The notes under the pieces were generated by a model. It saw nothing but the letters and a program-made list of their open reading frames with translations. It was not told where the DNA came from and did no database searches. A program made the translations under genes and the position numbers. From Lachnospiraceae bacterium (lineage in GTDB: Bacteria; Bacillota; Clostridia; Lachnospirales; Lachnospiraceae), in the NCBI GenBank assembly GCA_021203205.1, contig JAJQBQ010000053.1, positions 158,154 to 222,153 on the forward strand: 64,000 nucleotides of DNA, given 5' to 3'. Below, piece after piece: positions 1 through 64,000 of the stretch (the stretch's first letter is position 1; each line of letters opens with the position of its first letter).

Positions 1-1374
1 CATAAGAAAATCATTTCGGGAAGCTCCGCCGTCCACTTTCAGATCTCTGATTTTTGTCCCTGCTTCGTTTTCCATGGCTTTCATGACATCGCGCGACTGC
101 CAGGCAAGGGATTCCAGCATCGCGCGGACAAAGTGAGCCTTTGTGCAGCCTCGCGTGAGACCGACCACGGTTCCTCTCACGTAAGGATTCCAGTAAGGCG
201 CGCCGATGCCGGTGAAAGTCGGCACAATGTAAACGCCTGCCGTGTCCGGAACAGAACGGGCCAGCGTTTCGGATGAAGCCGCATCCGGAATGAGCTGCAT
301 CTCGTCACGCAGCCACTGAATCCCGGCTCCGGCGACAAACACGCTGCCTTCCAGCGCATACTGAATTTCATGGCGGTCGCGTCTGGTGCCGGCCGCAATG
401 GTCGTCAGAAGTCCGTTCTTCGAATCTACGGCATGGCTTCCGGTGTTCATCAGCAGAAAGCAGCCGGTTCCGTAGGTGTTTTTCACATCACCCGGTGCAA
501 AGCAGCACTGACCAAACAGTGCGGCCTGCTGGTCGCCGGCCGCCCCGGCGATCGGAATATGTGAGCCCAAAAGAACCAGATCCGTATAGCCGTACAGACA
601 GCCGGATGGCTTTACCTCGGGCAGCATCTGCGCCGGTATATGAAAACAGGCAAGCAGTTCCGGATCCCAGCACAGTTTATGAATGTCGAACAGCATGGTG
701 CGGGAAGCATTGGTGTAATCCGTCACATGCACTCTGCCTCCGGTCAGCCGCCAGATCAGCCAGGTGTCAACCGTTCCAAACAGAAGGTCACCGGCCTGGG
801 CACGGGCTCTGGCCCCCTCGACGTGATCCAGAATCCACTCGATCTTCGACGCGCAGAAATACGCATCCGGAATCAATCCTGTCACGGATTTCGCGTAATC
901 CGCCATGGTCTGTGGTTTGGTTGCGTCCGAACCCAAATGCCTGTCATCTCCGTATTCCTGACCGGGAATACAGTCTGTCCGGTCATCCGGATTCTCCGCA
1001 AAAGACGGTGTCGCAGGTGCCGGTTCTTTACTCAATTGCCTGATCCGATCCGCCGTGCGTCTGCATTGCCAGACAATCGCATTGTAAACCGGCACACCGG
1101 TTTTCCGATCCCACACAATGGTTGTCTCTCTCTGATTCGTGATGCCGATTGCCGCAATGTCATCCGCAGCAGCGCCGACTTTGCCGGCCGCCTCAATCGC
1201 TACCGCAAGCTGGGTGGACCAGATCTCCATCGGGTCATGCTCCACCCAGCCGGGCTTTGGAAAATACTGTGTAAATTCCCTCTGCGCCAGGCTTGCGATC
1301 CGGCCTTCACGGTCAAACAAAATACAGCGGGAGCTCGTCGTTCCCTGATCCAGTGCCATAACATATTTGCTCAT
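1..1374 (-). CDS. glpK: Glycerol kinase, 3' end outside the window
   Basis: Phosphorylates glycerol to glycerol 3-phosphate with ATP in the cytoplasm (FGGY sugar kinase family). The first 458 codons are visible, starting at ATG 1374 behind a GGAGG site about 8 bases upstream. The N-terminal phosphate loop [10 protein letters not shown], the NQRETT and VWQCRRTA motifs, [40 protein letters not shown] and [10 protein letters not shown] all match GlpK from E. coli to Firmicutes. About 80 C-terminal residues lie beyond base 1. Oddity: between RRTA (residue ~108) and SVTGL (~163) there are about 55 residues where E. coli has about 18, so a ~37-residue acidic, proline-rich insertion is present. It stands alone and diverges from the HlyD-like gene; a promoter is seen at 1544-1572. 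Confidence 0.95.
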
Positions 1375-1543
1375 ATGTAAAACCTCCATGCAGTCGTTGT
1401 GAAAAACTTCCAAAGCGACCACTCTAATTTTTGACATATGAATCAATAATTTCTCTTACTGAGCAATGGAGAGAAACCGCTTCGCGATTTGTCTTCCGAT
1501 ATGAAATGATTGATTCACAGAGGACTCCTTGATATAGTAACAA

Positions 1544-1572
1544 ATTATAAATCATATCCGACAGTTTCACAA
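1544..1572 (-). promoter_or_regulatory. Sigma-A type promoter for glpK
   Basis: On the minus strand, TTGTGA (1572-1567) and a perfect TATAAT (1549-1544) are separated by 17 bases and point at glpK. The predicted leader is about 165 bases. It contains an inverted pair GAATCAAT/ATTGATTC near 1440-1447 and 1509-1516, which could be an operator or RNA stem. Confidence 0.6.
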
Positions 1573-1605
1573 GAAAAAAACTTACGGAAAATAAATAAGA
1601 AAGGA

Positions 1606-1634
1606 TTGACTCTTCAAGCCTTTGAGAGTAAAAT
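1606..1634 (+). promoter_or_regulatory. Sigma-A type promoter for the HlyD-like/yggS/sepF genes
   Basis: TTGACT (1606-1611), a 17-base spacer and TAAAAT (1629-1634). It is divergent from the glpK promoter about 35 bases away and lies ~130 bases upstream of the HlyD-like start. Confidence 0.65.
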
Positions 1635-1696
1635 AACAAAGGTTTGGGGAATCAACAAAAGACGGCAGAACCGGCTGTCATAGCAGCCGCAGGAAA

Positions 1697-1730
1697 CCGG
1701 CAGGGGAGTAGTGCCGGAGCTTTTTGCTTA
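1697..1730 (+). promoter_or_regulatory. Leader hairpin with short T-run (possible attenuator)
   Basis: The leader carries two stems. GGCTG/CAGCC lies around 1672-1688. A perfect CCGGCA (1697-1702)/TGCCGG (1712-1717) stem follows, with a 9-base loop and then AGCTTTTTGCTT. It lies between the promoter and the gene start, so it could be an intrinsic terminator used for attenuation. I could not match it to a known riboswitch class. Confidence 0.35.
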
Positions 1731-1762
1731 AAGGCCGTATAAAACGTTTATCGGGGTTAAAC

Positions 1763-3178
1763 ATGGCAGATCAGAGAAAAAGAAAAAAGGAAACAAAAAA
1801 GGTAGTATCCATCAACAAACACCGAGTCAATCCCGGGGTCATTGTATTCGGGGTTGTCTTTTTGTACCTTGTCGTATATGTCATATCCTATCTTACCAGA
1901 GGAACCACAAATTATTATGAAGTAGTGAAGGGATCAAACGCGGAGCAGGCAAATATTACCTATACCGGCATCGCGATTCGCGATGAGGAGGTAATTTCTG
2001 CGGAGAGTGCCGGTTATGTGAATTACTATGTCCAGGAAGGCGACCGTGTCAGCGTGAATTCCACCCTGTATTCCATAGATGAAAACGGCTATGTATCCGC
2101 CCTTCTGTCGTCCGGAGAACTGGAGGGGGAAGCTCTGACCTCGGATGATTACAGTTCCATAAGGAAAGCTCTGTCGTCTTTTTCCGTGTCCTACGACCGC
2201 ACAAATTATTCCGCGGTGTATGATTTTAAATATGACCTGGACAGCATCCTTCTGGATGCCGTGAGCGCCAATCTCCTGGCCAGTATCTATGACACGCTGG
2301 AGGCGAGCGGCCAGTCGAATTCATTCCAGATCGTTAAGGCACCCGAAACGGGAATTGTTGTCCACAGCACGGACGGCTATGAATCCCTCACAACAGACGA
2401 TATCTGTGCGGATCTTTTCGATATGGAGGGCTATACTGTCAATCGGACCAGTTCGAACGATCTGGTAAGCAGCGGCGAGGAGATCGGCAAGATTATACAG
2501 GACGAGCGCTGGAAGCTTGTGATTCCCCTGTCCCAGGAAGAGGCGGAGAAGTTATCTTCCTATTCCACGCTGACCGTACAGTTTGTCAGCGACGGAATCC
2601 AGGCCAAATGTGATTTTGAGATTCTGGAACAGTCCGACGGCATCTACGGCATACTGACGTTCTATCGTTTCATGGTGCGTTACGCCTCGGAGCGCTACCT
2701 GGAAATTCAGATTGAAGAATCCATCGTGGAAGGTTTAAAAATACCGAAAACATCGGTCGTTGATCTGGATCTTTACCTGATCCCGGTGGACTATTATGTA
2801 CAGGGCGGCGATGGGGAAGATTACGGTTTCTACCTGGAGGTTTACGACGAAGAAGGAAACGCCAGCATCAGCTTTATCACGCCGACCGTCTACTATAAGA
2901 CAGACGAATACTGCTATGTCGCGAAGGATCTGATTACAGACGGTGATGTCATCGTGCTTTCGGATTCCAACACACGTTACCAGGTGGGCGCAACCGGAAT
3001 CGTGCAGGGTGTTTATCAGATCAACAGCGGCTATACCATATTTAAACGGATTGAAATTCTGGATGAGACCAGTGATTATTACATTGTAGCTGAAGGAATT
3101 TCAGGCGGAATTGTAGTATATGATCACATCGTTCTTGACGGTTCTACGGTTGATGAATCACAGATTGTGTATCAGTAA
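1763..3178 (+). CDS. HlyD-like membrane-anchored protein upstream of sepF
   Basis: A 471-residue protein with a short basic cytoplasmic N-terminus, one membrane segment (about residues 22-44, FGVVFLYLVVYVISYL) and a long extracytoplasmic part. The latter has periplasmic-adaptor-like beta elements: a biotinyl/lipoyl-like AIRDEEVISAESAGYVNYYV near the start, KAPETGIVVHSTDGY mid-protein and barrel-like stretches later. This matches the HlyD-family-like protein commonly found just upstream of yggS and sepF in Lachnospiraceae; its role is not established. The ATG at 1763 is chosen over an upstream TTG (1724) because it gives the normal basic N-terminus, although the RBS (GGGG) is weak. It probably heads an operon with yggS and sepF (25- and 20-base gaps). 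Confidence 0.75.
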   Translation: MADQRKRKKETKKVVSINKHRVNPGVIVFGVVFLYLVVYVISYLTRGTTNYYEVVKGSNAEQANITYTGIAIRDEEVISAESAGYVNYYVQEGDRVSVNSTLYSIDENGYVSALLSSGELEGEALTSDDYSSIRKALSSFSVSYDRTNYSAVYDFKYDLDSILLDAVSANLLASIYDTLEASGQSNSFQIVKAPETGIVVHSTDGYESLTTDDICADLFDMEGYTVNRTSSNDLVSSGEEIGKIIQDERWKLVIPLSQEEAEKLSSYSTLTVQFVSDGIQAKCDFEILEQSDGIYGILTFYRFMVRYASERYLEIQIEESIVEGLKIPKTSVVDLDLYLIPVDYYVQGGDGEDYGFYLEVYDEEGNASISFITPTVYYKTDEYCYVAKDLITDGDVIVLSDSNTRYQVGATGIVQGVYQINSGYTIFKRIEILDETSDYYIVAEGISGGIVVYDHIVLDGSTVDESQIVYQ

Positions 3179-3202
3179 TACCAGAAAGGAAGGAAGTTCC
3201 AT

Positions 3203-3898
3203 ATGCTGAGGGAAAATTATGAGGCGGTCGACCGGCGCGTTGCGGAGGCCTGCAGGAGAGCAGGCCGCGACCGCAGTGAAGTAACGCTGGTTGCGGTCAG
3301 CAAGACAAAACCGGCAACGGATATTCTGGAAGTATATCAGTCCGGTGTCCGTGATTTCGGGGAGAATAAAGTTCAGGAGCTGACGGAAAAATACGGTGTG
3401 CTGCCGGATGATATTCGCTGGCACCTGATCGGGCACCTGCAGCGCAATAAAGTAAAATATCTCCCCGGAAAGACATGCCTGATCCACTCGGTTGACAGCC
3501 TGCGGCTTGCCATGGAAATTGAAACCATCTACGCTGCGGCAGATATGGAGTGCGATATTCTCCTGGAAGTGAACGTAGCGGAGGAAGAGAGCAAATATGG
3601 CGTCAAAGCATCCGAAGTTTATGATCTTGCGAAGCAGATCGCGGAGCTTCCTCATGTTCACATTCGGGGCCTTATGACGATCGCGCCTTATACGGAAGAC
3701 CCGGAGAGCAACCGGAAATACTTCCGCGAACTTCGTCAACTGGCGGTTGACATTCAGAGCAAAAAGCCCCATAATATCTGCATGGACGAATTGTCCATGG
3801 GTATGACCGGAGATTTTGAAGTCGCGATAGAAGAGGGCGCAACCATTGTCCGCGTCGGCACCGGTATTTTTGGAGAGAGAAATTATAATATTAATTAA
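3203..3898 (+). CDS. yggS: PLP homeostasis protein, YggS/YlmE family
   Basis: A 231-residue single-domain PLP-binding TIM-barrel protein (COG0325), usual length. The cofactor lysine lies in VAVSKTKP (residue ~34). Further family motifs are DFGENKVQEL, WHLIGHLQRNK, HSVDS, VNVAEEESKYG, IRGLMTIAPY, LSMGMTGDFEVAIEEGATIVRVGTGIFG. The protein controls free pyridoxal phosphate and amino-acid balance in the cytosol. Start ATG 3203 follows AGGAAGG. Its place before sepF is the conserved ylmE-ylmF order of Gram-positive division clusters. Confidence 0.95.
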   Translation: MLRENYEAVDRRVAEACRRAGRDRSEVTLVAVSKTKPATDILEVYQSGVRDFGENKVQELTEKYGVLPDDIRWHLIGHLQRNKVKYLPGKTCLIHSVDSLRLAMEIETIYAAADMECDILLEVNVAEEESKYGVKASEVYDLAKQIAELPHVHIRGLMTIAPYTEDPESNRKYFRELRQLAVDIQSKKPHNICMDELSMGMTGDFEVAIEEGATIVRVGTGIFGERNYNIN

Positions 3899-3917
3899 AT
3901 TAAGGAGATAAATAGTT

Positions 3918-4499
3918 ATGAGTATTTCAGACAAATTCCTTGGTATCTTTCGTGTAAAGGACGAAGATTACGATGACGACTACTACGATGATTATGAGGA
4001 TGAATATGAAGATATTCCTCAGCCCAGAACAGCTTCCCGCAGGAAGCCAAAGCAGAAAGCCGTTCCTGACCTGGATGAAGAAGATTATGAGGACGAGGAA
4101 GATGATTTTGACGATGACGAGCCTGTAGTGAAAAAATCCGCTCCGAAAAAGCGCTCCGCGCGCAACAACAAGGTTGTACAGCTGAATTCACGTACACACA
4201 CCGCAGCGGAAGTCTGCGTCATTAAGCCCCAGTCTGTTGAGGATGCCAACGAAGTTTCCGATACGCTTCTGCAGGGGAAAGCCGTCATACTTAATCTCTA
4301 TGGCCTTGATGTTATGATTTCGCAGCGCATCATAGACTTTTCCGGCGGCACATGTTATGCCATCGGCGGAAACCTGAAGAAGGTGAAAGACGATATTTTT
4401 GTCATATCTCCGCCGTCCATCGACATCTCCGGCGATATTCAGGAGCTGCCAAACGGTGATTTTGACATGTCATCTATTACGGCAAAGAAGCTCTATTGA
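3918..4499 (+). CDS. sepF: Cell division protein SepF
   Basis: A 193-residue FtsZ-binding membrane tether that bundles FtsZ filaments at the septum. An N-terminal amphipathic helix (MSISDKFLGIFRVKDED) is followed by a long Asp/Glu/Tyr-rich, then Lys-rich linker (about residues 13-85). The C-terminal SepF core (about 95-185) has VCVIKPQSVEDANEVSDTL, GKAVILNL and RIIDFSGGTCYAIGG. It is longer than the ~150-residue B. subtilis protein because of the linker. AAGGAGATAAATAGTT precedes the ATG. The 3' end is the first unit of a degenerate 37-bp repeat that continues downstream. Confidence 0.95.
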   Translation: MSISDKFLGIFRVKDEDYDDDYYDDYEDEYEDIPQPRTASRRKPKQKAVPDLDEEDYEDEEDDFDDDEPVVKKSAPKKRSARNNKVVQLNSRTHTAAEVCVIKPQSVEDANEVSDTLLQGKAVILNLYGLDVMISQRIIDFSGGTCYAIGGNLKKVKDDIFVISPPSIDISGDIQELPNGDFDMSSITAKKLY

Positions 4500-4645
4500 T
4501 GAGATGACATTTATTACGGGATAGAGATTCTATTGATGTGACGACATTTATCACGGGATAGAGGTTCTAATTGATGTGATGACATCTACTACGGCAATAT
4601 TGAAGTAATAACATCTATTATGGGATAGAAGTTCTATTGATGGAT
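4471..4645. repeat. Degenerate 37-bp tandem repeat seeded by the sepF 3' end
   Basis: Five copies of a unit starting CATxTAxTAxGG begin at 4471 (inside sepF), 4508, 4545, 4583 and 4612, giving spacings of 37, 37, 38 and 29 bases. Copies also share a downstream TTCTATTGATG or close variant. The unit length is not a multiple of three, and copies two onward lie after the sepF stop. The remainder of the 4500-4828 gap is AT-rich and shows no gene. Confidence 0.75.
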
Positions 4646-4768
4646 AGTAGATGGTATCCATTAGGGAAAAGAAAACAGAAACAGTTTTATTAATATAACC
4701 GAAAAAGTCTGCTGCGTGTAATAGGATGTTTGCACTTTTTCTAATATAACCAATGATTCGTGTTGAGA

Positions 4769-4804
4769 CACAGGGAATTGTGCCGGAAAGGCATATTCCC
4801 TGTG
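4769..4804 (+). promoter_or_regulatory. 10-bp hairpin in the ylmH leader
   Basis: A perfect inverted repeat CACAGGGAAT (4769-4778)/ATTCCCTGTG (4795-4804) ends 24 bases before the ylmH start. No U-run follows, so it is more likely a leader structure or operator than a terminator. Confidence 0.4.
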
Positions 4805-4828
4805 CTTTCAAGTGAAAAAGGATATGAA

Positions 4829-5602
4829 ATGAATACAGATCAAAGCAGACTGCTCAGTCATTTTGAAGACATGGCAAACAGGGCTTATGAGCGCGGGATT
4901 CCATGCGCTTCAGATTTTTTGAATCTGAATGAGCAAAGTCTCTTTCATGGGGCAGGCAAACAGTTTGGCTTTTGCCAAATCCGGGAGGATGGTGGACATC
5001 CCTCCGCGGAGCGAAAAAGAATCTTCTTTTTTCCGCCGGACTATCCCGCGGAAGCAGCAGAGGATTATATCCAGGAACAGATTACCTGTCTCTCCATCAC
5101 ACCGGTTCAGGCAAAGTTCGCTGACTCACTGACGCATCGGGATTTTCTCGGGGCTGTATTGAACCTGGGAATTGATCGCTCCAGAGTCGGCGACATTTTT
5201 GTGCAGGAACAGACTTCGGCCTGGTGCCTGTTAGACAGCAGAATCGGTGCATTTGTGTGCGATAATCTGACAAGAGTCAAACACACTACCGTGCATACAG
5301 AACTTTCAGGCAGCCTTCCGGAAGATTTTGTGATTCCGACAGAATCCCGAAAGGGAAGCGTCGCATCTTTGCGTATAGATGCACTGATCGCACTTGCTTT
5401 TAAGCTTTCCAGAACGCAGGCATCCGAATGCATTCGGGAGGAGCGCGTATTTTTGCAGGGAAAACTCGTGCGTTCCGGTGCGGAAACCGTAAAACCCGGC
5501 CAAATCGTTTCTTTGCGCGGTCAGGGAAGATTTCGTTTTGAAAAAATCCTTGGAGAGACAAAAAAAGAACGCAATTTTGTGGAAATATCCATATTTCGGT
5601 AG
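4829..5602 (+). CDS. ylmH: S4-domain RNA-binding protein YlmH
   Basis: A 257-residue YlmH family protein, linked to division in Gram-positives and with a C-terminal S4 RNA-binding domain (about residues 178-240: LRIDALIALAFKLSRTQASE, VFLQGKLV, KPGQIVSLRGQGRF). The central part has the family's DFLGAVLNLGIDRSRVGDI block. The ATG at 4829 is preferred over an upstream in-frame alternative because AAAAAGGATATGAA precedes it and the family begins at MNTDQSRLLSHF-like sequence. It sits between sepF and lspA, the classical ylm-lsp order. Confidence 0.92.
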   Translation: MNTDQSRLLSHFEDMANRAYERGIPCASDFLNLNEQSLFHGAGKQFGFCQIREDGGHPSAERKRIFFFPPDYPAEAAEDYIQEQITCLSITPVQAKFADSLTHRDFLGAVLNLGIDRSRVGDIFVQEQTSAWCLLDSRIGAFVCDNLTRVKHTTVHTELSGSLPEDFVIPTESRKGSVASLRIDALIALAFKLSRTQASECIREERVFLQGKLVRSGAETVKPGQIVSLRGQGRFRFEKILGETKKERNFVEISIFR

Positions 5603-5629
5603 ATCATAAAATCAGGAGACAGGTCTTCT

Positions 5630-6229
5630 ATGAATAAAAAAAATATTTTCATATCCTACGTAAAGTTTTCTCTTATATATATTGTTTTCTGCCTTCTTCT
5701 GATTGGCCTGGATCAGGTGACAAAAGAATTGGCAGTGCAATACCTGAAAGGGAATGAGGATATTTCTGTCATACCAAAGGTGTTCTCTCTGTCCTATGTG
5801 GAAAACCACGGTGCAGCCTTCGGCATTCTGGAGGGGCGACAATGGCTTTTAATTGGAGTATCGTTTTTTTTCCTTGCTCTGGTTCTGTTGTTCGCACTGC
5901 ATATATTTCGTATTTGCCAGGAAAGCCGGCGGGAGAATCTTTCCGCAGCCAAATACGTTTTCCTGATTCTGTGTATGGCATTCATTACATCGGGAGCGAT
6001 CGGAAACCTGATTGATCGGGTAAGGCAGGGGTATGTGGTTGATTTCCTTTACCTGCTCACGAAAAATATTCCCTTTTTATCATTTGATTTTCCTGTGTTT
6101 AATATAGCAGACTGTTATGTGACTATTGCAGCCTTTTCCGTCATTCTTGCCGGCCTGTTTCTGTTTAAGGAAGAAGAGCTAAATAAGATTTTTACTTTCC
6201 GCGACTTGAAGGAAAATAACAAATCCTGA
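5630..6229 (+). CDS. lspA: Lipoprotein signal peptidase II
   Basis: A 199-residue membrane aspartyl protease that removes the signal peptide from prolipoproteins after lipidation. Four membrane segments are visible (about residues 12-32, 72-95, 107-122, 160-178). Conserved motifs are DQVTKELA, VENHGAAFGIL, GAIGNLIDRV and FNIADCYVT. The catalytic aspartates should be D138 (VVDFL) and D161 (NIAD). It is slightly longer than the ~160-residue family norm owing to an extended loop and tail. AGGAG precedes ATG 5630. Confidence 0.95.
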   Translation: MNKKNIFISYVKFSLIYIVFCLLLIGLDQVTKELAVQYLKGNEDISVIPKVFSLSYVENHGAAFGILEGRQWLLIGVSFFFLALVLLFALHIFRICQESRRENLSAAKYVFLILCMAFITSGAIGNLIDRVRQGYVVDFLYLLTKNIPFLSFDFPVFNIADCYVTIAAFSVILAGLFLFKEEELNKIFTFRDLKENNKS

Positions 6230-6262
6230 AGTCAGCCAAATATCATTCATATGACATCAGGG

Positions 6263-6311
6263 TCCCAGGCACTTGAATCGGATGCTTGCATCCGTATTCA
6301 TGTGCCTGGGA
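6263..6311. repeat. Large near-perfect palindrome (49 bp)
   Basis: The sequence folds back nearly completely. TCCCAGGCAC (6263-6272) pairs with GTGCCTGGGA (6302-6311), TGAAT with ATTCA, and CGGATGC with GCATCCG, around a two-base turn. No T-run follows on either side, so it is not a typical intrinsic terminator. It lies between lspA and the pseudouridine synthase gene. It may be a REP-like element or a protein-assisted terminator. Confidence 0.55.
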
Positions 6312-6466
6312 TACGTAAAGCATGAGAATGCAGCCATGTTTGAACCAATATGGGCCAAACGTGAGCGAAATCCTAATGTTTTAGCGTCTCGAGAGCGAGC
6401 AGCGCGAAGAAAACCGTGGTGTCATCAATTTTAGCTGGCAGCAATTATATTTTTCGGTGTTATAAT

Positions 6467-7384
6467 ATGGAAGAAATTGAACTTACTCGCTGCGGTGAAA
6501 AAATCCGCCTGGATAAATTTATATCGGATGAATGCAGAAATCTTTCAAGATCCTATGTTCAAAAGCTGATCGATGAAGGAAATATCATCTGTTTATCGAA
6601 CCCCGCGAAAAAATTAAAAGCAGGAGATCGAATCGGTGACGGAGAAGCCATTCTTCTGCAGATTCCGGATCCCCAGACGCCGGATATATGTCCGGAAAAT
6701 ATTCCCCTGGATATTTTATATGAAGATGCGGACATTCTTGTCATAAATAAACCAAAGGGAATGGTTGTACACCCTGCAAATGGACATAGTACTGGCACTG
6801 TTGTAAATGCCGTTCTGTATCACTGTCACGGTGAACTTTCCGGGATCAATGGGGTTCAGCGCCCGGGCATTGTCCATAGAATAGATCAGGATACAACCGG
6901 TTCTCTGATTATATGCAAAAATGATTTTGCACATACATTTATCGCAGACCAGCTGAAAGTGCATTCGATCACCAGGAAATATGTAGCCATTGTACATGGA
7001 AACATGAAAGAAGAGACCATGACAATACACAAAAAAATCGGACGCAGTCTGACGGATCGAAAAAAAATGTCTGTAAACTGTAAAAACGGAAAAGATGCCA
7101 CCACTCACTGCAGAGTTTTGGAACAACTAAAAGGTTATACTTATGTGGAATGTACCCTGGAAACCGGGCGGACGCACCAGATTCGCGTGCACATGGCCAG
7201 CGCAGGGCATCCGGTTCTGGGAGATACCGTTTACGGACCATCGAGGTGCCCGATACCAAATTTGCAGGGCCAGACGTTGCATGCGAAAACAATTGGGTTT
7301 ATACATCCGTCAAGCAGAGAATATGTAGAATTTGACGCGCCGCTGCCGGATTATTTTACAGAGCTTCTTTCTAAGCTAAGGTAA
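6467..7384 (+). CDS. RluA/RluD-family 23S rRNA pseudouridine synthase
   Basis: A 305-residue protein with an N-terminal S4 domain (KIRLDKFISDECRNLSRSYV, residues ~10-60) and a RluA catalytic domain. The catalytic aspartate is in HRIDQDTTGSLI; flanking motifs are VVNKPKGMVVHP-like, KYVAIVHG and ETGRTHQIRVH. It isomerises uridines in large-subunit rRNA; it is the YlyB-type gene that normally follows lspA. ATG 6467 is preferred over an upstream GTG at 6416 because the S4 domain then starts at the usual distance. TATAAT immediately precedes this ATG, so transcripts could start extremely close to it. Confidence 0.88.
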   Translation: MEEIELTRCGEKIRLDKFISDECRNLSRSYVQKLIDEGNIICLSNPAKKLKAGDRIGDGEAILLQIPDPQTPDICPENIPLDILYEDADILVINKPKGMVVHPANGHSTGTVVNAVLYHCHGELSGINGVQRPGIVHRIDQDTTGSLIICKNDFAHTFIADQLKVHSITRKYVAIVHGNMKEETMTIHKKIGRSLTDRKKMSVNCKNGKDATTHCRVLEQLKGYTYVECTLETGRTHQIRVHMASAGHPVLGDTVYGPSRCPIPNLQGQTLHAKTIGFIHPSSREYVEFDAPLPDYFTELLSKLR

Positions 7385-7413
7385 AATACAGTGACGGTAA
7401 AACAGACTCACCT

Positions 7414-7437
7414 GGCAAATATATATTTGCCTTTTTT
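7414..7437 (+). terminator. Intrinsic terminator after the pseudouridine synthase
   Basis: A perfect 18-base palindrome (7414-7431, arms GGCAAATAT/ATATTTGCC) is followed directly by six T (7432-7437), about 30 bases after the stop codon. Confidence 0.75.
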
Positions 7438-7455
7438 GGCCGTTTCTGTTATAAT
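7427..7455 (+). promoter_or_regulatory. Promoter for the cytidylate-kinase-like gene
   Basis: TTGCCT (7427-7432), a 17-base spacer and TATAAT (7450-7455). The -35 lies inside the terminator stem and T-run at 7414-7437, so read-through and new initiation may interfere. Confidence 0.5.
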
Positions 7456-7620
7456 TGTTGGCATACAGCACGCAACTGACATAATGTCAGAAGTGTTTTA
7501 AATAATTATATGAGAATCGGGCTGTCAGTTTCTCATGCATTCGCGTTTCAAATTAAGTATACAAGTATATAATTGAGTATAGTTATATGTTGAAAACGCG
7601 GTTCTATCAGGAGGTGTATT

Positions 7621-8244
7621 ATGTCTAAATTTGTTATTACAATCGGAAGACAGACCGGCAGTCGAGGCCGAATCATCGGAAGGCAGCTCGCGGAGAAACT
7701 GGGAGTTAAGTGTTATGATAAGGAAATTCTTACAGTAGCAGCCAAAGAAAGCGGATACAGTGAAGATATCTTCAAATATCATGATGAACGCCCAACCAAC
7801 AGCTTTTTGTTTAATCTTGTCATGGATTCTTACTCTATGGGATATCCGATGTCTCCGTATTCTGATTTGCCGTTAAGTCAGAAAGTATTTGTTGAACAGT
7901 TCAACACCATAAAGAAAATTGCAAATCAGGAATCCTGCGTCATGATTGGTCGCTGTGCCGATTATGCTCTTCGTGATTATCCAAATCTGCTTCGTATTTT
8001 TATCCATGCAGACCTGGATTACCGGGCAGAAAACATTGCCAAAGAGGACAATATCAGCATTGACAAGGCGCGGGACGTTTGCCAGAAAACAGACAAAAAA
8101 CGTGCCAGCTATTATAACTATTATTCTGATATGAAATGGGGAGATGCCATTACGTACGATCTGTCGATTAACAGCCATGTGCTCGGCATCGAAGGTACTG
8201 CGGATTATCTGGAGAAATATGTACGTGCGGCATTGAAAATCTGA
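7621..8244 (+). CDS. Cytidylate kinase-like family protein
   Basis: A 207-residue P-loop protein of the cytidylate-kinase-like family (a nucleotide kinase fold abundant in Clostridia). The N-terminal FVITIGRQTGSRGRIIGRQLAEKLG is a variant phosphate loop (GRQTGSRG) and YDKEIL follows as in Cmk. CVMIGRCADYALRD and an arginine-rich lid (DKARDVCQKTDKKRASYYNYY) are also Cmk-like. The true substrate is unknown; these genes occur alongside a genuine cmk. AGGAGGTGTATT precedes ATG 7621. It has its own promoter and no operon partner. Confidence 0.85.
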   Translation: MSKFVITIGRQTGSRGRIIGRQLAEKLGVKCYDKEILTVAAKESGYSEDIFKYHDERPTNSFLFNLVMDSYSMGYPMSPYSDLPLSQKVFVEQFNTIKKIANQESCVMIGRCADYALRDYPNLLRIFIHADLDYRAENIAKEDNISIDKARDVCQKTDKKRASYYNYYSDMKWGDAITYDLSINSHVLGIEGTADYLEKYVRAALKI

Positions 8245-8358
8245 AGCCATTCGTTGGGATAAGCGTTTTCGCATTTTTCATTTGGGCAATGTGTTGATGA
8301 TGCCGAAGGATTTTCACGTCCAATTATAATGTAAGTGAGCAAGTAAAAAGGAGAAATC

Positions 8359-8412
8359 ATGTCCCGGGAGGAGGGTGAAAATCTCACCCCGGGACATATA
8401 TTTATTCGCTAA
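8359..8412 (+). other. Hairpin overlapping a 17-codon ORF with strong RBS
   Basis: An inverted repeat pairs ATGTCCCGGG (8359-8368) with CCCGGGACAT (8388-8397), with an inner GGTGA/TCACC stem. It also encodes MSREEGENLTPGHIFIR, a 17-residue ORF with AAAGGAG six bases before its ATG and stop TAA at 8410-8412. It could be a leader peptide whose translation opens the hairpin ahead of the recombinase gene, or simply a terminator without U-run. Nothing else is seen in 8245-8460. Confidence 0.35.
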
Positions 8413-8460
8413 ATCCAGGTTTAACGAATAGTTTTGTTTAAAACAGGGAGTTATGTAGAT

Positions 8461-9543
8461 ATGCCTGCAAAAAGAAATTATCATGATCAGCAGATCGTGG
8501 ACAATAATCTGAAACTCAGAGATATGCTGAAAAATCTTCCTTCCTTTGCGGCGGATTATTTTCGTGCAATTGAAACGACAACCTCATCCAGGACTCGGAT
8601 TGCATACGCTTATGATCTTACTGTTTTTTTTCGTTTTTTAAAGGAAAACAACCCACTTCTGAAAGATTTAAATATCCATGACCTGAGACTTGATATTTTG
8701 GATCAGATCACAGCCAGGGATATCGAGGAGTACCTTGACTATCTGAAGGTTTATTACAGTGGGAATAAGAAGGATGATGAGCCTGTGGAACATACAAATC
8801 AGACGCAGGCCATTAAACGCAAATTGTCTTCTCTTCGCTCCTTTTACCGCTATTTCTATATGCGTGAGGATATTCATACAAATCCAACACTGCTGGTGGA
8901 AGTTCCAAAGCTTCGCGAAAAGGAAATTATCCGACTGGATGTGGATGAGGTTGCCAGACTGTTGGACGAAGTTGAAAGCGGCGAAAATCTGACAGAACGG
9001 CAAAAAAAGTTTCATGAAAAAACGAAGATGCGTGATCTGACAATCATGACTCTCCTGTTAGGCACCGGAATGCGCGTGTCTGAGTGCGTTGGAATTGACA
9101 TACAGGACATTGACCCGAATAACTACGCAGTGAAAATCCGCCGTAAAGGCGGCTACGAATTTATTGTTTATCTGAGTGACGAGGTCTATCATGTGATAGA
9201 GAAATATATGATTCAGAGGAAAAAAATGAAACCCGTCGCCGGACACGAGGATGCTTTATTTCTTTCGCTGCAAAATAAGCGCATTAATGTTCGAACCGTA
9301 GAAAATCTGGTAAAAAAATATGCGCAGCTTGTAACCACAATGAAACATATTACCCCGCATAAACTGCGAAGTACCTATGGTACCAATCTTTATCGCGAGA
9401 CAGGCGATATTTATCTTGTCGCAGATATGCTGGGACATAAAGATGTAAACACGACAAAAAAGCACTATGCGGCGACAGATGAAGAACGCCGAAGAGCGCA
9501 CCGAAACGACCTCCGGCTGCGGGAAGATGAGGATGACAATTAA
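8461..9543 (+). CDS. Tyrosine recombinase, XerC/XerD-like
   Basis: A 360-residue site-specific recombinase. An N-terminal SAM-like core-binding domain (about 25-145) is followed by a catalytic domain (about 160-350). Active-site residues are visible: Arg in GTGMRVSECVGI, Lys in IRRKGGYEF, HxxR in HITPHKLRSTYGTNLYR, His in MLGHKDVNTTKKHYAA with the nucleophile Tyr. It probably resolves chromosome dimers or is a paralogue of XerD; in Clostridia such a gene is often near lexA. ATG 8461 is chosen (GGGAG ten bases upstream) over a TTG at 8434. Confidence 0.9.
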   Translation: MPAKRNYHDQQIVDNNLKLRDMLKNLPSFAADYFRAIETTTSSRTRIAYAYDLTVFFRFLKENNPLLKDLNIHDLRLDILDQITARDIEEYLDYLKVYYSGNKKDDEPVEHTNQTQAIKRKLSSLRSFYRYFYMREDIHTNPTLLVEVPKLREKEIIRLDVDEVARLLDEVESGENLTERQKKFHEKTKMRDLTIMTLLLGTGMRVSECVGIDIQDIDPNNYAVKIRRKGGYEFIVYLSDEVYHVIEKYMIQRKKMKPVAGHEDALFLSLQNKRINVRTVENLVKKYAQLVTTMKHITPHKLRSTYGTNLYRETGDIYLVADMLGHKDVNTTKKHYAATDEERRRAHRNDLRLREDEDDN

Positions 9544-9664
9544 ACCACAAAAATTAATGTTCAGTCGTTTGCGTTCTCCTGTCGAAGCCTGCTTCAGCCT
9601 GATTTTGAGTGTGTTGCAGGAATCAGTTATTGAAGGAAAAGGTTACATGGAGCTGTAATGAAGT

Positions 9665-9774
9665 CGAACGTTATTTCGAGAATTTTACAAAAACAGTTGA
9701 TTTTTTCGCTCATATGCGTTATACTGTCTTACATAGTGTTCGAACATTTGGTTGTCTGTCAATAGCAAATGTTC
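9665..9774 (+). promoter_or_regulatory. lexA promoter with two LexA-type operators
   Basis: TTGATT (9697-9702), a 17-base spacer and TATACT (9720-9725) form the promoter. A CGAAC-N-TTTCG-like box (9665-9678) lies upstream of the -35. A larger inverted repeat, GAACATTTG (9742-9750)/CAAATGTTC (9766-9774), lies just downstream of the -10. Both resemble the Gram-positive consensus CGAAC-N4-GTTCG, consistent with autorepression. Confidence 0.65.
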
Positions 9775-9817
9775 CAATTGCCTGAAAGTTCGACCATAAC
9801 ATTGCAGGAGGATTGAT

Positions 9818-10432
9818 ATGTCACAGGATAAACTGACAAAAAAACAACAGGAAGTTTTGGACTGCATTAAAGATCATTATTTAAAACGCGGTTTTCCACC
9901 GTCTGTCCGTGAAATATGTGAGACTGTACATCTAAAGTCCACTTCATCGGTACATGCTCATCTGGAAACACTCGAAAAACTTGGCTATATTCGCCGTGAT
10001 CCCACGAAACCCCGTGCGATTGAAATTCTGGATGATTCTCTGGTTCGTGCGGAAATCACCAGCATTCCAATTGTAGGTCATGTAGCCGCCGGCCAGCCAA
10101 TTCTGGCGGAAGATAACATTGAAGGATATTTCCAGGTGCCCATGGAGTTTTTGCCGAACCAGGAGCTTTTTATTATGACAGTAAAGGGCGACAGCATGAT
10201 TAACGTCGGTATCTTTGAGGGAGACTACCTGATCGTTGCTTCACAGCAGAGCGCACAAAACGGAGATATTGTCGTGGCTCTTGTTGAAGATTCTGTCACA
10301 GTGAAACGCTTTTACAAAGAAGAGGGTCATATCCGTCTTCAACCGGAAAATGATGCGATGGAACCGATTCTTGTATCGGATTGTATGATTCTGGGGAAAG
10401 CGGTTTCTCTGTATCGAAAGAGTATTTTTTAG
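9818..10432 (+). CDS. lexA: SOS repressor LexA
   Basis: A 204-residue repressor-protease. A winged helix-turn-helix occupies about residues 1-65 (KQQEVLDCIKDHYLKRGFPP, SSVHAHLETLEKLGYIRRD). The self-cleavage Ala91-Gly92 is in VGHVAAGQPI. The catalytic Ser126 is in KGDSMINVG and Lys163 in SVTVKRFY. On RecA* stimulation it cleaves itself and releases SOS genes. AGGAGGATTGAT precedes ATG. Putative operators lie in its own promoter and, 5 kb away, in front of the YneA-like gene. Confidence 0.97.
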   Translation: MSQDKLTKKQQEVLDCIKDHYLKRGFPPSVREICETVHLKSTSSVHAHLETLEKLGYIRRDPTKPRAIEILDDSLVRAEITSIPIVGHVAAGQPILAEDNIEGYFQVPMEFLPNQELFIMTVKGDSMINVGIFEGDYLIVASQQSAQNGDIVVALVEDSVTVKRFYKEEGHIRLQPENDAMEPILVSDCMILGKAVSLYRKSIF

Positions 10433-10442
10433 AAGAGCACGC

Positions 10443-10512
10443 AAAAGTACCGGTGAAATCGTCATATCCGGGGTTTTGATACCCGAATCAGACGTTTTCA
10501 GCGGTACTTTTT
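10443..10512 (+). terminator. Long hairpin terminator after lexA
   Basis: AAAAGTACCG (10443-10452) pairs with CGGTACTTTT around 10502-10511, extended inward by TGAAA/TTTCA, with an inner GGGT/ACCC stem; it ends in a five-T run. It faces the convergent rsfS gene; the remaining bases to 10602 hold no recognisable feature. Confidence 0.65.
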
Positions 10513-10602
10513 AACTATTTTTTAACGTTAAAGTCACTTTTTCAGTTGTGTACTAGCTATGATCTGACATTATTATAATATGGCATTGTAATGCTTTTTC
10601 GC

Positions 10603-10962
10603 TTAAACTTGCGATATCACTTCTGCTCTCTCGTACGCTGCCCCATCCTTCCAGATGTGCTCCAGATCATAAAAATTCCGGCTTTCCCGATCAAACACAT
10701 GAATTACAACGTCTCCATAATCAATCAGAATCCAGTTCGATGACGAATTTCCTTCTATATGTTTTGGCATGCAGTCTTTTTTTGCCAGATCTTCTGTCAC
10801 CTGATCCACCATGGCCTGCATCTGATTTGGATTTGTGCCGTTCGTCACGATAAAAAAGTCGGCAAGAGATGATATTTTATGAATATCAATCACACGTGTG
10901 TGCTCGGCTTTTTTGTTTTCTAAAGAAGTAACCGCAATGTCTACAATTTCATGAGGTTCCAT
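10603..10962 (-). CDS. rsfS: Ribosome silencing factor RsfS
   Basis: A 119-residue RsfS/Iojap protein that binds L14 and blocks subunit joining when nutrients are scarce. Family motifs are SSLADFFIVTNGTNPNQMQAM, SSNWILIDYGDVVIHVF and YDLEHIWKDG. ATG 10962 (MEPHEIVDIAV) with GGGGGAC upstream is preferred to an upstream in-frame start at 11016, which would overlap yqeK and add a non-conserved tail. It is the last gene of the rplU-to-rsfS leftward block. Confidence 0.95.
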   Translation of the reverse strand: MEPHEIVDIAVTSLENKKAEHTRVIDIHKISSLADFFIVTNGTNPNQMQAMVDQVTEDLAKKDCMPKHIEGNSSSNWILIDYGDVVIHVFDRESRNFYDLEHIWKDGAAYERAEVISQV

Positions 10963-10987
10963 ATCTGCTGTCCCCCTTTTTTGTGTA

Positions 10988-11551
10988 TTACTCTCCGAGA
11001 TAGTACGCGTATACATCTCTTGTTAGTTCCATGACAGGAAGCTTCTGCTTTTCCAGGTAGTCAATGGTTCCCTTCGCTATCAGTAAAACAGTCTGATCCA
11101 GATCCTGAAACGCAAGACTGCGAAGTTCTTTCAGGTGATCTGCCTTATTCCTGCCTGGTTCGATATAGTCGGCAACGAAAATAATCTTTTCCAGGAGAGA
11201 CATATTTTCGCGACCGGTCGTATGAAATTCAATCGCATTTAAAACGTCCGGATCGTCCACAGCGTAGCGATTTTTCGCATAATATGCTCCGAGTTTTGCG
11301 TGTAACGGAGGCAGAATTACGCGGTCTTCCTCTGTTAACGGGATATCATGTTTTTCGCACCGTCTGAGGATTGCTTCATCTGAACCATACTTTGCGCAGT
11401 CATGCAGAAGCCCGGCCAGACCAGCCTGCTCGAGTGAGGCCTGATAGCGCATAGCCAGACAGATTGCCGTGTAGTAAACACCAATCGTATGCTGATAGCG
11501 TCCGGGAGAAAGTCTTTTTTTCAGATCTTTTCTGATCTCTTCAATTGTCAT
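10988..11551 (-). CDS. yqeK: HD-domain Ap4A hydrolase YqeK
   Basis: A 187-residue HD-superfamily phosphohydrolase; the family hydrolyses diadenosine tetraphosphate symmetrically. Metal ligands are visible: R.QHTIGV (His), GLLHDCAKY (HD), H in PPLHAKLGAYYA, EFHTTGR and FVADYIEPGR. The start overlaps the yhbY stop by 11 bases, implying translational coupling. The yhbY-yqeK-rsfS order is conserved in Firmicutes. No nucleotidyltransferase (nadD) lies between, unlike B. subtilis. Confidence 0.93.
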   Translation of the reverse strand: MTIEEIRKDLKKRLSPGRYQHTIGVYYTAICLAMRYQASLEQAGLAGLLHDCAKYGSDEAILRRCEKHDIPLTEEDRVILPPLHAKLGAYYAKNRYAVDDPDVLNAIEFHTTGRENMSLLEKIIFVADYIEPGRNKADHLKELRSLAFQDLDQTVLLIAKGTIDYLEKQKLPVMELTRDVYAYYLGE

Positions 11552-12005
11552 GTCTCTTTCTTCCCTTTGCTGCTGATATATTTTCTGCTTTTTCCTTTGT
11601 CAAAATTACTTTTTTACCTTTTTTATATTCAGCTGCCTGCTTTGCTTTGGTTACGGTGAGTCTTTTGTTGCTCACTCGGCTTTTATCTTTTACCGGATGA
11701 TCATTCTTTGACGGATCCTTCACCGTGTTTTTCTGATGAAGTTCATCATTTTTCTTATACAGAATAATCATACGACCGATTACCTGTACAACCTCAGAGC
11801 CTGTTCGATCGGCAAGTGTCTGTCCCAGTACTCTGCCTTCTTCTGTACAGCTTTGCAGAATGTGAATTTTGGTCAGTTCACGAGTGTGAAATGTTTCCCG
11901 CACCGCCTCCGTGAGTTCCGGTGTGATGCCGGATTTTCCAATCTGTAAAACAGGCTCAATATTTACGGCCTGGCTCTTCAGGCCTGCTCGTTCCTTACTG
12001 GTCAT
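11541..12005 (-). CDS. yhbY: CRM-domain RNA-binding protein YhbY with basic tail
   Basis: A 154-residue protein. Residues 1-95 form the CRM/YhbY fold involved in ribosome assembly (LKSQAVNIEPVLQIGKSGIT, ELTKIHILQ, GSEVVQVIGRMIILYK). An unusual ~60-residue Lys-rich tail follows (PVKDKSRVSNKRLTVTKAK and on), about 1.5 times the family's ~97 residues, and could add nonspecific RNA binding. ATG 12005 with GAGG is preferred to TTG 12017. It directly follows obg (12-base gap). Confidence 0.92.
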   Translation of the reverse strand: MTSKERAGLKSQAVNIEPVLQIGKSGITPELTEAVRETFHTRELTKIHILQSCTEEGRVLGQTLADRTGSEVVQVIGRMIILYKKNDELHQKNTVKDPSKNDHPVKDKSRVSNKRLTVTKAKQAAEYKKGKKVILTKEKAENISAAKGRKRHDN

Positions 12006-12017
12006 AACAATCCTCAA

Positions 12018-13307
12018 TTATTTATAATATTCAAATTCATGTCCATATAACCTGACTGTGTCGCCGTCTTCAATTCCAAGCGCAACCAGTTCGTCCAGAA
12101 TCCCGTTTTCTTTAAGGAAATTCTGGAAGAAGAGGAAGCCTTTTTCGGAATCAAGATTCGTATAGCCAAGCATGCGCTCGATGCGAGGCCCTTCCAGAGA
12201 ATAGCTCCCATCCTCATTCTTTTGAACGGTATAGGGCTCGTCCGGCCGATCAGTAAATTCTTCCGGGAAAAATTCCTGTTCAAATATTACCGGAGCCTGT
12301 TCCATGGAGCCGAGTTTTTGACGGATAACATTCAGAAGTTCCGGAATGCCCATGCCTGTTGCGGCAGAGATAGGATAGATCTCATACTCTTCCGATCCTA
12401 ATTCTTCGCGTAAAAGCTGCACGGCGATATCGGTTTCTTCCGCTGTCAGAACATCAAGCTTGTTGGCGGCGATGATCTGCGGGAGGGACGCCAGCTTTTC
12501 ACTGTAGGATGCCAGTTCCCGATTGATTTTGCGAATGTCTTCCGCAGGGTTGCGGCCTTCTGTTCCGGCCGCATCAATAACATGAACGAGAAGCCGTGTC
12601 CTTTCAATATGGCGCAGAAAATCATGTCCAAGTCCGACACCCTGAGCAGCTCCGTCAATCAGGCCGGGGATATCAGCTACAACAAAACCGCCGCCATCCG
12701 GGAAGTCGACAACACCCAGATTCGGCTGAATGGTTGTAAAATGATAGTTGGCAATTTTGGGACGGGCATTTGAGATCACGGAAAGAAGAGTTGACTTTCC
12801 TACATTTGGGTATCCCACAAGCCCCACATCTGCAATCATTTTCAGTTCCAGAGTTACCCAAAGCTCTCTTGCATCCTGACCGGGCTGAGCATATTTGGGA
12901 ACCTGCATGGTGGATGTTGCATAACGGGCGTTGCCTTTTCCTCCGCGTCCGCCATGCAAAACAGTGACGCGTTGATGATCGCCGGACATGTCCGCAATAA
13001 TTCCACCGCTGTCTGCATCTCTGATGACGGTTCCTTCCGGAACTTTGATGATAAGATCCTGTCCGTCTTTTCCGTGACAATTTCGCTTTCCGCCCTCTTC
13101 CCCAGGTTCTGCCTGGTACTTTCTGGAATGACGAAAATCGGAAAGAGTATTCAGCCCTTTATCGACCTGAAAGATAATATCTCCTCCTTTGCCGCCATCT
13201 CCGCCATCCGGACCACCGGCTGCGACAAAGAGTTCTCTGCGGAAGCTGACATGACCGTCTCCGCCTTTCCCGGATTTAATAAATATTTTCGCATGATCTG
13301 CAAACAT
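12018..13307 (-). CDS. obgE: Obg family GTPase
   Basis: A 429-residue GTPase for 50S assembly and stress control. The glycine-rich Obg fold spans ~1-158 (GKGGDGHVSFRRELFVAAGGPDGGDGGKGG). The G domain follows: G1 GYPNVGKSTLL, G3 DIPGLI, G4 NKLD, G5 ISAATG. The C-terminal OCT domain spans ~350-429 (LGYTNLDSEKGFLFFQNFL). Length and order are normal. It sits downstream of rpmA behind a hairpin that probably attenuates transcription. Confidence 0.97.
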   Translation of the reverse strand: MFADHAKIFIKSGKGGDGHVSFRRELFVAAGGPDGGDGGKGGDIIFQVDKGLNTLSDFRHSRKYQAEPGEEGGKRNCHGKDGQDLIIKVPEGTVIRDADSGGIIADMSGDHQRVTVLHGGRGGKGNARYATSTMQVPKYAQPGQDARELWVTLELKMIADVGLVGYPNVGKSTLLSVISNARPKIANYHFTTIQPNLGVVDFPDGGGFVVADIPGLIDGAAQGVGLGHDFLRHIERTRLLVHVIDAAGTEGRNPAEDIRKINRELASYSEKLASLPQIIAANKLDVLTAEETDIAVQLLREELGSEEYEIYPISAATGMGIPELLNVIRQKLGSMEQAPVIFEQEFFPEEFTDRPDEPYTVQKNEDGSYSLEGPRIERMLGYTNLDSEKGFLFFQNFLKENGILDELVALGIEDGDTVRLYGHEFEYYK

Positions 13308-13335
13308 GTAAAATATCTCCTGTAGGAAAAGGAAA

Positions 13336-13359
13336 GCTCCAAACTGTTCCGTTTGGAGC
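13336..13359 (-). terminator. Hairpin between rpmA and obg
   Basis: GCTCCAAAC (13336-13344)/GTTTGGAGC (13351-13359) form a perfect 9-bp stem with a six-base loop. Read leftward, the stem is followed by TTTCCTTTTCC. It is probably a partial terminator that lowers obg relative to the ribosomal protein genes. Confidence 0.55.
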
Positions 13360-13376
13360 CTGTCCTTTTCATCTTC

Positions 13377-13661
13377 TTACTCTGCTTTCGCGTATACAGA
13401 GACCTGTTTCTTGTCTCTGCCTTTTCTCTCAAAGCGAACCACACCGTCAATTAAAGCAAACAGAGTGTCATCTCCGCCTTTGCCTACATTGTTGCCCGGG
13501 TGAATCTTTGTTCCGCGCTGTCTGTAAAGAATGTTTCCGGCTGTTACAAACTGTCCATCCGCTCTTTTTGCACCAAGTCGCTTTGCCTCAGAGTCTCTGC
13601 CGTTCTTGGTAGAACCCACACCTTTTTTATGTGCAAACAACTGAAGATTCATTTGAAACAT
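13377..13661 (-). CDS. rpmA: 50S ribosomal protein L27 with cleavable N-terminus
   Basis: A 94-residue L27 near the peptidyl transferase centre. The N-terminal MFQMNLQLF is the Firmicutes leader removed by Prp, exposing [16 protein letters not shown]. The start ATG 13661 follows AAGGAGG. The Prp gene lies immediately upstream (2-base gap), so substrate and protease are co-transcribed. Confidence 0.97.
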
Positions 13662-13663
13662 GG

Positions 13664-13984
13664 TTATACCTCCTTATATTGAATCTGAATGAAACGGTCG
13701 TGATCTTTCCTGATATTCTGAAGACCAATCTCCAGAGAATTCATCAGCAATGTTGCCGATGAACCAGGTACGGATGTAAACTTCATGGCGGCCAGACCAT
13801 CTTTCATTTCGGTAAGAACAGAATCATCTGTGAATGCTTCCAAACTGTTCAGTGTATTGATTACCAGTGCACTTACAGCAGCGCATACAATATCCTTTCC
13901 TGCCTCTGCGTAACCCGCATGGCCCTTTACCGAGAAGCCCTTCCATGTACCGTTAGAATTCCTGTAGAATACCACACGTATCAT
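13664..13984 (-). CDS. prp: Ribosomal-processing cysteine protease Prp (YsxB)
   Basis: A 106-residue protease that cleaves the N-terminal extension of L27. The catalytic His22 is in [10 protein letters not shown] and Cys34 in [10 protein letters not shown], at the usual spacing. It lies between rplU and rpmA, as throughout Firmicutes. Confidence 0.95.
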
Positions 13985-14025
13985 TCCTCGGTCATCTCCG
14001 AATTCTGATTCTCTGCCAATGCAGG

Positions 14026-14349
14026 CTACGCTTCCGCTCCCGGAATGTGAATCTGACGGATCTTAACCTCAGTATAAGACTGTCTGTGACCATTCTTCTT
14101 ATGATAGCCTGTCTTGCTCTTATACTTGTAAACAACAACCTTCTTACCGCGGCCTTCCTTTACCGCTTCTGCCTCTACCGTTGCACCTTCCACGGTAGGA
14201 TTGCCGACCAGGACATTTCCGTCGTTCACAAGAAGAACCTGATCAAATGTAAAGGTATCTCCTGCAGAAACGCCAAGCTTCTCCACGCGTAAAATGTCTC
14301 CCTCGGATACCTTATACTGTTTACCACCCGTTGCAATAATTGCGTACAT
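14026..14349 (-). CDS. rplU: 50S ribosomal protein L21
   Basis: A 107-residue ribosomal protein L21; [28 protein letters not shown] and the C-terminal [21 protein letters not shown] are diagnostic. AGGAGG precedes the ATG. It is the first gene of the leftward rplU-prp-rpmA-obg-yhbY-yqeK-rsfS block, driven by the promoter at 14454-14482. Confidence 0.98.
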
Positions 14350-14388
14350 CTGTGGTACCTCCTAAAAAAGAACTCGCCAGTTTCGGTG

Positions 14389-14421
14389 GGATGAGATGAT
14401 TCATCAGAATCATTTTCATCC
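14389..14421 (-). promoter_or_regulatory. rplU leader hairpin (possible L21 leader)
   Basis: The ~105-base 5' leader of rplU contains a strong stem, 14389-14402 with 14407-14421 (GGATGA..ATGATTC class pairing), ~40 bases before the start. A ribosomal-protein leader that binds L21 is known in Firmicutes. I cannot confirm that this is one; position and structure are compatible. Confidence 0.4.
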
Positions 14422-14453
14422 TCTTATAACCCCGCTGAGCGGCATACCGATGT

Positions 14454-14482
14454 ATATTAACATATGAAATTCCGGGTGTCAA
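14454..14482 (-). promoter_or_regulatory. Strong promoter for the rplU block
   Basis: On the minus strand, consensus TTGACA (14482-14477), a 17-base spacer and TAATAT (14459-14454). A-rich repeats lie directly upstream (14483-14530), where an UP element would bind RNA polymerase alpha subunits. Confidence 0.75.
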
Positions 14483-14620
14483 CCGTTTTTTTCTCCTTTT
14501 CGATTGCCGTTTTTTTCTCCTTTTCGATTGCCGTATATAGGCCGTTTGTGATAAAGTCGGTTTCTTTCTCCTTTTCGATTGACAACCGATTGTTCTTATA
14601 GAGATGTTTCTTTTCGATTG
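14483..14620. repeat. 24-bp tandem repeats upstream of the rplU promoter
   Basis: Two perfect 24-bp copies (14483-14506, 14507-14530; core TCTCCTTTTCGATTG behind a T7 run) are followed by a third diverged copy near 14557-14581 and a partial fourth near 14602-14620. Read on the minus strand each has an A-tract, AAAGGAG and CAATCG. The repeats fill the gap between the HAD gene's stop and the rplU promoter. Confidence 0.8.
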
Positions 14621-14644
14621 CTCCTGATTGAAAATCGCTGCTGT

Positions 14645-15304
14645 TCAAAGTAACGGCAGTGTCCATTCTCCAAAGCCCGAAACTGCCTCATCGGACAGAC
14701 GTACTTTTTCTTCCCATACGTCATCCGACTGAGCATCCCGAACCGCAACTGCATACATGCCGGCGCGTTTGGCTGCCTGTATTCCTTTGGGTACGTCTTC
14801 AAAGACAATACAATTTTCAGGACGGACATGTAATTGTGCTGCTGTGGCAAGGTAGATATCCGGCGCGGGTTTTCCCGTAGAGACTTCATCTGCGGTGACA
14901 ACAGCATCAAACAAATCCGTGATATCCAGGTGCCGCAGCGCGGCGTTTGTAAGCTTCCCGGAATTGGAGGTTGCAATTCCGATACGGTAATGCTGCTGCC
15001 TTGCCTGCTGCAGGAGCTCTTTTGCTCCCGGTTTCAGAGTTACCTTTTCTGAATAAAAGGCAAATGACAGGTCATGCCAGCATTGCTGCATTTCTTTTAC
15101 GGAATCCGTGATCCGCGGAAAATGATCTTTAAAATACATTGCCGTCTCATCAAAACTCATGCCTTCAATTGCAGCCTTAAGGCTGCCGGGAACCTGATAA
15201 TCAAATCTGCCAAGATACAGGCGGTCAATCTCCGGCCAGATCCACATGGAATCGAGCAGTGTACCATCCAGATCAAATATGAGAGCTCTTTCTTTGTTAT
15301 GCAA
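14645..15304 (-). CDS. HAD-superfamily hydrolase (beta-phosphoglucomutase/phosphatase type)
   Basis: A 219-residue HAD subfamily IA protein. Motif I is FDLDGTLLDSMWIW, motif II ATSNSG, motif III lysine GKPAPDIYL, motif IV FEDVPKGIQAAKRAGM. An alpha-helical cap follows motif I. The aspartate pair suits a phosphatase or phosphomutase; the substrate is not deducible. The most likely start is TTG 15304, preceded by GAGGT. A five-codon ATG mini-ORF overlaps this start. It may share transcription with the LysM gene just upstream. Confidence 0.88.
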   Translation of the reverse strand: MHNKERALIFDLDGTLLDSMWIWPEIDRLYLGRFDYQVPGSLKAAIEGMSFDETAMYFKDHFPRITDSVKEMQQCWHDLSFAFYSEKVTLKPGAKELLQQARQQHYRIGIATSNSGKLTNAALRHLDITDLFDAVVTADEVSTGKPAPDIYLATAAQLHVRPENCIVFEDVPKGIQAAKRAGMYAVAVRDAQSDDVWEEKVRLSDEAVSGFGEWTLPLL

Positions 15305-15342
15305 TTTTCATACCTCGTATTTCAAGGTTCCGGAGTGTCATT

Positions 15343-15729
15343 TTATTTATATTCCTGAGAGAAGTATACAATCACCAGTTTTGCGCCTTCATGGATCGTG
15401 TCGCTTTTCAGTCCGTTGATTGTCTTAACTTCATCTACATAATCTGACACTGAATCATAATACTTTTCCGAATAATATTCAATAGCAAGATCCCAAAGTG
15501 TATCGCCTTTTTCAACGGTTATCGTTGTGTAATATTTATATTCAACATCATCCGTGCCTTCTGCAGCATTTGCGATGTTACCAAAATTTGCAGAAAGAAA
15601 CAGTGCGAAGATGAGCACAGCGAACGCAGCCAGAAGACAGGCTGTCTTGCTGTGCATATTTTTTGACTCTCTTCTGTTTCCTGTGTTCGGCGTCCTTCCG
15701 GAAAGTTTTCTTACTTTGTTTGCTTTCAT
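15343..15729 (-). CDS. LysM protein, YneA-like SOS cell-division inhibitor
   Basis: A 128-residue protein with a basic N-terminus, a signal/anchor helix (about residues 30-52, ACLLAAFAVLIFALFLSANF) and a C-terminal LysM domain (about 72-122: TITVEKGDTLWDLAIEYY, VKTINGLKSDTIHEGAKLVI). This is the layout of B. subtilis YneA, which stops division during SOS. The promoter and LexA-type boxes upstream strongly support the same role, although here it is ~5 kb from lexA instead of divergent from it. GGAGG precedes ATG 15729. A general LysM peptidoglycan-binding protein is the alternative. Confidence 0.8.
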   Translation of the reverse strand: MKANKVRKLSGRTPNTGNRRESKNMHSKTACLLAAFAVLIFALFLSANFGNIANAAEGTDDVEYKYYTTITVEKGDTLWDLAIEYYSEKYYDSVSDYVDEVKTINGLKSDTIHEGAKLVIVYFSQEYK

Positions 15730-15870
15730 TTATTTATACCTCCACTATAATCCGCTCCCCTGATGCGGTTTTTCTCAAGCACACAGTCTGATCTGTCTCC
15801 GATGTCAGGCAGTTTCCCGATTCCGAAATAAAAAACGTTTTTCTGTCTGTTTCGCAGTCCTTCAAATTCT

Positions 15871-15960
15871 CAAACATGTGTTCTCGAATTGATGTTCGGA
15901 TTCTAGCACGTATGTTCGTTGTTGTCAACCGTTTTTCGACAAAATTCGAACATTTTTTCG
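15871..15960 (-). promoter_or_regulatory. Promoter with a cluster of LexA-type boxes
   Basis: On the minus strand, consensus TTGACA (15928-15923), a 17-base spacer and TAGAAT (15905-15900). Four CGAAC-like boxes cluster here: CAAACATGTGTTCT (15871-15884), CGAATTGATGTTCG (15885-15898), CGAACATACGTGCT (minus strand, 15918-15905, inside the spacer) and CGAACATTTTTTCG (15947-15960). Each fits CGAACATATGTTCG at 11 or 12 of 14 positions by eye. Binding at the spacer and -10 boxes would block RNA polymerase. Confidence 0.7.
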
Positions 15961-15988
15961 AAATCCTGATCACTTCACTGTCTGTCTC

Positions 15989-16013
15989 CCGAAGTTCGCG
16001 AAGCGAACTTCGG
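15989..16013. repeat. Perfect 11-bp inverted repeat
   Basis: CCGAAGTTCGC (15989-15999)/GCGAACTTCGG (16003-16013) with a GAA loop. No T-run follows. It contains TTCG/CGAA motifs like the neighbouring LexA boxes but without their spacing. The rest of the 15961-16119 gap shows no gene. Confidence 0.6.
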
Positions 16014-16119
16014 CATTTGCAAAAACTTCGGCCGGCATTTCATGAAACCGATATATTTTTCGAAGCCAATTTCCGAACTTACAAATCGCAGGGCATATTG
16101 AAATAAATCCAGGAGTTAC

Positions 16120-16150
16120 AAAAAAGCAACCAGGTTTTTGCCTGACTGCC
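16120..16150 (-). terminator. Intrinsic terminator after the deacetylase
   Basis: Read leftward, an imperfect stem (CAGG/CCTG extended by GCA/TGC) is followed by six T, ending ~18 bases after the stop codon. Confidence 0.5.
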
Positions 16151-16167
16151 CTGTCCCGGAGGATCTG

Positions 16168-18030
16168 TTAATTTCCAACTCTGTGGTGTACCATCTCGGT
16201 TGTATCGTCCATAGCCCGGAAGGTATATCCGTTGTCCAGCGCCCAGACAATGATATCTTCCACCGCATCCACCGAGAATTCATGGATATCATGCTGCAGC
16301 ACAACCGAAACACTGTGTTTCTTTATGCCGCTGATCACATTACTGATGATCTTTGAGGTGGATTTTGTCTCACCCGCGTCACCGCTTGTAACATTCCAGT
16401 CAGCGTACCGGAAGCCCATGGTTTCCATGGATTCTGTGAGCGCTGTCATGATTCCCTCACAGTACTTTTTGCTGACGGTATTGGAACTGCCTCCCGGAAA
16501 TCTCAGAATTGAGGCGTATGTTCCGGTCTGATCAAATATGATTTGATTCATTTGATTGATATCCTCATAAAAAGCGCTTTCGCTGGCGTAAATGGTACTG
16601 TAATCATGCGAATAGCTGTGGATGGCCACCGTATGTCCGCGTTCATATTCCTCCGCAATCAGATATTGATATTTTGGATACTGGTTTGTCACAAAAAATG
16701 TGACTTTTACATCGTATTTGTCCAGTATGTCGAGCAGTTTTTCCGTATATTTTCCCGGTCCGTCATCAAAAGTAAGATAGATGATCTTTTCGCCGGAATC
16801 ATTCGTTTCCGCCTCTTCGGGCTCTTCTTTCTCTGCGGATGTCTCTTTTTCCGTGTCCTCAGGCCTGTCCTGATCGCCTTTCCCCGGATTTTCGGAATTG
16901 CTGTTGCCGCCGGAAGGATCGGTTTCTTTCTCCGTCTGTTCTTCTTCTTCCTGCTTCTCTTCATATACATACACCGTGCGCACCGCATCCGCCTGGTTTC
17001 CCGCACGGTCTGCGACCGTATATTTCACGGTGTAGACGCCTGCCTTTTGAATGTTCACAGGATTGTCTGTCTTTACAGCATCCGTAAGATCTCCGTCGCA
17101 GGAATCCGATGCCGTTGCGCCCGGATCGTTGAATTCATTTCCCTTTAAGACATAGAGCCGGGCATCGCCGTTTAAAGAAATTTCGGGAGCCGTGGTGTCC
17201 TCTACCCTTACCGTGCGCGTGCTTTCCGCTTCATTTCCCGATGAATCCTGTACATGATAAGTGAGCTGATAGGTACCGGGGACAGCGGTGTTCACATCAC
17301 CGTTCACACATACATCGGCCGTAATATCACCATCGCAGTCATCTGTCGCCCGGTAGCCGGGTTCCGCAAATTCTTCGCCGGCTTCGACTGTCATCTCGCT
17401 TTCGCCGTTGAGCACGAGAGACGGAGCGACTTCATCCCTGTATGCGATCTGGCGGGTAACGGTTGTTCTGTTATGGGAAGAATCTTCGACAGAATAGGTC
17501 ACGGTACCATCTTTTTCTTCCCGGATGACCTGTCCCGTCAGGTCTCCGTCATAATTATCGGTGGCTATAAAACCTTCCTCTATGTACTCGTCATTTGGAT
17601 TCGTGAAATGATTCGGGTCACTTGTCAGCAAAATAATCGGAGCCTGCGTATCTACCACACAAATGTTTCGGATGGCAGTTGCTGTCTGTCCTTTGTAACT
17701 GGCTGTGTAGGTAACAGAGTATTCACCGATGATGTCGGTGTCTGGCTGCCCGCTTTTTTGCACATCGATCTCAAAGCCGCTTTTTTCCCAGATTGTACCG
17801 CTGAACCAGGCTGTCACGTCAGAGTCATCGTAAGATTCACCGTACTCCAGGGTAACCGTCTGTTCCGCCGGTATGCTCAGCTGAATACTGTATTCATTTA
17901 AGCAGAAACTGATGCCCAAAGCGATAACGGCAAGCGTACCGGCAGCTGCCGCAGCAACGGCAAATATTTTATAAATACTCTGAAGGTGTTTTTGGGAAAG
18001 TCGCCTTCTTTTCCTTCGTCTGTTTTCCAT
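16168..18030 (-). CDS. Membrane-anchored Ig-like / NodB polysaccharide deacetylase
   Basis: A 620-residue surface enzyme. A basic N-terminus (MENRRRKRRRLSQKH) precedes a membrane anchor (about 22-46). Four bacterial Ig-like (DUF5011-type) domains occupy about 50-350, each with a DxxDGD-like loop and a TVTYSVxDSSxN-type end. An acidic, Glu-rich linker follows (about 355-410). The NodB domain (about 412-612) shows TFDDGPG, HSYSHDY (metal His), RFPGGSS, YADWNVTSGD and VVLQHD. It probably removes acetyl groups from peptidoglycan or another cell-surface glycan. AGGAG precedes the ATG, and a promoter is at 18231-18259. Confidence 0.9.
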   Translation of the reverse strand: MENRRRKRRRLSQKHLQSIYKIFAVAAAAAGTLAVIALGISFCLNEYSIQLSIPAEQTVTLEYGESYDDSDVTAWFSGTIWEKSGFEIDVQKSGQPDTDIIGEYSVTYTASYKGQTATAIRNICVVDTQAPIILLTSDPNHFTNPNDEYIEEGFIATDNYDGDLTGQVIREEKDGTVTYSVEDSSHNRTTVTRQIAYRDEVAPSLVLNGESEMTVEAGEEFAEPGYRATDDCDGDITADVCVNGDVNTAVPGTYQLTYHVQDSSGNEAESTRTVRVEDTTAPEISLNGDARLYVLKGNEFNDPGATASDSCDGDLTDAVKTDNPVNIQKAGVYTVKYTVADRAGNQADAVRTVYVYEEKQEEEEQTEKETDPSGGNSNSENPGKGDQDRPEDTEKETSAEKEEPEEAETNDSGEKIIYLTFDDGPGKYTEKLLDILDKYDVKVTFFVTNQYPKYQYLIAEEYERGHTVAIHSYSHDYSTIYASESAFYEDINQMNQIIFDQTGTYASILRFPGGSSNTVSKKYCEGIMTALTESMETMGFRYADWNVTSGDAGETKSTSKIISNVISGIKKHSVSVVLQHDIHEFSVDAVEDIIVWALDNGYTFRAMDDTTEMVHHRVGN

Positions 18031-18230
18031 GATTTCCTCTCCTGCATAGTCGCTGTACCAAAAAAACTACAGCAACTACACTATTTTTTGAACACGAATT
18101 TTCTTAAATAAAAACTACAGCGGTTAAGCTGATTTTTCACTGTTGGTTTTCTTTGCAGTCGTTATCTCAAAACCCTGTGGCTGCTGCGTGGACTGCATTT
18201 TTCCGCCAGGACTTTCTATATTTGTCCATA

Positions 18231-18259
18231 AGTATAGCACGTAACAGAGGAAAATACAA
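18231..18259 (-). promoter_or_regulatory. Promoter for the deacetylase gene
   Basis: On the minus strand, TTGTAT (18259-18254), 17 bases and TATACT (18236-18231), ~200 bases before the start. The leader contains two copies of ACTACAGC near 18066 and 18114. Elsewhere in the 18031-18468 gap there is only a 13-residue ORF with an AGGGAG site (18397-18438) ahead of the DUF378 gene. Confidence 0.5.
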
Positions 18260-18468
18260 TCAATGGTGTTGTAAATTCTGTATTACAAATATATTACAAT
18301 AAAACAACAATACACGAAAAGACCGCACTTTCTGAATATTCTTCCGCTTTTCGGATATGCTAATACGGAACACAGAAATGTGCAGGGAGAAACATTATGG
18401 ATGGATATTCTTCCGGGTTTGCAGGATGTTTCTTCTGATTCTGATTTCACCTTTAAAGGAGGCAGGGT

Positions 18469-18678
18469 ATGAATTCAAAAGGATTGGATTATACGGCGCT
18501 GGCAATTTCCGTGATTGGCGCTGTGAACTGGGGACTGATCGGTTTTTTCCGCTTTGATCTGGTCGCGTTTCTGTTTGGCGATATGACACTGATTTCCCGG
18601 ATTATTTACGCGGTTGTGGGCCTGTGTGGACTCTACTTACTTTCCATGTTCGGGCGTATTACTTCTATGGGAGAATAG
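18469..18678 (+). CDS. DUF378 small membrane protein
   Basis: A 69-residue protein of the DUF378 family (YuzA-like). Two membrane segments flank the family signature: ALAISVIGAVNWGLIGFFRFDLVA and IIYAVVGLCGLYLLSMF. Function unknown. AAAGGAGG precedes ATG 18469. It is monocistronic and ends at a bidirectional terminator. Confidence 0.92.
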   Translation: MNSKGLDYTALAISVIGAVNWGLIGFFRFDLVAFLFGDMTLISRIIYAVVGLCGLYLLSMFGRITSMGE

Positions 18679-18685
18679 TCAAAAA

Positions 18686-18742
18686 GGAACCGGTGGTGTA
18701 TCCGGATGTTACCCGGCTGCACCATCGGTTCCGGTTCTTTTT
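18686..18742. terminator. Bidirectional terminator between DUF378 gene and mgsA
   Basis: GGAACCGGTGGTG (18686-18698) pairs with CACCATCGGTTCC (18720-18732) with one mismatch. It is bounded by five A on the left and GGTTCTTTTT on the right, so it serves both converging genes. Confidence 0.8.
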
Positions 18743-18755
18743 AAGAAAGATCCGA

Positions 18756-19151
18756 TTATTTATAGAACTCTCTCCACTCCATATCTCCGCGGTCAAGTGA
18801 CTTAATCAGAAGCTCCGCTGTGGCGAGATTTGTCGCGAGCGGTATGTTATGCATGTCACAGAGACGGATCGCCTGATTGACATCCGGTTCATGGGATTTC
18901 GGATTTATGGGCTCACGCAGAAATATAAGCAAATCAATCTGATTTTGTTCGATCTGCGAGCCGAGCTGCTGTTCTCCGCCGAGCGAGCCGGCAAGATATT
19001 TGTGAATGGTAAGGTTTGTGACCTCCTCAATCAGCCGTCCGGTTGTTCCTGTCGCATACAATTCGTGCTTACATAAAATGCCGCGGTATGCAATGCAGAA
19101 ATTCTGCATTAATTTTTTCTTTGAATCATGTGCAATTAAACCGATATTCAT
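18756..19151 (-). CDS. mgsA: Methylglyoxal synthase
   Basis: A 131-residue cytoplasmic enzyme that converts dihydroxyacetone phosphate into methylglyoxal and phosphate. Motifs are LIAHDSKK, ATGTTGRLI, GSLGGEQQLG (phosphate site), FLREPINPKSHEPDV and ATNLATAELLI. The catalytic aspartate in HxPD is retained, while the usual DP and HDPD read EP and HEPD. It follows rodA, the order usual in Clostridia. Confidence 0.95.
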   Translation of the reverse strand: MNIGLIAHDSKKKLMQNFCIAYRGILCKHELYATGTTGRLIEEVTNLTIHKYLAGSLGGEQQLGSQIEQNQIDLLIFLREPINPKSHEPDVNQAIRLCDMHNIPLATNLATAELLIKSLDRGDMEWREFYK

Positions 19152-19200
19152 CCGAATCCCCCTTTATCATAAGATCAATTTTGCCTGTCCGGAGCAAATA

Positions 19201-20346
19201 TTAACCGTTGTTTTTTCGATGTATACTGATATTCAGCGTAATCCCGACTCCGGCATACAGACTTAAGAGAGAACTGATTCCGTAGCTTACAAACGGCAGA
19301 GTCAGGCCCGTGTTGGGAATCAGCATCGTCGCCACCGCGAGATTAATGCCGGACTGTATGCCGATCCAGGCTCCCAGCCCACAGGCGGTGATGCGTCCGC
19401 TGATATCGTCCGCTCTTGCCCCGATGATAAAACACTCGATGACGATGAGCAGTAACAGCAGGATCACCCCGACGCTCCCGATAAAACCGAGCTCTTCCCC
19501 GATGATCGCAAAAATAAAGTCTGTGTGAAGTTCCGAGAGGAAATCACCGTTTTTTACGCTGGTTACCGTATTGTTATTCAGCCCTTTGCCGTAGAGACCA
19601 CCGGAACCGATGGCGATGACGGACTGTTCCTGCTGATCCTTTAGTTCGGCCGCTTCCTCATTGTCCTCGTCGTAAAAACCAATGATGCGGTTATACTGAT
19701 ATTCTTCCAGTATTGTCTGATCCGGCTGCATAATCAGATATCCGAGAATCGCCACAACCGGAATCATGACGACAAACGCTCCCAGAATGATCTTCCACGA
19801 CAGGCCGGCCACAAACAGAATACAGCAGAACAGCAGGCATATTACAATACTCGTTGACAGATCCGGCTGTTTATAAATCAGGAAAACAGGAACCGCCAAC
19901 AGTACGCAAAGCAGGAACAGAAAGGCCAGATTGTTCAGCCTTCGGTAGTATTTGCCTATGAATGCGGCAAAAAACAGAATCAGAAAGAGCTTTGTAAATT
20001 CTGAAGGCTGAATATTAAAACCGGTGTTTCCCAGCTGGAACCAACGCTGCGCACCCATGTTTATAGTACCAAAAAACTGGACAATTAGCAACAACAAAAG
20101 ATTTAAAATATAGTAAATCCAGTAAAATTTCAGCACAAATCTGTAGCTGAAAATCATCAGAACCAGGCAGGCAACGAGGGAAAGTATCAGGCCAATGGTC
20201 TGCCTGTCATCATAACCTTCGCCCGGCGTGGCGCTGCCAATTACATTGATACCCAGAATCGTCAGCCCGACCACATAAATAATCAGGCGGACATCCAGAT
20301 GGCGCCACTGGTAGCTCTTCAGCGTATTTTTTATCTTACCAAACAT
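19201..20346 (-). CDS. rodA: SEDS peptidoglycan polymerase RodA
   Basis: A 381-residue multi-pass membrane glycosyltransferase for lateral wall synthesis, partner of PBP2. About ten hydrophobic segments are visible. The SEDS signatures are GAQRWFQLGNTGFNIQPSEFTKL, KQPDLSTS, GSGGLYGKGL, HTDFIFAIIGEELGF and the C-terminal TGLTLPFVSYGISSLL. The catalytic aspartate lies in KQPDLST. ATG 20346 with GGATGAGG upstream is preferred over an upstream start at 20376. It lies downstream of minE with a ~120-base gap. Confidence 0.95.
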   Translation of the reverse strand: MFGKIKNTLKSYQWRHLDVRLIIYVVGLTILGINVIGSATPGEGYDDRQTIGLILSLVACLVLMIFSYRFVLKFYWIYYILNLLLLLIVQFFGTINMGAQRWFQLGNTGFNIQPSEFTKLFLILFFAAFIGKYYRRLNNLAFLFLLCVLLAVPVFLIYKQPDLSTSIVICLLFCCILFVAGLSWKIILGAFVVMIPVVAILGYLIMQPDQTILEEYQYNRIIGFYDEDNEEAAELKDQQEQSVIAIGSGGLYGKGLNNNTVTSVKNGDFLSELHTDFIFAIIGEELGFIGSVGVILLLLLIVIECFIIGARADDISGRITACGLGAWIGIQSGINLAVATMLIPNTGLTLPFVSYGISSLLSLYAGVGITLNISIHRKNNG

Positions 20347-20468
20347 GTCAGACCTCATCCTGCGGCACCGGGGCATAAGCGCGTGAGACGGAACATGCTT
20401 CCAAACTCATTTGCCGGATGAACCGGGGTGTCATATTTTTATCGGGTACTTTAAAAAACGGATGCATA

Positions 20469-20741
20469 TCAGCACGAAACATGCTTCAGATCGCGGATCG
20501 GTATCTGCGCCGATAAATACCGGCTTTTTTCCGGTCCCTCGGTTCCACTGTATTTAATACATAGTTCAACATGGTCCGCATCAATTGTCATATATTTTAA
20601 TATCGCGTGAGCGATATCTTTTTTCATCATTTCCATCATGTCAGGAGAACAGTCCGCCCGGTCTGAAATGAGAAGCGACTTCAGCCGTTCCTTCGCAATC
20701 CCCCCGGATGTCCGAAAGCGAAATATGCGAAAACGTTTCAT
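20469..20741 (-). CDS. minE: Cell division topological specificity factor MinE
   Basis: A 90-residue protein. The N-terminal MinD-binding part (AKERLKSLLISDRADCSPDMMEMMKKDIAHAI) and C-terminal dimerisation part (MTIDADHVELCIKY) fit MinE. It releases MinD from the membrane at the cell centre. Its ATG overlaps the minD stop by four bases. No minC is adjacent. Confidence 0.95.
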   Translation of the reverse strand: MKRFRIFRFRTSGGIAKERLKSLLISDRADCSPDMMEMMKKDIAHAILKYMTIDADHVELCIKYSGTEGPEKSRYLSAQIPIRDLKHVSC

Positions 20742-21550
20742 GCCTGCGCGACTCTCCTTTCTGACCGTCTGAAATGACCGGTCAGTTTTGACAGAATGCT
20801 TCGCCTGCTTTCCAGCTTAGCCTGAGGGACTTCGTCGCCGAGAATCCGGCGGCTGATATTTCCGTAGGCGATGCCGGACGGTGTTCGGCTGCCTGCAATC
20901 GGCACTCCGTGATTGGTGGAGATGACAATCTGCTCATCATCCGGGATGGCGCCCAACAGTTCGACAGCCAGAATATCCACCACATCCTGTACGGAAAGCA
21001 TGTCCCCACGGCGGACCATGTCCGGTCGAATGCGGTTTACAACAAGATGAATCTTCTTGAATCCTGCCGCCTCCAGCAGGCCGATAATGCGGTCGGCGTC
21101 GCGTATGGCGGACACCTCCGGGGTGGTAACCACAACCGCGCGGTCCGCCCCGGCAATGGCATTCTTAAAGCCCTGCTCGATACCGGCCGGGCAGTCTAAG
21201 ATAACATAATCAAACTGATTTTTCAACTCTTCTGTCAGAGAAATCATCTGTTCCGGTGTAACCGCACTCTTATCTTTCGTCTGCGCTGACGGAAGGAGAA
21301 ACAGATTCGGATACTTTTTATCGCGGATGGCTGCCTGCTTGACCCGGCAGTGTCCGTTTACCACATCCACCAGATTGTAGACAATCCGATTTTCCAGTCC
21401 CATAACCACATCGAGATTGCGCAGCCCGATGTCCGTATCAATCAAAATCACATTTTTTCCGGCCATCGCCAGACCGACACCTATGTTCGCTGTGGTGGTC
21501 GTCTTTCCGACGCCGCCTTTCCCTGAAGTGACAACAATAACCTCGCCCAT
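20738..21550 (-). CDS. minD: Septum-site determining ATPase MinD
   Basis: A 270-residue deviant-Walker ATPase. The P-loop SGKGGVGKTTTTANIG carries the signature lysine, DTDIGLRNLDVVMGLENR follows, DYVILDCPAGIEQGF is switch II, and a C-terminal amphipathic membrane-targeting helix (SILSKLTGHF) is present. ATG 21550 with GGAGG is chosen over an ATG four codons upstream that overlaps the RBS. It is coupled to minE. MinD normally recruits MinC, which is absent from the adjacent position. Confidence 0.96.
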   Translation of the reverse strand: MGEVIVVTSGKGGVGKTTTTANIGVGLAMAGKNVILIDTDIGLRNLDVVMGLENRIVYNLVDVVNGHCRVKQAAIRDKKYPNLFLLPSAQTKDKSAVTPEQMISLTEELKNQFDYVILDCPAGIEQGFKNAIAGADRAVVVTTPEVSAIRDADRIIGLLEAAGFKKIHLVVNRIRPDMVRRGDMLSVQDVVDILAVELLGAIPDDEQIVISTNHGVPIAGSRTPSGIAYGNISRRILGDEVPQAKLESRRSILSKLTGHFRRSERRVAQA

Positions 21551-21804
21551 AAACGCCTCCATTCCGCCCGGTCATATTTCCTTCTAAAAACCATACTTTA
21601 CATCGGATCGCGTACTTTCCCCCGCTTTTCTCAACAGCCGTTCTGTCACGGTGTCTTTTCGGGTTTCGATTTCATTCAATTCCGGTCGTGATTCACAGAC
21701 GCACCGTGGATCACAGCCAATTCCGTATGGTATTTTCCCCGGAACCGCGGAACGGTTCGTATTTATGTTTACGCGGAAGATACGCGGCCGTTTGGGGCGG
21801 CCCG
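21551..21804 (-). other. mrdA-minD gap where minC is expected; open frame without start
   Basis: In many Clostridia minC lies between mrdA and minD. This 254-base gap is too short and shows no MinC-like residues. One leftward frame stays open from inside the mrdA end to a stop at about 21574. It is roughly 80 codons, Arg/Glu-rich near its end (NEIETRKDTVTERLLRKAG), with no good start or RBS. It may be chance, or a shifted relic. Confidence 0.3.
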
Positions 21805-24633
21805 TTAATCTCCCACCTGTGTCTCCGTGATTTCTGTGAATTCACCGCCTAAAATGTCATCCAGCGTAATCAGTCCGTAGTAATACTGAAGAACCTTCGA
21901 ACTCAGTTCCGCCGCATAAGAGGAACCGCCGGCAAAAAGCATGACGACGCTGGTGACGATCTCGGGATCCTCATACGGCGACATGGTGACAAAAATGGAG
22001 TGGTTCGAGCGCAGCTTGTTTTCCTGCGCGGTACCGGATTTTCCGGCAACTTTAATTCCTGCACTCTCAAGCTCCGAAAAAATGGATTTTACGGAGCCGT
22101 TCGAAATAACCAGACGCATGCCGGTTGTCACCGCTTCCCAGGTGGAATCCTGCAGATTTACCACATTGGAAAGTTCGCTTTCATAATCCTCCGCGTTTTC
22201 GCCGTCCGAATCCTCCACATGGTCGATCAGCGTCAGTTCGTAATTGTATCCGCCGTTCGCAATCGTCATGACGTAACGGTTGATCTGAACGTTGGAGTAG
22301 CTGTGCGAACCCTGACCGATGGCCGAGCGGACAATATCATCGGTGGAGAAAATCGGTTCGTTTTCATCAATCTCGATGCCGGTTTTCGAAGTCAGCCCGA
22401 ACTGCGAGGCGTACTTCTCCAGCGTTGCCAGTCCGGCTTCGTCGCTGTAGGTACCGCCTGCGGTTCCCAGCCAGTAGCCCACCTGGTAGAAGAAATAGTT
22501 GCAGGATACGCGCAGAGCATTTGATACGTTGATAGCCCCGTGTCCGCCGGGGTACACCCAGCACTTCGGTGAAGGTGTGACCAGAGTAAAGATGCCCCGG
22601 TCCGTGATGGTAGTGGTCGGTGTAATAATCCCCTCTTCCAACGCCGTGATGGCAGTCATCATCTTAAAAGTAGAACCCGGTGCGGTTCTGGTCTGAGTCG
22701 CCCGGTTATAAAGCGGAGATGCCTGATCGTTCAGAAGCTGATTCCAGTAATCCGAGTCGATCGTCCCCGAAAGGTAATTGTTATCGTAACTCGGATAGGT
22801 TACACAGGCCAGCACATCGCCGGTATCCGGATCAGTGACAACAACGGAGCCGGAACATGGGTCTAAAGCAAGCTGCCCCGGCGTTATTTCCAGACTGGAA
22901 ATCTTATCAATGATAAAGTTGTACACCGTCTCTGCGCTTCCGGACAGGATGGTGGCTTCCGTGGCGGCATCTTCTTCCAGAATTCCCTGATTGTAGAGAA
23001 GCATGCAAACCTGAGAAGGTGTGATCTGCCCGCCGTAAATCAGCTGCTCATAGATCAGCTTCGCAAAGGTCGTATTATCATCGATATGTTCAAATATATA
23101 TGCGACAATCGCGTCAAATATGACAGAAGATTCCGTATAATCATCCGTAATTCCCAAATTGGACAGGGAAACAGCGTTCTGCGAGATGCAGTAGGTCAGC
23201 CACTCGGACACGGAAATCGTGCCGTTGTTCCAGGCTGTCTTCGTTGTATCCGAGGAGGAGATCAGGGAATCATCAATAATTCCCCAGGTGTCCGTGAGCA
23301 TATCATAACAGGATTCAATATATTCCTGCCGCTCGTCCGACCAGGAGTTCAACGGCGTATCGTTGTCCGCGGAGAACGCGAGCTCAAGAAAACTGATCGC
23401 CTCCGCCTCGTACTCGGAATAAATACGGTAGACGTTTTTCTCGTTTTCGGTCGCATCCTCCCGGTTCAGAATCGTGATATCCACGATATTATTGTTGATC
23501 AACTGGAAGTAAACCTGCTTTACCGGAATGTCCAGACTGTCCTCCTCCAGAGCGTCCGGTTCTGTCAGCACAATCTTCGAGACCAGAATGCCCGCCAGCT
23601 CCTGCTCCAGGAGGTTATAGCAGGCGATCTGCAGATCTATGTCGATCGTGAGGTAAACATCCTGCCCTGCTTCGGCCTCAACAGTATCCAGCACCTCGAG
23701 TATTTTTCCGGTGCTGTTCACGGAAACGGTCGTCGTGCCTTTCGTCCCCTGCAGCGTTGTTTCCATGTAGGATTCAATCCCCGATTTGCCGACGACATCA
23801 GAGCTGTTGTAGTCCAGTCCGGCTTCCGTATATTCCTCGAGCTGGGATTCCGAGATCGTACCGGTATAGCCCAGAATATGTGACACATATTTTCCGTAAT
23901 AGTAAACACGTGTCGATTTCACTTCCACGGATACCCCGGCGAGATCTGCCTCATGTTCATAAATTGCCGCCACGCTTTCATCGCTGATGTTTGTCGCCAC
24001 CGTAACAGATTTGTATTTCTGATACAGAATGGCGGATAGCTCGATGCGGATATAAATAATATCCAATGCATCCTCAATGGAATACTCGTCCGAAATGCTG
24101 TATTTCGAGCAAAGATATTCATAGGTTTCTTCCGCCGTGTTCAGCGAATAGTCCGTGCCGTCTTCGGTTACCAGATCGGTAAGTCCATAGATATCCTTCA
24201 GGAAACGGATTCTGGCACTCTCGGATGATGTTGTATAGACAAATTCTCCGTCTTCATAGCCGATGGAAGTACTCCCGGCAAGCTCATCGCCATTTTCTTT
24301 CAGGATCGTGACCAGGTTGTAAATGATCTCGTTCAGAAGCGCACTCTTGTTCGTCGAGGAATCGAGCGTGTCCATGATCGTGACCGAATAGGAAAGCTCG
24401 TTTCCGGCAAGCAGTGTGCCGTTGCGGTCGTAAATCTGTCCCCGTGTGCCTGAGGTTACGATTTCCTTTTCCGTCTGCTCCAGATAAGTATTGACATATT
24501 CTTCACTGTTTACGATCTGAAGATTGAACAGGCGAACGACAATTACCCCAAACACTGCCGCGACAAGGATCACCATGTAAAAAACACGGGATTGAAGAAC
24601 CTGTCGGATGGATTCAAAAATATAAGATATCAA
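21805..24633 (-). CDS. mrdA: Penicillin-binding protein 2 (class B transpeptidase), enlarged
   Basis: A 942-residue elongasome transpeptidase. One membrane helix (about 18-40), a pedestal domain with the TRGQIYDRNG motif, and a transpeptidase domain with Ser654 in GSTFK, Ser710 in SCN and Lys865 in KSGTAQ. Between the start of the transpeptidase domain (TIDIDLQIACYNLL, ~330) and SVVVTDPDTGDVL (~598) there is an extra ~230-residue acidic helical region, making it about half again as long as E. coli PBP2. The start is TTG 24633, with AGGAGG seven bases upstream; no ATG fits. Confidence 0.93.
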   Translation of the reverse strand: MISYIFESIRQVLQSRVFYMVILVAAVFGVIVVRLFNLQIVNSEEYVNTYLEQTEKEIVTSGTRGQIYDRNGTLLAGNELSYSVTIMDTLDSSTNKSALLNEIIYNLVTILKENGDELAGSTSIGYEDGEFVYTTSSESARIRFLKDIYGLTDLVTEDGTDYSLNTAEETYEYLCSKYSISDEYSIEDALDIIYIRIELSAILYQKYKSVTVATNISDESVAAIYEHEADLAGVSVEVKSTRVYYYGKYVSHILGYTGTISESQLEEYTEAGLDYNSSDVVGKSGIESYMETTLQGTKGTTTVSVNSTGKILEVLDTVEAEAGQDVYLTIDIDLQIACYNLLEQELAGILVSKIVLTEPDALEEDSLDIPVKQVYFQLINNNIVDITILNREDATENEKNVYRIYSEYEAEAISFLELAFSADNDTPLNSWSDERQEYIESCYDMLTDTWGIIDDSLISSSDTTKTAWNNGTISVSEWLTYCISQNAVSLSNLGITDDYTESSVIFDAIVAYIFEHIDDNTTFAKLIYEQLIYGGQITPSQVCMLLYNQGILEEDAATEATILSGSAETVYNFIIDKISSLEITPGQLALDPCSGSVVVTDPDTGDVLACVTYPSYDNNYLSGTIDSDYWNQLLNDQASPLYNRATQTRTAPGSTFKMMTAITALEEGIITPTTTITDRGIFTLVTPSPKCWVYPGGHGAINVSNALRVSCNYFFYQVGYWLGTAGGTYSDEAGLATLEKYASQFGLTSKTGIEIDENEPIFSTDDIVRSAIGQGSHSYSNVQINRYVMTIANGGYNYELTLIDHVEDSDGENAEDYESELSNVVNLQDSTWEAVTTGMRLVISNGSVKSIFSELESAGIKVAGKSGTAQENKLRSNHSIFVTMSPYEDPEIVTSVVMLFAGGSSYAAELSSKVLQYYYGLITLDDILGGEFTEITETQVGD

Positions 24634-24678
24634 ATGGCTGCCTCCTGTAGATTATGCATTTCTCTCCCATCGTAAATC

Positions 24679-25278
24679 TTATGACGCATCTGAACCGATC
24701 ATTGTATCGCTGATCAGTTCCTTTTTCTCCCTCTTCAGCTTGCGGTGTAATGTGTAGAACAGCGGGTAACAGATGAGAGTCAGAGCCATTGTCAGCACTG
24801 TCTCGGGCAGGATCACTGTCTTCATATAATAAAGAAGGTTCAGCTTTCCGTTCAGCAGAAAATAGAAAATATAGAACAGAAAATTATAGAGAAAATCCCC
24901 GACACCGACCGTCAGAAACACGCTGAGCACATGTCCTTCGTAAATATATTCCTTCATAAAGCCGCATACCCAGGCCAGACATACAAACATCGCCGCGTGC
25001 ACGCCCGGGGCAATCCCCATGGAAACATCCAGGAGGAGTCCCGTGAAAAAACCCAGAATCATGCCGCAGTTTTTTCCGGCAAGAAAACCGACAAAGACAA
25101 CCAGCATCAGCAGGAAATTTGGCGTAACGGAAAAACCGCGAAAAATTTCCTGCCACTGAGTTTCAAATAAGAACAGAGCGATCGCCAGCAGGACTGTAAG
25201 TATTTTTTTATAGCCTGCCAAAGCAAGCTTTTTGAAAAAATCGACAACTTTCAATCTCGTCTTCGGGCCTCCTGTCAC
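24679..25278 (-). CDS. mreD: Rod shape-determining membrane protein MreD
   Basis: A 199-residue protein with five to six membrane segments (LLAIALFLFETQWQEIF, LLMLVVFVGFLAGKNCGM, GFFTGLLLDVSMG, AMFVCLAWVCGFM, FLTVGVGDFLYNFLFYIFYFLL). GLLLDxxxG is the MreD signature. It links cytoplasmic MreB to the elongation enzymes. No ATG start exists; GTG 25278 is given, but TTG 25254 lies 13 bases after an AGGAGG and is a real alternative. Position between mreC and mrdA confirms it. Confidence 0.88.
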   Translation of the reverse strand: MTGGPKTRLKVVDFFKKLALAGYKKILTVLLAIALFLFETQWQEIFRGFSVTPNFLLMLVVFVGFLAGKNCGMILGFFTGLLLDVSMGIAPGVHAAMFVCLAWVCGFMKEYIYEGHVLSVFLTVGVGDFLYNFLFYIFYFLLNGKLNLLYYMKTVILPETVLTMALTLICYPLFYTLHRKLKREKKELISDTMIGSDAS

Positions 25279-25331
25279 TGGATTTCCAAACCGGAAAACA
25301 ACATTTTCATCTTTTATTCTTCACGGTAACT

Positions 25332-26201
25332 TTAATCTTCCAGATTTTCCGTGTAATCTTCTTTCAGTGTCGTGATCACCAGAACTTCGGAAAGCTGTGA
25401 AAAATCCACCGCCAGAGTGACCTTTCCTGACTGCGTCAGATTGTTTTTATCTGCGGAGAGATCGCTGACATAGCCTACAAGCAGACCGGGCAGGAACTCG
25501 GAGCTGATGTTTGACGTGATTACCGCGGCACCCTCACTGACACTGACATCAATGGAAAGCTCTGTCAGCTCCAGAAAACCGTCTTCATATGCCGTGAGAC
25601 TGCCGGCCAGGACGCAGAGACTGTTGCTCTCCGAGACGACGACACTTACATTGCTCTCATCATCAATGATGGATCGGACTACCGCATAATGTTCGCCGCA
25701 GTCAGAAACAATTCCCACCAGCCCGCCGTCGGCGATGACATTCATTCCCGTTTCAACGCCGTCCGCAGTCCCTTTGTCGATCGTAAACTGGGAAAACCAG
25801 TTTCCTGAGGTTTTGCCGATCACGGTTGCCGCTATTTTATCATACTGTTCATAACTGTAATCAACGTCATACAGACCTTTCAGACGGTCCAGCTCATCAA
25901 GTTCGGTGGCAACGGAGCGGTTCCATTCTTCCAATTCTTCCACCTGCGCCCGCAGGGACTCATTCTCCGCCTGAAGTTCTTCTATGGTGTCGGAGTCTTC
26001 CAGCCAGCCTGCGATGGCGCTTCCCGCCGCATTGGTCCCCTTTTGCAGAGGAATGATCACCTTCGAATATACACTTCGAAAAGGTTCTGCGATGTCTTCG
26101 TAGAAGAAGCCCGTCACAATCAGTGCGGCGCACAGAAACAGCAGAACTGCCAGAACATATTTTGATTTCACTTGAAATTTCTTTCGGGTTGAGTTAGCCA
26201 A
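25332..26201 (-). CDS. mreC: Rod shape-determining protein MreC
   Basis: A 289-residue bitopic protein. A membrane segment (about 16-32), a coiled coil (about 72-105, DTIEELQAENESLRAQVEEL) and a beta-rich extracytoplasmic domain with VIGKTSGNWFSQFTIDKGTADGV and GLVGIV motifs. It organises PBP2/RodA along the wall. The start is TTG 26201 with AGAGGAAG ten bases before. It is separated from mreB by the MITE-like palindrome at 26223-26384. Confidence 0.93.
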   Translation of the reverse strand: MANSTRKKFQVKSKYVLAVLLFLCAALIVTGFFYEDIAEPFRSVYSKVIIPLQKGTNAAGSAIAGWLEDSDTIEELQAENESLRAQVEELEEWNRSVATELDELDRLKGLYDVDYSYEQYDKIAATVIGKTSGNWFSQFTIDKGTADGVETGMNVIADGGLVGIVSDCGEHYAVVRSIIDDESNVSVVVSESNSLCVLAGSLTAYEDGFLELTELSIDVSVSEGAAVITSNISSEFLPGLLVGYVSDLSADKNNLTQSGKVTLAVDFSQLSEVLVITTLKEDYTENLED

Positions 26202-26222
26202 AGCACATCTTCCTCTTATAAC

Positions 26223-26384
26223 TTAGGAGCTGTTAAGAAATAACATGTGCAGATTGTGCCGAATAATGTGTGAAGCACAGGTTATAAAAACGTAGCCGTA
26301 GCGGGCTACGGCGAGGCTTTTATGGCCTGTGATTCGCGCATTAGGCGGTGCAAGATGCATAAGGTATTTCTTAACAGATCCTTA
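26223..26384. mobile_element. MITE-like ~160-bp imperfect palindrome
   Basis: Terminal inverted repeats (about 26223-26242 and 26365-26384) share CTGTTAAGAAATA with one indel and one mismatch. Inward the arms keep pairing: GTGCC/GGC-GTGC, CACAGG/CCTGTG, ATAAAA/TTTTAT and a central CCGTAGC-GG-GCTACGG. The whole block could form one long cruciform. One end supplies the TAA stop of mreB. No ORF lies inside. It could alternatively be an oversized attenuator. Confidence 0.6.
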
Positions 26385-27398
26385 ATATGTCTTTTCATAT
26401 GGCACGTACATAAGTTCGCGGCGAAGTTTCACGTTCGCAAGAATCGCAGCAATGCCGCGGATTACCGTGCCGGTCGGCTCGTTTGCCACGTTTACCTTGA
26501 CATTCAGCGCACGGGCAAAATAATTCCCCAGATTCAGAAGTTCGGCGCTTCCGCCCGTGATGTAGACACCGTTTTTTACGATATCCTCACTCATCTCGGC
26601 GGGAATCTTGTCAAGAATCAGCCGGATTTGCTCCGCAATGGAGTACAGTACCTCCGAGATGGGCTCATACAAAAACGCAGAATCCAGTGTTTTGGAATCC
26701 GGAAGTCCTGTGATGGTGCTTCTCCCGTAAATCTGAAGGGAGCGGCCGGCTGTTCCGGCCGCATCCCCGACAGCAATCTTTAACTGTTCGGCTGTTTTTT
26801 CTCCGATCACAAGATTTTCTTTCTTGCGCACGGCATTTTTGATATTTTCGTTGATCTGCTTTCCGCCGATCAGAAGAAGTCTCGAATCGACGATACCGCC
26901 GGAAGCAATCATGGTGACTTCCGTCTGTGCGGCACCGATATTGACAATCAGACTCCCGCCGGGCGAGAGAATGTCAATTCCGATTCCCACCGCATCCGCC
27001 AGCGGCCGATCCACCAGAAAAATTTCCCTGGCATGAATACCAGCGTCTGCAATCATGTCGAGAATGGCACGCTTTGAGACCTCCGTGATGTCCATGGGAA
27101 TGGCGACACAAAACTTTGTTCCTTTAAAGACACGCCACTTTGCGGCTTTATGATACACACAGTAAAAAAGCATCTCCATGTGTTCGATCTGCGAAATCAC
27201 ACCGCGGAAAATCGGAGTATATACTTTGATATCTTCCGGCGCTTTCCCGTAGATTTCCCATGCTTCATCGCCAAACGCAATAATCTCATCGCGGCCCCGC
27301 AGAGCGATCATGGATTTTTCCGTATGAAACTGATTCGTGCTGCGCTCATAGAACTTCAGGCTGTCTGTCCCGAGATCTACGCCGAACATTCTTGCCAT
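26382..27398 (-). CDS. mreB: Actin-like rod shape protein MreB family
   Basis: A 338-residue actin-like ATPase that guides wall synthesis. Phosphate-1 GVDLGTDSLK, connect and phosphate-2 (LIVNIGAAQTEVTMIASGG), adenosine motif (VYITGGSAELLNL) and a C-terminal GTVIRGIAAIL are visible. It is diverged from canonical MreB, where DLGTANT and DIGGGTT are seen, so it may be an Mbl-like paralogue. TAGGAG precedes the ATG. Its stop codon is part of the palindromic element, implying that the element joined the end of the gene. Confidence 0.9.
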   Translation of the reverse strand: MARMFGVDLGTDSLKFYERSTNQFHTEKSMIALRGRDEIIAFGDEAWEIYGKAPEDIKVYTPIFRGVISQIEHMEMLFYCVYHKAAKWRVFKGTKFCVAIPMDITEVSKRAILDMIADAGIHAREIFLVDRPLADAVGIGIDILSPGGSLIVNIGAAQTEVTMIASGGIVDSRLLLIGGKQINENIKNAVRKKENLVIGEKTAEQLKIAVGDAAGTAGRSLQIYGRSTITGLPDSKTLDSAFLYEPISEVLYSIAEQIRLILDKIPAEMSEDIVKNGVYITGGSAELLNLGNYFARALNVKVNVANEPTGTVIRGIAAILANVKLRRELMYVPYEKTY

Positions 27399-27444
27399 AA
27401 AATATGCTCCTACAATTATTCAAAGGGTTGTAATCCACAGCTCC

Positions 27445-27477
27445 GTTCTGAAGTTTCGCGAAGGGACACTTCAGAAC
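27445..27477. promoter_or_regulatory. 10-bp hairpin upstream of mreB
   Basis: GTTCTGAAGT (27445-27454)/ACTTCAGAAC (27468-27477) lies between radC and mreB, ~50 bases before the mreB start. It may terminate radC transcription or regulate mreB; no clear T-run follows. Confidence 0.4.
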
Positions 27478-27547
27478 TCCAGAAAGTCTCATTTATATAT
27501 CAGCCATGAATCACAACAGCTAAAATACAGAACATGCCCCGCAGACA

Positions 27548-28288
27548 TTACATCCTGCTGATCTCAGTCCAGTGTTTCGTATCATACAGGCTTAAAAAAG
27601 TCCCGTCGCCGATAATCAGGTGATCGTTCAGCGATATGCCCAGAAGCTTTCCGGCCTGACAGATCCGTTTTGTCGCCACAATATCCGCAATGCTGGGGCT
27701 GGTATCCCCGCTGGGGTGATTGTGCAGCAGGACAATGGAGGCGGCATTATACTTTAATGCCAGACGAAAAACCTCACGAGGATGCATAAATGTCTCGTCA
27801 AGTCCGCCGGTCGACACAATCGCATCGCCCAGAAAACGCTTTTTGGAATCCAGAAAAATCACCATGACACACTCGGTGGGACGATGCCGCAGTTCTTCCA
27901 TATAATAGTCTGCGATGGTTGACGGCTCCGAAAAATCCAGTTTTTCCGCTGCTTTTGCCTTCCAGATGCGGCCGGACAGCTCCGCGAGGCAGAGTATCTG
28001 TACCGTTTTCACCGGACCGACGCCGTGAAGGCTCTTCAGCTGCCGGTCTGTCAGACTGAGCAGGCCTTTTAGTCCCTGCCTGCCCGGCACAAGATTCAAA
28101 ATGCGCTCCGCAAGTTCTGTGGAATTTTCTTTTGAATTTCCTGTGCGGATGATCACCGCGAGAAGCTCCGCGTCCGTAAGGCTCTTTGCCCCGTACCTGA
28201 GACAGCGCTCGTATGGGCGCTCTGCGTCCGGTATATCCTTCATACGGCGGCGTTCCCGTTCCGCCGTATCATCTGCGGAATCTGACAT
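27548..28288 (-). CDS. radC: RadC family JAB-domain protein
   Basis: A 246-residue protein. The N-terminal UPF0758 helical part carries LTDAELLAVIIRTG and an HhH motif (SLHGVGPVKTVQIL). The C-terminal JAMM/MPN+ domain carries HNHPSGDTSPSIADI. The family is widespread with unclear function despite the historical DNA-repair name. ATG 28288 with AGGAAG is preferred to an upstream ATG (28342) without RBS. It is upstream of mreB, as in B. subtilis. Confidence 0.93.
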   Translation of the reverse strand: MSDSADDTAERERRRMKDIPDAERPYERCLRYGAKSLTDAELLAVIIRTGNSKENSTELAERILNLVPGRQGLKGLLSLTDRQLKSLHGVGPVKTVQILCLAELSGRIWKAKAAEKLDFSEPSTIADYYMEELRHRPTECVMVIFLDSKKRFLGDAIVSTGGLDETFMHPREVFRLALKYNAASIVLLHNHPSGDTSPSIADIVATKRICQAGKLLGISLNDHLIIGDGTFLSLYDTKHWTEISRM

Positions 28289-28533
28289 GTTTTTCGCTTC
28301 CTGAAACGGAAAATCAATACTGTTCGTTACTTTTTTTGTCATAAATTGATGCCGGGCTCAAATGCATGACACCATGTTTTCAGGTGTCATGGCAATCGAA
28401 TACCCGAAATGCACCTCTCCGGTTGCAACGGGCGCCGTATGCTTTCCATATGGAATGCTTAATGTGACGGCGCTGCGGACCCTGCATGATAATGAAGCCT
28501 GAGCTTTCCCTGCATTCCGGGCTTCACGGCAGG

Positions 28534-29850
28534 TCACATCACGGAATGATAACACAGTTTTTCCTTTTTTACAAGACCGCGATCCACTAATTTCTGGAGC
28601 GCTTTTAAAATTCCGTGTTTTGCATGATACCAGGTAAGACCTCCCTGAAAATAGGCCGCATAGGGCGGCTTCAGGGGTCCGTCCGCGGACAGTTCGATGG
28701 AAGAGCCCTGCACAAAAGCGCCGGCCGCCATGATAACATCCGAATCATACCCGGGCATCGGCCAGGGCTCCGGCGTGACATAACTGTCCACCGGGGCGGC
28801 TTCCTGGATTCCCTCGCAGAAGGCAATGAGTCCCTCGGGCGTGCCAAAGCTCACCGCCTGGATAATATCATGACGCTCTTCGGTTCCGTCTGGCACCACA
28901 GGAAAACCGAGCAGTTCAAAAATATTTGCGGCGAAGACAGCCCCTTTGAGTGCCCCGGCCGTCACCGTCGGCGCAAGAAACAGCCCCTGATAAAAGCTGG
29001 TCATTACACCGAGATTTGCGCCGACCTCCTTCGCCAGACCCGGTGCGGTCAGCCTTGCAGCCGCCCGGTCAACACACGTTTTTGTACCGCAGATGTAACC
29101 GCCGGTAGCGGCGAGACCGCCGCCCGGATTTTTAATCAGAGAGCCGACGATCATGTCCGCACCGAAATCCGACGGTTCTGCCGTCTCGACAAATTCCCCG
29201 TAACAGTTATCTACCATGACCGGTACCTGCGGACAGATGTCTTTCACAAAGCGGATCGCCGCACCGATCTCCTCCACGCCGAGCGTCGGTCTTGTCTGAT
29301 AGCCTTTTGAACGCTGAATAATGATCAGATGAATATCGTTGTACTCTTTCAATGCCGTTTCTATCGCGTGGTAATCAAAAGAACCACGTTCCGTAAGGTC
29401 AACCTGAGCATAGGAAATTCCGTATTCCTTTAAAGAACCAACCGATTCCCGGATGCCGATTACCTCTTCGAGGGTATCATAGGGCTTTCCGGAGATCGAA
29501 AGAATTCGGCCGCCGGGTCTTGTGTTCGCTGCCATTGCGAGGGCGAGCGCGTGTGTTCCGCAGGTAATCTGCGGACGTACCAGCGCTGATTCCGTGTGGA
29601 ACACTTTTGCGTACACTTCTTCCAGAGTATCCCTGCCGAGATCATTGTACCCATAGCCGGTGGAAGTCAGAAAACAGCCCTCGCTCACCCGACATTCCTG
29701 CATGGCAAGCAGTACCTTTAGCTGATTTGCCTCCGCAGTTTCGTCAATTTTTTCAAATCTCTCTTTCAATCTGTCTTCTGTCGCTTTTCCGAAGGCAATG
29801 ACCTCCGGCGACAGGCCGAGTTTTTCCTGATAATATGTTGTGTCTGACAT
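28534..29850 (-). CDS. Methionine gamma-lyase family / aluminium-resistance-type PLP protein
   Basis: A 438-residue fold-type I PLP protein of the YnbB family. The cofactor lysine is probably in MIVGSLIKNPGGGLAATGGY. YGYNDLGRDTLEEVYA, TCGTHALALAM and VMVDNCYGEF are family-typical. It is annotated as a Cys/Met metabolism enzyme in many Firmicutes, with no proven reaction. AGAGG precedes ATG 29850. It follows miaA with a 34-base gap, as in other Clostridia. Confidence 0.88.
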   Translation of the reverse strand: MSDTTYYQEKLGLSPEVIAFGKATEDRLKERFEKIDETAEANQLKVLLAMQECRVSEGCFLTSTGYGYNDLGRDTLEEVYAKVFHTESALVRPQITCGTHALALAMAANTRPGGRILSISGKPYDTLEEVIGIRESVGSLKEYGISYAQVDLTERGSFDYHAIETALKEYNDIHLIIIQRSKGYQTRPTLGVEEIGAAIRFVKDICPQVPVMVDNCYGEFVETAEPSDFGADMIVGSLIKNPGGGLAATGGYICGTKTCVDRAAARLTAPGLAKEVGANLGVMTSFYQGLFLAPTVTAGALKGAVFAANIFELLGFPVVPDGTEERHDIIQAVSFGTPEGLIAFCEGIQEAAPVDSYVTPEPWPMPGYDSDVIMAAGAFVQGSSIELSADGPLKPPYAAYFQGGLTWYHAKHGILKALQKLVDRGLVKKEKLCYHSVM

Positions 29851-29884
29851 AATAACCTCTTTTACCGCTCTATTTCATAAACTT

Positions 29885-30844
29885 TTATAGTATCTGTTTC
29901 TCACGCAGCCTACCCACGAGAAAGGCAAGAATCCGGTTCTGATCATACGAAAAAGTCTCCATCGGTACCATGGTCACCTCTTTTTCTCTGCCGAACCAGG
30001 TCAGCTGCCTTTTTGCGAAATGCCTTGTGTTTGTGGCGATTACTTCCTGCGCTTCCTCCAGTGTCATTTCCCCGTCCAGCGCGGCGAGAAGTTCCTTATA
30101 TCCCAACCCCTGCATGGATACCAGGTCTCTGGTGTATCCCATGTCCTTTAAGTGCTTCACCTCGTCTGTAAGTCCTGCATCGAACATGTTCTGCACACGT
30201 GTATTGATGCGGGTATACAGCTCGGCACGCGGTCGGTTCAGGACAAAATATTCAAAATTCCAGGGAGATTTCTTTTGCCGCTGCTGTGCGTTGTGATCCG
30301 AGATCCGCTCACCGGTCTGGTGATAAAATTCCAGCGCGCGGACGACCCTCTTTTTATTGTGGGGATGAATCACCTTTGCGGAAACCGGATCGACCTCCCG
30401 GAGCATCCGAAAAAGCACATCTTCTTCCATCCCTTCCAGACTGCTGCGGTAAGACGTGTCCCCGCCATTGTCGGTAAAATCAATATCATACAGAAGTCCC
30501 TGTATATAAAATCCGGTTCCGCCAACCACAATCGGAATATGACCGCGCCCCCGGATTCCCCGGATGGCCTCTTTGGCCATGGACTGAAAACGGACGATAT
30601 TAAATTCTTCCGACGGATCCAGCACATCAATCAGGTGGTGTGGAACGCCATCCATTTCCTCCGGGCGGATTTTCGCGGATCCGATATCCATGTATTTGTA
30701 AATCTGAATGGAATCGGCGCTGATGATCTCACCATGGATCGCTTTCGCAAGCGCTATGGAAAGCTCGGTTTTTCCCACTGCGGTAGGACCGGTCAAAACG
30801 ACCAGCGGATCCCCAACGTGGATTTCCGGCGAAGCTTCTTTCAT
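29885..30844 (-). CDS. miaA: tRNA dimethylallyltransferase MiaA
   Basis: A 319-residue enzyme that prenylates A37 of tRNAs reading U-starting codons. Motifs are P-loop LTGPTAVGKTELS, SADSIQIYKYMDIGSAK, PHHLIDVLDP, PIVVGGTGFYIQGLLY and RHFAKRQLTWFG. ATG 30844 (MKEASPE) is preferred over 30892; AAGAG precedes it. It supplies the i6A substrate for MiaB, encoded further upstream in the same run. Confidence 0.96.
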   Translation of the reverse strand: MKEASPEIHVGDPLVVLTGPTAVGKTELSIALAKAIHGEIISADSIQIYKYMDIGSAKIRPEEMDGVPHHLIDVLDPSEEFNIVRFQSMAKEAIRGIRGRGHIPIVVGGTGFYIQGLLYDIDFTDNGGDTSYRSSLEGMEEDVLFRMLREVDPVSAKVIHPHNKKRVVRALEFYHQTGERISDHNAQQRQKKSPWNFEYFVLNRPRAELYTRINTRVQNMFDAGLTDEVKHLKDMGYTRDLVSMQGLGYKELLAALDGEMTLEEAQEVIATNTRHFAKRQLTWFGREKEVTMVPMETFSYDQNRILAFLVGRLREKQIL

Positions 30845-31001
30845 CCTAAATCTCTTTTCCTTTCGATTATATACCCCAAATTCTGACGTCAACTAAGTTA
30901 CCGTGTAGTGTATCCGTGCATCGCAAATTTTCCCCCTCTTCTCATGCCTGTTTTGCGGTCGCCACCGTGAGGAAGTTCGCCTCGGAAATCCCCATTAGTC
31001 A

Positions 31002-33230
31002 TCACAGAATCCTTTTGAATTTCTTCTCCATCTCATATTTGCTCATGGTAATGATTGTCGGCCTGCCGTGCGGGCAGTGGAACGGCTGGTCAAGCGTCAG
31101 AAGCTCATCGATCAGTCTTGCCGCTTCGGCGGTGGAGATACGGTGGTTCCCCTTGATTGCGGCCTTGCAGGACATGGATGCCACGCGCTCCTGGATGAGC
31201 TTTGAATCGTGAATCTGGTCAAGATCGTCCAGAGAGTCAATCAAATCAATCAAAAGATCCTGTTTGGATATGGAGAGCAGGTTGTCCGGCACACCGCGCA
31301 CCGCGTAATCCCTCTCGCCAAAGTGTTCGATTTCGAAACCGATAGCGGTAAAATAATCCATATACCGGGATAAGAGCTGCTCTTCCCGCATGGACAGATG
31401 GATGATGATCGGCGGGTTGATCTGCTGTACCGTATACTGTCGATGTTCAAAAGACTTCATGGTGCGTTCGTACAGTATTTTTTCGTGCGCCGCATGCTGG
31501 TCAATGATATACATCTGATCCCGGTATTCCACGATCCAGTAGGTCTCGAATACCTGTCCGACGATCCGATAATCTTTTTTCTTTGCGCTGTCATCCTCCT
31601 CGTCAAACAGGCTCATCTGCAGAATTTTTCCTGCTGTTTCCGTTTCCCGCCGGTGCTCTTCGGCTTCTGCTTTCCGCTTCGGTCCATAGATCGTTTCCTC
31701 CTCTTTCAGCCGTTCGGCCTCAAAAATTTCCGCGGGGCGGATCGGTTTCGGGGGACGATACGGTTCCCCGACCGGGCCGCTTTCATCGCGGACTTCGGCA
31801 ACCGTATCCGCAATCATTATATCCGCAGTATCGGATTTTCGTGTGGATATATTCTGTGACGGGAATTCCCTCATTCCGGATATTATTTCGGTTTTATTGA
31901 CGGAACCTTTCGATTCCGGTGCCGTCACAGCCGTGAACCTGTTCAACGGCGACAGGACTCCGGCTGTGTTTTCACTCGATGCCGGTTTCGAGGGAACGCC
32001 CCCGGCCCGTGGTTCGGCAGCAGCCGCAGTTCCTGACAGGGGAGCAGCCTTCGGCTCCGGCAGGGTAGCCACGGTCACCGCCGGCTTTGCCCGCAGCGCT
32101 TCCGCCAGGGTTTCATAAATAAAATGATAAATGAGCTCTCTGTCCTTAAAACGTATTTCCATCTTTGCCGGATGAACATTGACATCCAGCTGTTCCGGAT
32201 CAATTTTAAGCTGCAGCACAACCAGCGGATATTTGTGCTGCATCAGATAGGGCGCGTAAGCATCCTCGATTGCCCTGGCGATCAGAGAGCTTTTGATATA
32301 TCTTCCGTTGACAAAATAAATTTCATAGCTGCGGTTGCCGCGGGCGATGACAGGCTTCCCGGCGAAACCGGAGACAGATATTCTGCCTGCTTCTTTCGTT
32401 TTTTCCGAAATGCTTTCGGCGGTCTCGTCTTCGGAAGCGGCTGCTTCTGACGGATTTTCGATTTCCGCCGCAGAAGGTTTCGCGGAAGCCAAATGTCCGT
32501 CAGAAACAGCAGTCTGTTCCGCAGAAAGACCGTTGGCATTTTCAAAATCTGACGTGCCTGTCTCAATCAGGTTTTCCGCGATTTCCCTTCCGTATACCTG
32601 GTAGATGCAATCTTTAAGTTTATGATTCCCGGATGTATGAATTTTGTTCTGACCATTCACAATGTAGCGGATGGAAATGCCGGGATGGGAAAGGGCGATT
32701 CGCTCGATGATCTCGGATACCTGTGCGGCCTCTCCCGCTGCCGTCTTTAAAAACTTTCGGCGGGCCGGCGTGTGGTAGAACAGATTTTTGACGATGAACG
32801 TCGTTCCGTCGGGGGTGCCAACTTCCTCAAGCGAGCGTTCCACACCGCCTTCGATGACGTAGCGCACGCCGACGATATCCCGGCGCCGTTTTGTGAGCAC
32901 TTCCACCTGTGAAACGGCGGCAATGCTTGACAGTGCCTCGCCGCGGAAACCGAGAGAGGATACGCTGATCAGATCGGCAGCATTGCGGATCTTGCTGGTT
33001 GTATGACGCAAAAAAGCAATCCGAATATCCTCCTTCGCGATGCCGGCGCCGTTATCCGTGATCCTTATATAGGAAATACCGCCGTCACGGATCTCCACCG
33101 TCACCGCGGATGCGCCGGCGTCAATCGCATTTTCGACCAGTTCCTTGACAACGCTTGCCGGCCTTTCAATCACTTCGCCCGCCGCAATCTGATTGATTGT
33201 GGACTCATCCAGTTCATGTATGATTCCCAT
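31002..33230 (-). CDS. mutL: DNA mismatch repair protein MutL
   Basis: A 742-residue GHKL ATPase/endonuclease. The N-terminal domain shows NQIAAGEVIERPASVVKELVENAIDAGA, DNGAGI, GFRGEALSSI. A long Pro/Ala/Glu-rich linker (about 340-545) follows. The C-terminal endonuclease motif is DQHAAHEKILYE, and CPHGRPT lies near the end, so it should nick DNA as in organisms without MutH. It is downstream of mutS. Confidence 0.96.
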   Translation of the reverse strand: MGIIHELDESTINQIAAGEVIERPASVVKELVENAIDAGASAVTVEIRDGGISYIRITDNGAGIAKEDIRIAFLRHTTSKIRNAADLISVSSLGFRGEALSSIAAVSQVEVLTKRRRDIVGVRYVIEGGVERSLEEVGTPDGTTFIVKNLFYHTPARRKFLKTAAGEAAQVSEIIERIALSHPGISIRYIVNGQNKIHTSGNHKLKDCIYQVYGREIAENLIETGTSDFENANGLSAEQTAVSDGHLASAKPSAAEIENPSEAAASEDETAESISEKTKEAGRISVSGFAGKPVIARGNRSYEIYFVNGRYIKSSLIARAIEDAYAPYLMQHKYPLVVLQLKIDPEQLDVNVHPAKMEIRFKDRELIYHFIYETLAEALRAKPAVTVATLPEPKAAPLSGTAAAAEPRAGGVPSKPASSENTAGVLSPLNRFTAVTAPESKGSVNKTEIISGMREFPSQNISTRKSDTADIMIADTVAEVRDESGPVGEPYRPPKPIRPAEIFEAERLKEEETIYGPKRKAEAEEHRRETETAGKILQMSLFDEEDDSAKKKDYRIVGQVFETYWIVEYRDQMYIIDQHAAHEKILYERTMKSFEHRQYTVQQINPPIIIHLSMREEQLLSRYMDYFTAIGFEIEHFGERDYAVRGVPDNLLSISKQDLLIDLIDSLDDLDQIHDSKLIQERVASMSCKAAIKGNHRISTAEAARLIDELLTLDQPFHCPHGRPTIITMSKYEMEKKFKRIL

Positions 33231-33360
33231 AGGGCAGAAACCTCTTAAGATAAATTTTGCTGATTATTTTTTTCTGTAGAACCGGATTCCTGCAAATGCT
33301 TTCACGGTTCCCACTGCTTCATCTGTGAAACCGGATTTTCAGGCGATTCCGCAGTTTACC

Positions 33361-36093
33361 TTACTTTGCACCTGCAGTACCGGAGACTTTTAATCGGTTC
33401 TGCAGTTCGTATAACTTATTCAGCGCCTGCAGCGGAGTCATATTGCCGATGTCAAGCCCCCGTATTTCCCTGACGATGTCATTGGCCTCCGTTGTTTCCT
33501 GTACTCTGTCCGCATCGAAGAGAGACATCTGGTAAATATTCGTTTCCTCTGTCGCCCGCCCCGCGGCGGAGCGCCCGCGTTTTCCGCGGCTGTTTCCGGT
33601 TTCGGCAGCAAGTTCTTTTGCCCGCTGCACAATATCCTGGCTGGAGAGCTCTTCCACAAGCTCCTTTGCGCGCTGTATGACAGAGTCCGGAATCCCGGCC
33701 AGTTTTGCAACCTGAATTCCGTAACTCTTATCCGCTCCTCCACGGATAATTTTCCTTAAGAAAACAATATCGTCGCCGTGTTCCTTTACGGCAATACAGT
33801 AATTGTGTACGCCGTCCAGCTTTCCCTCCAGCTCGGTCAGCTCGTGGTAGTGCGTTGCGAAGAGCGTTTTTGCCCCCAGAAGCTTTCGGTCACTGATATG
33901 TTCGATCACGGCCCAGGCAATGCTTAAACCGTCGAATGTGCTGGTTCCGCGCCCGATCTCGTCCAGCACCAACAGACTGTTTTTCGTGGCATTGCGCAGG
34001 ATATTTGCGACCTCGGTCATCTCCACCATAAAAGTACTCTGCCCGCTGGCAAGGTCATCCGACGCGCCGACACGGGTAAAAATGCGGTCACATATCCCAA
34101 GATTTGCCTCCTCTGCCGGGACGAAGGAACCGATCTGCGCCATCAGCACAATCAGAGCCGTCTGCCGCATGTAAGTCGATTTTCCCGCCATGTTCGGCCC
34201 GGTAATCACGGAAATGCGGTTGTCCCTGTTGTCCAGAAGCGTGTCATTTGGCACAAACATACCGCCGGACATCATCTTTTCGACAACCGGATGCCGGCCG
34301 TTTCGGATCTGCAGGATACCGTTTTCGTTGATCTTCGGGCGGACATAGTCATTTCGCTCGGCGACGTAAGCCAGCGACGCAAACACATCCAGTGCAGCCA
34401 CGGCTTTTGCCGTCTCCTGTATGCGTACAATCTCGGCTGCAACCTTGTCTCGGATATCCTGAAAGACGCGGTATTCCAGCGAAATCAGCTTATCTTCCGC
34501 GCCGAGGATTTTGTCCTCCAGCTCCTTCAGCTCCGGCGTCATGTAGCGCTCGGCGTTGGTGAGTGTCTGCTTTCGAATATAGTGTTCCGGAACAAGATCA
34601 CGGAAGGAATTCGTGACTTCAATGTAATATCCGAAGACCTTGTTAAATTTTATTTTCAGGTTTTTGATGCCGGTGGCTTCCCGTTCCTTTGCCTCAAGCT
34701 GTGCAAGCCAGTCTTTTCCCTCCGTCTTTGCACGTCTGAGTTCATCAATCTCCTCCAGATAACCGTCCTTGATGATGTCGCCCTCCTTGATCTGGATGGG
34801 CGGGTCATCAACGATCGAAGCTTCTATCAGATCCTTTAAATCCCGCAGCTCATCCATCCGATCATAGAGCTCACGAAACATCGCGTTGTCGAACTCAAGA
34901 AGAAGCGTGCGGATCGGCGGCACCATGGCTACAGAATTTTTGAAGGCGATAAAATCCCTCGGATTTGCGTTCCGGTAGGCGATACGGCTGATCAGCCGCT
35001 CCAGATCGTAGACAGAGTTCAGATATTCTCGCATTTCGTCCCGCGTAATGACGTGGGCGTTCAGATCTTCGATGGCGTCCTGCCGCTTTTTGATATCTTC
35101 TTTATGTAACAGCGGCTGTTCCAGCCAGGAGCGCAGCATGCGCGCACCCATGGCGGTTTTCGTTTTATCCAACACCCATAAAAGGGAACCGCGCTTCTGT
35201 TTTTCCCGCAGCGTCTCGGTGATTTCCAGATTCCGGCGCGTTGAGGTATCCAGCACCATATAGCGGTTGGTGGAGTAAGGTGTGATGTGGGTGAGCTGTT
35301 CCAGTGAGTTCTTCTGCATCTCGGTCAGATACTGCAGCAGCGCACCGGCAGCCACGGTGCCGCCCGGATAAATGTCAAGTCCCAGCCCCGCCAGCATGGA
35401 AACATGAAAATGCTCTTTTAAGTTTCGCTCTGCCAGATCGAAGGCAAAGTACCAGTCGTCCAGCAGATAGACGGTGATGCCGAGCCGGTTTTTGAGATCC
35501 TCCAGATCAAGACCGGAAATGGAGAGGGCATTGTTACATATAATTTCGGATGGCGTAAATTTATTGATCTCATCGCTCAGCAGGCGAAGGGTGTCCACAT
35601 CCGTGACATAGAAGTCCCCGGTAGAGACATCTACCGTTGCGATGCCGAAGCCGCCGTCCAGGGAAACGATACACATGAGGTAGTTGTTCTTTGTCTCGTC
35701 CAGCGCCGCCGCATCAATGGTGGTACCCGGCGTGACAATGCGTATGACCTCGCGCTTCACCAGCCCTTTTGCGAGAGCCGGATCTTCCATCTGCTCCACA
35801 ATGGCAACCTTGTGCCCGTTTTTCACCAGTCGATTGATATAGCCGTCCGCGGCGTGGTGGGGCACGCCGCACATGGGTGCCCGCTCCTCCAGACCGCAGC
35901 TTTTTCCGGTCAGAGTCAGTTCCAGTTCTTTCGAAACAACCAGCGCATCGTCAAAAAACATCTCATAAAAATCCCCAAGACGGTAAAATAATATACAGTC
36001 CGGGTATTGTTTTTTTGTCTCGAGATATTGCTGCATCATCGGCGTCACCTGATCGATCAGCTCGGTGGAAGAGTTTCCTTTTATTTTCGACAT
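33361..36093 (-). CDS. mutS: DNA mismatch repair protein MutS
   Basis: A 910-residue mismatch sensor. The mismatch-binding motif is FYRLGDFYEMF. Connector, lever and clamp domains follow. The ABC ATPase shows P-loop VITGPNMAGKSTYMRQ, DELGR-equivalent VLDEIGRGTSTFDG and ATHYHEL. A linker and C-terminal dimerisation helix end the protein. ATG 36093 with TGGAG is chosen over an in-frame start seven codons upstream. The mutS-mutL pair is intact. Confidence 0.96.
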   Translation of the reverse strand: MSKIKGNSSTELIDQVTPMMQQYLETKKQYPDCILFYRLGDFYEMFFDDALVVSKELELTLTGKSCGLEERAPMCGVPHHAADGYINRLVKNGHKVAIVEQMEDPALAKGLVKREVIRIVTPGTTIDAAALDETKNNYLMCIVSLDGGFGIATVDVSTGDFYVTDVDTLRLLSDEINKFTPSEIICNNALSISGLDLEDLKNRLGITVYLLDDWYFAFDLAERNLKEHFHVSMLAGLGLDIYPGGTVAAGALLQYLTEMQKNSLEQLTHITPYSTNRYMVLDTSTRRNLEITETLREKQKRGSLLWVLDKTKTAMGARMLRSWLEQPLLHKEDIKKRQDAIEDLNAHVITRDEMREYLNSVYDLERLISRIAYRNANPRDFIAFKNSVAMVPPIRTLLLEFDNAMFRELYDRMDELRDLKDLIEASIVDDPPIQIKEGDIIKDGYLEEIDELRRAKTEGKDWLAQLEAKEREATGIKNLKIKFNKVFGYYIEVTNSFRDLVPEHYIRKQTLTNAERYMTPELKELEDKILGAEDKLISLEYRVFQDIRDKVAAEIVRIQETAKAVAALDVFASLAYVAERNDYVRPKINENGILQIRNGRHPVVEKMMSGGMFVPNDTLLDNRDNRISVITGPNMAGKSTYMRQTALIVLMAQIGSFVPAEEANLGICDRIFTRVGASDDLASGQSTFMVEMTEVANILRNATKNSLLVLDEIGRGTSTFDGLSIAWAVIEHISDRKLLGAKTLFATHYHELTELEGKLDGVHNYCIAVKEHGDDIVFLRKIIRGGADKSYGIQVAKLAGIPDSVIQRAKELVEELSSQDIVQRAKELAAETGNSRGKRGRSAAGRATEETNIYQMSLFDADRVQETTEANDIVREIRGLDIGNMTPLQALNKLYELQNRLKVSGTAGAK

Positions 36094-36266
36094 TTTTAAG
36101 CTCCATTCCGCCATGTTGCGGCGGCACAGTTACTATTTGCAGGACCCCACGAAATCCGCATTTTTGTCAGACTGCGGGATTCGGAGTAAACATTTCACTT
36201 TGTTTCCTGAGCGCAGGAGAATCCATGAACCGGCATTTGACACCTGATTCAATTTTATGAAAACGT

Positions 36267-37721
36267 TTATGATACCGTTTCCCCGAAATAGTAGAATCCT
36301 TTTTCCTGCGTCAGTTTCACCGGCACGATCTTACCGATCAGGCCCGTATCGCCCGGAAAGTGTACCAGCGTATTGTTTTCCAGACGCCCGGTAAGATATC
36401 CGTGCACATCATTTTCCTTTTCCACCAGCACATCCAGCGTTCGGCCGAGATTTTTGCGGATCGCGTCCGCCTGATTTTCATGGATTGTATCAAGCAGCCT
36501 CCCAAAACGCTCCCCGGCGACGGCTTCGGGCACCTGCTCCATTTTTGCGGCCGGTGTGCCGGAGCGTTTCGAGTACAGGAAGGTGTAGGCGGCATCGTAG
36601 CGCACCTGCCTTACCACATCCAGCGTTTCTTCAAAATCCTCCTCCGTCTCACCGGGAAACCCCACAATGATGTCCGTAGAGATGGATGCGTCCGGCAGAT
36701 ACTCACGAATGGTATCGACCAGTGCCAGATACTGCTCTTTCGTGTAACGACGGTTCATCTTTTTCAAAATCCGCGTGCTGCCCGACTGCAGCGGAAGGTG
36801 AATCTGGTGACAGATTTTTTCCGAATCCCGCATGACGGCCAGCACTTCTTCGCTGAAGTCCTTCGGGTGCGGCGTCATGAAGCGGATACGGCGGATCCCG
36901 TCCACGCGCTCCACCCGGCGCAGAAGATCGGCAAAGGTTACCGGGGTCGGCAGATTCTTTCCGTAGGAATTCACGTTCTGCCCCAGCAGCATGATTTCGA
37001 CGACGCCTTCGTCCGCAAGCTTTTGCACCTCGGCGAGAATATGTTCCGGTTTCCGGCTTCGCTCGCGGCCGCGCACATAGGGGACAATGCAGTAACTGCA
37101 GAAATTGTCACAGCCGTACGTGATATTGACGCCGGATTTAAAGGGAAACTCCCGGTAAGACGGCAGCTCTTCGACAATCTGCCCTGCGTCATCCCATATT
37201 TCCACCACCGGTTTTCCCGTGAAAAAGCGCTCCCAGAGGATCTCCGCGAGCTTATAAATATTATAGGTTCCGAACACAATATCGACCAGTCGATAGTTTT
37301 TTCGGATTTTTTCCGGCACATCCGCTTCCTGCATCATACAGCCGCAGAGCGCAATTATTTTATCCGGCTGCTTTTTTTTCAGACTTTGCAGATATCCCAG
37401 ATGTCCGTACACCTTTAAATTGGCGTTTTCCCGGACGGTGCAGGTGTTATACAGCACAAAATCCGCGTCCTCCGAATCCGTCCAGCGGTAGCCGATCTGT
37501 AACAGGATTCCCTTCAGCTTTTCCGAATCCTTCGCGTTCATCTGGCATCCGAGCGTGGTAATATGGAAGGTGAGACTGCGCCCGCGGCTGACGGCGAGCG
37601 CAGATACATGTTCCCTGCATTTTTCAATAAAATAATTCTGGCGGCCGGGTTCTTCAGAGGGCGGATAAACAGAAGAAGTCTCCGTATGCTCCCGATCTCC
37701 GCTGCCGGCTTTTAAATTCAT
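36267..37721 (-). CDS. miaB: tRNA-2-methylthio-N6-dimethylallyladenosine synthase MiaB
   Basis: A 484-residue radical-SAM methylthiotransferase acting on MiaA-modified A37. The N-terminal UPF0004 domain has cluster cysteines in TTLGCQMN, YNTCTVRENA and ALCGCMMQ. The radical-SAM triad is in YGCDNFCSYCIVPYVRG, and a C-terminal TRAM domain binds RNA. An N-terminal ~55-residue extension precedes the first domain, common in Clostridia. ATG 37721 is used; GTG 37739, overlapping the proA stop, is an alternative. Confidence 0.96.
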   Translation of the reverse strand: MNLKAGSGDREHTETSSVYPPSEEPGRQNYFIEKCREHVSALAVSRGRSLTFHITTLGCQMNAKDSEKLKGILLQIGYRWTDSEDADFVLYNTCTVRENANLKVYGHLGYLQSLKKKQPDKIIALCGCMMQEADVPEKIRKNYRLVDIVFGTYNIYKLAEILWERFFTGKPVVEIWDDAGQIVEELPSYREFPFKSGVNITYGCDNFCSYCIVPYVRGRERSRKPEHILAEVQKLADEGVVEIMLLGQNVNSYGKNLPTPVTFADLLRRVERVDGIRRIRFMTPHPKDFSEEVLAVMRDSEKICHQIHLPLQSGSTRILKKMNRRYTKEQYLALVDTIREYLPDASISTDIIVGFPGETEEDFEETLDVVRQVRYDAAYTFLYSKRSGTPAAKMEQVPEAVAGERFGRLLDTIHENQADAIRKNLGRTLDVLVEKENDVHGYLTGRLENNTLVHFPGDTGLIGKIVPVKLTQEKGFYYFGETVS

Positions 37722-37735
37722 GTCTGATATTTTCC

Positions 37736-38995
37736 TCACGGCCTGATCTGTCCATTTCCGTAAATAATATATTTTGTGCTTGTAAGCGCCTCCAGCCCCA
37801 TCGGGCCTCTGGCATGCAGCTTCTGGGTGCTGATACCGATCTCCGCGCCGAGACCGAACTCGTTCCCGTCAGAGAAACGCGTCGAGGCATTCACATAGAC
37901 GCAGGCCGCATCGATCTCCTCGAGGAACCGCTGTGCGTTCGCATAATTTTCGGTCACGATCGCCTCAGAGTGGGCGGTGTTGTAGCGGTTAATATGTTCG
38001 ATCGCCTCGTCGATGGAGCCCACGACCTTTACCGAGAGAATATAATCGAGATATTCCGTGCCCCAGTCCTCCGGTGTTGCCGCCTTCACAAGCGGCGTGC
38101 CCTCGCCGCCCAAAGCCCTCACCGCAGCCGCATCGCCGCGCAGTTCTACCTGACTGTCGGAGAGCCTGCGGTAAAGCTTCGGCAGAAATTCGTCTGCGAT
38201 CGCCCGATGCACAACGATGGATTCGCAGGCATTGCAGACGCCTATGCGCTGCGTCTTGGCATTATGGATAATGTCGATGGCCATCTCAAAATCGGCACTC
38301 TCATCTACATAAACATGGCAGTTGCCGGTGCCGGTCTGAATGACCGGGATGGTAGCGTTTTGGACTACGTTGCGTATAAGTCCGGCGCCTCCCCTCGGGA
38401 TCAGCAGATCCACGTAATCGTTCATCTTCATAAATTCTTCCGTCGCGGAACGATCCGTGTTCTCAATCAGGGATAACGCTCCGTCCGGGATCTGATATTC
38501 CGTCAATGCCCGCTGCATTGCACGGACAATCGCTATATTTGAGTGGATTGCATCGCTTCCGCCCTTTAAGATGGCGCAGTTTCCGGATTTGAAGCACAGG
38601 CCAAAGGCGTCCGAAGTCACATTCGGACGTGCTTCATAGATCATGCCCACCACGCCGATCGGCACACGTTTTTTTCCGATATAAAGGCCGTTGGGACGTT
38701 TTTTCATGGACAGGATTTCCCCCACCGGATCGTCCAACGATGCCACCTGGCGCAGACCGTCCGCCATCTGTTCCAGGCGAACTTCGGTCAGCCTCAGACG
38801 GTCGATCAGCCCCTGCGGCATGGCCTTGTCGATTCCGTTTGCCACATCCAGCCCGTTTGCCGCTAAAATGGCATCGGAGTCTTCCAGAATACACTCCGCC
38901 GCGCGGCAGAGCACATCGTTTTTTACTCCGGTTGTCAGCATACCGACACGGATGCGCGCATCATGGGCCTGCTGACAGATTTCTTTCATTGTCAT
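37736..38995 (-). CDS. proA: Gamma-glutamyl phosphate reductase
   Basis: A 419-residue NADPH-dependent enzyme of proline synthesis, making glutamate-5-semialdehyde from ProB's product. The nucleophile Cys is in [38 protein letters not shown] and [13 protein letters not shown] are family motifs. ATG 38995 ([10 protein letters not shown]) with AAAGGAATTT is chosen over a much longer upstream reading. It is two genes from proB. Confidence 0.97.
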
Positions 38996-39146
38996 ATAAA
39001 TTCCTTTCTTCCGTGCGCTTTCGTATCTGCACAGAGCTGCGATTGCGCTGCACCAACGGAACTGATCCGCGAAAGGTGCGTTTGTACACCTGAATCCGGC
39101 ACGCATCGCTTTTTGACGCATTTTGCAGGTTTGACAATGTGTGCTT

Positions 39147-39740
39147 TTACACCCGCTCACAGCTTTGACAGCGGATGACCCGGTTCTCTGTAACTATAAA
39201 ATCCATCGGCAGATCCTGTTCATCCGGCACCCAGACGGCACTAAGCTGTGCTTCATACGCAATACCGATGCGCAGTAGAGCCGGGTACCTGGCCAGATAG
39301 CGGTCGTAGTACCCCTTCCCCATGCCGATGCGGTTTCCGTTCTCCATAAAGGCCACGCCGGGCACAAGAATTACCGAACCTGCCGTCGGGCGGCAAAGTC
39401 CGGCGGCAGGCTCGGGTTCCGGGATCCCGAAGGCGCCGGGCGTAAGCTCTGCGGTGCTTTGAACCACATAAAAATCCATTTCGTCACCGCAGACACGCGG
39501 ATATGCCATCTGTTTCCCCAGTGCGGGAAGCGCCCGGATAAAGCTTTCGGGATTTGCTTCTTTTCGCACGGCGGAATAGAGAAAAACAGTTTTTGCCCGT
39601 CGGATTTCGTCCATGGACAAAAGTTCTGCGCTAATTTGCGCACCAAAACGCATCACACAGTCCGCTGACAGATTCCTGCGCATGCGTTTCATGTGATCCC
39701 GAACAATCTTCTTTTCTTCCGGTTCTGCTTCCTTTTTCAT
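39147..39740 (-). CDS. 5-formyltetrahydrofolate cyclo-ligase family protein
   Basis: A 197-residue ATP-dependent enzyme converting 5-formyl-THF to methenyl-THF. Basic N-terminal helix, ATP/folate-site motifs [42 protein letters not shown]. Its ATG shares one base with the stop of the DUF896 gene (TAATG), so translation is coupled. It lies between proB and proA in the same leftward unit. Confidence 0.92.
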
Positions 39741-39952
39741 TATTTTCCGTACTTCTCGCCGAGGTTTTCCACGCTGCCGTCCTCATTCAGGACATCAATC
39801 TGATTCAGCTGAGATCGAAGATTTCCGCGAAATGCATCGCGAAACTCCTGCCGCAGCAGAGCCTGCTCTCTTTTCTCTTCTTCTGTGAGACCAGACTCCT
39901 TCATTTTGTGATATAATTCATTGATCCTTGAGATCTTTTCCTGTGTCATCAT
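39740..39952 (-). CDS. DUF896 (YnzC family) small protein
   Basis: A 70-residue helical hairpin protein (KISRINELYHKMKESGLTEEE, LRQEFRDAFRGNLRSQL) matching the DUF896/YnzC family. Function is not firmly known; some members are SOS-linked in B. subtilis. Starts MM at 39952 or 39949 are equally possible. It overlaps the cycloligase start by one base. Confidence 0.9.
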   Translation of the reverse strand: MMTQEKISRINELYHKMKESGLTEEEKREQALLRQEFRDAFRGNLRSQLNQIDVLNEDGSVENLGEKYGK

Positions 39953-40071
39953 GTATCGGTTACTTCTCCCTCTTAGCGTCATTTTTCCGGCATGAAAGAA
40001 AGCGCAACGGCTTTTCCCGGACGGAAACAAAGCGATTTTGACATGTTTCCATATGCGTTTAAGACAAATGC

Positions 40072-40920
40072 TTACCCCAGGGTTTCCAGTATGTAATTTT
40101 CCAGGCAGAAATTCGGATTATACCTTGCCTTAAAAAGTGTTCCCGTGAAGTCGCCTTCCAGAATATCGTACAGGATGCGCACATCCCGGGCGTTTACGAT
40201 CACCATATCCGCGCCGGAATACGTTGCAATCCGTGCGGCCCGCAGCTTTGCGGACATGCCGCCGGTTCCCAGGTCACTGCCGGTGGAATCCTTTGCCATC
40301 CCGATAATGTCGCTGTCCAGTTTCTCAACCACACGAATCAGCTTTGCGTCAGGATGATCGTGCGGGTCATCCGTATACAGGCCGTCAATGTCGGAGAGCA
40401 GAATCAGCTCGTCGGCTTTCACCAGGGATACCACCAGCGCCGAGAGTGTATCATTGTCTCCGAACTGCATCTCATAGGTGCTGACGGTGTCATTTTCATT
40501 GACAATCGGGATGACGCCGAGACGGAAGAGTTCGTCAAACGTGTTTTTCGTGTTCCCGCGCGCCACCGGGTTGATGATGGTATTTTTTGTAAAGAGGACC
40601 TGCCCGACGACCTGGTTATATTCCCCGAAAAGCCTTTCATATGTCATCATCAGTTTTGCCTGTCCCACTGCGGCGCAGGCCTGTCTGGTGGCGATGTCCC
40701 GCGGCTTTTCGGAAAGGCCGAGCGCGCCACGTCCGACTGCAATGGCGCCGGAACTCACCAGCGCTACATCCATACCGCGGTTGCGAAAGTCGCACAGGCA
40801 GCGAACCAGATGTTCCATTTTTTGAAAATCCAGCCCGCCCTCTTCCTCATGGGTAAGGGAAGAAGAGCCGATCTTTACTACAATTCTCTTATACTTTTTC
40901 TTTTCTTTTATTTCAGACAT
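40072..40920 (-). CDS. proB: Glutamate 5-kinase, PUA-less form
   Basis: A 282-residue amino-acid kinase that phosphorylates glutamate in proline synthesis. Motifs are VVKIGSSSLT, LVSSGAIAVGRGAL, PIVNENDTVS, LLSDIDGLYTDDP and GTGGMSAKLRAARIA. It ends after the kinase domain, lacking the C-terminal PUA domain of E. coli ProB (367 residues). ATG 40920 with GGAGATATATGAA is chosen over an ATG five codons upstream. Confidence 0.96.
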   Translation of the reverse strand: MSEIKEKKKYKRIVVKIGSSSLTHEEEGGLDFQKMEHLVRCLCDFRNRGMDVALVSSGAIAVGRGALGLSEKPRDIATRQACAAVGQAKLMMTYERLFGEYNQVVGQVLFTKNTIINPVARGNTKNTFDELFRLGVIPIVNENDTVSTYEMQFGDNDTLSALVVSLVKADELILLSDIDGLYTDDPHDHPDAKLIRVVEKLDSDIIGMAKDSTGSDLGTGGMSAKLRAARIATYSGADMVIVNARDVRILYDILEGDFTGTLFKARYNPNFCLENYILETLG

Positions 40921-41043
40921 TTCATATATCTCCATGTCAGGACTTTTGAAACCGATATTTGACAGGCTTTACCCGTGAAAGCATCCGAAATACGGCTTGT
41001 CTTAAATTTTTAAGTTATTCAGGACTGTGAATCGCAAGGAAAT

Positions 41044-42234
41044 CTACCTCAGGAATACCAGAAGATTATCTTTGTCCTCCAGCGCACCGGCGAACTCGCC
41101 CCGTTCTCTGTGAACCACGGTGCCCGGCTCCGACAACTCACGAATCTCGACAAACTTCTTCTCCCTGCCGAACAGGGTTCGCTTTGTGATCTCAACAAAC
41201 AGGTATTCTCCATAGCTTCCAAGAAAGCTCTCGCCGCGCTCGATATGTATGTTATTGTGCGGTTCCAGTAGCTCCAGCAGATCCGTTCCCATCTCGTCTT
41301 CCATCTGCATGCAGGGCTGTCCGCCGAGCACCAGGGGCTTTGAGAGCATGCTGCGGTCTGTCACATTCTGGTTGATGAAGCTGCATATGATCTCTTTCTT
41401 CTCCAGGTGATAGAAATATACGGTCTCCTCTTTCGTTTCAAAATTCAGCGAGGCGTAAATCAGGTACGGCTCCGACAGAAAATAGTATGCAAATGTTTTT
41501 GTCTGATAAGCCTGGTCGATCATGTTGAGCACCAGATTATTCTGATTTAAAAACAGGTCGGAAACGAGTCTGGCGGTATTTGTGATGCAGAGCCCTTCCA
41601 CGGACATTTCGCAGGTTTCCAGTTTTTCATAGCGGTCATCCTTCAGCAGCGAAAAACCGATTTTAAGAAACATCTCCGTGGGAGAGATGGCTTTCATGCA
41701 GGCGATTCCGTTGTTCGCAAATGTCTCATCCGAGACGCGCACCGTCTGACCGTCCTTCGTATGACACAAAACCTGCTCAAAATCCAGATAACCGACATAG
41801 CTTTCCGAAAGATTCGAGCGAAGATTGCACTTTTGAATCAGAAGATAGGAATCGTTAATCACAAAAAACTGCATTTTTGTGTGTATTGGGAAGAGCGAGA
41901 AATCCTCTTTATAGCTGTAAAGTGTCTCAACCTGGTCCATCTCATAGTCATAGCGGTGCATGTGGATCATGGCGCTGCCGTCCCCGAGCGGTTCGCAGGA
42001 ATGAAAATAGATCTTGTTTGAATGATATTCACAGTCAAAAATATCGCCGATCTGTACCTTATGATATTGGGTCAGAATCTCCTGTCTGCGATTTTTCTTT
42101 ACATTATGCAAATACAGAAATTCTTCCGGCACAAACGGAAAGACATCCTTCCCCTTCTCCGTAATCAGCGCATATTCCCCGAGAATCAGCTTTTCGGGAA
42201 TATCAACCGAATGTTTGATAATATGAATATTCAT
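41044..42234 (-). CDS. Unknown protein, possibly beta-propeller-like
   Basis: A 396-residue protein not recognised. No signal peptide or membrane helix is visible. It is rich in short beta-type strands with aromatic ends (KIYFHSCEPLGDGSAMIHMH, YLLIQKCNLRS, YVGYLDFEQVLCH, YAYYFLSEPYLIYASL-like), about every 40-50 residues, suggesting a propeller or other all-beta repeat fold. AAGGAG precedes ATG 42234, and a good promoter lies at 42316-42344. It precedes proB by ~120 bases and may be co-transcribed. Codon use looks like its neighbours. Confidence 0.75.
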   Translation of the reverse strand: MNIHIIKHSVDIPEKLILGEYALITEKGKDVFPFVPEEFLYLHNVKKNRRQEILTQYHKVQIGDIFDCEYHSNKIYFHSCEPLGDGSAMIHMHRYDYEMDQVETLYSYKEDFSLFPIHTKMQFFVINDSYLLIQKCNLRSNLSESYVGYLDFEQVLCHTKDGQTVRVSDETFANNGIACMKAISPTEMFLKIGFSLLKDDRYEKLETCEMSVEGLCITNTARLVSDLFLNQNNLVLNMIDQAYQTKTFAYYFLSEPYLIYASLNFETKEETVYFYHLEKKEIICSFINQNVTDRSMLSKPLVLGGQPCMQMEDEMGTDLLELLEPHNNIHIERGESFLGSYGEYLFVEITKRTLFGREKKFVEIRELSEPGTVVHRERGEFAGALEDKDNLLVFLR

Positions 42235-42315
42235 AATCGTGTCTCCTTCCCGTAAGCCCTGAAAACTTATAAGATTACTGCCCATAAATTCCAAATAGAA
42301 ACAAAAACAACTTAA

Positions 42316-42344
42316 ATTTTACAACATAAGGCGGAATGTTTCAA
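42316..42344 (-). promoter_or_regulatory. Promoter for the unknown gene / proB run
   Basis: On the minus strand, TTGAAA (42344-42339), 17 bases and TAAAAT (42321-42316), about 80 bases before the start. Confidence 0.6.
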
Positions 42345-42404
42345 GGCAAAAATTGTTAACAAGTGTTACAACTTTACTGTTATTTACGGTCTGCCTGTAA
42401 GAAC

Positions 42405-42451
42405 CAATCCTTCCGGGGTGAGCATGCGCACAAGCGGAAGGATTGATTTTT
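42405..42451. terminator. Terminator downstream of addA
   Basis: A perfect 11-bp stem CAATCCTTCCG (42405-42415)/CGGAAGGATTG (42435-42445). ATTTTTAA follows on the right and GGTTCTTAC on the leftward reading. It lies ~30 bases after the addA stop. Confidence 0.6.
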
Positions 42452-42477
42452 AAGGATGACGGTAAAGGTCGGAATGT

Positions 42478-45400
42478 CTACAGCAGTATCTCTTCCTCCA
42501 TCTCAAAAGAATAAATGATCTTCTGTGTTACCGGTTTTCCGTAAGCTGCCTCAAGCGCACGGGCATACAGATCCAACTGCACCTTGTATCTGCCAAGGAA
42601 GGCCTCCCTTGTATGCAGGCGGTCGGTTTTATAGTCCACCAGTATCAGACTGCCGTCCTCCTCAAAGCAGGCATCAACCATGCCCTGAATGAGGATGCTC
42701 TCTTCCGAAGTTTCGGATACGCCGATTTCTTTTGCCGGCAGCCCCATCACAAACTGGCTTTCCCGCATGAGCTTTCCGGCTTCGGCGGCGCGCTTCATGC
42801 GGCGGCCAAGTTCGGAGCAAAAAAACGGCACAAGGGTTTTCGCAGGCACCAGATCTTCATATTCTGCGGGAATCCGCCCTTCCGCCGCGAACGCGTGTAT
42901 GCGGCCCCGGACATCTTCTTCCGCGGGAAGAGGGAGACTGTAATCCCAGAGTTCAAGAATCTTATGATAAGCGGTTCCGCGGAGCGTTCCGGGGTTGTTA
43001 TCCGTCCTGTTTAGGAAAGGTCGGGCATTCTCTTCCTCCGGAAGCTCTGTATCCATAAAGCGGTGCTTCACATCGGAGACAGAGTACTTTGCCGGCATGG
43101 ACGTCGCCTCCGCATAAGGATAATGACAGAGAAACGGATCCGGTTCCTCCGAAATATGCCCCTCATTTTCCGCTTCCCTGATTTCCCGATTCCATTCCCG
43201 AAGTACGGCTCTCTTTTCCTGAAGATTTTGTCTGTCCTCGCGGACACTCCGCCCGATTTCACTCTTACGAATTTCCGAAAACCTCAGAGTTGTCTTCTCT
43301 CCGTACAGAAAATCGGAAGCCGGAGGTTCCCGGTCCATTTTCTCATACATGTGCCGCATACAGGAACAGCGCATGAGACCCATCAGCAGAAAATCCAGAA
43401 AACAGCGGGCACCGCGAAGCGCGGCGTACGGAAGTTTTTCGTTCTCCTCATCCGCAAGGTAAAGATATTTTTCCATTCTGTCCTGCGGTTCATTCTTTTC
43501 AAAGCCGACAAACAGGAGCTTTTCCTTCGCGCGCGTCGCCGCGACATACAGGACGCAAAGTTCCTCGGCAAGCCGTTCTTCTGTCGTCTGGTTGCCGATC
43601 ACCTTCTTTTTCAGCGAACGGTAGATCAGCCGCCGCTCGAGATTAAAACTGTCCGTGCCGATTCCCAGATCCGGGTGAATCAGCAGTGTGCGGGAGCTGT
43701 CCCTGAAATTAAAGCTTTTTGTGATGCCTGCCACAAAAACCACCGGAAATTCCAGCCCTTTGCTCTTATGGATGCTCATGACGCGCACATGGCCGGAGCC
43801 GCCATCCCCCGCCGGGGCCTCGCCGAAGTCCACCTCATATTCGCGGAGCTTTTCGATATAGCGCACAAAGCGGAACAGACCGCGGTAGCCGGACTCCTCA
43901 TAGACGGCCGCTTTCTCCATCAGCATCTCGATATTTTTCAGCCTCCGTTCCCCCGAAGGCATCGCGGCGACATAGTAGCGGTAGCCGGACTCCTCCAGTA
44001 CCTCGTCAATCAGCTGATAGAGAGAGATGAGCGGCGCGCGTCTGCGCCAGGCGTCAAACCGCGCGAAAAAGGCTGCCAGATCCTTTTGAAGTCTTTTTCG
44101 TTCTTCAATTTCGCTTAACCTGCCTCTGTTAATATTTTCGGAATTCTTATTTCCTGAGGTTTCAAAGGAAATCACTGTGCCTGGGGTTTCGCCGAAAACT
44201 CTTGCGTCTTCGGCTTCACCGGTAATCTCCGCATCTGAGGTTTCGCAGTTAATCGCTGCGCCTTCGGCTTCGCCGGTAATCACCTCTTCCGAGCCTTCGC
44301 GGAGAATCTCCACACAGCAGTCGTAAAAGCTCTTTTTGGCTCCGAAAGATTTGATCCGGGCGAGATCTTCACTGAAAAAATTTCCGATCGGGGATTTTAA
44401 TACCGCAGCCAGGCTGATGTCATCCCGCGGGTTGTCCAGCGCTTTCAGCAGGTGCAGCACCGTGCGAACCTCCACCGTATTAAAGTATCCGGTTGTGGTT
44501 TCGCAGTACGCGGGCACTCCTTCCGCCATCAGCGTGTCAGCCAGCGTCTCTCCAAACCCCTTCATCGTCCGAACCAGCACAACCACATCACCGGGCGTCA
44601 GATCGCGCATACGCTTTTCTTCCCTGTCATATATCTGAAAACGGTCACGCATCATGGATTTGATTTTCTGCGCGATAAACAGTCCCTCGATCTCGGGAGT
44701 CGACAGATTTTCTGTCTGCTCTTCCTCTGAAATTCCGTCTTCGTCTTCATAAATCACACAGATTTCCGTGCTGTTGTCCTGCCCCGCCGGCACTTCCGGG
44801 TAGGCGGCACCGGGATAGAGTGCCTGGTCATCCTCGTAGGAGATTCCGCCGAGATCGCGCGTCATGATCTGTCGGAACAGAAAATTGATATCCGACAGCA
44901 CCGCGCTGCGGCTGCGGAAGTTCTGTCCAAGAATGACGCGCCGGTAAGCGCCGCTTGCGCCGTATGTCTCATATTTTTGCAGAAACAGTTCCGGGCGGGC
45001 CAGACGGAAGCGGTAAATGCTCTGTTTTACGTCACCTACCATAAATATGTTCGGCGCGCCATCCGCCTCTCTGGACACACTTTTGATGATGAGATCCTGC
45101 ATCAGATTGATGTCCTGGTACTCATCCACCATGATCTCGTCGATTTCCGCCGCCATGCTGCACCCGACATCGGAGGGGATCCAACTGCCGTCCTCCCCGC
45201 GCTCGCAGAGGATTGCCAGCGCCAGATGTTCCAGGTCATTAAAATCCAGCAGATTTTTCCTGTTTTTCTGTTCCCGATATTCATCTGCAAACGCAGCGGT
45301 CAGGTCGGCCAGAACGGCAAGCGGCTCCTGACCAAGACATTCTTCCGCAGCCACTGCGGAAAGTTCTTTGGAAAAAAAGTCATTGCCGAGCTTCGTTAAC

Positions 45401-46458
45401 TGATCCTTCCACTCTTTGCGCATCGCGTTTACCAGGTCTTTTTTCCTGCTGTCCACATTTTCCTTTTTTGACACCGCTTTCAGGCGGACAAAATCCATGC
45501 AGGAGAACACGGAGACATACTCCTCGTAGGAGACGCACGCCAGGAGTTTTTCTGTAAACTTGCGGTCTCCTGCCAGAGCCGGCAGGTAGGAGGCGGGCCC
45601 TTCCGGGGATTCCGCGATCTGAATCGCTTTTTGAATGCGGCGGCGGATGTCTTCCAGCATACGGGCAGCGTGGGAGAGAAGCTTCTCCATCCAAAGGGAG
45701 TGAAGGATCGTTTGCATTTCCTTTTCCGATTGCAGAGCCATCTTTTTGGTCTGCAGAAATTCAATGTCGGACGAATCCTCTTCCGTTTTCCGATCCGTAC
45801 TTAACTGAGGATTTATTTTCGAAACCTCCGGCATCTCGACGTGTTCCTGTTTAGGAGTACGCCAGGAAGCGAGCCATTCCTCCGGATTCGGCCGGCTCAT
45901 GGCCGCCTGATAAAGCTGCAGAACCAGCTCGTTCAGAATTTCGTCGGACTTTTCCGGCGCGTAGCTTTCCGCAAAACGATAAAATTCTTCGCTTCCGTTT
46001 TCATAGGCGGCTTCGATGACATCGGTCAGCGCGTCCTGCCGAAGCAGCTCCAGTTCTCCCGGCTCACCGATGCGAAATCCCGGGTCAACGGAAATGCGGT
46101 CAAAGTTTTCGCGGATGACTTTCAGACAGAAACTGTGCAGAGTTGTGATATCCGCGTGGTTCACATAGGACAACTGCCGCTGCAGGTGGCCGTTTTCCGG
46201 CTGTTCGTTCAGCTTTTTCTCCACCGCAGCCAGAATGCGCTCCTTCATCTCTCCGGCCGCCGCGTTTGTGAAGGTGACAACCAGGAGACGGTCGATATCC
46301 ACCGGATGTGTCTCGTCCGTGATCATGCGGATCACGCGCTCCACAAGCACGGCGGTTTTTCCGGAACCGGCCGCGGCGGATACCAGCAGATTGCAGCCGT
46401 GTGTGGCGATTGCTTTTTCCTGATCCTTTGTCCAGGTCACTTTTCTTTCTTCACTCAT
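42478..46458 (-). CDS. addA: ATP-dependent helicase/nuclease subunit A
   Basis: A 1326-residue UvrD-type helicase plus RecB nuclease, partner of AddB in end resection and recombination. Walker A SAAAGSGKTAVLVER (residues ~27-41), LLVVTFTNAAAGEMKERI, DEYQDINLMQD, VGDVKQSIYRFRLARPELF, RVMSIHKSKGLEFPVVFVAG and the C-terminal nuclease ILVDYKTDRL are visible. Around 44150-44300 an insertion contains repeated ITGEAE/GETPGT/ETSG motifs, longer than the ~1230-residue norm. ATG 46458 lies 7 bases after the addB stop. Confidence 0.96.
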   Translation of the reverse strand: MSEERKVTWTKDQEKAIATHGCNLLVSAAAGSGKTAVLVERVIRMITDETHPVDIDRLLVVTFTNAAAGEMKERILAAVEKKLNEQPENGHLQRQLSYVNHADITTLHSFCLKVIRENFDRISVDPGFRIGEPGELELLRQDALTDVIEAAYENGSEEFYRFAESYAPEKSDEILNELVLQLYQAAMSRPNPEEWLASWRTPKQEHVEMPEVSKINPQLSTDRKTEEDSSDIEFLQTKKMALQSEKEMQTILHSLWMEKLLSHAARMLEDIRRRIQKAIQIAESPEGPASYLPALAGDRKFTEKLLACVSYEEYVSVFSCMDFVRLKAVSKKENVDSRKKDLVNAMRKEWKDQLTKLGNDFFSKELSAVAAEECLGQEPLAVLADLTAAFADEYREQKNRKNLLDFNDLEHLALAILCERGEDGSWIPSDVGCSMAAEIDEIMVDEYQDINLMQDLIIKSVSREADGAPNIFMVGDVKQSIYRFRLARPELFLQKYETYGASGAYRRVILGQNFRSRSAVLSDINFLFRQIMTRDLGGISYEDDQALYPGAAYPEVPAGQDNSTEICVIYEDEDGISEEEQTENLSTPEIEGLFIAQKIKSMMRDRFQIYDREEKRMRDLTPGDVVVLVRTMKGFGETLADTLMAEGVPAYCETTTGYFNTVEVRTVLHLLKALDNPRDDISLAAVLKSPIGNFFSEDLARIKSFGAKKSFYDCCVEILREGSEEVITGEAEGAAINCETSDAEITGEAEDARVFGETPGTVISFETSGNKNSENINRGRLSEIEERKRLQKDLAAFFARFDAWRRRAPLISLYQLIDEVLEESGYRYYVAAMPSGERRLKNIEMLMEKAAVYEESGYRGLFRFVRYIEKLREYEVDFGEAPAGDGGSGHVRVMSIHKSKGLEFPVVFVAGITKSFNFRDSSRTLLIHPDLGIGTDSFNLERRLIYRSLKKKVIGNQTTEERLAEELCVLYVAATRAKEKLLFVGFEKNEPQDRMEKYLYLADEENEKLPYAALRGARCFLDFLLMGLMRCSCMRHMYEKMDREPPASDFLYGEKTTLRFSEIRKSEIGRSVREDRQNLQEKRAVLREWNREIREAENEGHISEEPDPFLCHYPYAEATSMPAKYSVSDVKHRFMDTELPEEENARPFLNRTDNNPGTLRGTAYHKILELWDYSLPLPAEEDVRGRIHAFAAEGRIPAEYEDLVPAKTLVPFFCSELGRRMKRAAEAGKLMRESQFVMGLPAKEIGVSETSEESILIQGMVDACFEEDGSLILVDYKTDRLHTREAFLGRYKVQLDLYARALEAAYGKPVTQKIIYSFEMEEEILL

Positions 46459-46465
46459 ATCACGA

Positions 46466-49400
46466 TCATTCCTCTTCCTCGTCTTCGGACGCACTTTCCA
46501 GAATCGCCTCCAGAACTTCTTCCCGCGACATGGCCGCCAGATTGCGGTAACGGAACCCCGGAAGTTTCCGGTCAAAGCCGCAGACGCCCTGATATGCGCA
46601 ATATTCGCACGGAACACTGTTTCCGCGCCGATAGGGATTGACAGGAATCTTACCCTCCCGAATATCTTCCCGCAGACTGTCCGCCTTCTTTGCGGCGAAG
46701 GAGGTCAGCGCTTCAAACTGTTCCGTGGAAAGTGTCTGGGATGTCTTTTTGAGTCCGGATTTTGTGTATGCGACCGGAATCATGACGGAACTGCCGGTGC
46801 CGTCCGCCAGTGACTGATCCAGGGCCGCGATAATTTCCGGATCCTGGTTGACAATGCCGGTCATCTTAAATTCGGCGAGGAGACGCTCATCGGACTGCCT
46901 GCCCCGCACTCCCACGGCTGAATCCGTTCCGTGACCGTCGGATACACCTGGCGTTCCGGAATCTGTCCTGCTTTCGCCGGAAGAGGTTTCATCTGTCAGA
47001 CCGGAGCTGTATGAAACATCATCTTTCTCCGCCTCCAACATCGGATCCTTCAAATTATAGTAGAAGATGCCCGCCGGGACAATTTTCTTTCCGTTTGTCC
47101 TGTGCTCCTCATAAGACAGCACCTGTGCGAGATACAGCACAAGCTGCATCTGCAGGCCGTAATAGGTGTCCATAAAGTCGAACTTTGTTTTGCCGGATTT
47201 ATAGTCGATGACCTTTACGTAAACAGTGCCGTTGGCCTCATACAAATCCACCCGGTCCACACGGCCGTTCCCGATGGGCAGCTCATAGTAAGCCGGGTAA
47301 AACAGGCTGCGGCGGATGTGTTCCCCCAGCACCCAGACCGAGCGGTCCGTAATGCGCTCCACTTTCCGCACCAGATAAGCACTGCGTGCGGTTCCACAGA
47401 GCGCCTGGCTCTTTGACTCTGCCGCCGCCTGAGCCACCGCCTCGTGTACCATCGAACGGCGCGTTTCTTCCGATGTTTCGCCCCAGCGAAGCCCCTGTTT
47501 CTGCATGTTTTTCGAATATATACTCAAGGCCTCGTGAAACAGTGTGCCGATATCCGCAGCCGAAGTCCGGTATTCCTGCGGCTCCTCCAGGCCAAGCCCG
47601 TGCTCCAGGAAGAAACGGTAACCACAGGCCGCATACTGTTCGAGCGCAGTCACACTGCCGTACAGTCCTTCCGCAAACAGGCCCCCGGCGGCCTCCTCCG
47701 AGAGCTGTTCCTTCCCGGCGCCAAAAAAGGTCCCCTGCAGAACGAGATTGAAAAAGCGGCTGTCTTCCGTATCCTGCCCGGAAAGCGCAGGGCGCGAAAA
47801 AATCCGATAAAGATTTCTCACGGAAAAATCCGACAAACTTTCTTCCTTCCTTTCCGAAAAGCTATTGCCGGTTTCTATCGGCGGATCGGCTGCCAATGGC
47901 TTAAGCTTAACCGGCTCTTTTTCAGACAAGCCGACAGCCAACGGCTTTTCCGCTTCATTTTCAGACAAGCCGACAGTCAACGGCTTTAAAAGTTCCTCTT
48001 TCAGTCCGGCTGCCAGCCTTTTTTTCGCCTCTTTTTTTGATCGAACCGTCTGCAGATCCACCGACCGGACGGCCAGATTCGTATACAAAGCCTGCACCAT
48101 TTTCAACATGGCGGAGGGTTTTTTCGTCTGCCCCTGCATATCTGAGAGTGCAAAGGTAAGAATCAGCCCTCCCGCAGGCTTTGAAAGCCATGTATACAGA
48201 GAAAACATCTCCAGACCGGAGGCTTCTCTGGCGGTCGGTGCCATTTCAAACCGCATCTGTTTTAAAAATTCCCGATCCCCCTGGGAGAGGATGCCGTTGC
48301 TTTCCGTGGTCTTCGGAATTGCCCCGTCATTCATGCCGGGAAAGATCAGCAGGTTGATATCGCCCGAGCGGCTGCGTCCGCTGTCCAGGATCATCACCTG
48401 ATCCAGCGTCGGCGGAATCACCGCGACCTTCATATCCTCGAAACCGGACGTAAGAATATCCAGAAATTCTTTCGCCGTCACCACTTCGTCCGGGAGCAGC
48501 CGCCCGGTCTTTTCGTAAAGCTCATCCGTTTTTGCGAAAAGCTGGTCGGTGGCATCTGCCTTGTCGTATTCCGCAGCATCCCGCCACATGGCGGAAAGCT
48601 CCGTCAGATGTGTCTCCATATCGAGCTGATCCAGAAGGTTTCGCATGCGGGCAATCCACTGCGTGACCGGGGCAGCCTGCCTGCCGCGCTTAAAATCCCA
48701 GGTCCAGGAGAGAAACGTCTCCCGCATGCCGTCAAATTTCTTTAAATCTTCTTCTGTCATGCTGTCGGAGACCCAGGTGAAAGGCTGGTTCCACCGCGAA
48801 AAGCCCCGCAGTCCCGTTGCGCGCAGATACATGGCGAACGCATCCACATCTTCCACGGAAAACGGGTGAAATCCGCACCTTAAGAAACGCATGACACTTT
48901 CATAGGTGAAATCCGTCGCCAGAATATCCAGAAAGCTGCGCTGCGCCTCGATAAACGGGTGTTCCATCAGCCCTGTCTTATCGTCCACAAAAAAAGGGAT
49001 TCCGTAATCCCGAAACGCCGCTTCCAGATAGCGGCGGTATGTTTTCATGTCCGCTGTTACAACGGCAATCTCGCGATAGCGCAGGCCGCTTTCTGCCGCT
49101 TCGCGGATTTTCTCCGCAGCGAACACGGCCTCCTCCCGCGGGTCGCGGCAGGCGTACAGCCCGACGGTATTCCCGGCGGAAATTTTCGCCGTTCCGTAAT
49201 GTCGGAAAAGATGAGCTTCCAGGTGGTCGATTTCGCGTGCCCTGCCGGAAAATTTTGTCCCTTTTTCCGTACCGGAAGCTTTTTCATATACAGACTCCCG
49301 GGATTCCCCTTTCCCGGCCTGTCCGCCGCCGGATAAAATGATATCCGGGAGAACCTCTTCCCCGGCCTCCTCCGCCATCTTTGCGATCCGCCGGTAAGCC

Positions 49401-50167
49401 GCCAGACCGAAAGAAAAAATTCCGTACCCTAGCAGCATTCCGGAATTCCCGGCCGCGGCCACATCCCGGGAAATGCAAAGTGTCACTGTCACCTTCCGGC
49501 ACACTTTTAAAAGCGCCCCGATGATCCGGTACTGCACCGGCGTAAACGGCTGCCCGACAAAGCCGTCAAAGGCAACTTCGGAACCTCTTAAGAGCTTCGA
49601 ATCCGGAATCACCGCCAGAAACCGGTCGAGTACTTCCTCTTGTGTGATGTAGTGTTCCTGAAGATAACTACGAAATGCGTGGTAAATCAGCTTCGTATCA
49701 CGCAGCTTTGCGGCCAGAAGCGGCTTATGCTCCGACGCCTGAATCATGCCTTCCAGTGCATCCTCATCCAGGCGATACTGTGCACATTCCGAGATCATGG
49801 ATTTCATCTTCTCCACAAAACCGGGCGAACCGGCCTTCGCACCGTAGACGGTCAGGTCATCCTTCACTTCGTCCAGCACCCTGCGCAGCACCAGACATTT
49901 CCCTGTCTCATCGATCAGATCCGGCGTGTTGATATTCAGCTCCTCGAAAATTCGGTAGGAAAGGCGGGCAAAGCTTACGATGTCAATGGAAAAAACGCTG
50001 TGCCCTGCCTGCATGGCCACCAGTTTCTGCTGAGTTTTCATGGTGTACTGTTCCGGAACCACCAGAAAATACGGTGTACCGTCTGTCTGCGACCGGTTTA
50101 AAAGATCCCGGCACAGGCAGGTCGATTTTCCGCTGCCTGTGCCGCCGAGAATAAATTGTAATGGCAT
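46466..50167 (-). CDS. addB: ATP-dependent helicase/nuclease subunit B
   Basis: A 1233-residue inactivated-helicase/nuclease subunit. The P-loop FILGGTGSGKSTCLC is at residues 5-20. The RecB-type nuclease has VIDYKSGKTKFDF (~985) and the Fe-S cysteines include VPCEYCAYQGVCGFD near the C-terminus (~1186). An insertion (about 47870-48010) has 13-residue repeats ending in VGLSE. The protein ends in an acidic tail. ATG 50167 with AAAGGAAAG is chosen over an upstream in-frame start. It is coupled to addA. Confidence 0.95.
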   Translation of the reverse strand: MPLQFILGGTGSGKSTCLCRDLLNRSQTDGTPYFLVVPEQYTMKTQQKLVAMQAGHSVFSIDIVSFARLSYRIFEELNINTPDLIDETGKCLVLRRVLDEVKDDLTVYGAKAGSPGFVEKMKSMISECAQYRLDEDALEGMIQASEHKPLLAAKLRDTKLIYHAFRSYLQEHYITQEEVLDRFLAVIPDSKLLRGSEVAFDGFVGQPFTPVQYRIIGALLKVCRKVTVTLCISRDVAAAGNSGMLLGYGIFSFGLAAYRRIAKMAEEAGEEVLPDIILSGGGQAGKGESRESVYEKASGTEKGTKFSGRAREIDHLEAHLFRHYGTAKISAGNTVGLYACRDPREEAVFAAEKIREAAESGLRYREIAVVTADMKTYRRYLEAAFRDYGIPFFVDDKTGLMEHPFIEAQRSFLDILATDFTYESVMRFLRCGFHPFSVEDVDAFAMYLRATGLRGFSRWNQPFTWVSDSMTEEDLKKFDGMRETFLSWTWDFKRGRQAAPVTQWIARMRNLLDQLDMETHLTELSAMWRDAAEYDKADATDQLFAKTDELYEKTGRLLPDEVVTAKEFLDILTSGFEDMKVAVIPPTLDQVMILDSGRSRSGDINLLIFPGMNDGAIPKTTESNGILSQGDREFLKQMRFEMAPTAREASGLEMFSLYTWLSKPAGGLILTFALSDMQGQTKKPSAMLKMVQALYTNLAVRSVDLQTVRSKKEAKKRLAAGLKEELLKPLTVGLSENEAEKPLAVGLSEKEPVKLKPLAADPPIETGNSFSERKEESLSDFSVRNLYRIFSRPALSGQDTEDSRFFNLVLQGTFFGAGKEQLSEEAAGGLFAEGLYGSVTALEQYAACGYRFFLEHGLGLEEPQEYRTSAADIGTLFHEALSIYSKNMQKQGLRWGETSEETRRSMVHEAVAQAAAESKSQALCGTARSAYLVRKVERITDRSVWVLGEHIRRSLFYPAYYELPIGNGRVDRVDLYEANGTVYVKVIDYKSGKTKFDFMDTYYGLQMQLVLYLAQVLSYEEHRTNGKKIVPAGIFYYNLKDPMLEAEKDDVSYSSGLTDETSSGESRTDSGTPGVSDGHGTDSAVGVRGRQSDERLLAEFKMTGIVNQDPEIIAALDQSLADGTGSSVMIPVAYTKSGLKKTSQTLSTEQFEALTSFAAKKADSLREDIREGKIPVNPYRRGNSVPCEYCAYQGVCGFDRKLPGFRYRNLAAMSREEVLEAILESASEDEEEE

Positions 50168-50374
50168 AAGGATCGCTTTCCTTTCATATAATAAGCACAA
50201 ATGGATCGCAGCTGCCGCATTTTTCCTGTCCGATTGCGCCTCTCCGGATTACACCAGTGTATCATCTTAAGGCTTTTCTGCATAAAGCAGCAGGCTGTCA
50301 TACATAAAATCCGGTATAATTCAGATATGTCTGATGGGTGAATGAATATGAAATGTCTGCAGCACGGAGGTCTT

Positions 50375-50965
50375 ATGTCTCAGCCGAAAATCATGGTCTT
50401 TCACCTGAAAGAACTCCTTTATACGATGATGTTCATCGCACTTGGAATCCTGCTGATTGTTTTGTTTATCGTTTTTCTTCTGCCCAAATTTTCCGGCTAC
50501 GGAAAGGACGCCGGAACCGTGTCGGACGGCGCAGAGGAAACTTCTTCCACGGATGTCGAATCCTCTGCAGGTGTCTCATCGGGAACCGTCGGCTCCGCAG
50601 AAGAAACGGGATCCGACTCCGGCATCTCACAGGCAAACGCATCGTCCGATGCAACCGCAGGCACTTCCTCCGATGCCGTCTATTACGCCGGCATCTATAC
50701 ATCCAGCTATGTCATGAATAACCAGACCATGGAGATCGAAGTGGTACTGGATGAGAACCACATCAATTCCGTTCGATTCGTGAATGTGGACGATGCCGTG
50801 GAAACCGTGTCGCCGCTTCTTCTGCCTGCCATGGAAAGTATCGCGGAGCAGATCGTGAACTCTCAGTCCCTCGACGGCCTGACCGCACCGGAGGGCAGCG
50901 AATATACTTATCAGGTTCTGATCGAGGCGATCCGCACCACGATCGCAAAGGGTGAGGTCGGGTAG
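50375..50965 (+). CDS. Single-pass membrane protein with FMN_bind-like extracytoplasmic domain
   Basis: A 196-residue protein: one membrane helix (about 14-42, LLYTMMFIALGILLIVLFIVFLL), a ~60-residue Ser/Ala/Gly/Glu-rich linker, and a ~90-residue C-terminal domain beginning YYAGIYTSSYVMNNQTMEI. This domain resembles FMN-binding domains in strand pattern and the Q-S-L-DGLTAP end, but the SGAT flavinylation motif is not present. Function unknown. ATG 50375 with GGAGG is chosen over 50342. It diverges from addB. Confidence 0.7.
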   Translation: MSQPKIMVFHLKELLYTMMFIALGILLIVLFIVFLLPKFSGYGKDAGTVSDGAEETSSTDVESSAGVSSGTVGSAEETGSDSGISQANASSDATAGTSSDAVYYAGIYTSSYVMNNQTMEIEVVLDENHINSVRFVNVDDAVETVSPLLLPAMESIAEQIVNSQSLDGLTAPEGSEYTYQVLIEAIRTTIAKGEVG

Positions 50966-50982
50966 ACAAAGAGCTCGAAGGC

Positions 50983-51045
50983 AACTGCCCTGCCCGCCGG
51001 TGCCGTTCAATGTCCCTGTGGAAAAAGTAACCGGGCAGGGCAGTT
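50983..51045. terminator. Hairpin between converging genes
   Basis: A perfect 14-bp GC-rich stem AACTGCCCTGCCCG (50983-50996)/CGGGCAGGGCAGTT (51032-51045) with a ~35-base loop, between the membrane protein gene and the kinase gene. No T-run; probably a bidirectional stop. Confidence 0.55.
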
Positions 51046-51082
51046 ATCTCGCTCCTGTCCGATTGTTTTACAGGTAAATACC

Positions 51083-52105
51083 TTACCTCTGCACTCTGCC
51101 GGACGCGTCGCCGCCCGCCAGCTTCTCCACTTCCTTCACGCTCACAAGGTTGAAATCCCCCTCGATGCTGTGCTTAAGGGCAGAAGCTGCCACCGCAAAT
51201 TCGATGGCATCCTGCGAACTTTTTCCGCTCATAATGGCATAAATCAGCCCGGCGCCGAAGGAATCCCCTCCGCCGACCCGGTCGGTGATGCGCAGATGAT
51301 ACTGTTTGGAGAAGCAGAACTCCGTGCCATCGTAAAGCATTCCGGACCAGTCATTGTCGTTCGCCGAGATGGATTCGCGCAGCGTGATCGCAACCTTTTT
51401 AAACCCAAACCGATCCGCCAACTGGCGGGCCACGCTCTTGTAGCCTTCCCGGTTCAGCTTTCCGCCGGTGATGTCCGAGCCCTCCGCCTCAATGCCGAAG
51501 ACATCCTTCGCATCCTCTTCGTTTGCAATGCACACGTCTACGTACCGACACAAATCTGTCATGGCCGCGCGGGCCTGTTCTCTGGTCCACAGTTTTCCGC
51601 GGTAATTCAGATCACAGGAAATCTTTATGCCGCGCTTCTTTGCCGCAATGCAGGCCTCCCTGCAAATCTCTGCTACATTTGGCCCAAGCGCCGGGGTGAT
51701 TCCCGTGAAATGGAACCATTCCGCCCCCTCAAAAATCTCATCCCAGCTAAAATCGGCGGTCGTCGCCTCCTGGATCGCGGAATGTGCGCGGTCATAGATG
51801 CAGACCGATCCGCGCTGAGAAGCGCCTTTTTCCAGATAATAAATGCCGACGCGGTCGCCGCCGCGAACGATTTTGGAAACATCCACCCCGAAATAGCGCA
51901 GCCGATTCACCGCCCCCTGCCCGATCGCGTGAGCCGGAAGCTTTGTCACAAACGCGACATCCATGCCGAAGTTGGCAAGGGACACCGCCACATTTGCCTC
52001 ACCGCCGCCGAATGTGGCCTGTAAATGGTCATTCTGAAAAAAACGGAGATACCCCTCCGGCTCCAGACGGAGCATGATTTCACCAAACGTTATAATCTTT
52101 GCCAT
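51083..52105 (-). CDS. kdgK: PfkB-family sugar kinase, 2-keto-3-deoxygluconate kinase-like
   Basis: A 340-residue ribokinase-fold kinase. The N-terminal KIITFGEIMLRLEPEGYLRF, FGGGEANVAVSLANFG, WFHFTGITPALG, DLNYRGKLW and the catalytic GGGDSFGAGLIYA all fit KdgK. It probably phosphorylates 2-keto-3-deoxygluconate in hexuronate catabolism. ATG 52105 follows TTAGGAGGAATTATC, an exceptionally good RBS. No aldolase or transporter is adjacent in this window. Confidence 0.88.
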   Translation of the reverse strand: MAKIITFGEIMLRLEPEGYLRFFQNDHLQATFGGGEANVAVSLANFGMDVAFVTKLPAHAIGQGAVNRLRYFGVDVSKIVRGGDRVGIYYLEKGASQRGSVCIYDRAHSAIQEATTADFSWDEIFEGAEWFHFTGITPALGPNVAEICREACIAAKKRGIKISCDLNYRGKLWTREQARAAMTDLCRYVDVCIANEEDAKDVFGIEAEGSDITGGKLNREGYKSVARQLADRFGFKKVAITLRESISANDNDWSGMLYDGTEFCFSKQYHLRITDRVGGGDSFGAGLIYAIMSGKSSQDAIEFAVAASALKHSIEGDFNLVSVKEVEKLAGGDASGRVQR

Positions 52106-52143
52106 GATAATTCCTCCTAAGTTTGATATTTCGCGCAGAACTG

Positions 52144-52326
52144 TTACCGCGCCGACAAACTGTTCACAAACACCAGATAGCCCCCAAAGTCTCCAATCGC
52201 TTCTCTGCACCAGTGATCTGTTTTTTCATCTCCAAGCTTTCTGCGCCACGCCGCTGCTTTTCCCTGCATCTGCAGGCACCGCGTCAGCATATAGAAATGT
52301 GGATAGTCGTCAAACGTATCGATCAT
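52144..52326 (-). CDS. Small protein upstream of kdgK, unknown
   Basis: A 60-residue ORF with a credible RBS (CGGAG nine bases before ATG 52326) and a stop 38 bases before kdgK. It is rich in aromatic, His and Cys residues (MIDTFDDYPHFYMLTRCL, HWCREAIGDFGGYLVFVN). No family recognised. Upstream (52330-52490) there is a GC-rich hairpin around the CCCCGG/CCGGGG pair near 52365-52385 and nothing else. Confidence 0.45.
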   Translation of the reverse strand: MIDTFDDYPHFYMLTRCLQMQGKAAAWRRKLGDEKTDHWCREAIGDFGGYLVFVNSLSAR

Positions 52327-52490
52327 GCGTTTTTCTCCGTTTTATTAACCGGTCATCCTGGTAACCCCGGCCGCTTCACGGAAAACCGGGGATGGAAGAT
52401 TCAAAGGTTCATTCAAATCAATAATTGTATCATGCCTTGCCGGAAAAGAAAAGCCCTGAGTTCAAAATTTCTGCCCTTCTGTCCGTTCCC

Positions 52491-53558
52491 TTATACTTCC
52501 AGCTCCGCCACCTCGTCAAATGACAGTGCTGTCAGGTGGGAGAGCTTATTTCTGGCTTCCCAGCAGCCCTTCAATCTCTCACTTTCTTTCATTTGGAGAA
52601 ATAGCCTGCCGCTGCCCGCCATCTGTCGCAGCGTCCCAAGTTCCACCTCCTCAGGGACGTTAAATGTTTCATCACAGGCAGATGTCATGGGGAGCATCCT
52701 TGCTATCTCAGGGTAATGCTTCTGCACGAAATCCTGCCGAAACTCCTCCAGCGCCGGGTAGACGCTGCGGATCTGTGCCCGCCAGATCAGGTGCTCCACC
52801 TCCGCCTTCGATCTGGAGAAGCCAAATTTACGCCCGTCGCTGCGGATTTCCTCTGCGAGGATTCTCCTGGTCGCGGCATATGGATCCTGCAGGAATTCCC
52901 TGTGTCTGGCAAGGCACAGGGCGCACAGCTCCATATCGTTACCCACCACGTTAGCGGCCAGCTCTGTCAGATAGTTTTTCACGAAAGAACGCTCCTGCAC
53001 CGCCGATGCGGCCAGAGAGCAGAAAACCGTGCGGTCATATTCGCTCACATAAGCATCGAAAGAAAACAGTTTAATGCCTTTTCTGGCAGTCGTGACGCTC
53101 CCTCCGGTCCACTCCAGCACAAAAACAGCCGCCACTTTGTTCTTCCCCCGTTCTTTTGTGTACTCCGACACAAACTCGCACCACGCCTTAAACTGTTTAT
53201 TTGAGGTGACCTTTACCCAGAGATACCTGTCGTGAAGGACTATGTCATCGCTCTCGGCCAGGAACTTCGCATATGTTCTGGTTGGCCGGTATTCCGTGCG
53301 CTTGGATGACTTGCAGAAATTATCCAGCAGATACGGCCCCGGTTCCGATACATCTTCCAGAATTTCAAATCCCTTCATTGCATTCTGTTGTTTTACTGCT
53401 TCCCGGATATTTCTTTCCATGAAAGAATACCAGGGAAATTCTTCTGCGGAATTTAGCACAATGCTCCTCTCGTTCAGAAGACTATCCACGATGTCGGCCA
53501 GAAACGCAGCAGCGTTCGGCACACGTTCCCACCAAATTTGTTCCATATTGATCCCCAT
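52491..53558 (-). CDS. Unknown partner of the giant ATPase, C-terminal HEPN-like signature
   Basis: A 355-residue soluble protein, not recognised as a whole. Residues ~60-160 look alpha/beta (YLWVKVTSNKQFKAWCEF, KVAAVFVLEWTGG). Residues ~170-355 are helical. Near the C-terminus ARNKLSHL gives R336-N337-x3-H341, an R-x4-H motif with Asn after Arg at a helix, like catalytic motifs of HEPN ribonucleases. Inference: RNase effector or substrate-binding partner. It begins 9 bases after the giant gene's stop; its RBS GATGAGGT lies across that stop, so the two are co-translated. Confidence 0.7.
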   Translation of the reverse strand: MGINMEQIWWERVPNAAAFLADIVDSLLNERSIVLNSAEEFPWYSFMERNIREAVKQQNAMKGFEILEDVSEPGPYLLDNFCKSSKRTEYRPTRTYAKFLAESDDIVLHDRYLWVKVTSNKQFKAWCEFVSEYTKERGKNKVAAVFVLEWTGGSVTTARKGIKLFSFDAYVSEYDRTVFCSLAASAVQERSFVKNYLTELAANVVGNDMELCALCLARHREFLQDPYAATRRILAEEIRSDGRKFGFSRSKAEVEHLIWRAQIRSVYPALEEFRQDFVQKHYPEIARMLPMTSACDETFNVPEEVELGTLRQMAGSGRLFLQMKESERLKGCWEARNKLSHLTALSFDEVAELEV

Positions 53559-53567
53559 ATGTGTACC

Positions 53568-56500
53568 TCATCCCATATACTCCGCTAGCTTATCCTCCAC
53601 CTCTGCCCGCGTCCCCATCATCTGGAAGAATGTGAATCGGGTGAAAAGATAATGAAGCTCATCGGTCGTCCGCAGCACATTCAGCTCTTTCAGCTCTTCC
53701 ATGAAAGAGCCGATCCTGGCATTGTCCAGCGCCGCGATCTTCGCGATTTCCAGCTCATCGCCCGCCCGCTTTATGTCTTCCGCTGAATAACCCACATTAT
53801 ATCCGTTATTGTGGTACAGATACGCCAGCAGCAGGGCGATCAGGTAGTAGTAATTGTCTTCATCCAGCTTCAGCGTGATGAAGTATTTCTCGCGGATCTG
53901 CTGCGTGAACTCCGGGTCGGCCAGCACCTTCTTGATGTGATCCTCGCTGACCTCGTAGATCGGAGTGTTGACCTCATTATAGTTTGCGTAATCATTATTT
54001 CGCAACGCATTGACCAGCTTTGCGCAATACAGCTGGATCAGTCCCGGAAAGTAGTTCGTCGTGGCCAGGATCAGAGTGATCAGCGACTCTTTTTCTTTCG
54101 GGAATTGCATCCCCAGATAATGCAGCGGGATCTCCATCAGCTCGCGGGCTTCCGCCGTGTTAAAGGGTTTCACCGTCATCGGCTGCAGATGGGTAAGGAC
54201 ACTGTTGTTGTCCAATGCTTCCCGCTTGAAGCGCACGATATTCCGCAGCCCGGCGATGACAAATTTGAACCTTCCGGCACCGATGCTCTGAATCTCCTTT
54301 AAAGCATCGAAGGGCTGATAATTCACCGCCGCACAGCTGTCTATAAATGTATCCGCCTCATCGATCAGCAGAAGCAGGTAGGGAATTCTTTCCTCATTCT
54401 CCGACAGGAGGCGGCGCCTGACGGCGCGGGCCAGCTCATCCCAGCTCTCCGTTTCCATGTCCTCCTTCAGGACGGTGACATCGTACAGCTCGTGGGCGAT
54501 TTTCCTCGCTGCTTTCCGGTAATCCAGCCCCTTTACATCCACCAAAACTGCGCGGTTTCCGCTCTCATCCCGGTCGATGTCCTCCCGGGCTTTTTTCAGC
54601 AGGGCGGATTTTCCCAGCTGCCGACCGCCATAAACAATATTGACTCCGGTGGGGGACTTTATCTTCTCCAGCTCCCGCCTGCGGCCCATAAAGATTTCCG
54701 GCGGCATCACATTCGCGGATTCCCAGACATAGGGCTGATAATATCCGAAGGGCGTGATCAGTGAGATCAGCATTTTGTTAATCCTGGTCTCGTCAAAGTT
54801 TCGAACCAGAAACATCATGACGGCCCGGTCGACGACAGCAAACAGCTTATCTCCCAGGACGGTTTTGGTCTTTCTGGCCAGGCGCCGACGCTCGGAAAGC
54901 GGCAGTGCATTGTCGTAGAGGATCATGGTGTGCTTTGTGTCGCCGATCGCCTTCATGATCTCAATCAGCGAATCTGCATTGTAAGCGCCGTTGATACAGA
55001 CGACGCGGAAGCCGTCAATCGCTGCGCTGGAACCGAAGGCAGCGATCGGGTGAGAATAGCTGTTTCTCTGCCTGCTGGCGGCTTTCTCGGTCCAGACCAG
55101 ATAATGTTCGTGTTTTTTCTGGATGGGGGCCTGTTTTCTGATCTCCGCCACCCGGAATCCCAGGCCGCTGAGCAGATTTTCCAGGCGCGTCTCGCCCAGG
55201 TCACTTCCGCCCGGAAGCCAGTTGTCAGCCAGCCTTCTGGCCCCTCTCTGCTCTTTATTCCTCGTCCGGCTGCTGATCAAATTCGCAAAGGAATCATTTC
55301 TGGCCGCGACCGGCTGATAATAATCTTCATAATGGTTCAGAAATTCTTTTAAGAAATCCTCCTCGATCACCTCCTCCTGCTCTTCTTCGGGCATACCGGA
55401 GCGGGCAAGCAGATCCTCCGCCACTGTGTAGTTCTGTTCCCGGATCATGTCCAGGATCCGGGCCGCTCTTTTCGACTTCCGCTCTTCGGAAATGCCGGGA
55501 TGCGCGGCGGATTTGAAATTCTCCAACTGTTCCAGCAAATTCTTTTCCCGGCTCTTCGCCTCCTCCCTGATCTCGGCGAGATAGCTGTCCATGACCTTTC
55601 GGAAGAAGCCGTAATTCGAGGTCGTGAGCGCCCACTGGTACCACTCCTCCACCACCTGGAGGATTTTTTCCTTTTTATCTTCCACGGAATTGTCGATCTG
55701 TCCATAGCTCTGGGCCAGCTCGATGTTTCCGATAAAGTCATCCCTGCGGACTTCCGCCGCTTCCCTGGCAAAGCCCTCGCCGCCATCAATGTTGACGGAA
55801 ATTTCCTCCCATTCATCCGACGGCATTTTTGTCTCCAGGTAATCCGCGATCAGGCGGGCTGAGCCGTAGTCATCGCCCTTTTCATTCAGGATGGAATTCA
55901 GGCGCTCCCGGTACGTAGGCTGTTCCCGCTCCATCTCCTGCGCGTGTCTTAAAATGCGCACCAGCGGCGCAAGCGAGCGCATGGATGATGAGTGCATGTC
56001 CAGATCCGGGAAATAATCCTCATCCAACAGGACATCTTCTGTCAGCAGGAACGGCAGGTAGAAATATTTCCGGTTGTCCTCCGCGAAGGAGCCGTCCACA
56101 CACGCGAGAATTTCCTGCAGTGCGAAGGCCAGAACCCTGGCTCCCGCCTCCCGCTTCTCTGCATCCCAGGCATCCGCTATCTGCATTTTTGACATTCCCG
56201 CATACGCGGATTCCTTATCTGTTATTCGGACATCTTCTCCTGCTTTCTCTGCTTCCCCGGTATCTGCCATCCTGTTCCCGATTGTCCGGATATCCGCTGC
56301 CATCTTCTCTGTCCCCCCGGCATCCGCAATGATTTGCTTTCTGCTTTGCTCCGCGTCCGCGCAGATCTCCATCATGTTCCGGATAGCTTCCGTGAGGTTC
56401 TCCATCAGGTATTTGCGCACTCTACGATAGGCGAGATCGCCATCGTCTTCCGTGCGGCTGTTTATCCGGTTCACCAGATCACACCATCTTGCCAGCAGCT

Positions 56501-59500
56501 GCACTGCCTTGGTGGTCGTGCTGGTAATGTTGGTTCTCAGGTGGCTCATCAGATTCTCGCGGCGCTGATAAAACAGGGATTCTCCTGCCTGATCCCAGTA
56601 TACCATGATATACGCCCAGAGCATATCGGCATCGATATTGTCCGGCTCGATGGTGCTGTCCTTCTTAAAAAAGTTCTCCTGGAGAAAATCCTGAACCAGA
56701 GGCTGCATCTGGGTATCACCATCCACGACGGCGCGAAGCCACTGACCAAGGTCTCCGGAAGCGGCAAACAGCAGCTTTTTCGTCTCCAGGAACCGCCTCA
56801 CGCCGGCCCTTTCCTTCTTTCGCCCGGCCACAACATTGTCGTAGAAAATCCGCGCCTCCTGCCGCAGCGAGTTCATCTCACGCTCCAGTTCCGTACGGCT
56901 GCGGGAGCGATAATCCGCGCAGGCATCCATTCCTTTCTTGCAGGTGTCCTTAAAATCCATCAGCGTATACATGACGTTGCTCAGCGCGGGATACTCGCCC
57001 GGCAATGCGTACTCTTTTATTCCGCTGTAATAGGATTTCAGGTTATAATCGTAGCGCACCTGATTCGAGAAAAAGAGTCTTATGGCCGTCGAAAGGACAA
57101 GCGCATCCTCGAATTCTCCCTCCCCGCCGAGCAGCTGAAAGGCTTTCCCGGTCTCATAACTGCAATGTTCCATCGGATCATTTACGGCATAAGCCAGCTG
57201 ACGGCAGAAGAGCGCAGCATCCGGCTGCTCCGGGTGCTCTGCGGCAAATGCCCTGGCGTAGGCCATGGCTGCATAGATTCTGCCGGAATTAATCAGCTGG
57301 ACAATGTCCTCCTCCGGGTTTTCGGATGGGCGGACCGCCGCTTTGGCGCGAAAGCCCCCGGCTTCCGCGAGAATCGGCACAGCCGTAGCCGCTGTCATGC
57401 TTTCGGCTATTGGCACCCCCTCCGGCGATGCCGCAGAGTTTTCCAAGGATACCTCCGCGCCTGCCGGTGTCACTTCCGTTCTTTCGGGAGCGTTCCCCAT
57501 TCCTTCCGGCATCGCATCTGTTTCTTTTGCCGTTACGCCCGCTCCTCCCGACGCAGTCTCCGCGTTTCCTGTTCTCCTCTCCGATCCCTCCGGCGCATCC
57601 TCCGTTCCTTTCGCCGTCACGTCCGCTTCTCCTGACGCGTTCTCCGCGCTTTCTGTTCTCGTTTCTTTCCTTTCTGGTGTCCCCTCCTTTCTTTGCAGAG
57701 CCTTCTTCTGACTTAGACTTATATCCATTCTTTCCGATGTCGTTTCCGCATTTCCCGCTGCAGCCCCCGCTCTTTCCGGGGGTGTTTCCGTTCTTCCCGG
57801 CATCGCCTCCGCGTTTCCCGCTGTCTGATTCGCTCTTTCCGGGGGTGTTTCCGCTCTCCCCGGCAACGCTTCCCTTCTTCCCGATGCCGCTTCTGCGCTT
57901 TCCGTTACTTTCCCTGCCTTTTCCGCTGCCTTTGCGCATCCCGGTGTTGCTTTCTCTGTTTCCGGTGGATTCCATAAATCCTCCGCCCGAAACGCGCTTC
58001 CCTCGAAAAAATCGCTGTACTCCCCATCCGTCAGGCTGTACAGGTACACATTTTGGGTAAGAAGCAGGTTGCCCAGCTCAGCGAGCAGAATTCCGGCCAG
58101 ATTTTTTGCTCTGCCCTGATCCAAAGCCGCAAAAACAACCGCCTTCACAGGCTTTACATTTTCAAGCTCTTCTTTCACCTCTTTTAAAAAGGAATCGCAT
58201 TCTTCCGTGTTCTGCCAAAATGCCCCGATTATGATGTCGCAACCAATGTCAGCTTTTCCCGACGCATGTATCCTTGAAAAGAAACATTCGGTATAATGCA
58301 GTGCAGACTCGTAAACCGAAGCATATCCGGTATCCCGGAAGCGGCACATGCTGTCGCAGAACAGTTTTCCATAAGCAACCCTGCTGGCAACGCTTGTGGC
58401 TCTGTCCTCAATTGTCTCTCCCCAATCCTTTATTTCTTTCCGGCTCACGCCGATCGTTTTTGCCGCATCGCGGAAAGCCATACATTTCATCAACCGCTGC
58501 GAGGCACAGTAAAACTCGCCTCCGGGGTTCAAAGCATAGCTTCTTAAGTATCCCTTGCGCTGAAGGTACTCCAGCGAGCTTTGCGCCAGACCTTCCGGCA
58601 TCTCCTGCAGGCGGCATAACGTGTCCAGAGATATATTATTTCTGCGCACAACCTCGCGTAGAATCGCCTTGATCGCCTTCTCATGTCCTTTTCTCACATC
58701 ATTCTGGAAAACACTGGCCGTAGCCTTTTTGCCCTCATTGGCGCTGATGTCTGCCGTCATGCTTCCAACCTCCGCGTCAGTCTCCAGCAGAAGCCCGGAG
58801 GCTTCGATTTTCCGGACAAAATTCGACGTAGTTTCTGCATGTCCCCCAGATGCCCCATCCTCTAATTCGCCTGAGGCTTTCCTGGCTGAAAAATTCTCTG
58901 GTTCTCCCACCGTTTCCGCTGAAAATCCATCTACCGTTTCCTTAACTGGAGCATTCTCTGATCCTTCTGCCGTTTTCGCTGACAGCTCGTCCCCTGCTTC
59001 CTTAACTGGAGCGTTCTCTGATCCTCCCGCCGCTTCTGCTGACGGCTCGTTCCCTGCTTCCTTAATTGAAGCGTTTTCTGATTTTTCCGCCGTTTTCGCT
59101 GAAATCTTGTCCTCTGACCCACCTGACACTTCTACAGACAGTTCGTCCTCCGGCTCATCTTCCGCTTTTCCGATTGAAGCGTCCTCTGTTTCGACTGACA
59201 CTTTTGCAGACAGATCGCCCTCCGACTCATTTTCCCTTTTCCTGGCTGAAGCCTCCTCTGATTCGGCTGCCGTTTCGATCAGCAGAGCCGTTTCCGAGAT
59301 ACAGTATTTCCCTGCGACCAGACCATACTGAATGCGGCGGGGATAGTGCTGCTCCGTCTCATCCAGCAGGCGCATGCCCTCATCCGAATCAAGATTGTCG
59401 CACGTGAGCGCGTTCAGGAACGCTTTGGGACCTGCCGTCTCACAGGCAAGTTTCTCCGTCTCCAGAACCGCATCTGCAGGAAGACCTGAGAAATCATCTG

Positions 59501-59912
59501 CCAAAAGCATGGCAGCCAGCTCCGCTGCCCGCTCCTGAAACGGCTGCAGTGCCTCCGCATAAATTCCTGTCAGCGACCGCACCGACAGGAATTCTTTCAG
59601 GATCCGTCTGCATTCCTCCAACTGTCTTCTGTATTTCTCTGCTTCGCTGTTTCGCACTGCCCGGACATACTCTTCGGCGGAAGCGCCTTCCGCCGGCATT
59701 TCCTCTTCGGATACCCGCTCCACAGCATAGGAATAAATGGCACTGTATTGCCCACGCAGCTTCCCGATGCACTCGTCAAGCTTTTCCACTTCTGCCTCTG
59801 ACGGGACTCTTCCCTCAGAAACAACTGACAGGATTTTCCGAAGCATGCCTCCGGAATCATCCGCGCTCGCCTGAAACTCATATAATAGCTCTTCTATATT
59901 TCTTACTGCCAT
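53568..59912 (-). CDS. 2114-residue STAND/AAA-type ATPase with repeat-bearing N-terminal half
   Basis: Layout by residue (approximate). 1-210: helical. 215-385: acidic, 20-residue tandem repeats. 410-500: winged-helix-like (LAQSSLEYLQRKGYLRSYAL, FRDAAKTIGVSRKEI). 550-640: Rossmann-like (DIIIGAFWQNTEE, KAVVFAALDQGRAKNL). 650-870: Pro/Glu/Gly repeats of 21 residues. 870-1560: long helical, TPR-like region. 1590-1720: alpha/beta region. 1745-2114: P-loop ATPase with MGRRRELEKI, Walker A VYGGRQLGKSALLKK (~1760), Walker B YLLLLIDEADTF (~1845), FVIAGLRNIVRF, ending in a winged-helix-like segment (SFMEELKELNVLRTTDEL). This is the STAND/AAA_16 pattern of signal-sensing NTPases. No transmembrane segment. 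Function unknown; a conflict or defence sensor is inferred. The ATG has only a distant GGGG. Confidence 0.8.
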   Translation of the reverse strand: MAVRNIEELLYEFQASADDSGGMLRKILSVVSEGRVPSEAEVEKLDECIGKLRGQYSAIYSYAVERVSEEEMPAEGASAEEYVRAVRNSEAEKYRRQLEECRRILKEFLSVRSLTGIYAEALQPFQERAAELAAMLLADDFSGLPADAVLETEKLACETAGPKAFLNALTCDNLDSDEGMRLLDETEQHYPRRIQYGLVAGKYCISETALLIETAAESEEASARKRENESEGDLSAKVSVETEDASIGKAEDEPEDELSVEVSGGSEDKISAKTAEKSENASIKEAGNEPSAEAAGGSENAPVKEAGDELSAKTAEGSENAPVKETVDGFSAETVGEPENFSARKASGELEDGASGGHAETTSNFVRKIEASGLLLETDAEVGSMTADISANEGKKATASVFQNDVRKGHEKAIKAILREVVRRNNISLDTLCRLQEMPEGLAQSSLEYLQRKGYLRSYALNPGGEFYCASQRLMKCMAFRDAAKTIGVSRKEIKDWGETIEDRATSVASRVAYGKLFCDSMCRFRDTGYASVYESALHYTECFFSRIHASGKADIGCDIIIGAFWQNTEECDSFLKEVKEELENVKPVKAVVFAALDQGRAKNLAGILLAELGNLLLTQNVYLYSLTDGEYSDFFEGSAFRAEDLWNPPETEKATPGCAKAAEKAGKVTESAEAASGRREALPGRAETPPERANQTAGNAEAMPGRTETPPERAGAAAGNAETTSERMDISLSQKKALQRKEGTPERKETRTESAENASGEADVTAKGTEDAPEGSERRTGNAETASGGAGVTAKETDAMPEGMGNAPERTEVTPAGAEVSLENSAASPEGVPIAESMTAATAVPILAEAGGFRAKAAVRPSENPEEDIVQLINSGRIYAAMAYARAFAAEHPEQPDAALFCRQLAYAVNDPMEHCSYETGKAFQLLGGEGEFEDALVLSTAIRLFFSNQVRYDYNLKSYYSGIKEYALPGEYPALSNVMYTLMDFKDTCKKGMDACADYRSRSRTELEREMNSLRQEARIFYDNVVAGRKKERAGVRRFLETKKLLFAASGDLGQWLRAVVDGDTQMQPLVQDFLQENFFKKDSTIEPDNIDADMLWAYIMVYWDQAGESLFYQRRENLMSHLRTNITSTTTKAVQLLARWCDLVNRINSRTEDDGDLAYRRVRKYLMENLTEAIRNMMEICADAEQSRKQIIADAGGTEKMAADIRTIGNRMADTGEAEKAGEDVRITDKESAYAGMSKMQIADAWDAEKREAGARVLAFALQEILACVDGSFAEDNRKYFYLPFLLTEDVLLDEDYFPDLDMHSSSMRSLAPLVRILRHAQEMEREQPTYRERLNSILNEKGDDYGSARLIADYLETKMPSDEWEEISVNIDGGEGFAREAAEVRRDDFIGNIELAQSYGQIDNSVEDKKEKILQVVEEWYQWALTTSNYGFFRKVMDSYLAEIREEAKSREKNLLEQLENFKSAAHPGISEERKSKRAARILDMIREQNYTVAEDLLARSGMPEEEQEEVIEEDFLKEFLNHYEDYYQPVAARNDSFANLISSRTRNKEQRGARRLADNWLPGGSDLGETRLENLLSGLGFRVAEIRKQAPIQKKHEHYLVWTEKAASRQRNSYSHPIAAFGSSAAIDGFRVVCINGAYNADSLIEIMKAIGDTKHTMILYDNALPLSERRRLARKTKTVLGDKLFAVVDRAVMMFLVRNFDETRINKMLISLITPFGYYQPYVWESANVMPPEIFMGRRRELEKIKSPTGVNIVYGGRQLGKSALLKKAREDIDRDESGNRAVLVDVKGLDYRKAARKIAHELYDVTVLKEDMETESWDELARAVRRRLLSENEERIPYLLLLIDEADTFIDSCAAVNYQPFDALKEIQSIGAGRFKFVIAGLRNIVRFKREALDNNSVLTHLQPMTVKPFNTAEARELMEIPLHYLGMQFPKEKESLITLILATTNYFPGLIQLYCAKLVNALRNNDYANYNEVNTPIYEVSEDHIKKVLADPEFTQQIREKYFITLKLDEDNYYYLIALLLAYLYHNNGYNVGYSAEDIKRAGDELEIAKIAALDNARIGSFMEELKELNVLRTTDELHYLFTRFTFFQMMGTRAEVEDKLAEYMG
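57740..57870. repeat. 63-bp in-frame tandem repeat inside the giant gene
   Basis: The motif CGCTCTTTCCGGGGGTGTTT recurs at about 57769 and 57832, exactly 63 bases (21 codons) apart. It lies within a wider degenerate repeat field (57310-57960) encoding GRxETPPERAxxxAGNAE units. The repetitiveness creates long spurious open frames on both strands. Confidence 0.8.
58921..59100. repeat. 60-bp in-frame tandem repeat inside the giant gene
   Basis: Three 60-base units (58921, 58981, 59041) encode GSENAPVKEAGDELSAKTAE-like 20-residue repeats; CTTAACTGGAGC recurs at the same phase. Unit length is a multiple of three, so copy-number changes keep the frame. Confidence 0.85.
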
Positions 59913-60006
59913 ATTCTTACGTATCCCCTTTCATACTTTTGCCACAGATGCTTCTTTACGACTTATTCCAATATCATATATCCACAGGAAACTGCCGCTC
60001 TGTTAT

Positions 60007-60055
60007 CTGCAAAAACAGGGGGCAGATGATACACATCTGCCCCCGTTTTTTGCAG
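60007..60055. terminator. Bidirectional terminator after the Rpn nuclease gene
   Basis: GGGGGCAGATG (60018-60028)/CATCTGCCCCC (60034-60044), a perfect 11-bp stem flanked by A-rich and T-rich tracts, extended by TCTGCAAAAAC/GTTTTTTGCAGA. A diverged homologue sits in the same place after the relic copy (61604-61637). Confidence 0.8.
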
Positions 60056-60067
60056 ACAGGCGAAATA

Positions 60068-60892
60068 CTATTCTTCCTCATCCTCTTCGTAGCTTTCCGC
60101 TACATAATTCTCGGCCTCTTCTCTGGACAAATCATATTTTGCCATGATCCGCTCCGTAATCTTTTCATCATCAAAACCGCATTCCCGGTAGGTGTCTATT
60201 GCCGTATCTATCGCGACATCCTGTGCATATTCTTCAAAAATGCTGCTCATATGCTCACGTCCCCTTTCCGTTTCCTTAAAATACCGAACCCTTTTTGCAA
60301 GAGTTTTAAAATACATGTCATCCGCTTTCGTACAATGAAAATCATGCACCAGCTTTCCGATTAGGGTTCTCTCGTCCTTATTCGCACCATTTATAAAAAT
60401 GATATGACGTTCATCCCCAAGCCGCTTCCCTGTATGCTTTTCTTTCATGATATAGTGATAAATAGGAAGCCCTTCGCCGATCGTATCTGTTTCCATGAAA
60501 AAAATAACATATGTAGGTACCAGACAGGAATAATCCTCGCCTTCTTTCAACAGAGTCGTATCCAGCAAGCTGCTGCAATACCTCGAACGAAACGGTAACT
60601 GTTTTCCTCCCCTGCGTTGAATCTCGACATTGAAAACATGATGTTCTCTATCCTCCGCCACAATATCAAGCCGCACCGAATGTCCTTCCAGCTCTTTAAT
60701 CTCACGCTGACTAATTACGGATATCACTGTTATGTCATCTCTGTCAAAAATAACATTCAAAAGCAATTCAGTTGCCCCGATGTTCCCGCTAAAAACCTCT
60801 CTTAAGAACTCATCGTCAAATAGTCTCAGGTTTTGAATCTTATCCAGATTCGATTTTTTTATGCGCTTTGATTTCGCCGTATGAATCACCAC
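60068..60892 (-). CDS. Rpn family PD-(D/E)XK nuclease / transposase-like protein
   Basis: A 274-residue member of the PD-(D/E)XK nuclease family transposase group. The core is VRLDIVAEDREHHVFNVEIQRR (residues ~73-95), with the D-x(n)-E-x-Q catalytic pattern. DKIQNLRLFDDEFLREVFSGN and PFRSRYCSSLLDTTLLKEGEDY are family-typical. The C-terminal ~60 residues are an acidic helical tail (YVAESYEEDEEE). Members promote RecA-independent recombination. The start is GTG 60892 near AAGAAGG. A good promoter is at 60947-60975. It lies 155 bases upstream of the giant gene. Confidence 0.88.
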   Translation of the reverse strand: MVIHTAKSKRIKKSNLDKIQNLRLFDDEFLREVFSGNIGATELLLNVIFDRDDITVISVISQREIKELEGHSVRLDIVAEDREHHVFNVEIQRRGGKQLPFRSRYCSSLLDTTLLKEGEDYSCLVPTYVIFFMETDTIGEGLPIYHYIMKEKHTGKRLGDERHIIFINGANKDERTLIGKLVHDFHCTKADDMYFKTLAKRVRYFKETERGREHMSSIFEEYAQDVAIDTAIDTYRECGFDDEKITERIMAKYDLSREEAENYVAESYEEDEEE

Positions 60893-60946
60893 CTTCTTAA
60901 ATAATGCTGTTCTGTGGCAAAATTCTAAACGCTGTCGTCATGAACA

Positions 60947-60975
60947 ACTATAGCACAAGTGCATATATTACGCAA
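60947..60975 (-). promoter_or_regulatory. Promoter for the Rpn nuclease gene
   Basis: On the minus strand, TTGCGT (60975-60970), 17 bases and TATAGT (60952-60947), ~55 bases before the start. Confidence 0.5.
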
Positions 60976-61323
60976 GTCAAAAAGTATTTATCTACACTTA
61001 GTACTCTATTGTACCAAAGTCGCTTCTTGGCTTCTCCTGCCAACGATAATTATACCTTAACAGAATTTATCTGCGTGAGCAATTTTTCCTCCTGATTTAC
61101 ACTGCGAAACATCTGTATTTCGCTGAAACCCGATATTTATAAATTCCAGAAACAGAAAATTCTCACCCAATTTAATACCTGTACACATCGTAATATCTGC
61201 GAGCTCATTATTCGCCACAAAATTTATGTTGCTTTATAACCAGTTCGAACGGTGGCGGCATGTTAGCATCATCGAGGCAGCCTTGTCAATAGTTTTTAAC
61301 GATTTTATAAACATTTTATAGTA

Positions 61324-61387
61324 GTTACATGCGATGCAACCCGCTCTATCTCTTATTATTTTTTGAGCGTGTAACATCGCATGTAAC
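61324..61387. repeat. Perfect 13-bp inverted repeat in a long noncoding stretch
   Basis: GTTACATGCGATG (61324-61336)/CATCGCATGTAAC (61375-61387) enclose an inner CGCTC/GAGCG pair. It lies in the AT-rich 60893-61653 gap, which has no convincing gene. A 102-codon rightward frame at 61425 crosses the relic's terminator and is not credible. The repeat could be an element end, a recombination site or a transcript stem. Confidence 0.5.
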
Positions 61388-61603
61388 ATGTTGTTTTGAC
61401 TCGAAAATATAGCAATTAATCTGTTTGTGGCAACTCTCCCTCACCAAAATATTCGACTCGACAGAATGGCCGACAAATCAGGAATATCTGAAAGACACCT
61501 GCCTCACGGCACAGGATCTCTGGATTATTTTCGGATCGGGTATTGAGAAAGAACACTCAATAACAAACATATGCTCTACTGTTTGCATTTCATTTGTTAA
61601 AAA

Positions 61604-61637
61604 GGAGACAAATGTTGTATCATCTGTCTCCTTTTTT
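61604..61637. terminator. Terminator of the relic nuclease copy
   Basis: GGAGACA (61604-61610)/TGTCTCC (61625-61631) followed by six T. It is homologous in position and flanks to the terminator at 60007-60055. Confidence 0.65.
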
Positions 61638-61653
61638 GCAGACAAGCGGAAGA

Positions 61654-62033
61654 CTATTTTTCCTCATCCTCTTCGTAGCTTTCCGCTACATAATTCTCGG
61701 CCTCTTTTCTGGATAAATCATATTTTGCCATGATCCGCTCCGTAATCTTTTCATCATTAACGCCACATTCCCGGTAGGTGTCTATTGCTGTATCTATCGC
61801 GACATCTACCGCCACTTCCTGTGCATATTCTTCAAAAATGCTGCTCATGCGCTCACGCCCCTTTCCGTTTCCTTAAAATACCGAAGACACCTCAAGGCAT
61901 CCCCGCTGTAAACAGAACCCTCGACTAACTGGACAGCCGGATGTGCATTCGAAAAATGGAATGCGGTAAAAAGCAGCGACCGATCATCTGACAGATGCTT
62001 TTTTATCCATTTTCCGAGTTTGACATTAAACAA
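61654..62033 (-). pseudogene. Truncated, frameshifted copy of the Rpn nuclease gene
   Basis: The last 64 codons (61848-61654) are nearly identical to the C-terminus of the intact gene (MSSIFEEYAQ..., KITERIMAKYDLSR, YVAESYEEDEE), with an extra four-residue VAVD-type duplication. The intact copy reads GGGGACGTGAG where the relic reads GGGGCGTGAG; this single-base loss shifts RYFKETERG into a premature stop. Upstream coding (to 62033) is unrelated to the intact nuclease core. The catalytic domain is missing, so it is dead. Confidence 0.85.
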
Positions 62034-62048
62034 TTTGCGTCTCCCAAA

Positions 62049-63080
62049 TTACGCAGCTCGCCCTACTCTGCTCAGAATCTTCTCTGCCTTGTTCTCCGCG
62101 CTGGAAATCGCCCTGTTATTTACCGTATTCAGGCCCTTCTCATCCGGATTTTTCAATACCAGCTTCACCTGACACATATCATACAACAATTGCACGAGCA
62201 ACACCAGATCTTCTGTCGTGAGTTTCTCCGTATCCGTAAATGATTCCCAATACGTCTTTCCATATACATTTACAATCTGATCAAGTTTATTAAGACGGAG
62301 ATTGTACTGAAATTCTGCCTTGGAGAGAATATCCTTAAAGCCACGCGCTGCTCCTTCCAGTTCATCGAGATACTTTACGATTCTGTCGACCTCTTTCTTT
62401 GTTTCATTCGCCTGTCTCCATGCCTCATCCGCTTTATCAGAGAGATTTGAGCCTGTAAAATTGAATATAATACCTCCAACCAAAAGTCCGACCCCAAGGG
62501 TTGCACCTCCCAGAACCGCAGTCCCCAGCGCTATGCCGCCACCCCCGGCCGCAACTGCGCCTCCACCCAGCGCCGCCAGCATCGCGTTCGTCAGCGCTGC
62601 ACCACTCAACGTAGAAATAGCTGTCCCCGTAGATGCCGTTCCTAATGCCATAACTGCGGACGTGGTCGCTCCTGCGGCCGCAAATCCACCGGCCGTGCCG
62701 GCTGCGGCTCCTCCCAATCCTCCCAACAGAGCCCTCGCTCCTACGGACACCTCCCGAAGCTTATCTGCCTCATAATCAGGAAGTTTCACATCATCTTTAC
62801 TAATGGATTTAAACTCTGGACGACCCTGAATTTTTTCAATCACATCAGAAAATCTTCCAAAACTTTCTATAATCTCAAGCTCCTGTTTTCCCAAAGCATC
62901 CATTAACCTTGTTGTAGCCTTGTCACGTTCCTTGAAGCGTTCCACCTGCTCTTCCTGCAACTTCTGCGCACTCTTTTGCGTATCATTCGCTTCTATCATT
63001 TTCCCTGCGCCACTTATAGCTGTTCCTGCCCCAATCAGGCCCGCCAATCCCGCACCTATTCCGATTATTAAAGGTAACAT
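62049..63080 (-). CDS. Glycine-zipper membrane protein, unknown
   Basis: A 343-residue protein. A hydrophobic Gly-rich N-terminus (LPLIIGIGAGLAGLIGAGTA), a helical stretch (30-120), and a long Gly/Ala-rich region (about 120-215, GGLGGAAAGTAGGFAAAGA, LGGGAVAAGGGGIALGTAVL, LLVGGIIFNF) could insert into membranes. A helical coiled-coil part (about 220-343, DEAWRQANETKKEVDRIVKYL) follows. Such glycine-zipper proteins occur near dynamin-like or secreted effector genes; here no such gene is in view. AAGGAGGG precedes ATG, which lies 1 base after the YkgJ-type gene's stop. Confidence 0.7.
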   Translation of the reverse strand: MLPLIIGIGAGLAGLIGAGTAISGAGKMIEANDTQKSAQKLQEEQVERFKERDKATTRLMDALGKQELEIIESFGRFSDVIEKIQGRPEFKSISKDDVKLPDYEADKLREVSVGARALLGGLGGAAAGTAGGFAAAGATTSAVMALGTASTGTAISTLSGAALTNAMLAALGGGAVAAGGGGIALGTAVLGGATLGVGLLVGGIIFNFTGSNLSDKADEAWRQANETKKEVDRIVKYLDELEGAARGFKDILSKAEFQYNLRLNKLDQIVNVYGKTYWESFTDTEKLTTEDLVLLVQLLYDMCQVKLVLKNPDEKGLNTVNNRAISSAENKAEKILSRVGRAA

Positions 63081-63081
63081 G

Positions 63082-63339
63082 TTATCTTCCCTCCTTCTCG
63101 TTTTTTAATCTGTTACAAACCTGATAATTCATCTCATAAAACTCTTCCAGCGTATAGAAATCTTTGAAGTATGCTTCATAACTTTCATCTACCCTGCACA
63201 GCAGTGGTCTTTCTGCATAAATCGAGCACTTATTATCTTTCAGGTAACGGCACACTCCATCGCCCCTGTTAAGCCACGGATACAGGTTCGTCCTGTCAAG
63301 ATGCCTACAGCACTCTCCACATTGGTTACATTTAAACAT
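63082..63339 (-). CDS. YkgJ family cysteine-cluster protein
   Basis: An 85-residue protein with the pattern CNQCGECC (residues 4-11), CRYLKDNKCSIYAERPLLCR and a final Cys near VCNRL. This is the YkgJ/Fe-S or zinc cluster family, short form. Biochemical role unknown. It sits between the unknown partial gene and the glycine-zipper gene and is tightly coupled to the latter. Confidence 0.85.
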   Translation of the reverse strand: MFKCNQCGECCRHLDRTNLYPWLNRGDGVCRYLKDNKCSIYAERPLLCRVDESYEAYFKDFYTLEEFYEMNYQVCNRLKNEKEGR

Positions 63340-63412
63340 TCTTAATTACCTGCCTATGACTGATGTTGTGGCAAAAGCAATGACGATAAGATCATACGTC
63401 TATCTTTTCCAA

Positions 63413-64000
63413 TCACCGAAACACCAGATGATTCTGCCTGTTCCCCATAAAGGAATCAAAATCTCCCGTCCACGGCTTTGCTATTCCGTTCGCTTCGCAG
63501 TAATCCACGAGCATACGGTTGAACTCCTTCTCAGAAACCTGCGCAGACATGATGCTTTGTAGTCCGCGATATTTTTCGGTTTCCCGCCGATACTGTTGCA
63601 GATCTATCCTTTCCAGTTCCGCAAGGTATTCCCTCATAGCTGCATTCACACGCCGGAACGCTTCCACCTGATCGTACAGGGCATCAGAAAGTCCGACCCG
63701 TATCAAAACCTCTTTCAGCACAAGCGTAACGAAACGGAACCATGCTACCAGGTTCAGCCGAAGGAAAAAGTTGATTGGTTCGCCGCCGGAACGCACTCCC
63801 GCATCAATCGCATCGATTGCGCATAAAGTGCCATGCCCTGTCAGAAGCATCATTCTTAACGTTGCGTGTCTGGATGACGGAATGCAGTCCCGAATCGGAT
63901 AACGGTATTGAAAATGCCTTCGCAGGCCCCAGATCAGTTTGATCAGCACATCCGTAATCACCACCGGCATCGCCATGGCCAGGCCATATCGAAAATCATA
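63413..64000 (-). CDS. Unknown protein, 5' end outside the window
   Basis: The frame is open to the window edge (YDFRYGLAMAMPVVITDVL at the visible start), so ATG 63976 may be internal. Visible: 195 codons with a hydrophobic LWG start, a GHGTLCAIDAIDAGVRSGG glycine-rich loop, a hydrophobic FFLRLNLVAWFRFVTLVLK segment, then helical charged sequence and a C-terminal NRQNHLVFR. No family recognised. It is upstream of the YkgJ-type gene with a 73-base gap and probably in the same operon. Confidence 0.65.
   Translation of the reverse strand, partial: YDFRYGLAMAMPVVITDVLIKLIWGLRRHFQYRYPIRDCIPSSRHATLRMMLLTGHGTLCAIDAIDAGVRSGGEPINFFLRLNLVAWFRFVTLVLKEVLIRVGLSDALYDQVEAFRRVNAAMREYLAELERIDLQQYRRETEKYRGLQSIMSAQVSEKEFNRMLVDYCEANGIAKPWTGDFDSFMGNRQNHLVFR

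Follow-up and report, generated by a model that had tools for sequence, protein, structure and literature searches.

A MITE between mreB and mreC of a Lachnospiraceae bacterium and the strand asymmetry of its hairpin family

In a Lachnospiraceae bacterium, the mreB-like gene is separated from mreC by a palindrome that begins exactly where mreB ends, which raises the question of how such a sequence came to lie within the operon and whether it serves the genes around it. The original prediction, made from the letters of the window (the whole 64,000-nt stretch of DNA that was analysed), described a MITE-like block that supplies the stop codon of mreB, splits mreB from mreC and may have been domesticated as an attenuator. 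The features of the locus are as follows, with the basis of each assignment in brackets.

21805–24633, - strand: PBP2-like ORF, intact (named from its translation alone)
24679–25278, - strand: mreD, intact (ORF list and family match)
25332–26201, - strand: mreC, intact, with a TTG start (ORF list and family match)
26223–26225, no strand assigned: TTA, copy of the target duplication (TSD) on the mreC side (sequence)
26226–26381, + strand: MITE of class B, 156 bp, + denoting the best-folding strand (inverted repeat, copies, TSD, profile and fold)
26226–26242, + strand: terminal inverted repeat (TIR) GGAGCTGTTAAGAAATA (sequence and TIR search)
26289–26321, + strand: central hairpin core, common to MITEs of other genera (G000:C21:184442-184474, 0 mismatches)
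26295–26312, - strand: terminator-like hairpin, followed by TACGTTTTTA in the mre direction (consensus match)
26310–26291, - strand: second, overlapping terminator-like hairpin, directly followed by TTTTT (consensus match)
26365–26381, - strand: TIR GGATCTGTTAAGAAATA (sequence and TIR search)
26382–26384, no strand assigned: TTA, TSD copy on the mreB side (reads TAA on the - strand, the mreB stop codon)
26382–27398, - strand: mreB-like gene (MreB_Mbl), intact (ORF list and family match)

The palindromic block proved to be real and its predicted positions (26223–26384) exact, with the element itself lying between two TTA trinucleotides. It was called by the repeat finder as a single inverted repeat with 78-nt arms (26225–26302 and 26305–26382), which are 77% complementary and separated by a 2-nt spacer. 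The predicted folding energy reaches −89.3 kcal/mol on the + strand (z −12.75) and −65.2 kcal/mol on the - strand (z −10.19), neither of which was matched by any of 200 shuffles. The element has no coding capacity, the longest stop-free run inside it being 52 codons in any frame, and a 153-aa ORF that begins within it continues antisense across mreB. The mreB ORF ends with TAA on the - strand at 26382–26384 and the next ORF lies 180 nt beyond this stop, with the start of mreC (26201) 24 nt past the element. The putative TTG start of mreC is preceded by AGAGGAAG, and an ATG just 5' of it opens, as read from the sequence, a frame of four codons only. The terminal repeats, which had been described as reaching the end of mreB, are indeed present; the stop codon, however, is a copy of the TSD and lies outside the terminal repeat.

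Further copies of the element are found throughout the window's own genome (G000; 3.56 Mb, 61 contigs), in which a BLAST search with the element gave 24 matches at E ≤ 1 and an eight-copy sequence profile gave 36 at the same threshold, both strands counted. With the family profile, 15 distinct loci reached E ≤ 1e-3, the window copy included, and one of the BLAST matches, on contig C7, is 91% identical over 158 nt. TIR matches with up to three mismatches numbered 27, as against 0 for a reversed-pattern control. TAA or TTA flanks both sides of several genomic copies, and the copies on contigs C7 and C18, two of the closest, are without TAA/TTA on both sides. Two very short sequences with both ends (C35:32496–32557, 56 bp; C7:26903–26972, 64 bp) are likely to be internal deletions of the full element.

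The relatives carry no such insertion. MreB-like loci were taken from 30 of the 41 genomes searched, the window's own included, and the family profile matched none of the 29 loci of relatives, among them that of a genome of the same genus. The next long ORF begins −4 to 52 nt past the stop in 25 of these 29 loci, the next ORF being defined by its position and some loci possibly being MreB paralogues outside an mre operon; three others have a gap of 107–171 nt and in one no ORF was called. The gap after the stop of these MreB-like genes is usually short, compared with 180 nt in the window. In the nearest relative compared (G001, another species of the same genus, MreB 58% identical), the mreB product finishes in LMYVPYEKTY* and 11 nt separate its stop from the next ORF, without the element; the window mreB terminates in the same residues (EKTY*). 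Because the same-genus gene ends identically without the element, the native TAA is regarded as the insertion target that was subsequently duplicated, and the claim that the element supplies the mreB stop has to be abandoned. The MITE reading, by comparison, holds because other copies exist and the relatives' loci are empty, the reverse of the single copy present in all relatives that had been put forward as its refutation. At mreB–mreC, the block is short and non-coding, is bounded by TIRs and a TSD, has dispersed copies and corresponds to an empty site in relatives. It is therefore a non-autonomous mobile element, a MITE, and its family is a new addition to an established kind; no published description of this family was found in the literature searched, most subscription papers being outside that search.

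Of 200 genomes from the same taxonomic family, 14, including the window's own, contain the 33-nt core at up to two mismatches, as do at least 120 stretches of the GTDB collection. Among the 80 matches listed, 57 belong to Lachnospiraceae by title, 13 bear the names of genera or species (Blautia, Coprococcus, Butyrivibrio and others) that we take to be Lachnospiraceae, and 10 are labelled only as Clostridia, Clostridiaceae, Eubacterium sp., Eubacteriales or unnamed bacterium; Blautia wexlerae and Coprococcus catus are among the carriers. The 121 core matches (L140–L259) yielded 75 elements of 145–172 bp with both ends of one class, or 76 with the window copy, while the 46 excluded matches were truncated at the edge of a contig or locus, had no recognised end or fell outside this length range. 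Most of the elements (64/75) measure 154–158 bp, and the nearest to the window copy is L200 (83%). The core lies no more than about 100 bases from the end of several contigs (e.g. L142, L157, L159, L166, L194 and L198), and the family may account for some contig breaks.

The elements fall into two classes, with end sequences GGAACTGTNNNNAAATAAC and TAYANCG...AAATAAC: in class A, CTAG lies outside TAYANCG-like ends, and in class B, the type of the window copy, TWA lies outside GGANCTG-like ends. Target duplication is firmly established for class B, in which the left and right 3 nt are concordant in 27 of 29 elements versus 14.2 expected if independent. For class A it is uncertain, since flank concordance (31/46) is near the 29 expected and the duplication rests mainly on two copies, CAGG/CAGG and CTGG/CTGG. 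Of 397 genomes of the taxonomic family, 11 have exact class-B ends, with 39 exact TIR matches in the whole set; the 20 loci taken cover 21 of these matches and include three full-length elements with both ends read (L309, L314 and L316), L316 being flanked by TAA at one end and by TTA at the opposite end. These TIR-chosen copies differ from the core pattern at 4 (L316), 7 (L309) and more than 8 places (L314), partly as paired changes, and the notion of a near-invariant core was withdrawn; its constancy in the GTDB-collection set arises by construction, because those elements were picked by the core pattern. Short TIR-chosen copies without the core could not be oriented and so were not counted for the strand question, and the right end of L315 is a false call.

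Searches against Rfam gave no match at E ≤ 1 in the window between 25800 and 26800, and three matches, all under the gathering score, for four carrier loci. One of the three, to MIR447 (41.9 bits, cut-off 200, E 1.3e-5), coincides with a class-A element in L122, on the - strand, and is interpreted as an unspecific response to a long hairpin. Several unusual arrangements were also encountered. On a viral contig (L290, 6544–6648), class-B ends (TTA, GGAACTGTCAAGAAATAAC ... CAGTTCC, TTA) bound a short element whose interior is different. In a 5.9-kb IMG/VR contig (L260, 1–5938), the contig ends overlap by 76 identical bases within a class-A element and three tandem ORFs resemble, by eye, large serine recombinases; this contig may represent either a circular molecule or the DNA lying between two copies of the MITE. 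In L181 (1707–3424), two inverted class-A ends 1.7 kb apart surround a 485-aa ORF, Orn/Lys/Arg decarboxylase-like by eye, which is possibly a MITE-bounded unit.

Across the family, stop codons are not preferred over other eligible sites. A neighbour's stop codon falls exactly at the TSD for 15 of 196 element ends. In a comparison of 84 loci, with genes defined as ORFs of at least 100 codons and 13 elements inside such ORFs excluded from the fractions, 7/44 class-A elements were at stops versus 7/51 eligible CTAG sites outside genes, and 1/27 class-B elements versus 212/3691 eligible TWA sites outside genes. Special stop-codon targeting was rejected, as eligible non-genic sites of these loci coincide with stops equally often. 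A preference for TWA together with selection against gene breakage is sufficient to account for the placement, no additional preference being evident from the family counts.

No autonomous element with the ends of the family was found in a search that covered two transposase families in genomes that are mostly drafts in many contigs. DDE_Tnp_1 (E ≤ 1e-5) is missing in five of the nine carriers searched, the window's genome among them, DDE_Tnp_1_2 is present in just 2 of 14 carriers, and the window's genome matches neither. There was no oppositely oriented TIR pair 0.6–4 kb apart among the 39 exact matches in the 397 genomes, five pairs at this distance in one set of loci enclose no transposase-like ORF as judged by eye, and IMG/VR TIR scans gave 0 and 2 matches, none with matching ends and a transposase. 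Two carriers, G127 and G166, have DDE_Tnp_1 elements with CTAG duplications, which were discarded as partners because their ends (AGCGTGTTTGAAAAA and GGAAACACTGATTAA) do not match those of the MITE. The family has DDE-like ends and duplications, yet most carriers examined have no IS5-type transposase.

With regard to transcription, four terminator-like matches were obtained in a 1.4-kb stretch against 1.2 expected, two of the four inside the element and all of them weak consensus matches; partial attenuation via the two overlapping hairpins is possible as judged from the sequence. The - strand between mreB and mreC yielded no promoter-like call, and the window copy has one weak promoter-like match on the + strand (26240–26267, 9 of 12). 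Across the 76 copies no common element promoter emerged, with matches on the + strand in 13 (shuffles 8.8) and on the - strand in 20 (shuffles 10.0), and an own + strand promoter was dropped for lack of a clear excess. Of 69 elements examined for orientation, 47 have both neighbours within 250 bp, and these display no bias with respect to co-directional neighbours (18 against 15). Five core sequences folded both ways form a hairpin before a T-tract in both directions, which, together with the unbiased orientation, leaves a strong directional terminator unsupported.

An asymmetry was found between the strands of the element. Among 36 copies less than 85% alike, two-sided changes affect 35 of 49 consensus pairs. 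In a strand-symmetric arm alignment, core included, stem mismatches are G-T rather than A-C in a ratio of 190 to 91, with 30 of the 36 elements leaning to G-T and four to A-C; with RNAalifold pairs, which favour G-U, the counts outside the core are 158 vs 30 (class A, 127 vs 17; class B, 31 vs 13). On a tree of the 76 copies, with strand-symmetric pairing and 60 pairs outside the core, 95 changes away from a Watson–Crick pair led to G-T and 46 led to A-C (p 4.5e-5), although the copies share ancestry, so that such counts are not independent and p values are rough. The core-bearing (+) strand gives the more stable fold in 76/76 copies, in 6/6 further copies of the window's genome and in 3/3 full-length end-chosen copies, oriented by alignment. 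In the window copy, the shuffled + strand also folds better than the shuffled - strand (means −40.5 vs −29.4), since G-T mismatches enrich the + strand in G+T; base composition and pairing here express a single fact. In the mreB–mreC copy, the strand that folds better runs antisense to the mre operon.

These observations point to selection on one single strand of the family elements. Transposase binding or arm repair should ignore strand, and selection on a single-stranded form is therefore the most economical interpretation; the strand asymmetry is not expected from the binding of a transposase by itself. If the hairpin were instead kept only as transposase-binding ends, its arms equalised by repair and RNA uninvolved, the DDE-type TIRs and TSDs and the lack of a common promoter would fit, and arm-to-arm conversion could yield the two-sided changes; the excess of G-T over A-C is, however, at odds with a strand-blind process, as are the better fold of the + strand in every copy, ancestry being shared, and the same leaning in the three end-chosen copies, and this explanation is considered rather unlikely. 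It is also rather unlikely that one strand is the selected and active form of a Lachnospiraceae mobile family, as RNA or single-stranded DNA, in which a roughly 157-nt hairpin, containing internal mismatches and a small loop and maintained by compensatory changes, behaves as if it aided mobility or made a small RNA. Its many copies, two end types and strand asymmetry make the family suitable for asking whether selection acts on bacterial MITEs in the form of folded RNA.

For the locus itself, the probable history is that a class-B MITE was inserted by cut-and-paste-type transposition into the TAA stop of mreB, leaving mre ORFs that are intact and probably read through, in a family whose core-bearing strand would be under selection for single-strand (RNA-like) folding. 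Duplication of TTA/TAA upon insertion allowed mreB to keep its native end and displaced mreC by about 159 nt downstream, as shown by the TSD, the other copies and the relatives without the element. Because no promoter-like site is called on the - strand and only 24 nt separate the element from mreC, the mreC, mreD and PBP2-like ORFs are probably transcribed by read-through of the element. Downstream mRNA would then be somewhat less abundant, or be processed, owing to the long hairpin and the U-tract hairpins, for which we see roughly even chances. Domestication as an attenuator that sets the level of MreC, MreD and PBP2 relative to MreB is quite improbable: the TTTTT-tailed hairpins in the mre direction, the intact mreC and mreD and the absence of a called - strand promoter are consistent with it, whereas the empty loci of all 29 relatives, the unbiased orientation of the family, the lack of a stop-site preference and the antisense position of the better-folding strand argue against it. 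An ordinary host terminator or an immobile chance palindrome would account for the strong hairpin, whose core carries A- and T-tracts, but is already refuted by further copies with concordant TSDs and by relatives without the element, and retains practically no probability. Under the MITE history, the benefit of RNA-like folding of the core-bearing strand would probably be the element's own and not that of the mre operon, which is argued from the unbiased orientation relative to genes. A MITE can, accordingly, split a conserved cell-shape operon without gene damage, by landing on a stop codon that the duplication preserves.

Insertion sequences of the IS5 type target CTAG or TNA, and their TSD length and target resemble those of class A (CTAG) and class B (TWA). 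REP sequences are moved by RAYT and share with the mre-element family a hairpin with a strand that matters and a GTAG-like foot, here in the core; REPs are not known to have TSDs, whereas the mre element has one. Further parallels, compared by description, exist among short repeats of other bacteria. As described in PMC3049150, RUP and BOX of Streptococcus pneumoniae are short repeats with TIRs and a TSD whose transcripts fold with the TIRs paired, as the mre element would, and effects on co-transcribed genes are expected by its authors. Candidate partner insertion sequences (ISSpn2 and IS630-Spn1) are named there for RUP/BOX by TIR similarity, in contrast to the mre-element family, for which none was found; RUP/BOX are also over-represented between convergent genes, a position taken by 7/47 elements of the present family, a figure without background comparison. 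For the Correia/NEMIS elements of Neisseria, PMC2229807 proposes RNase III cleavage of their RNA stem-loops in the mRNAs of adjacent genes, and the long hairpin of the mre element could be processed as well; a 155-bp class of Correia/NEMIS elements is also described there, to which the mre element, at 156 bp, is similar in length.
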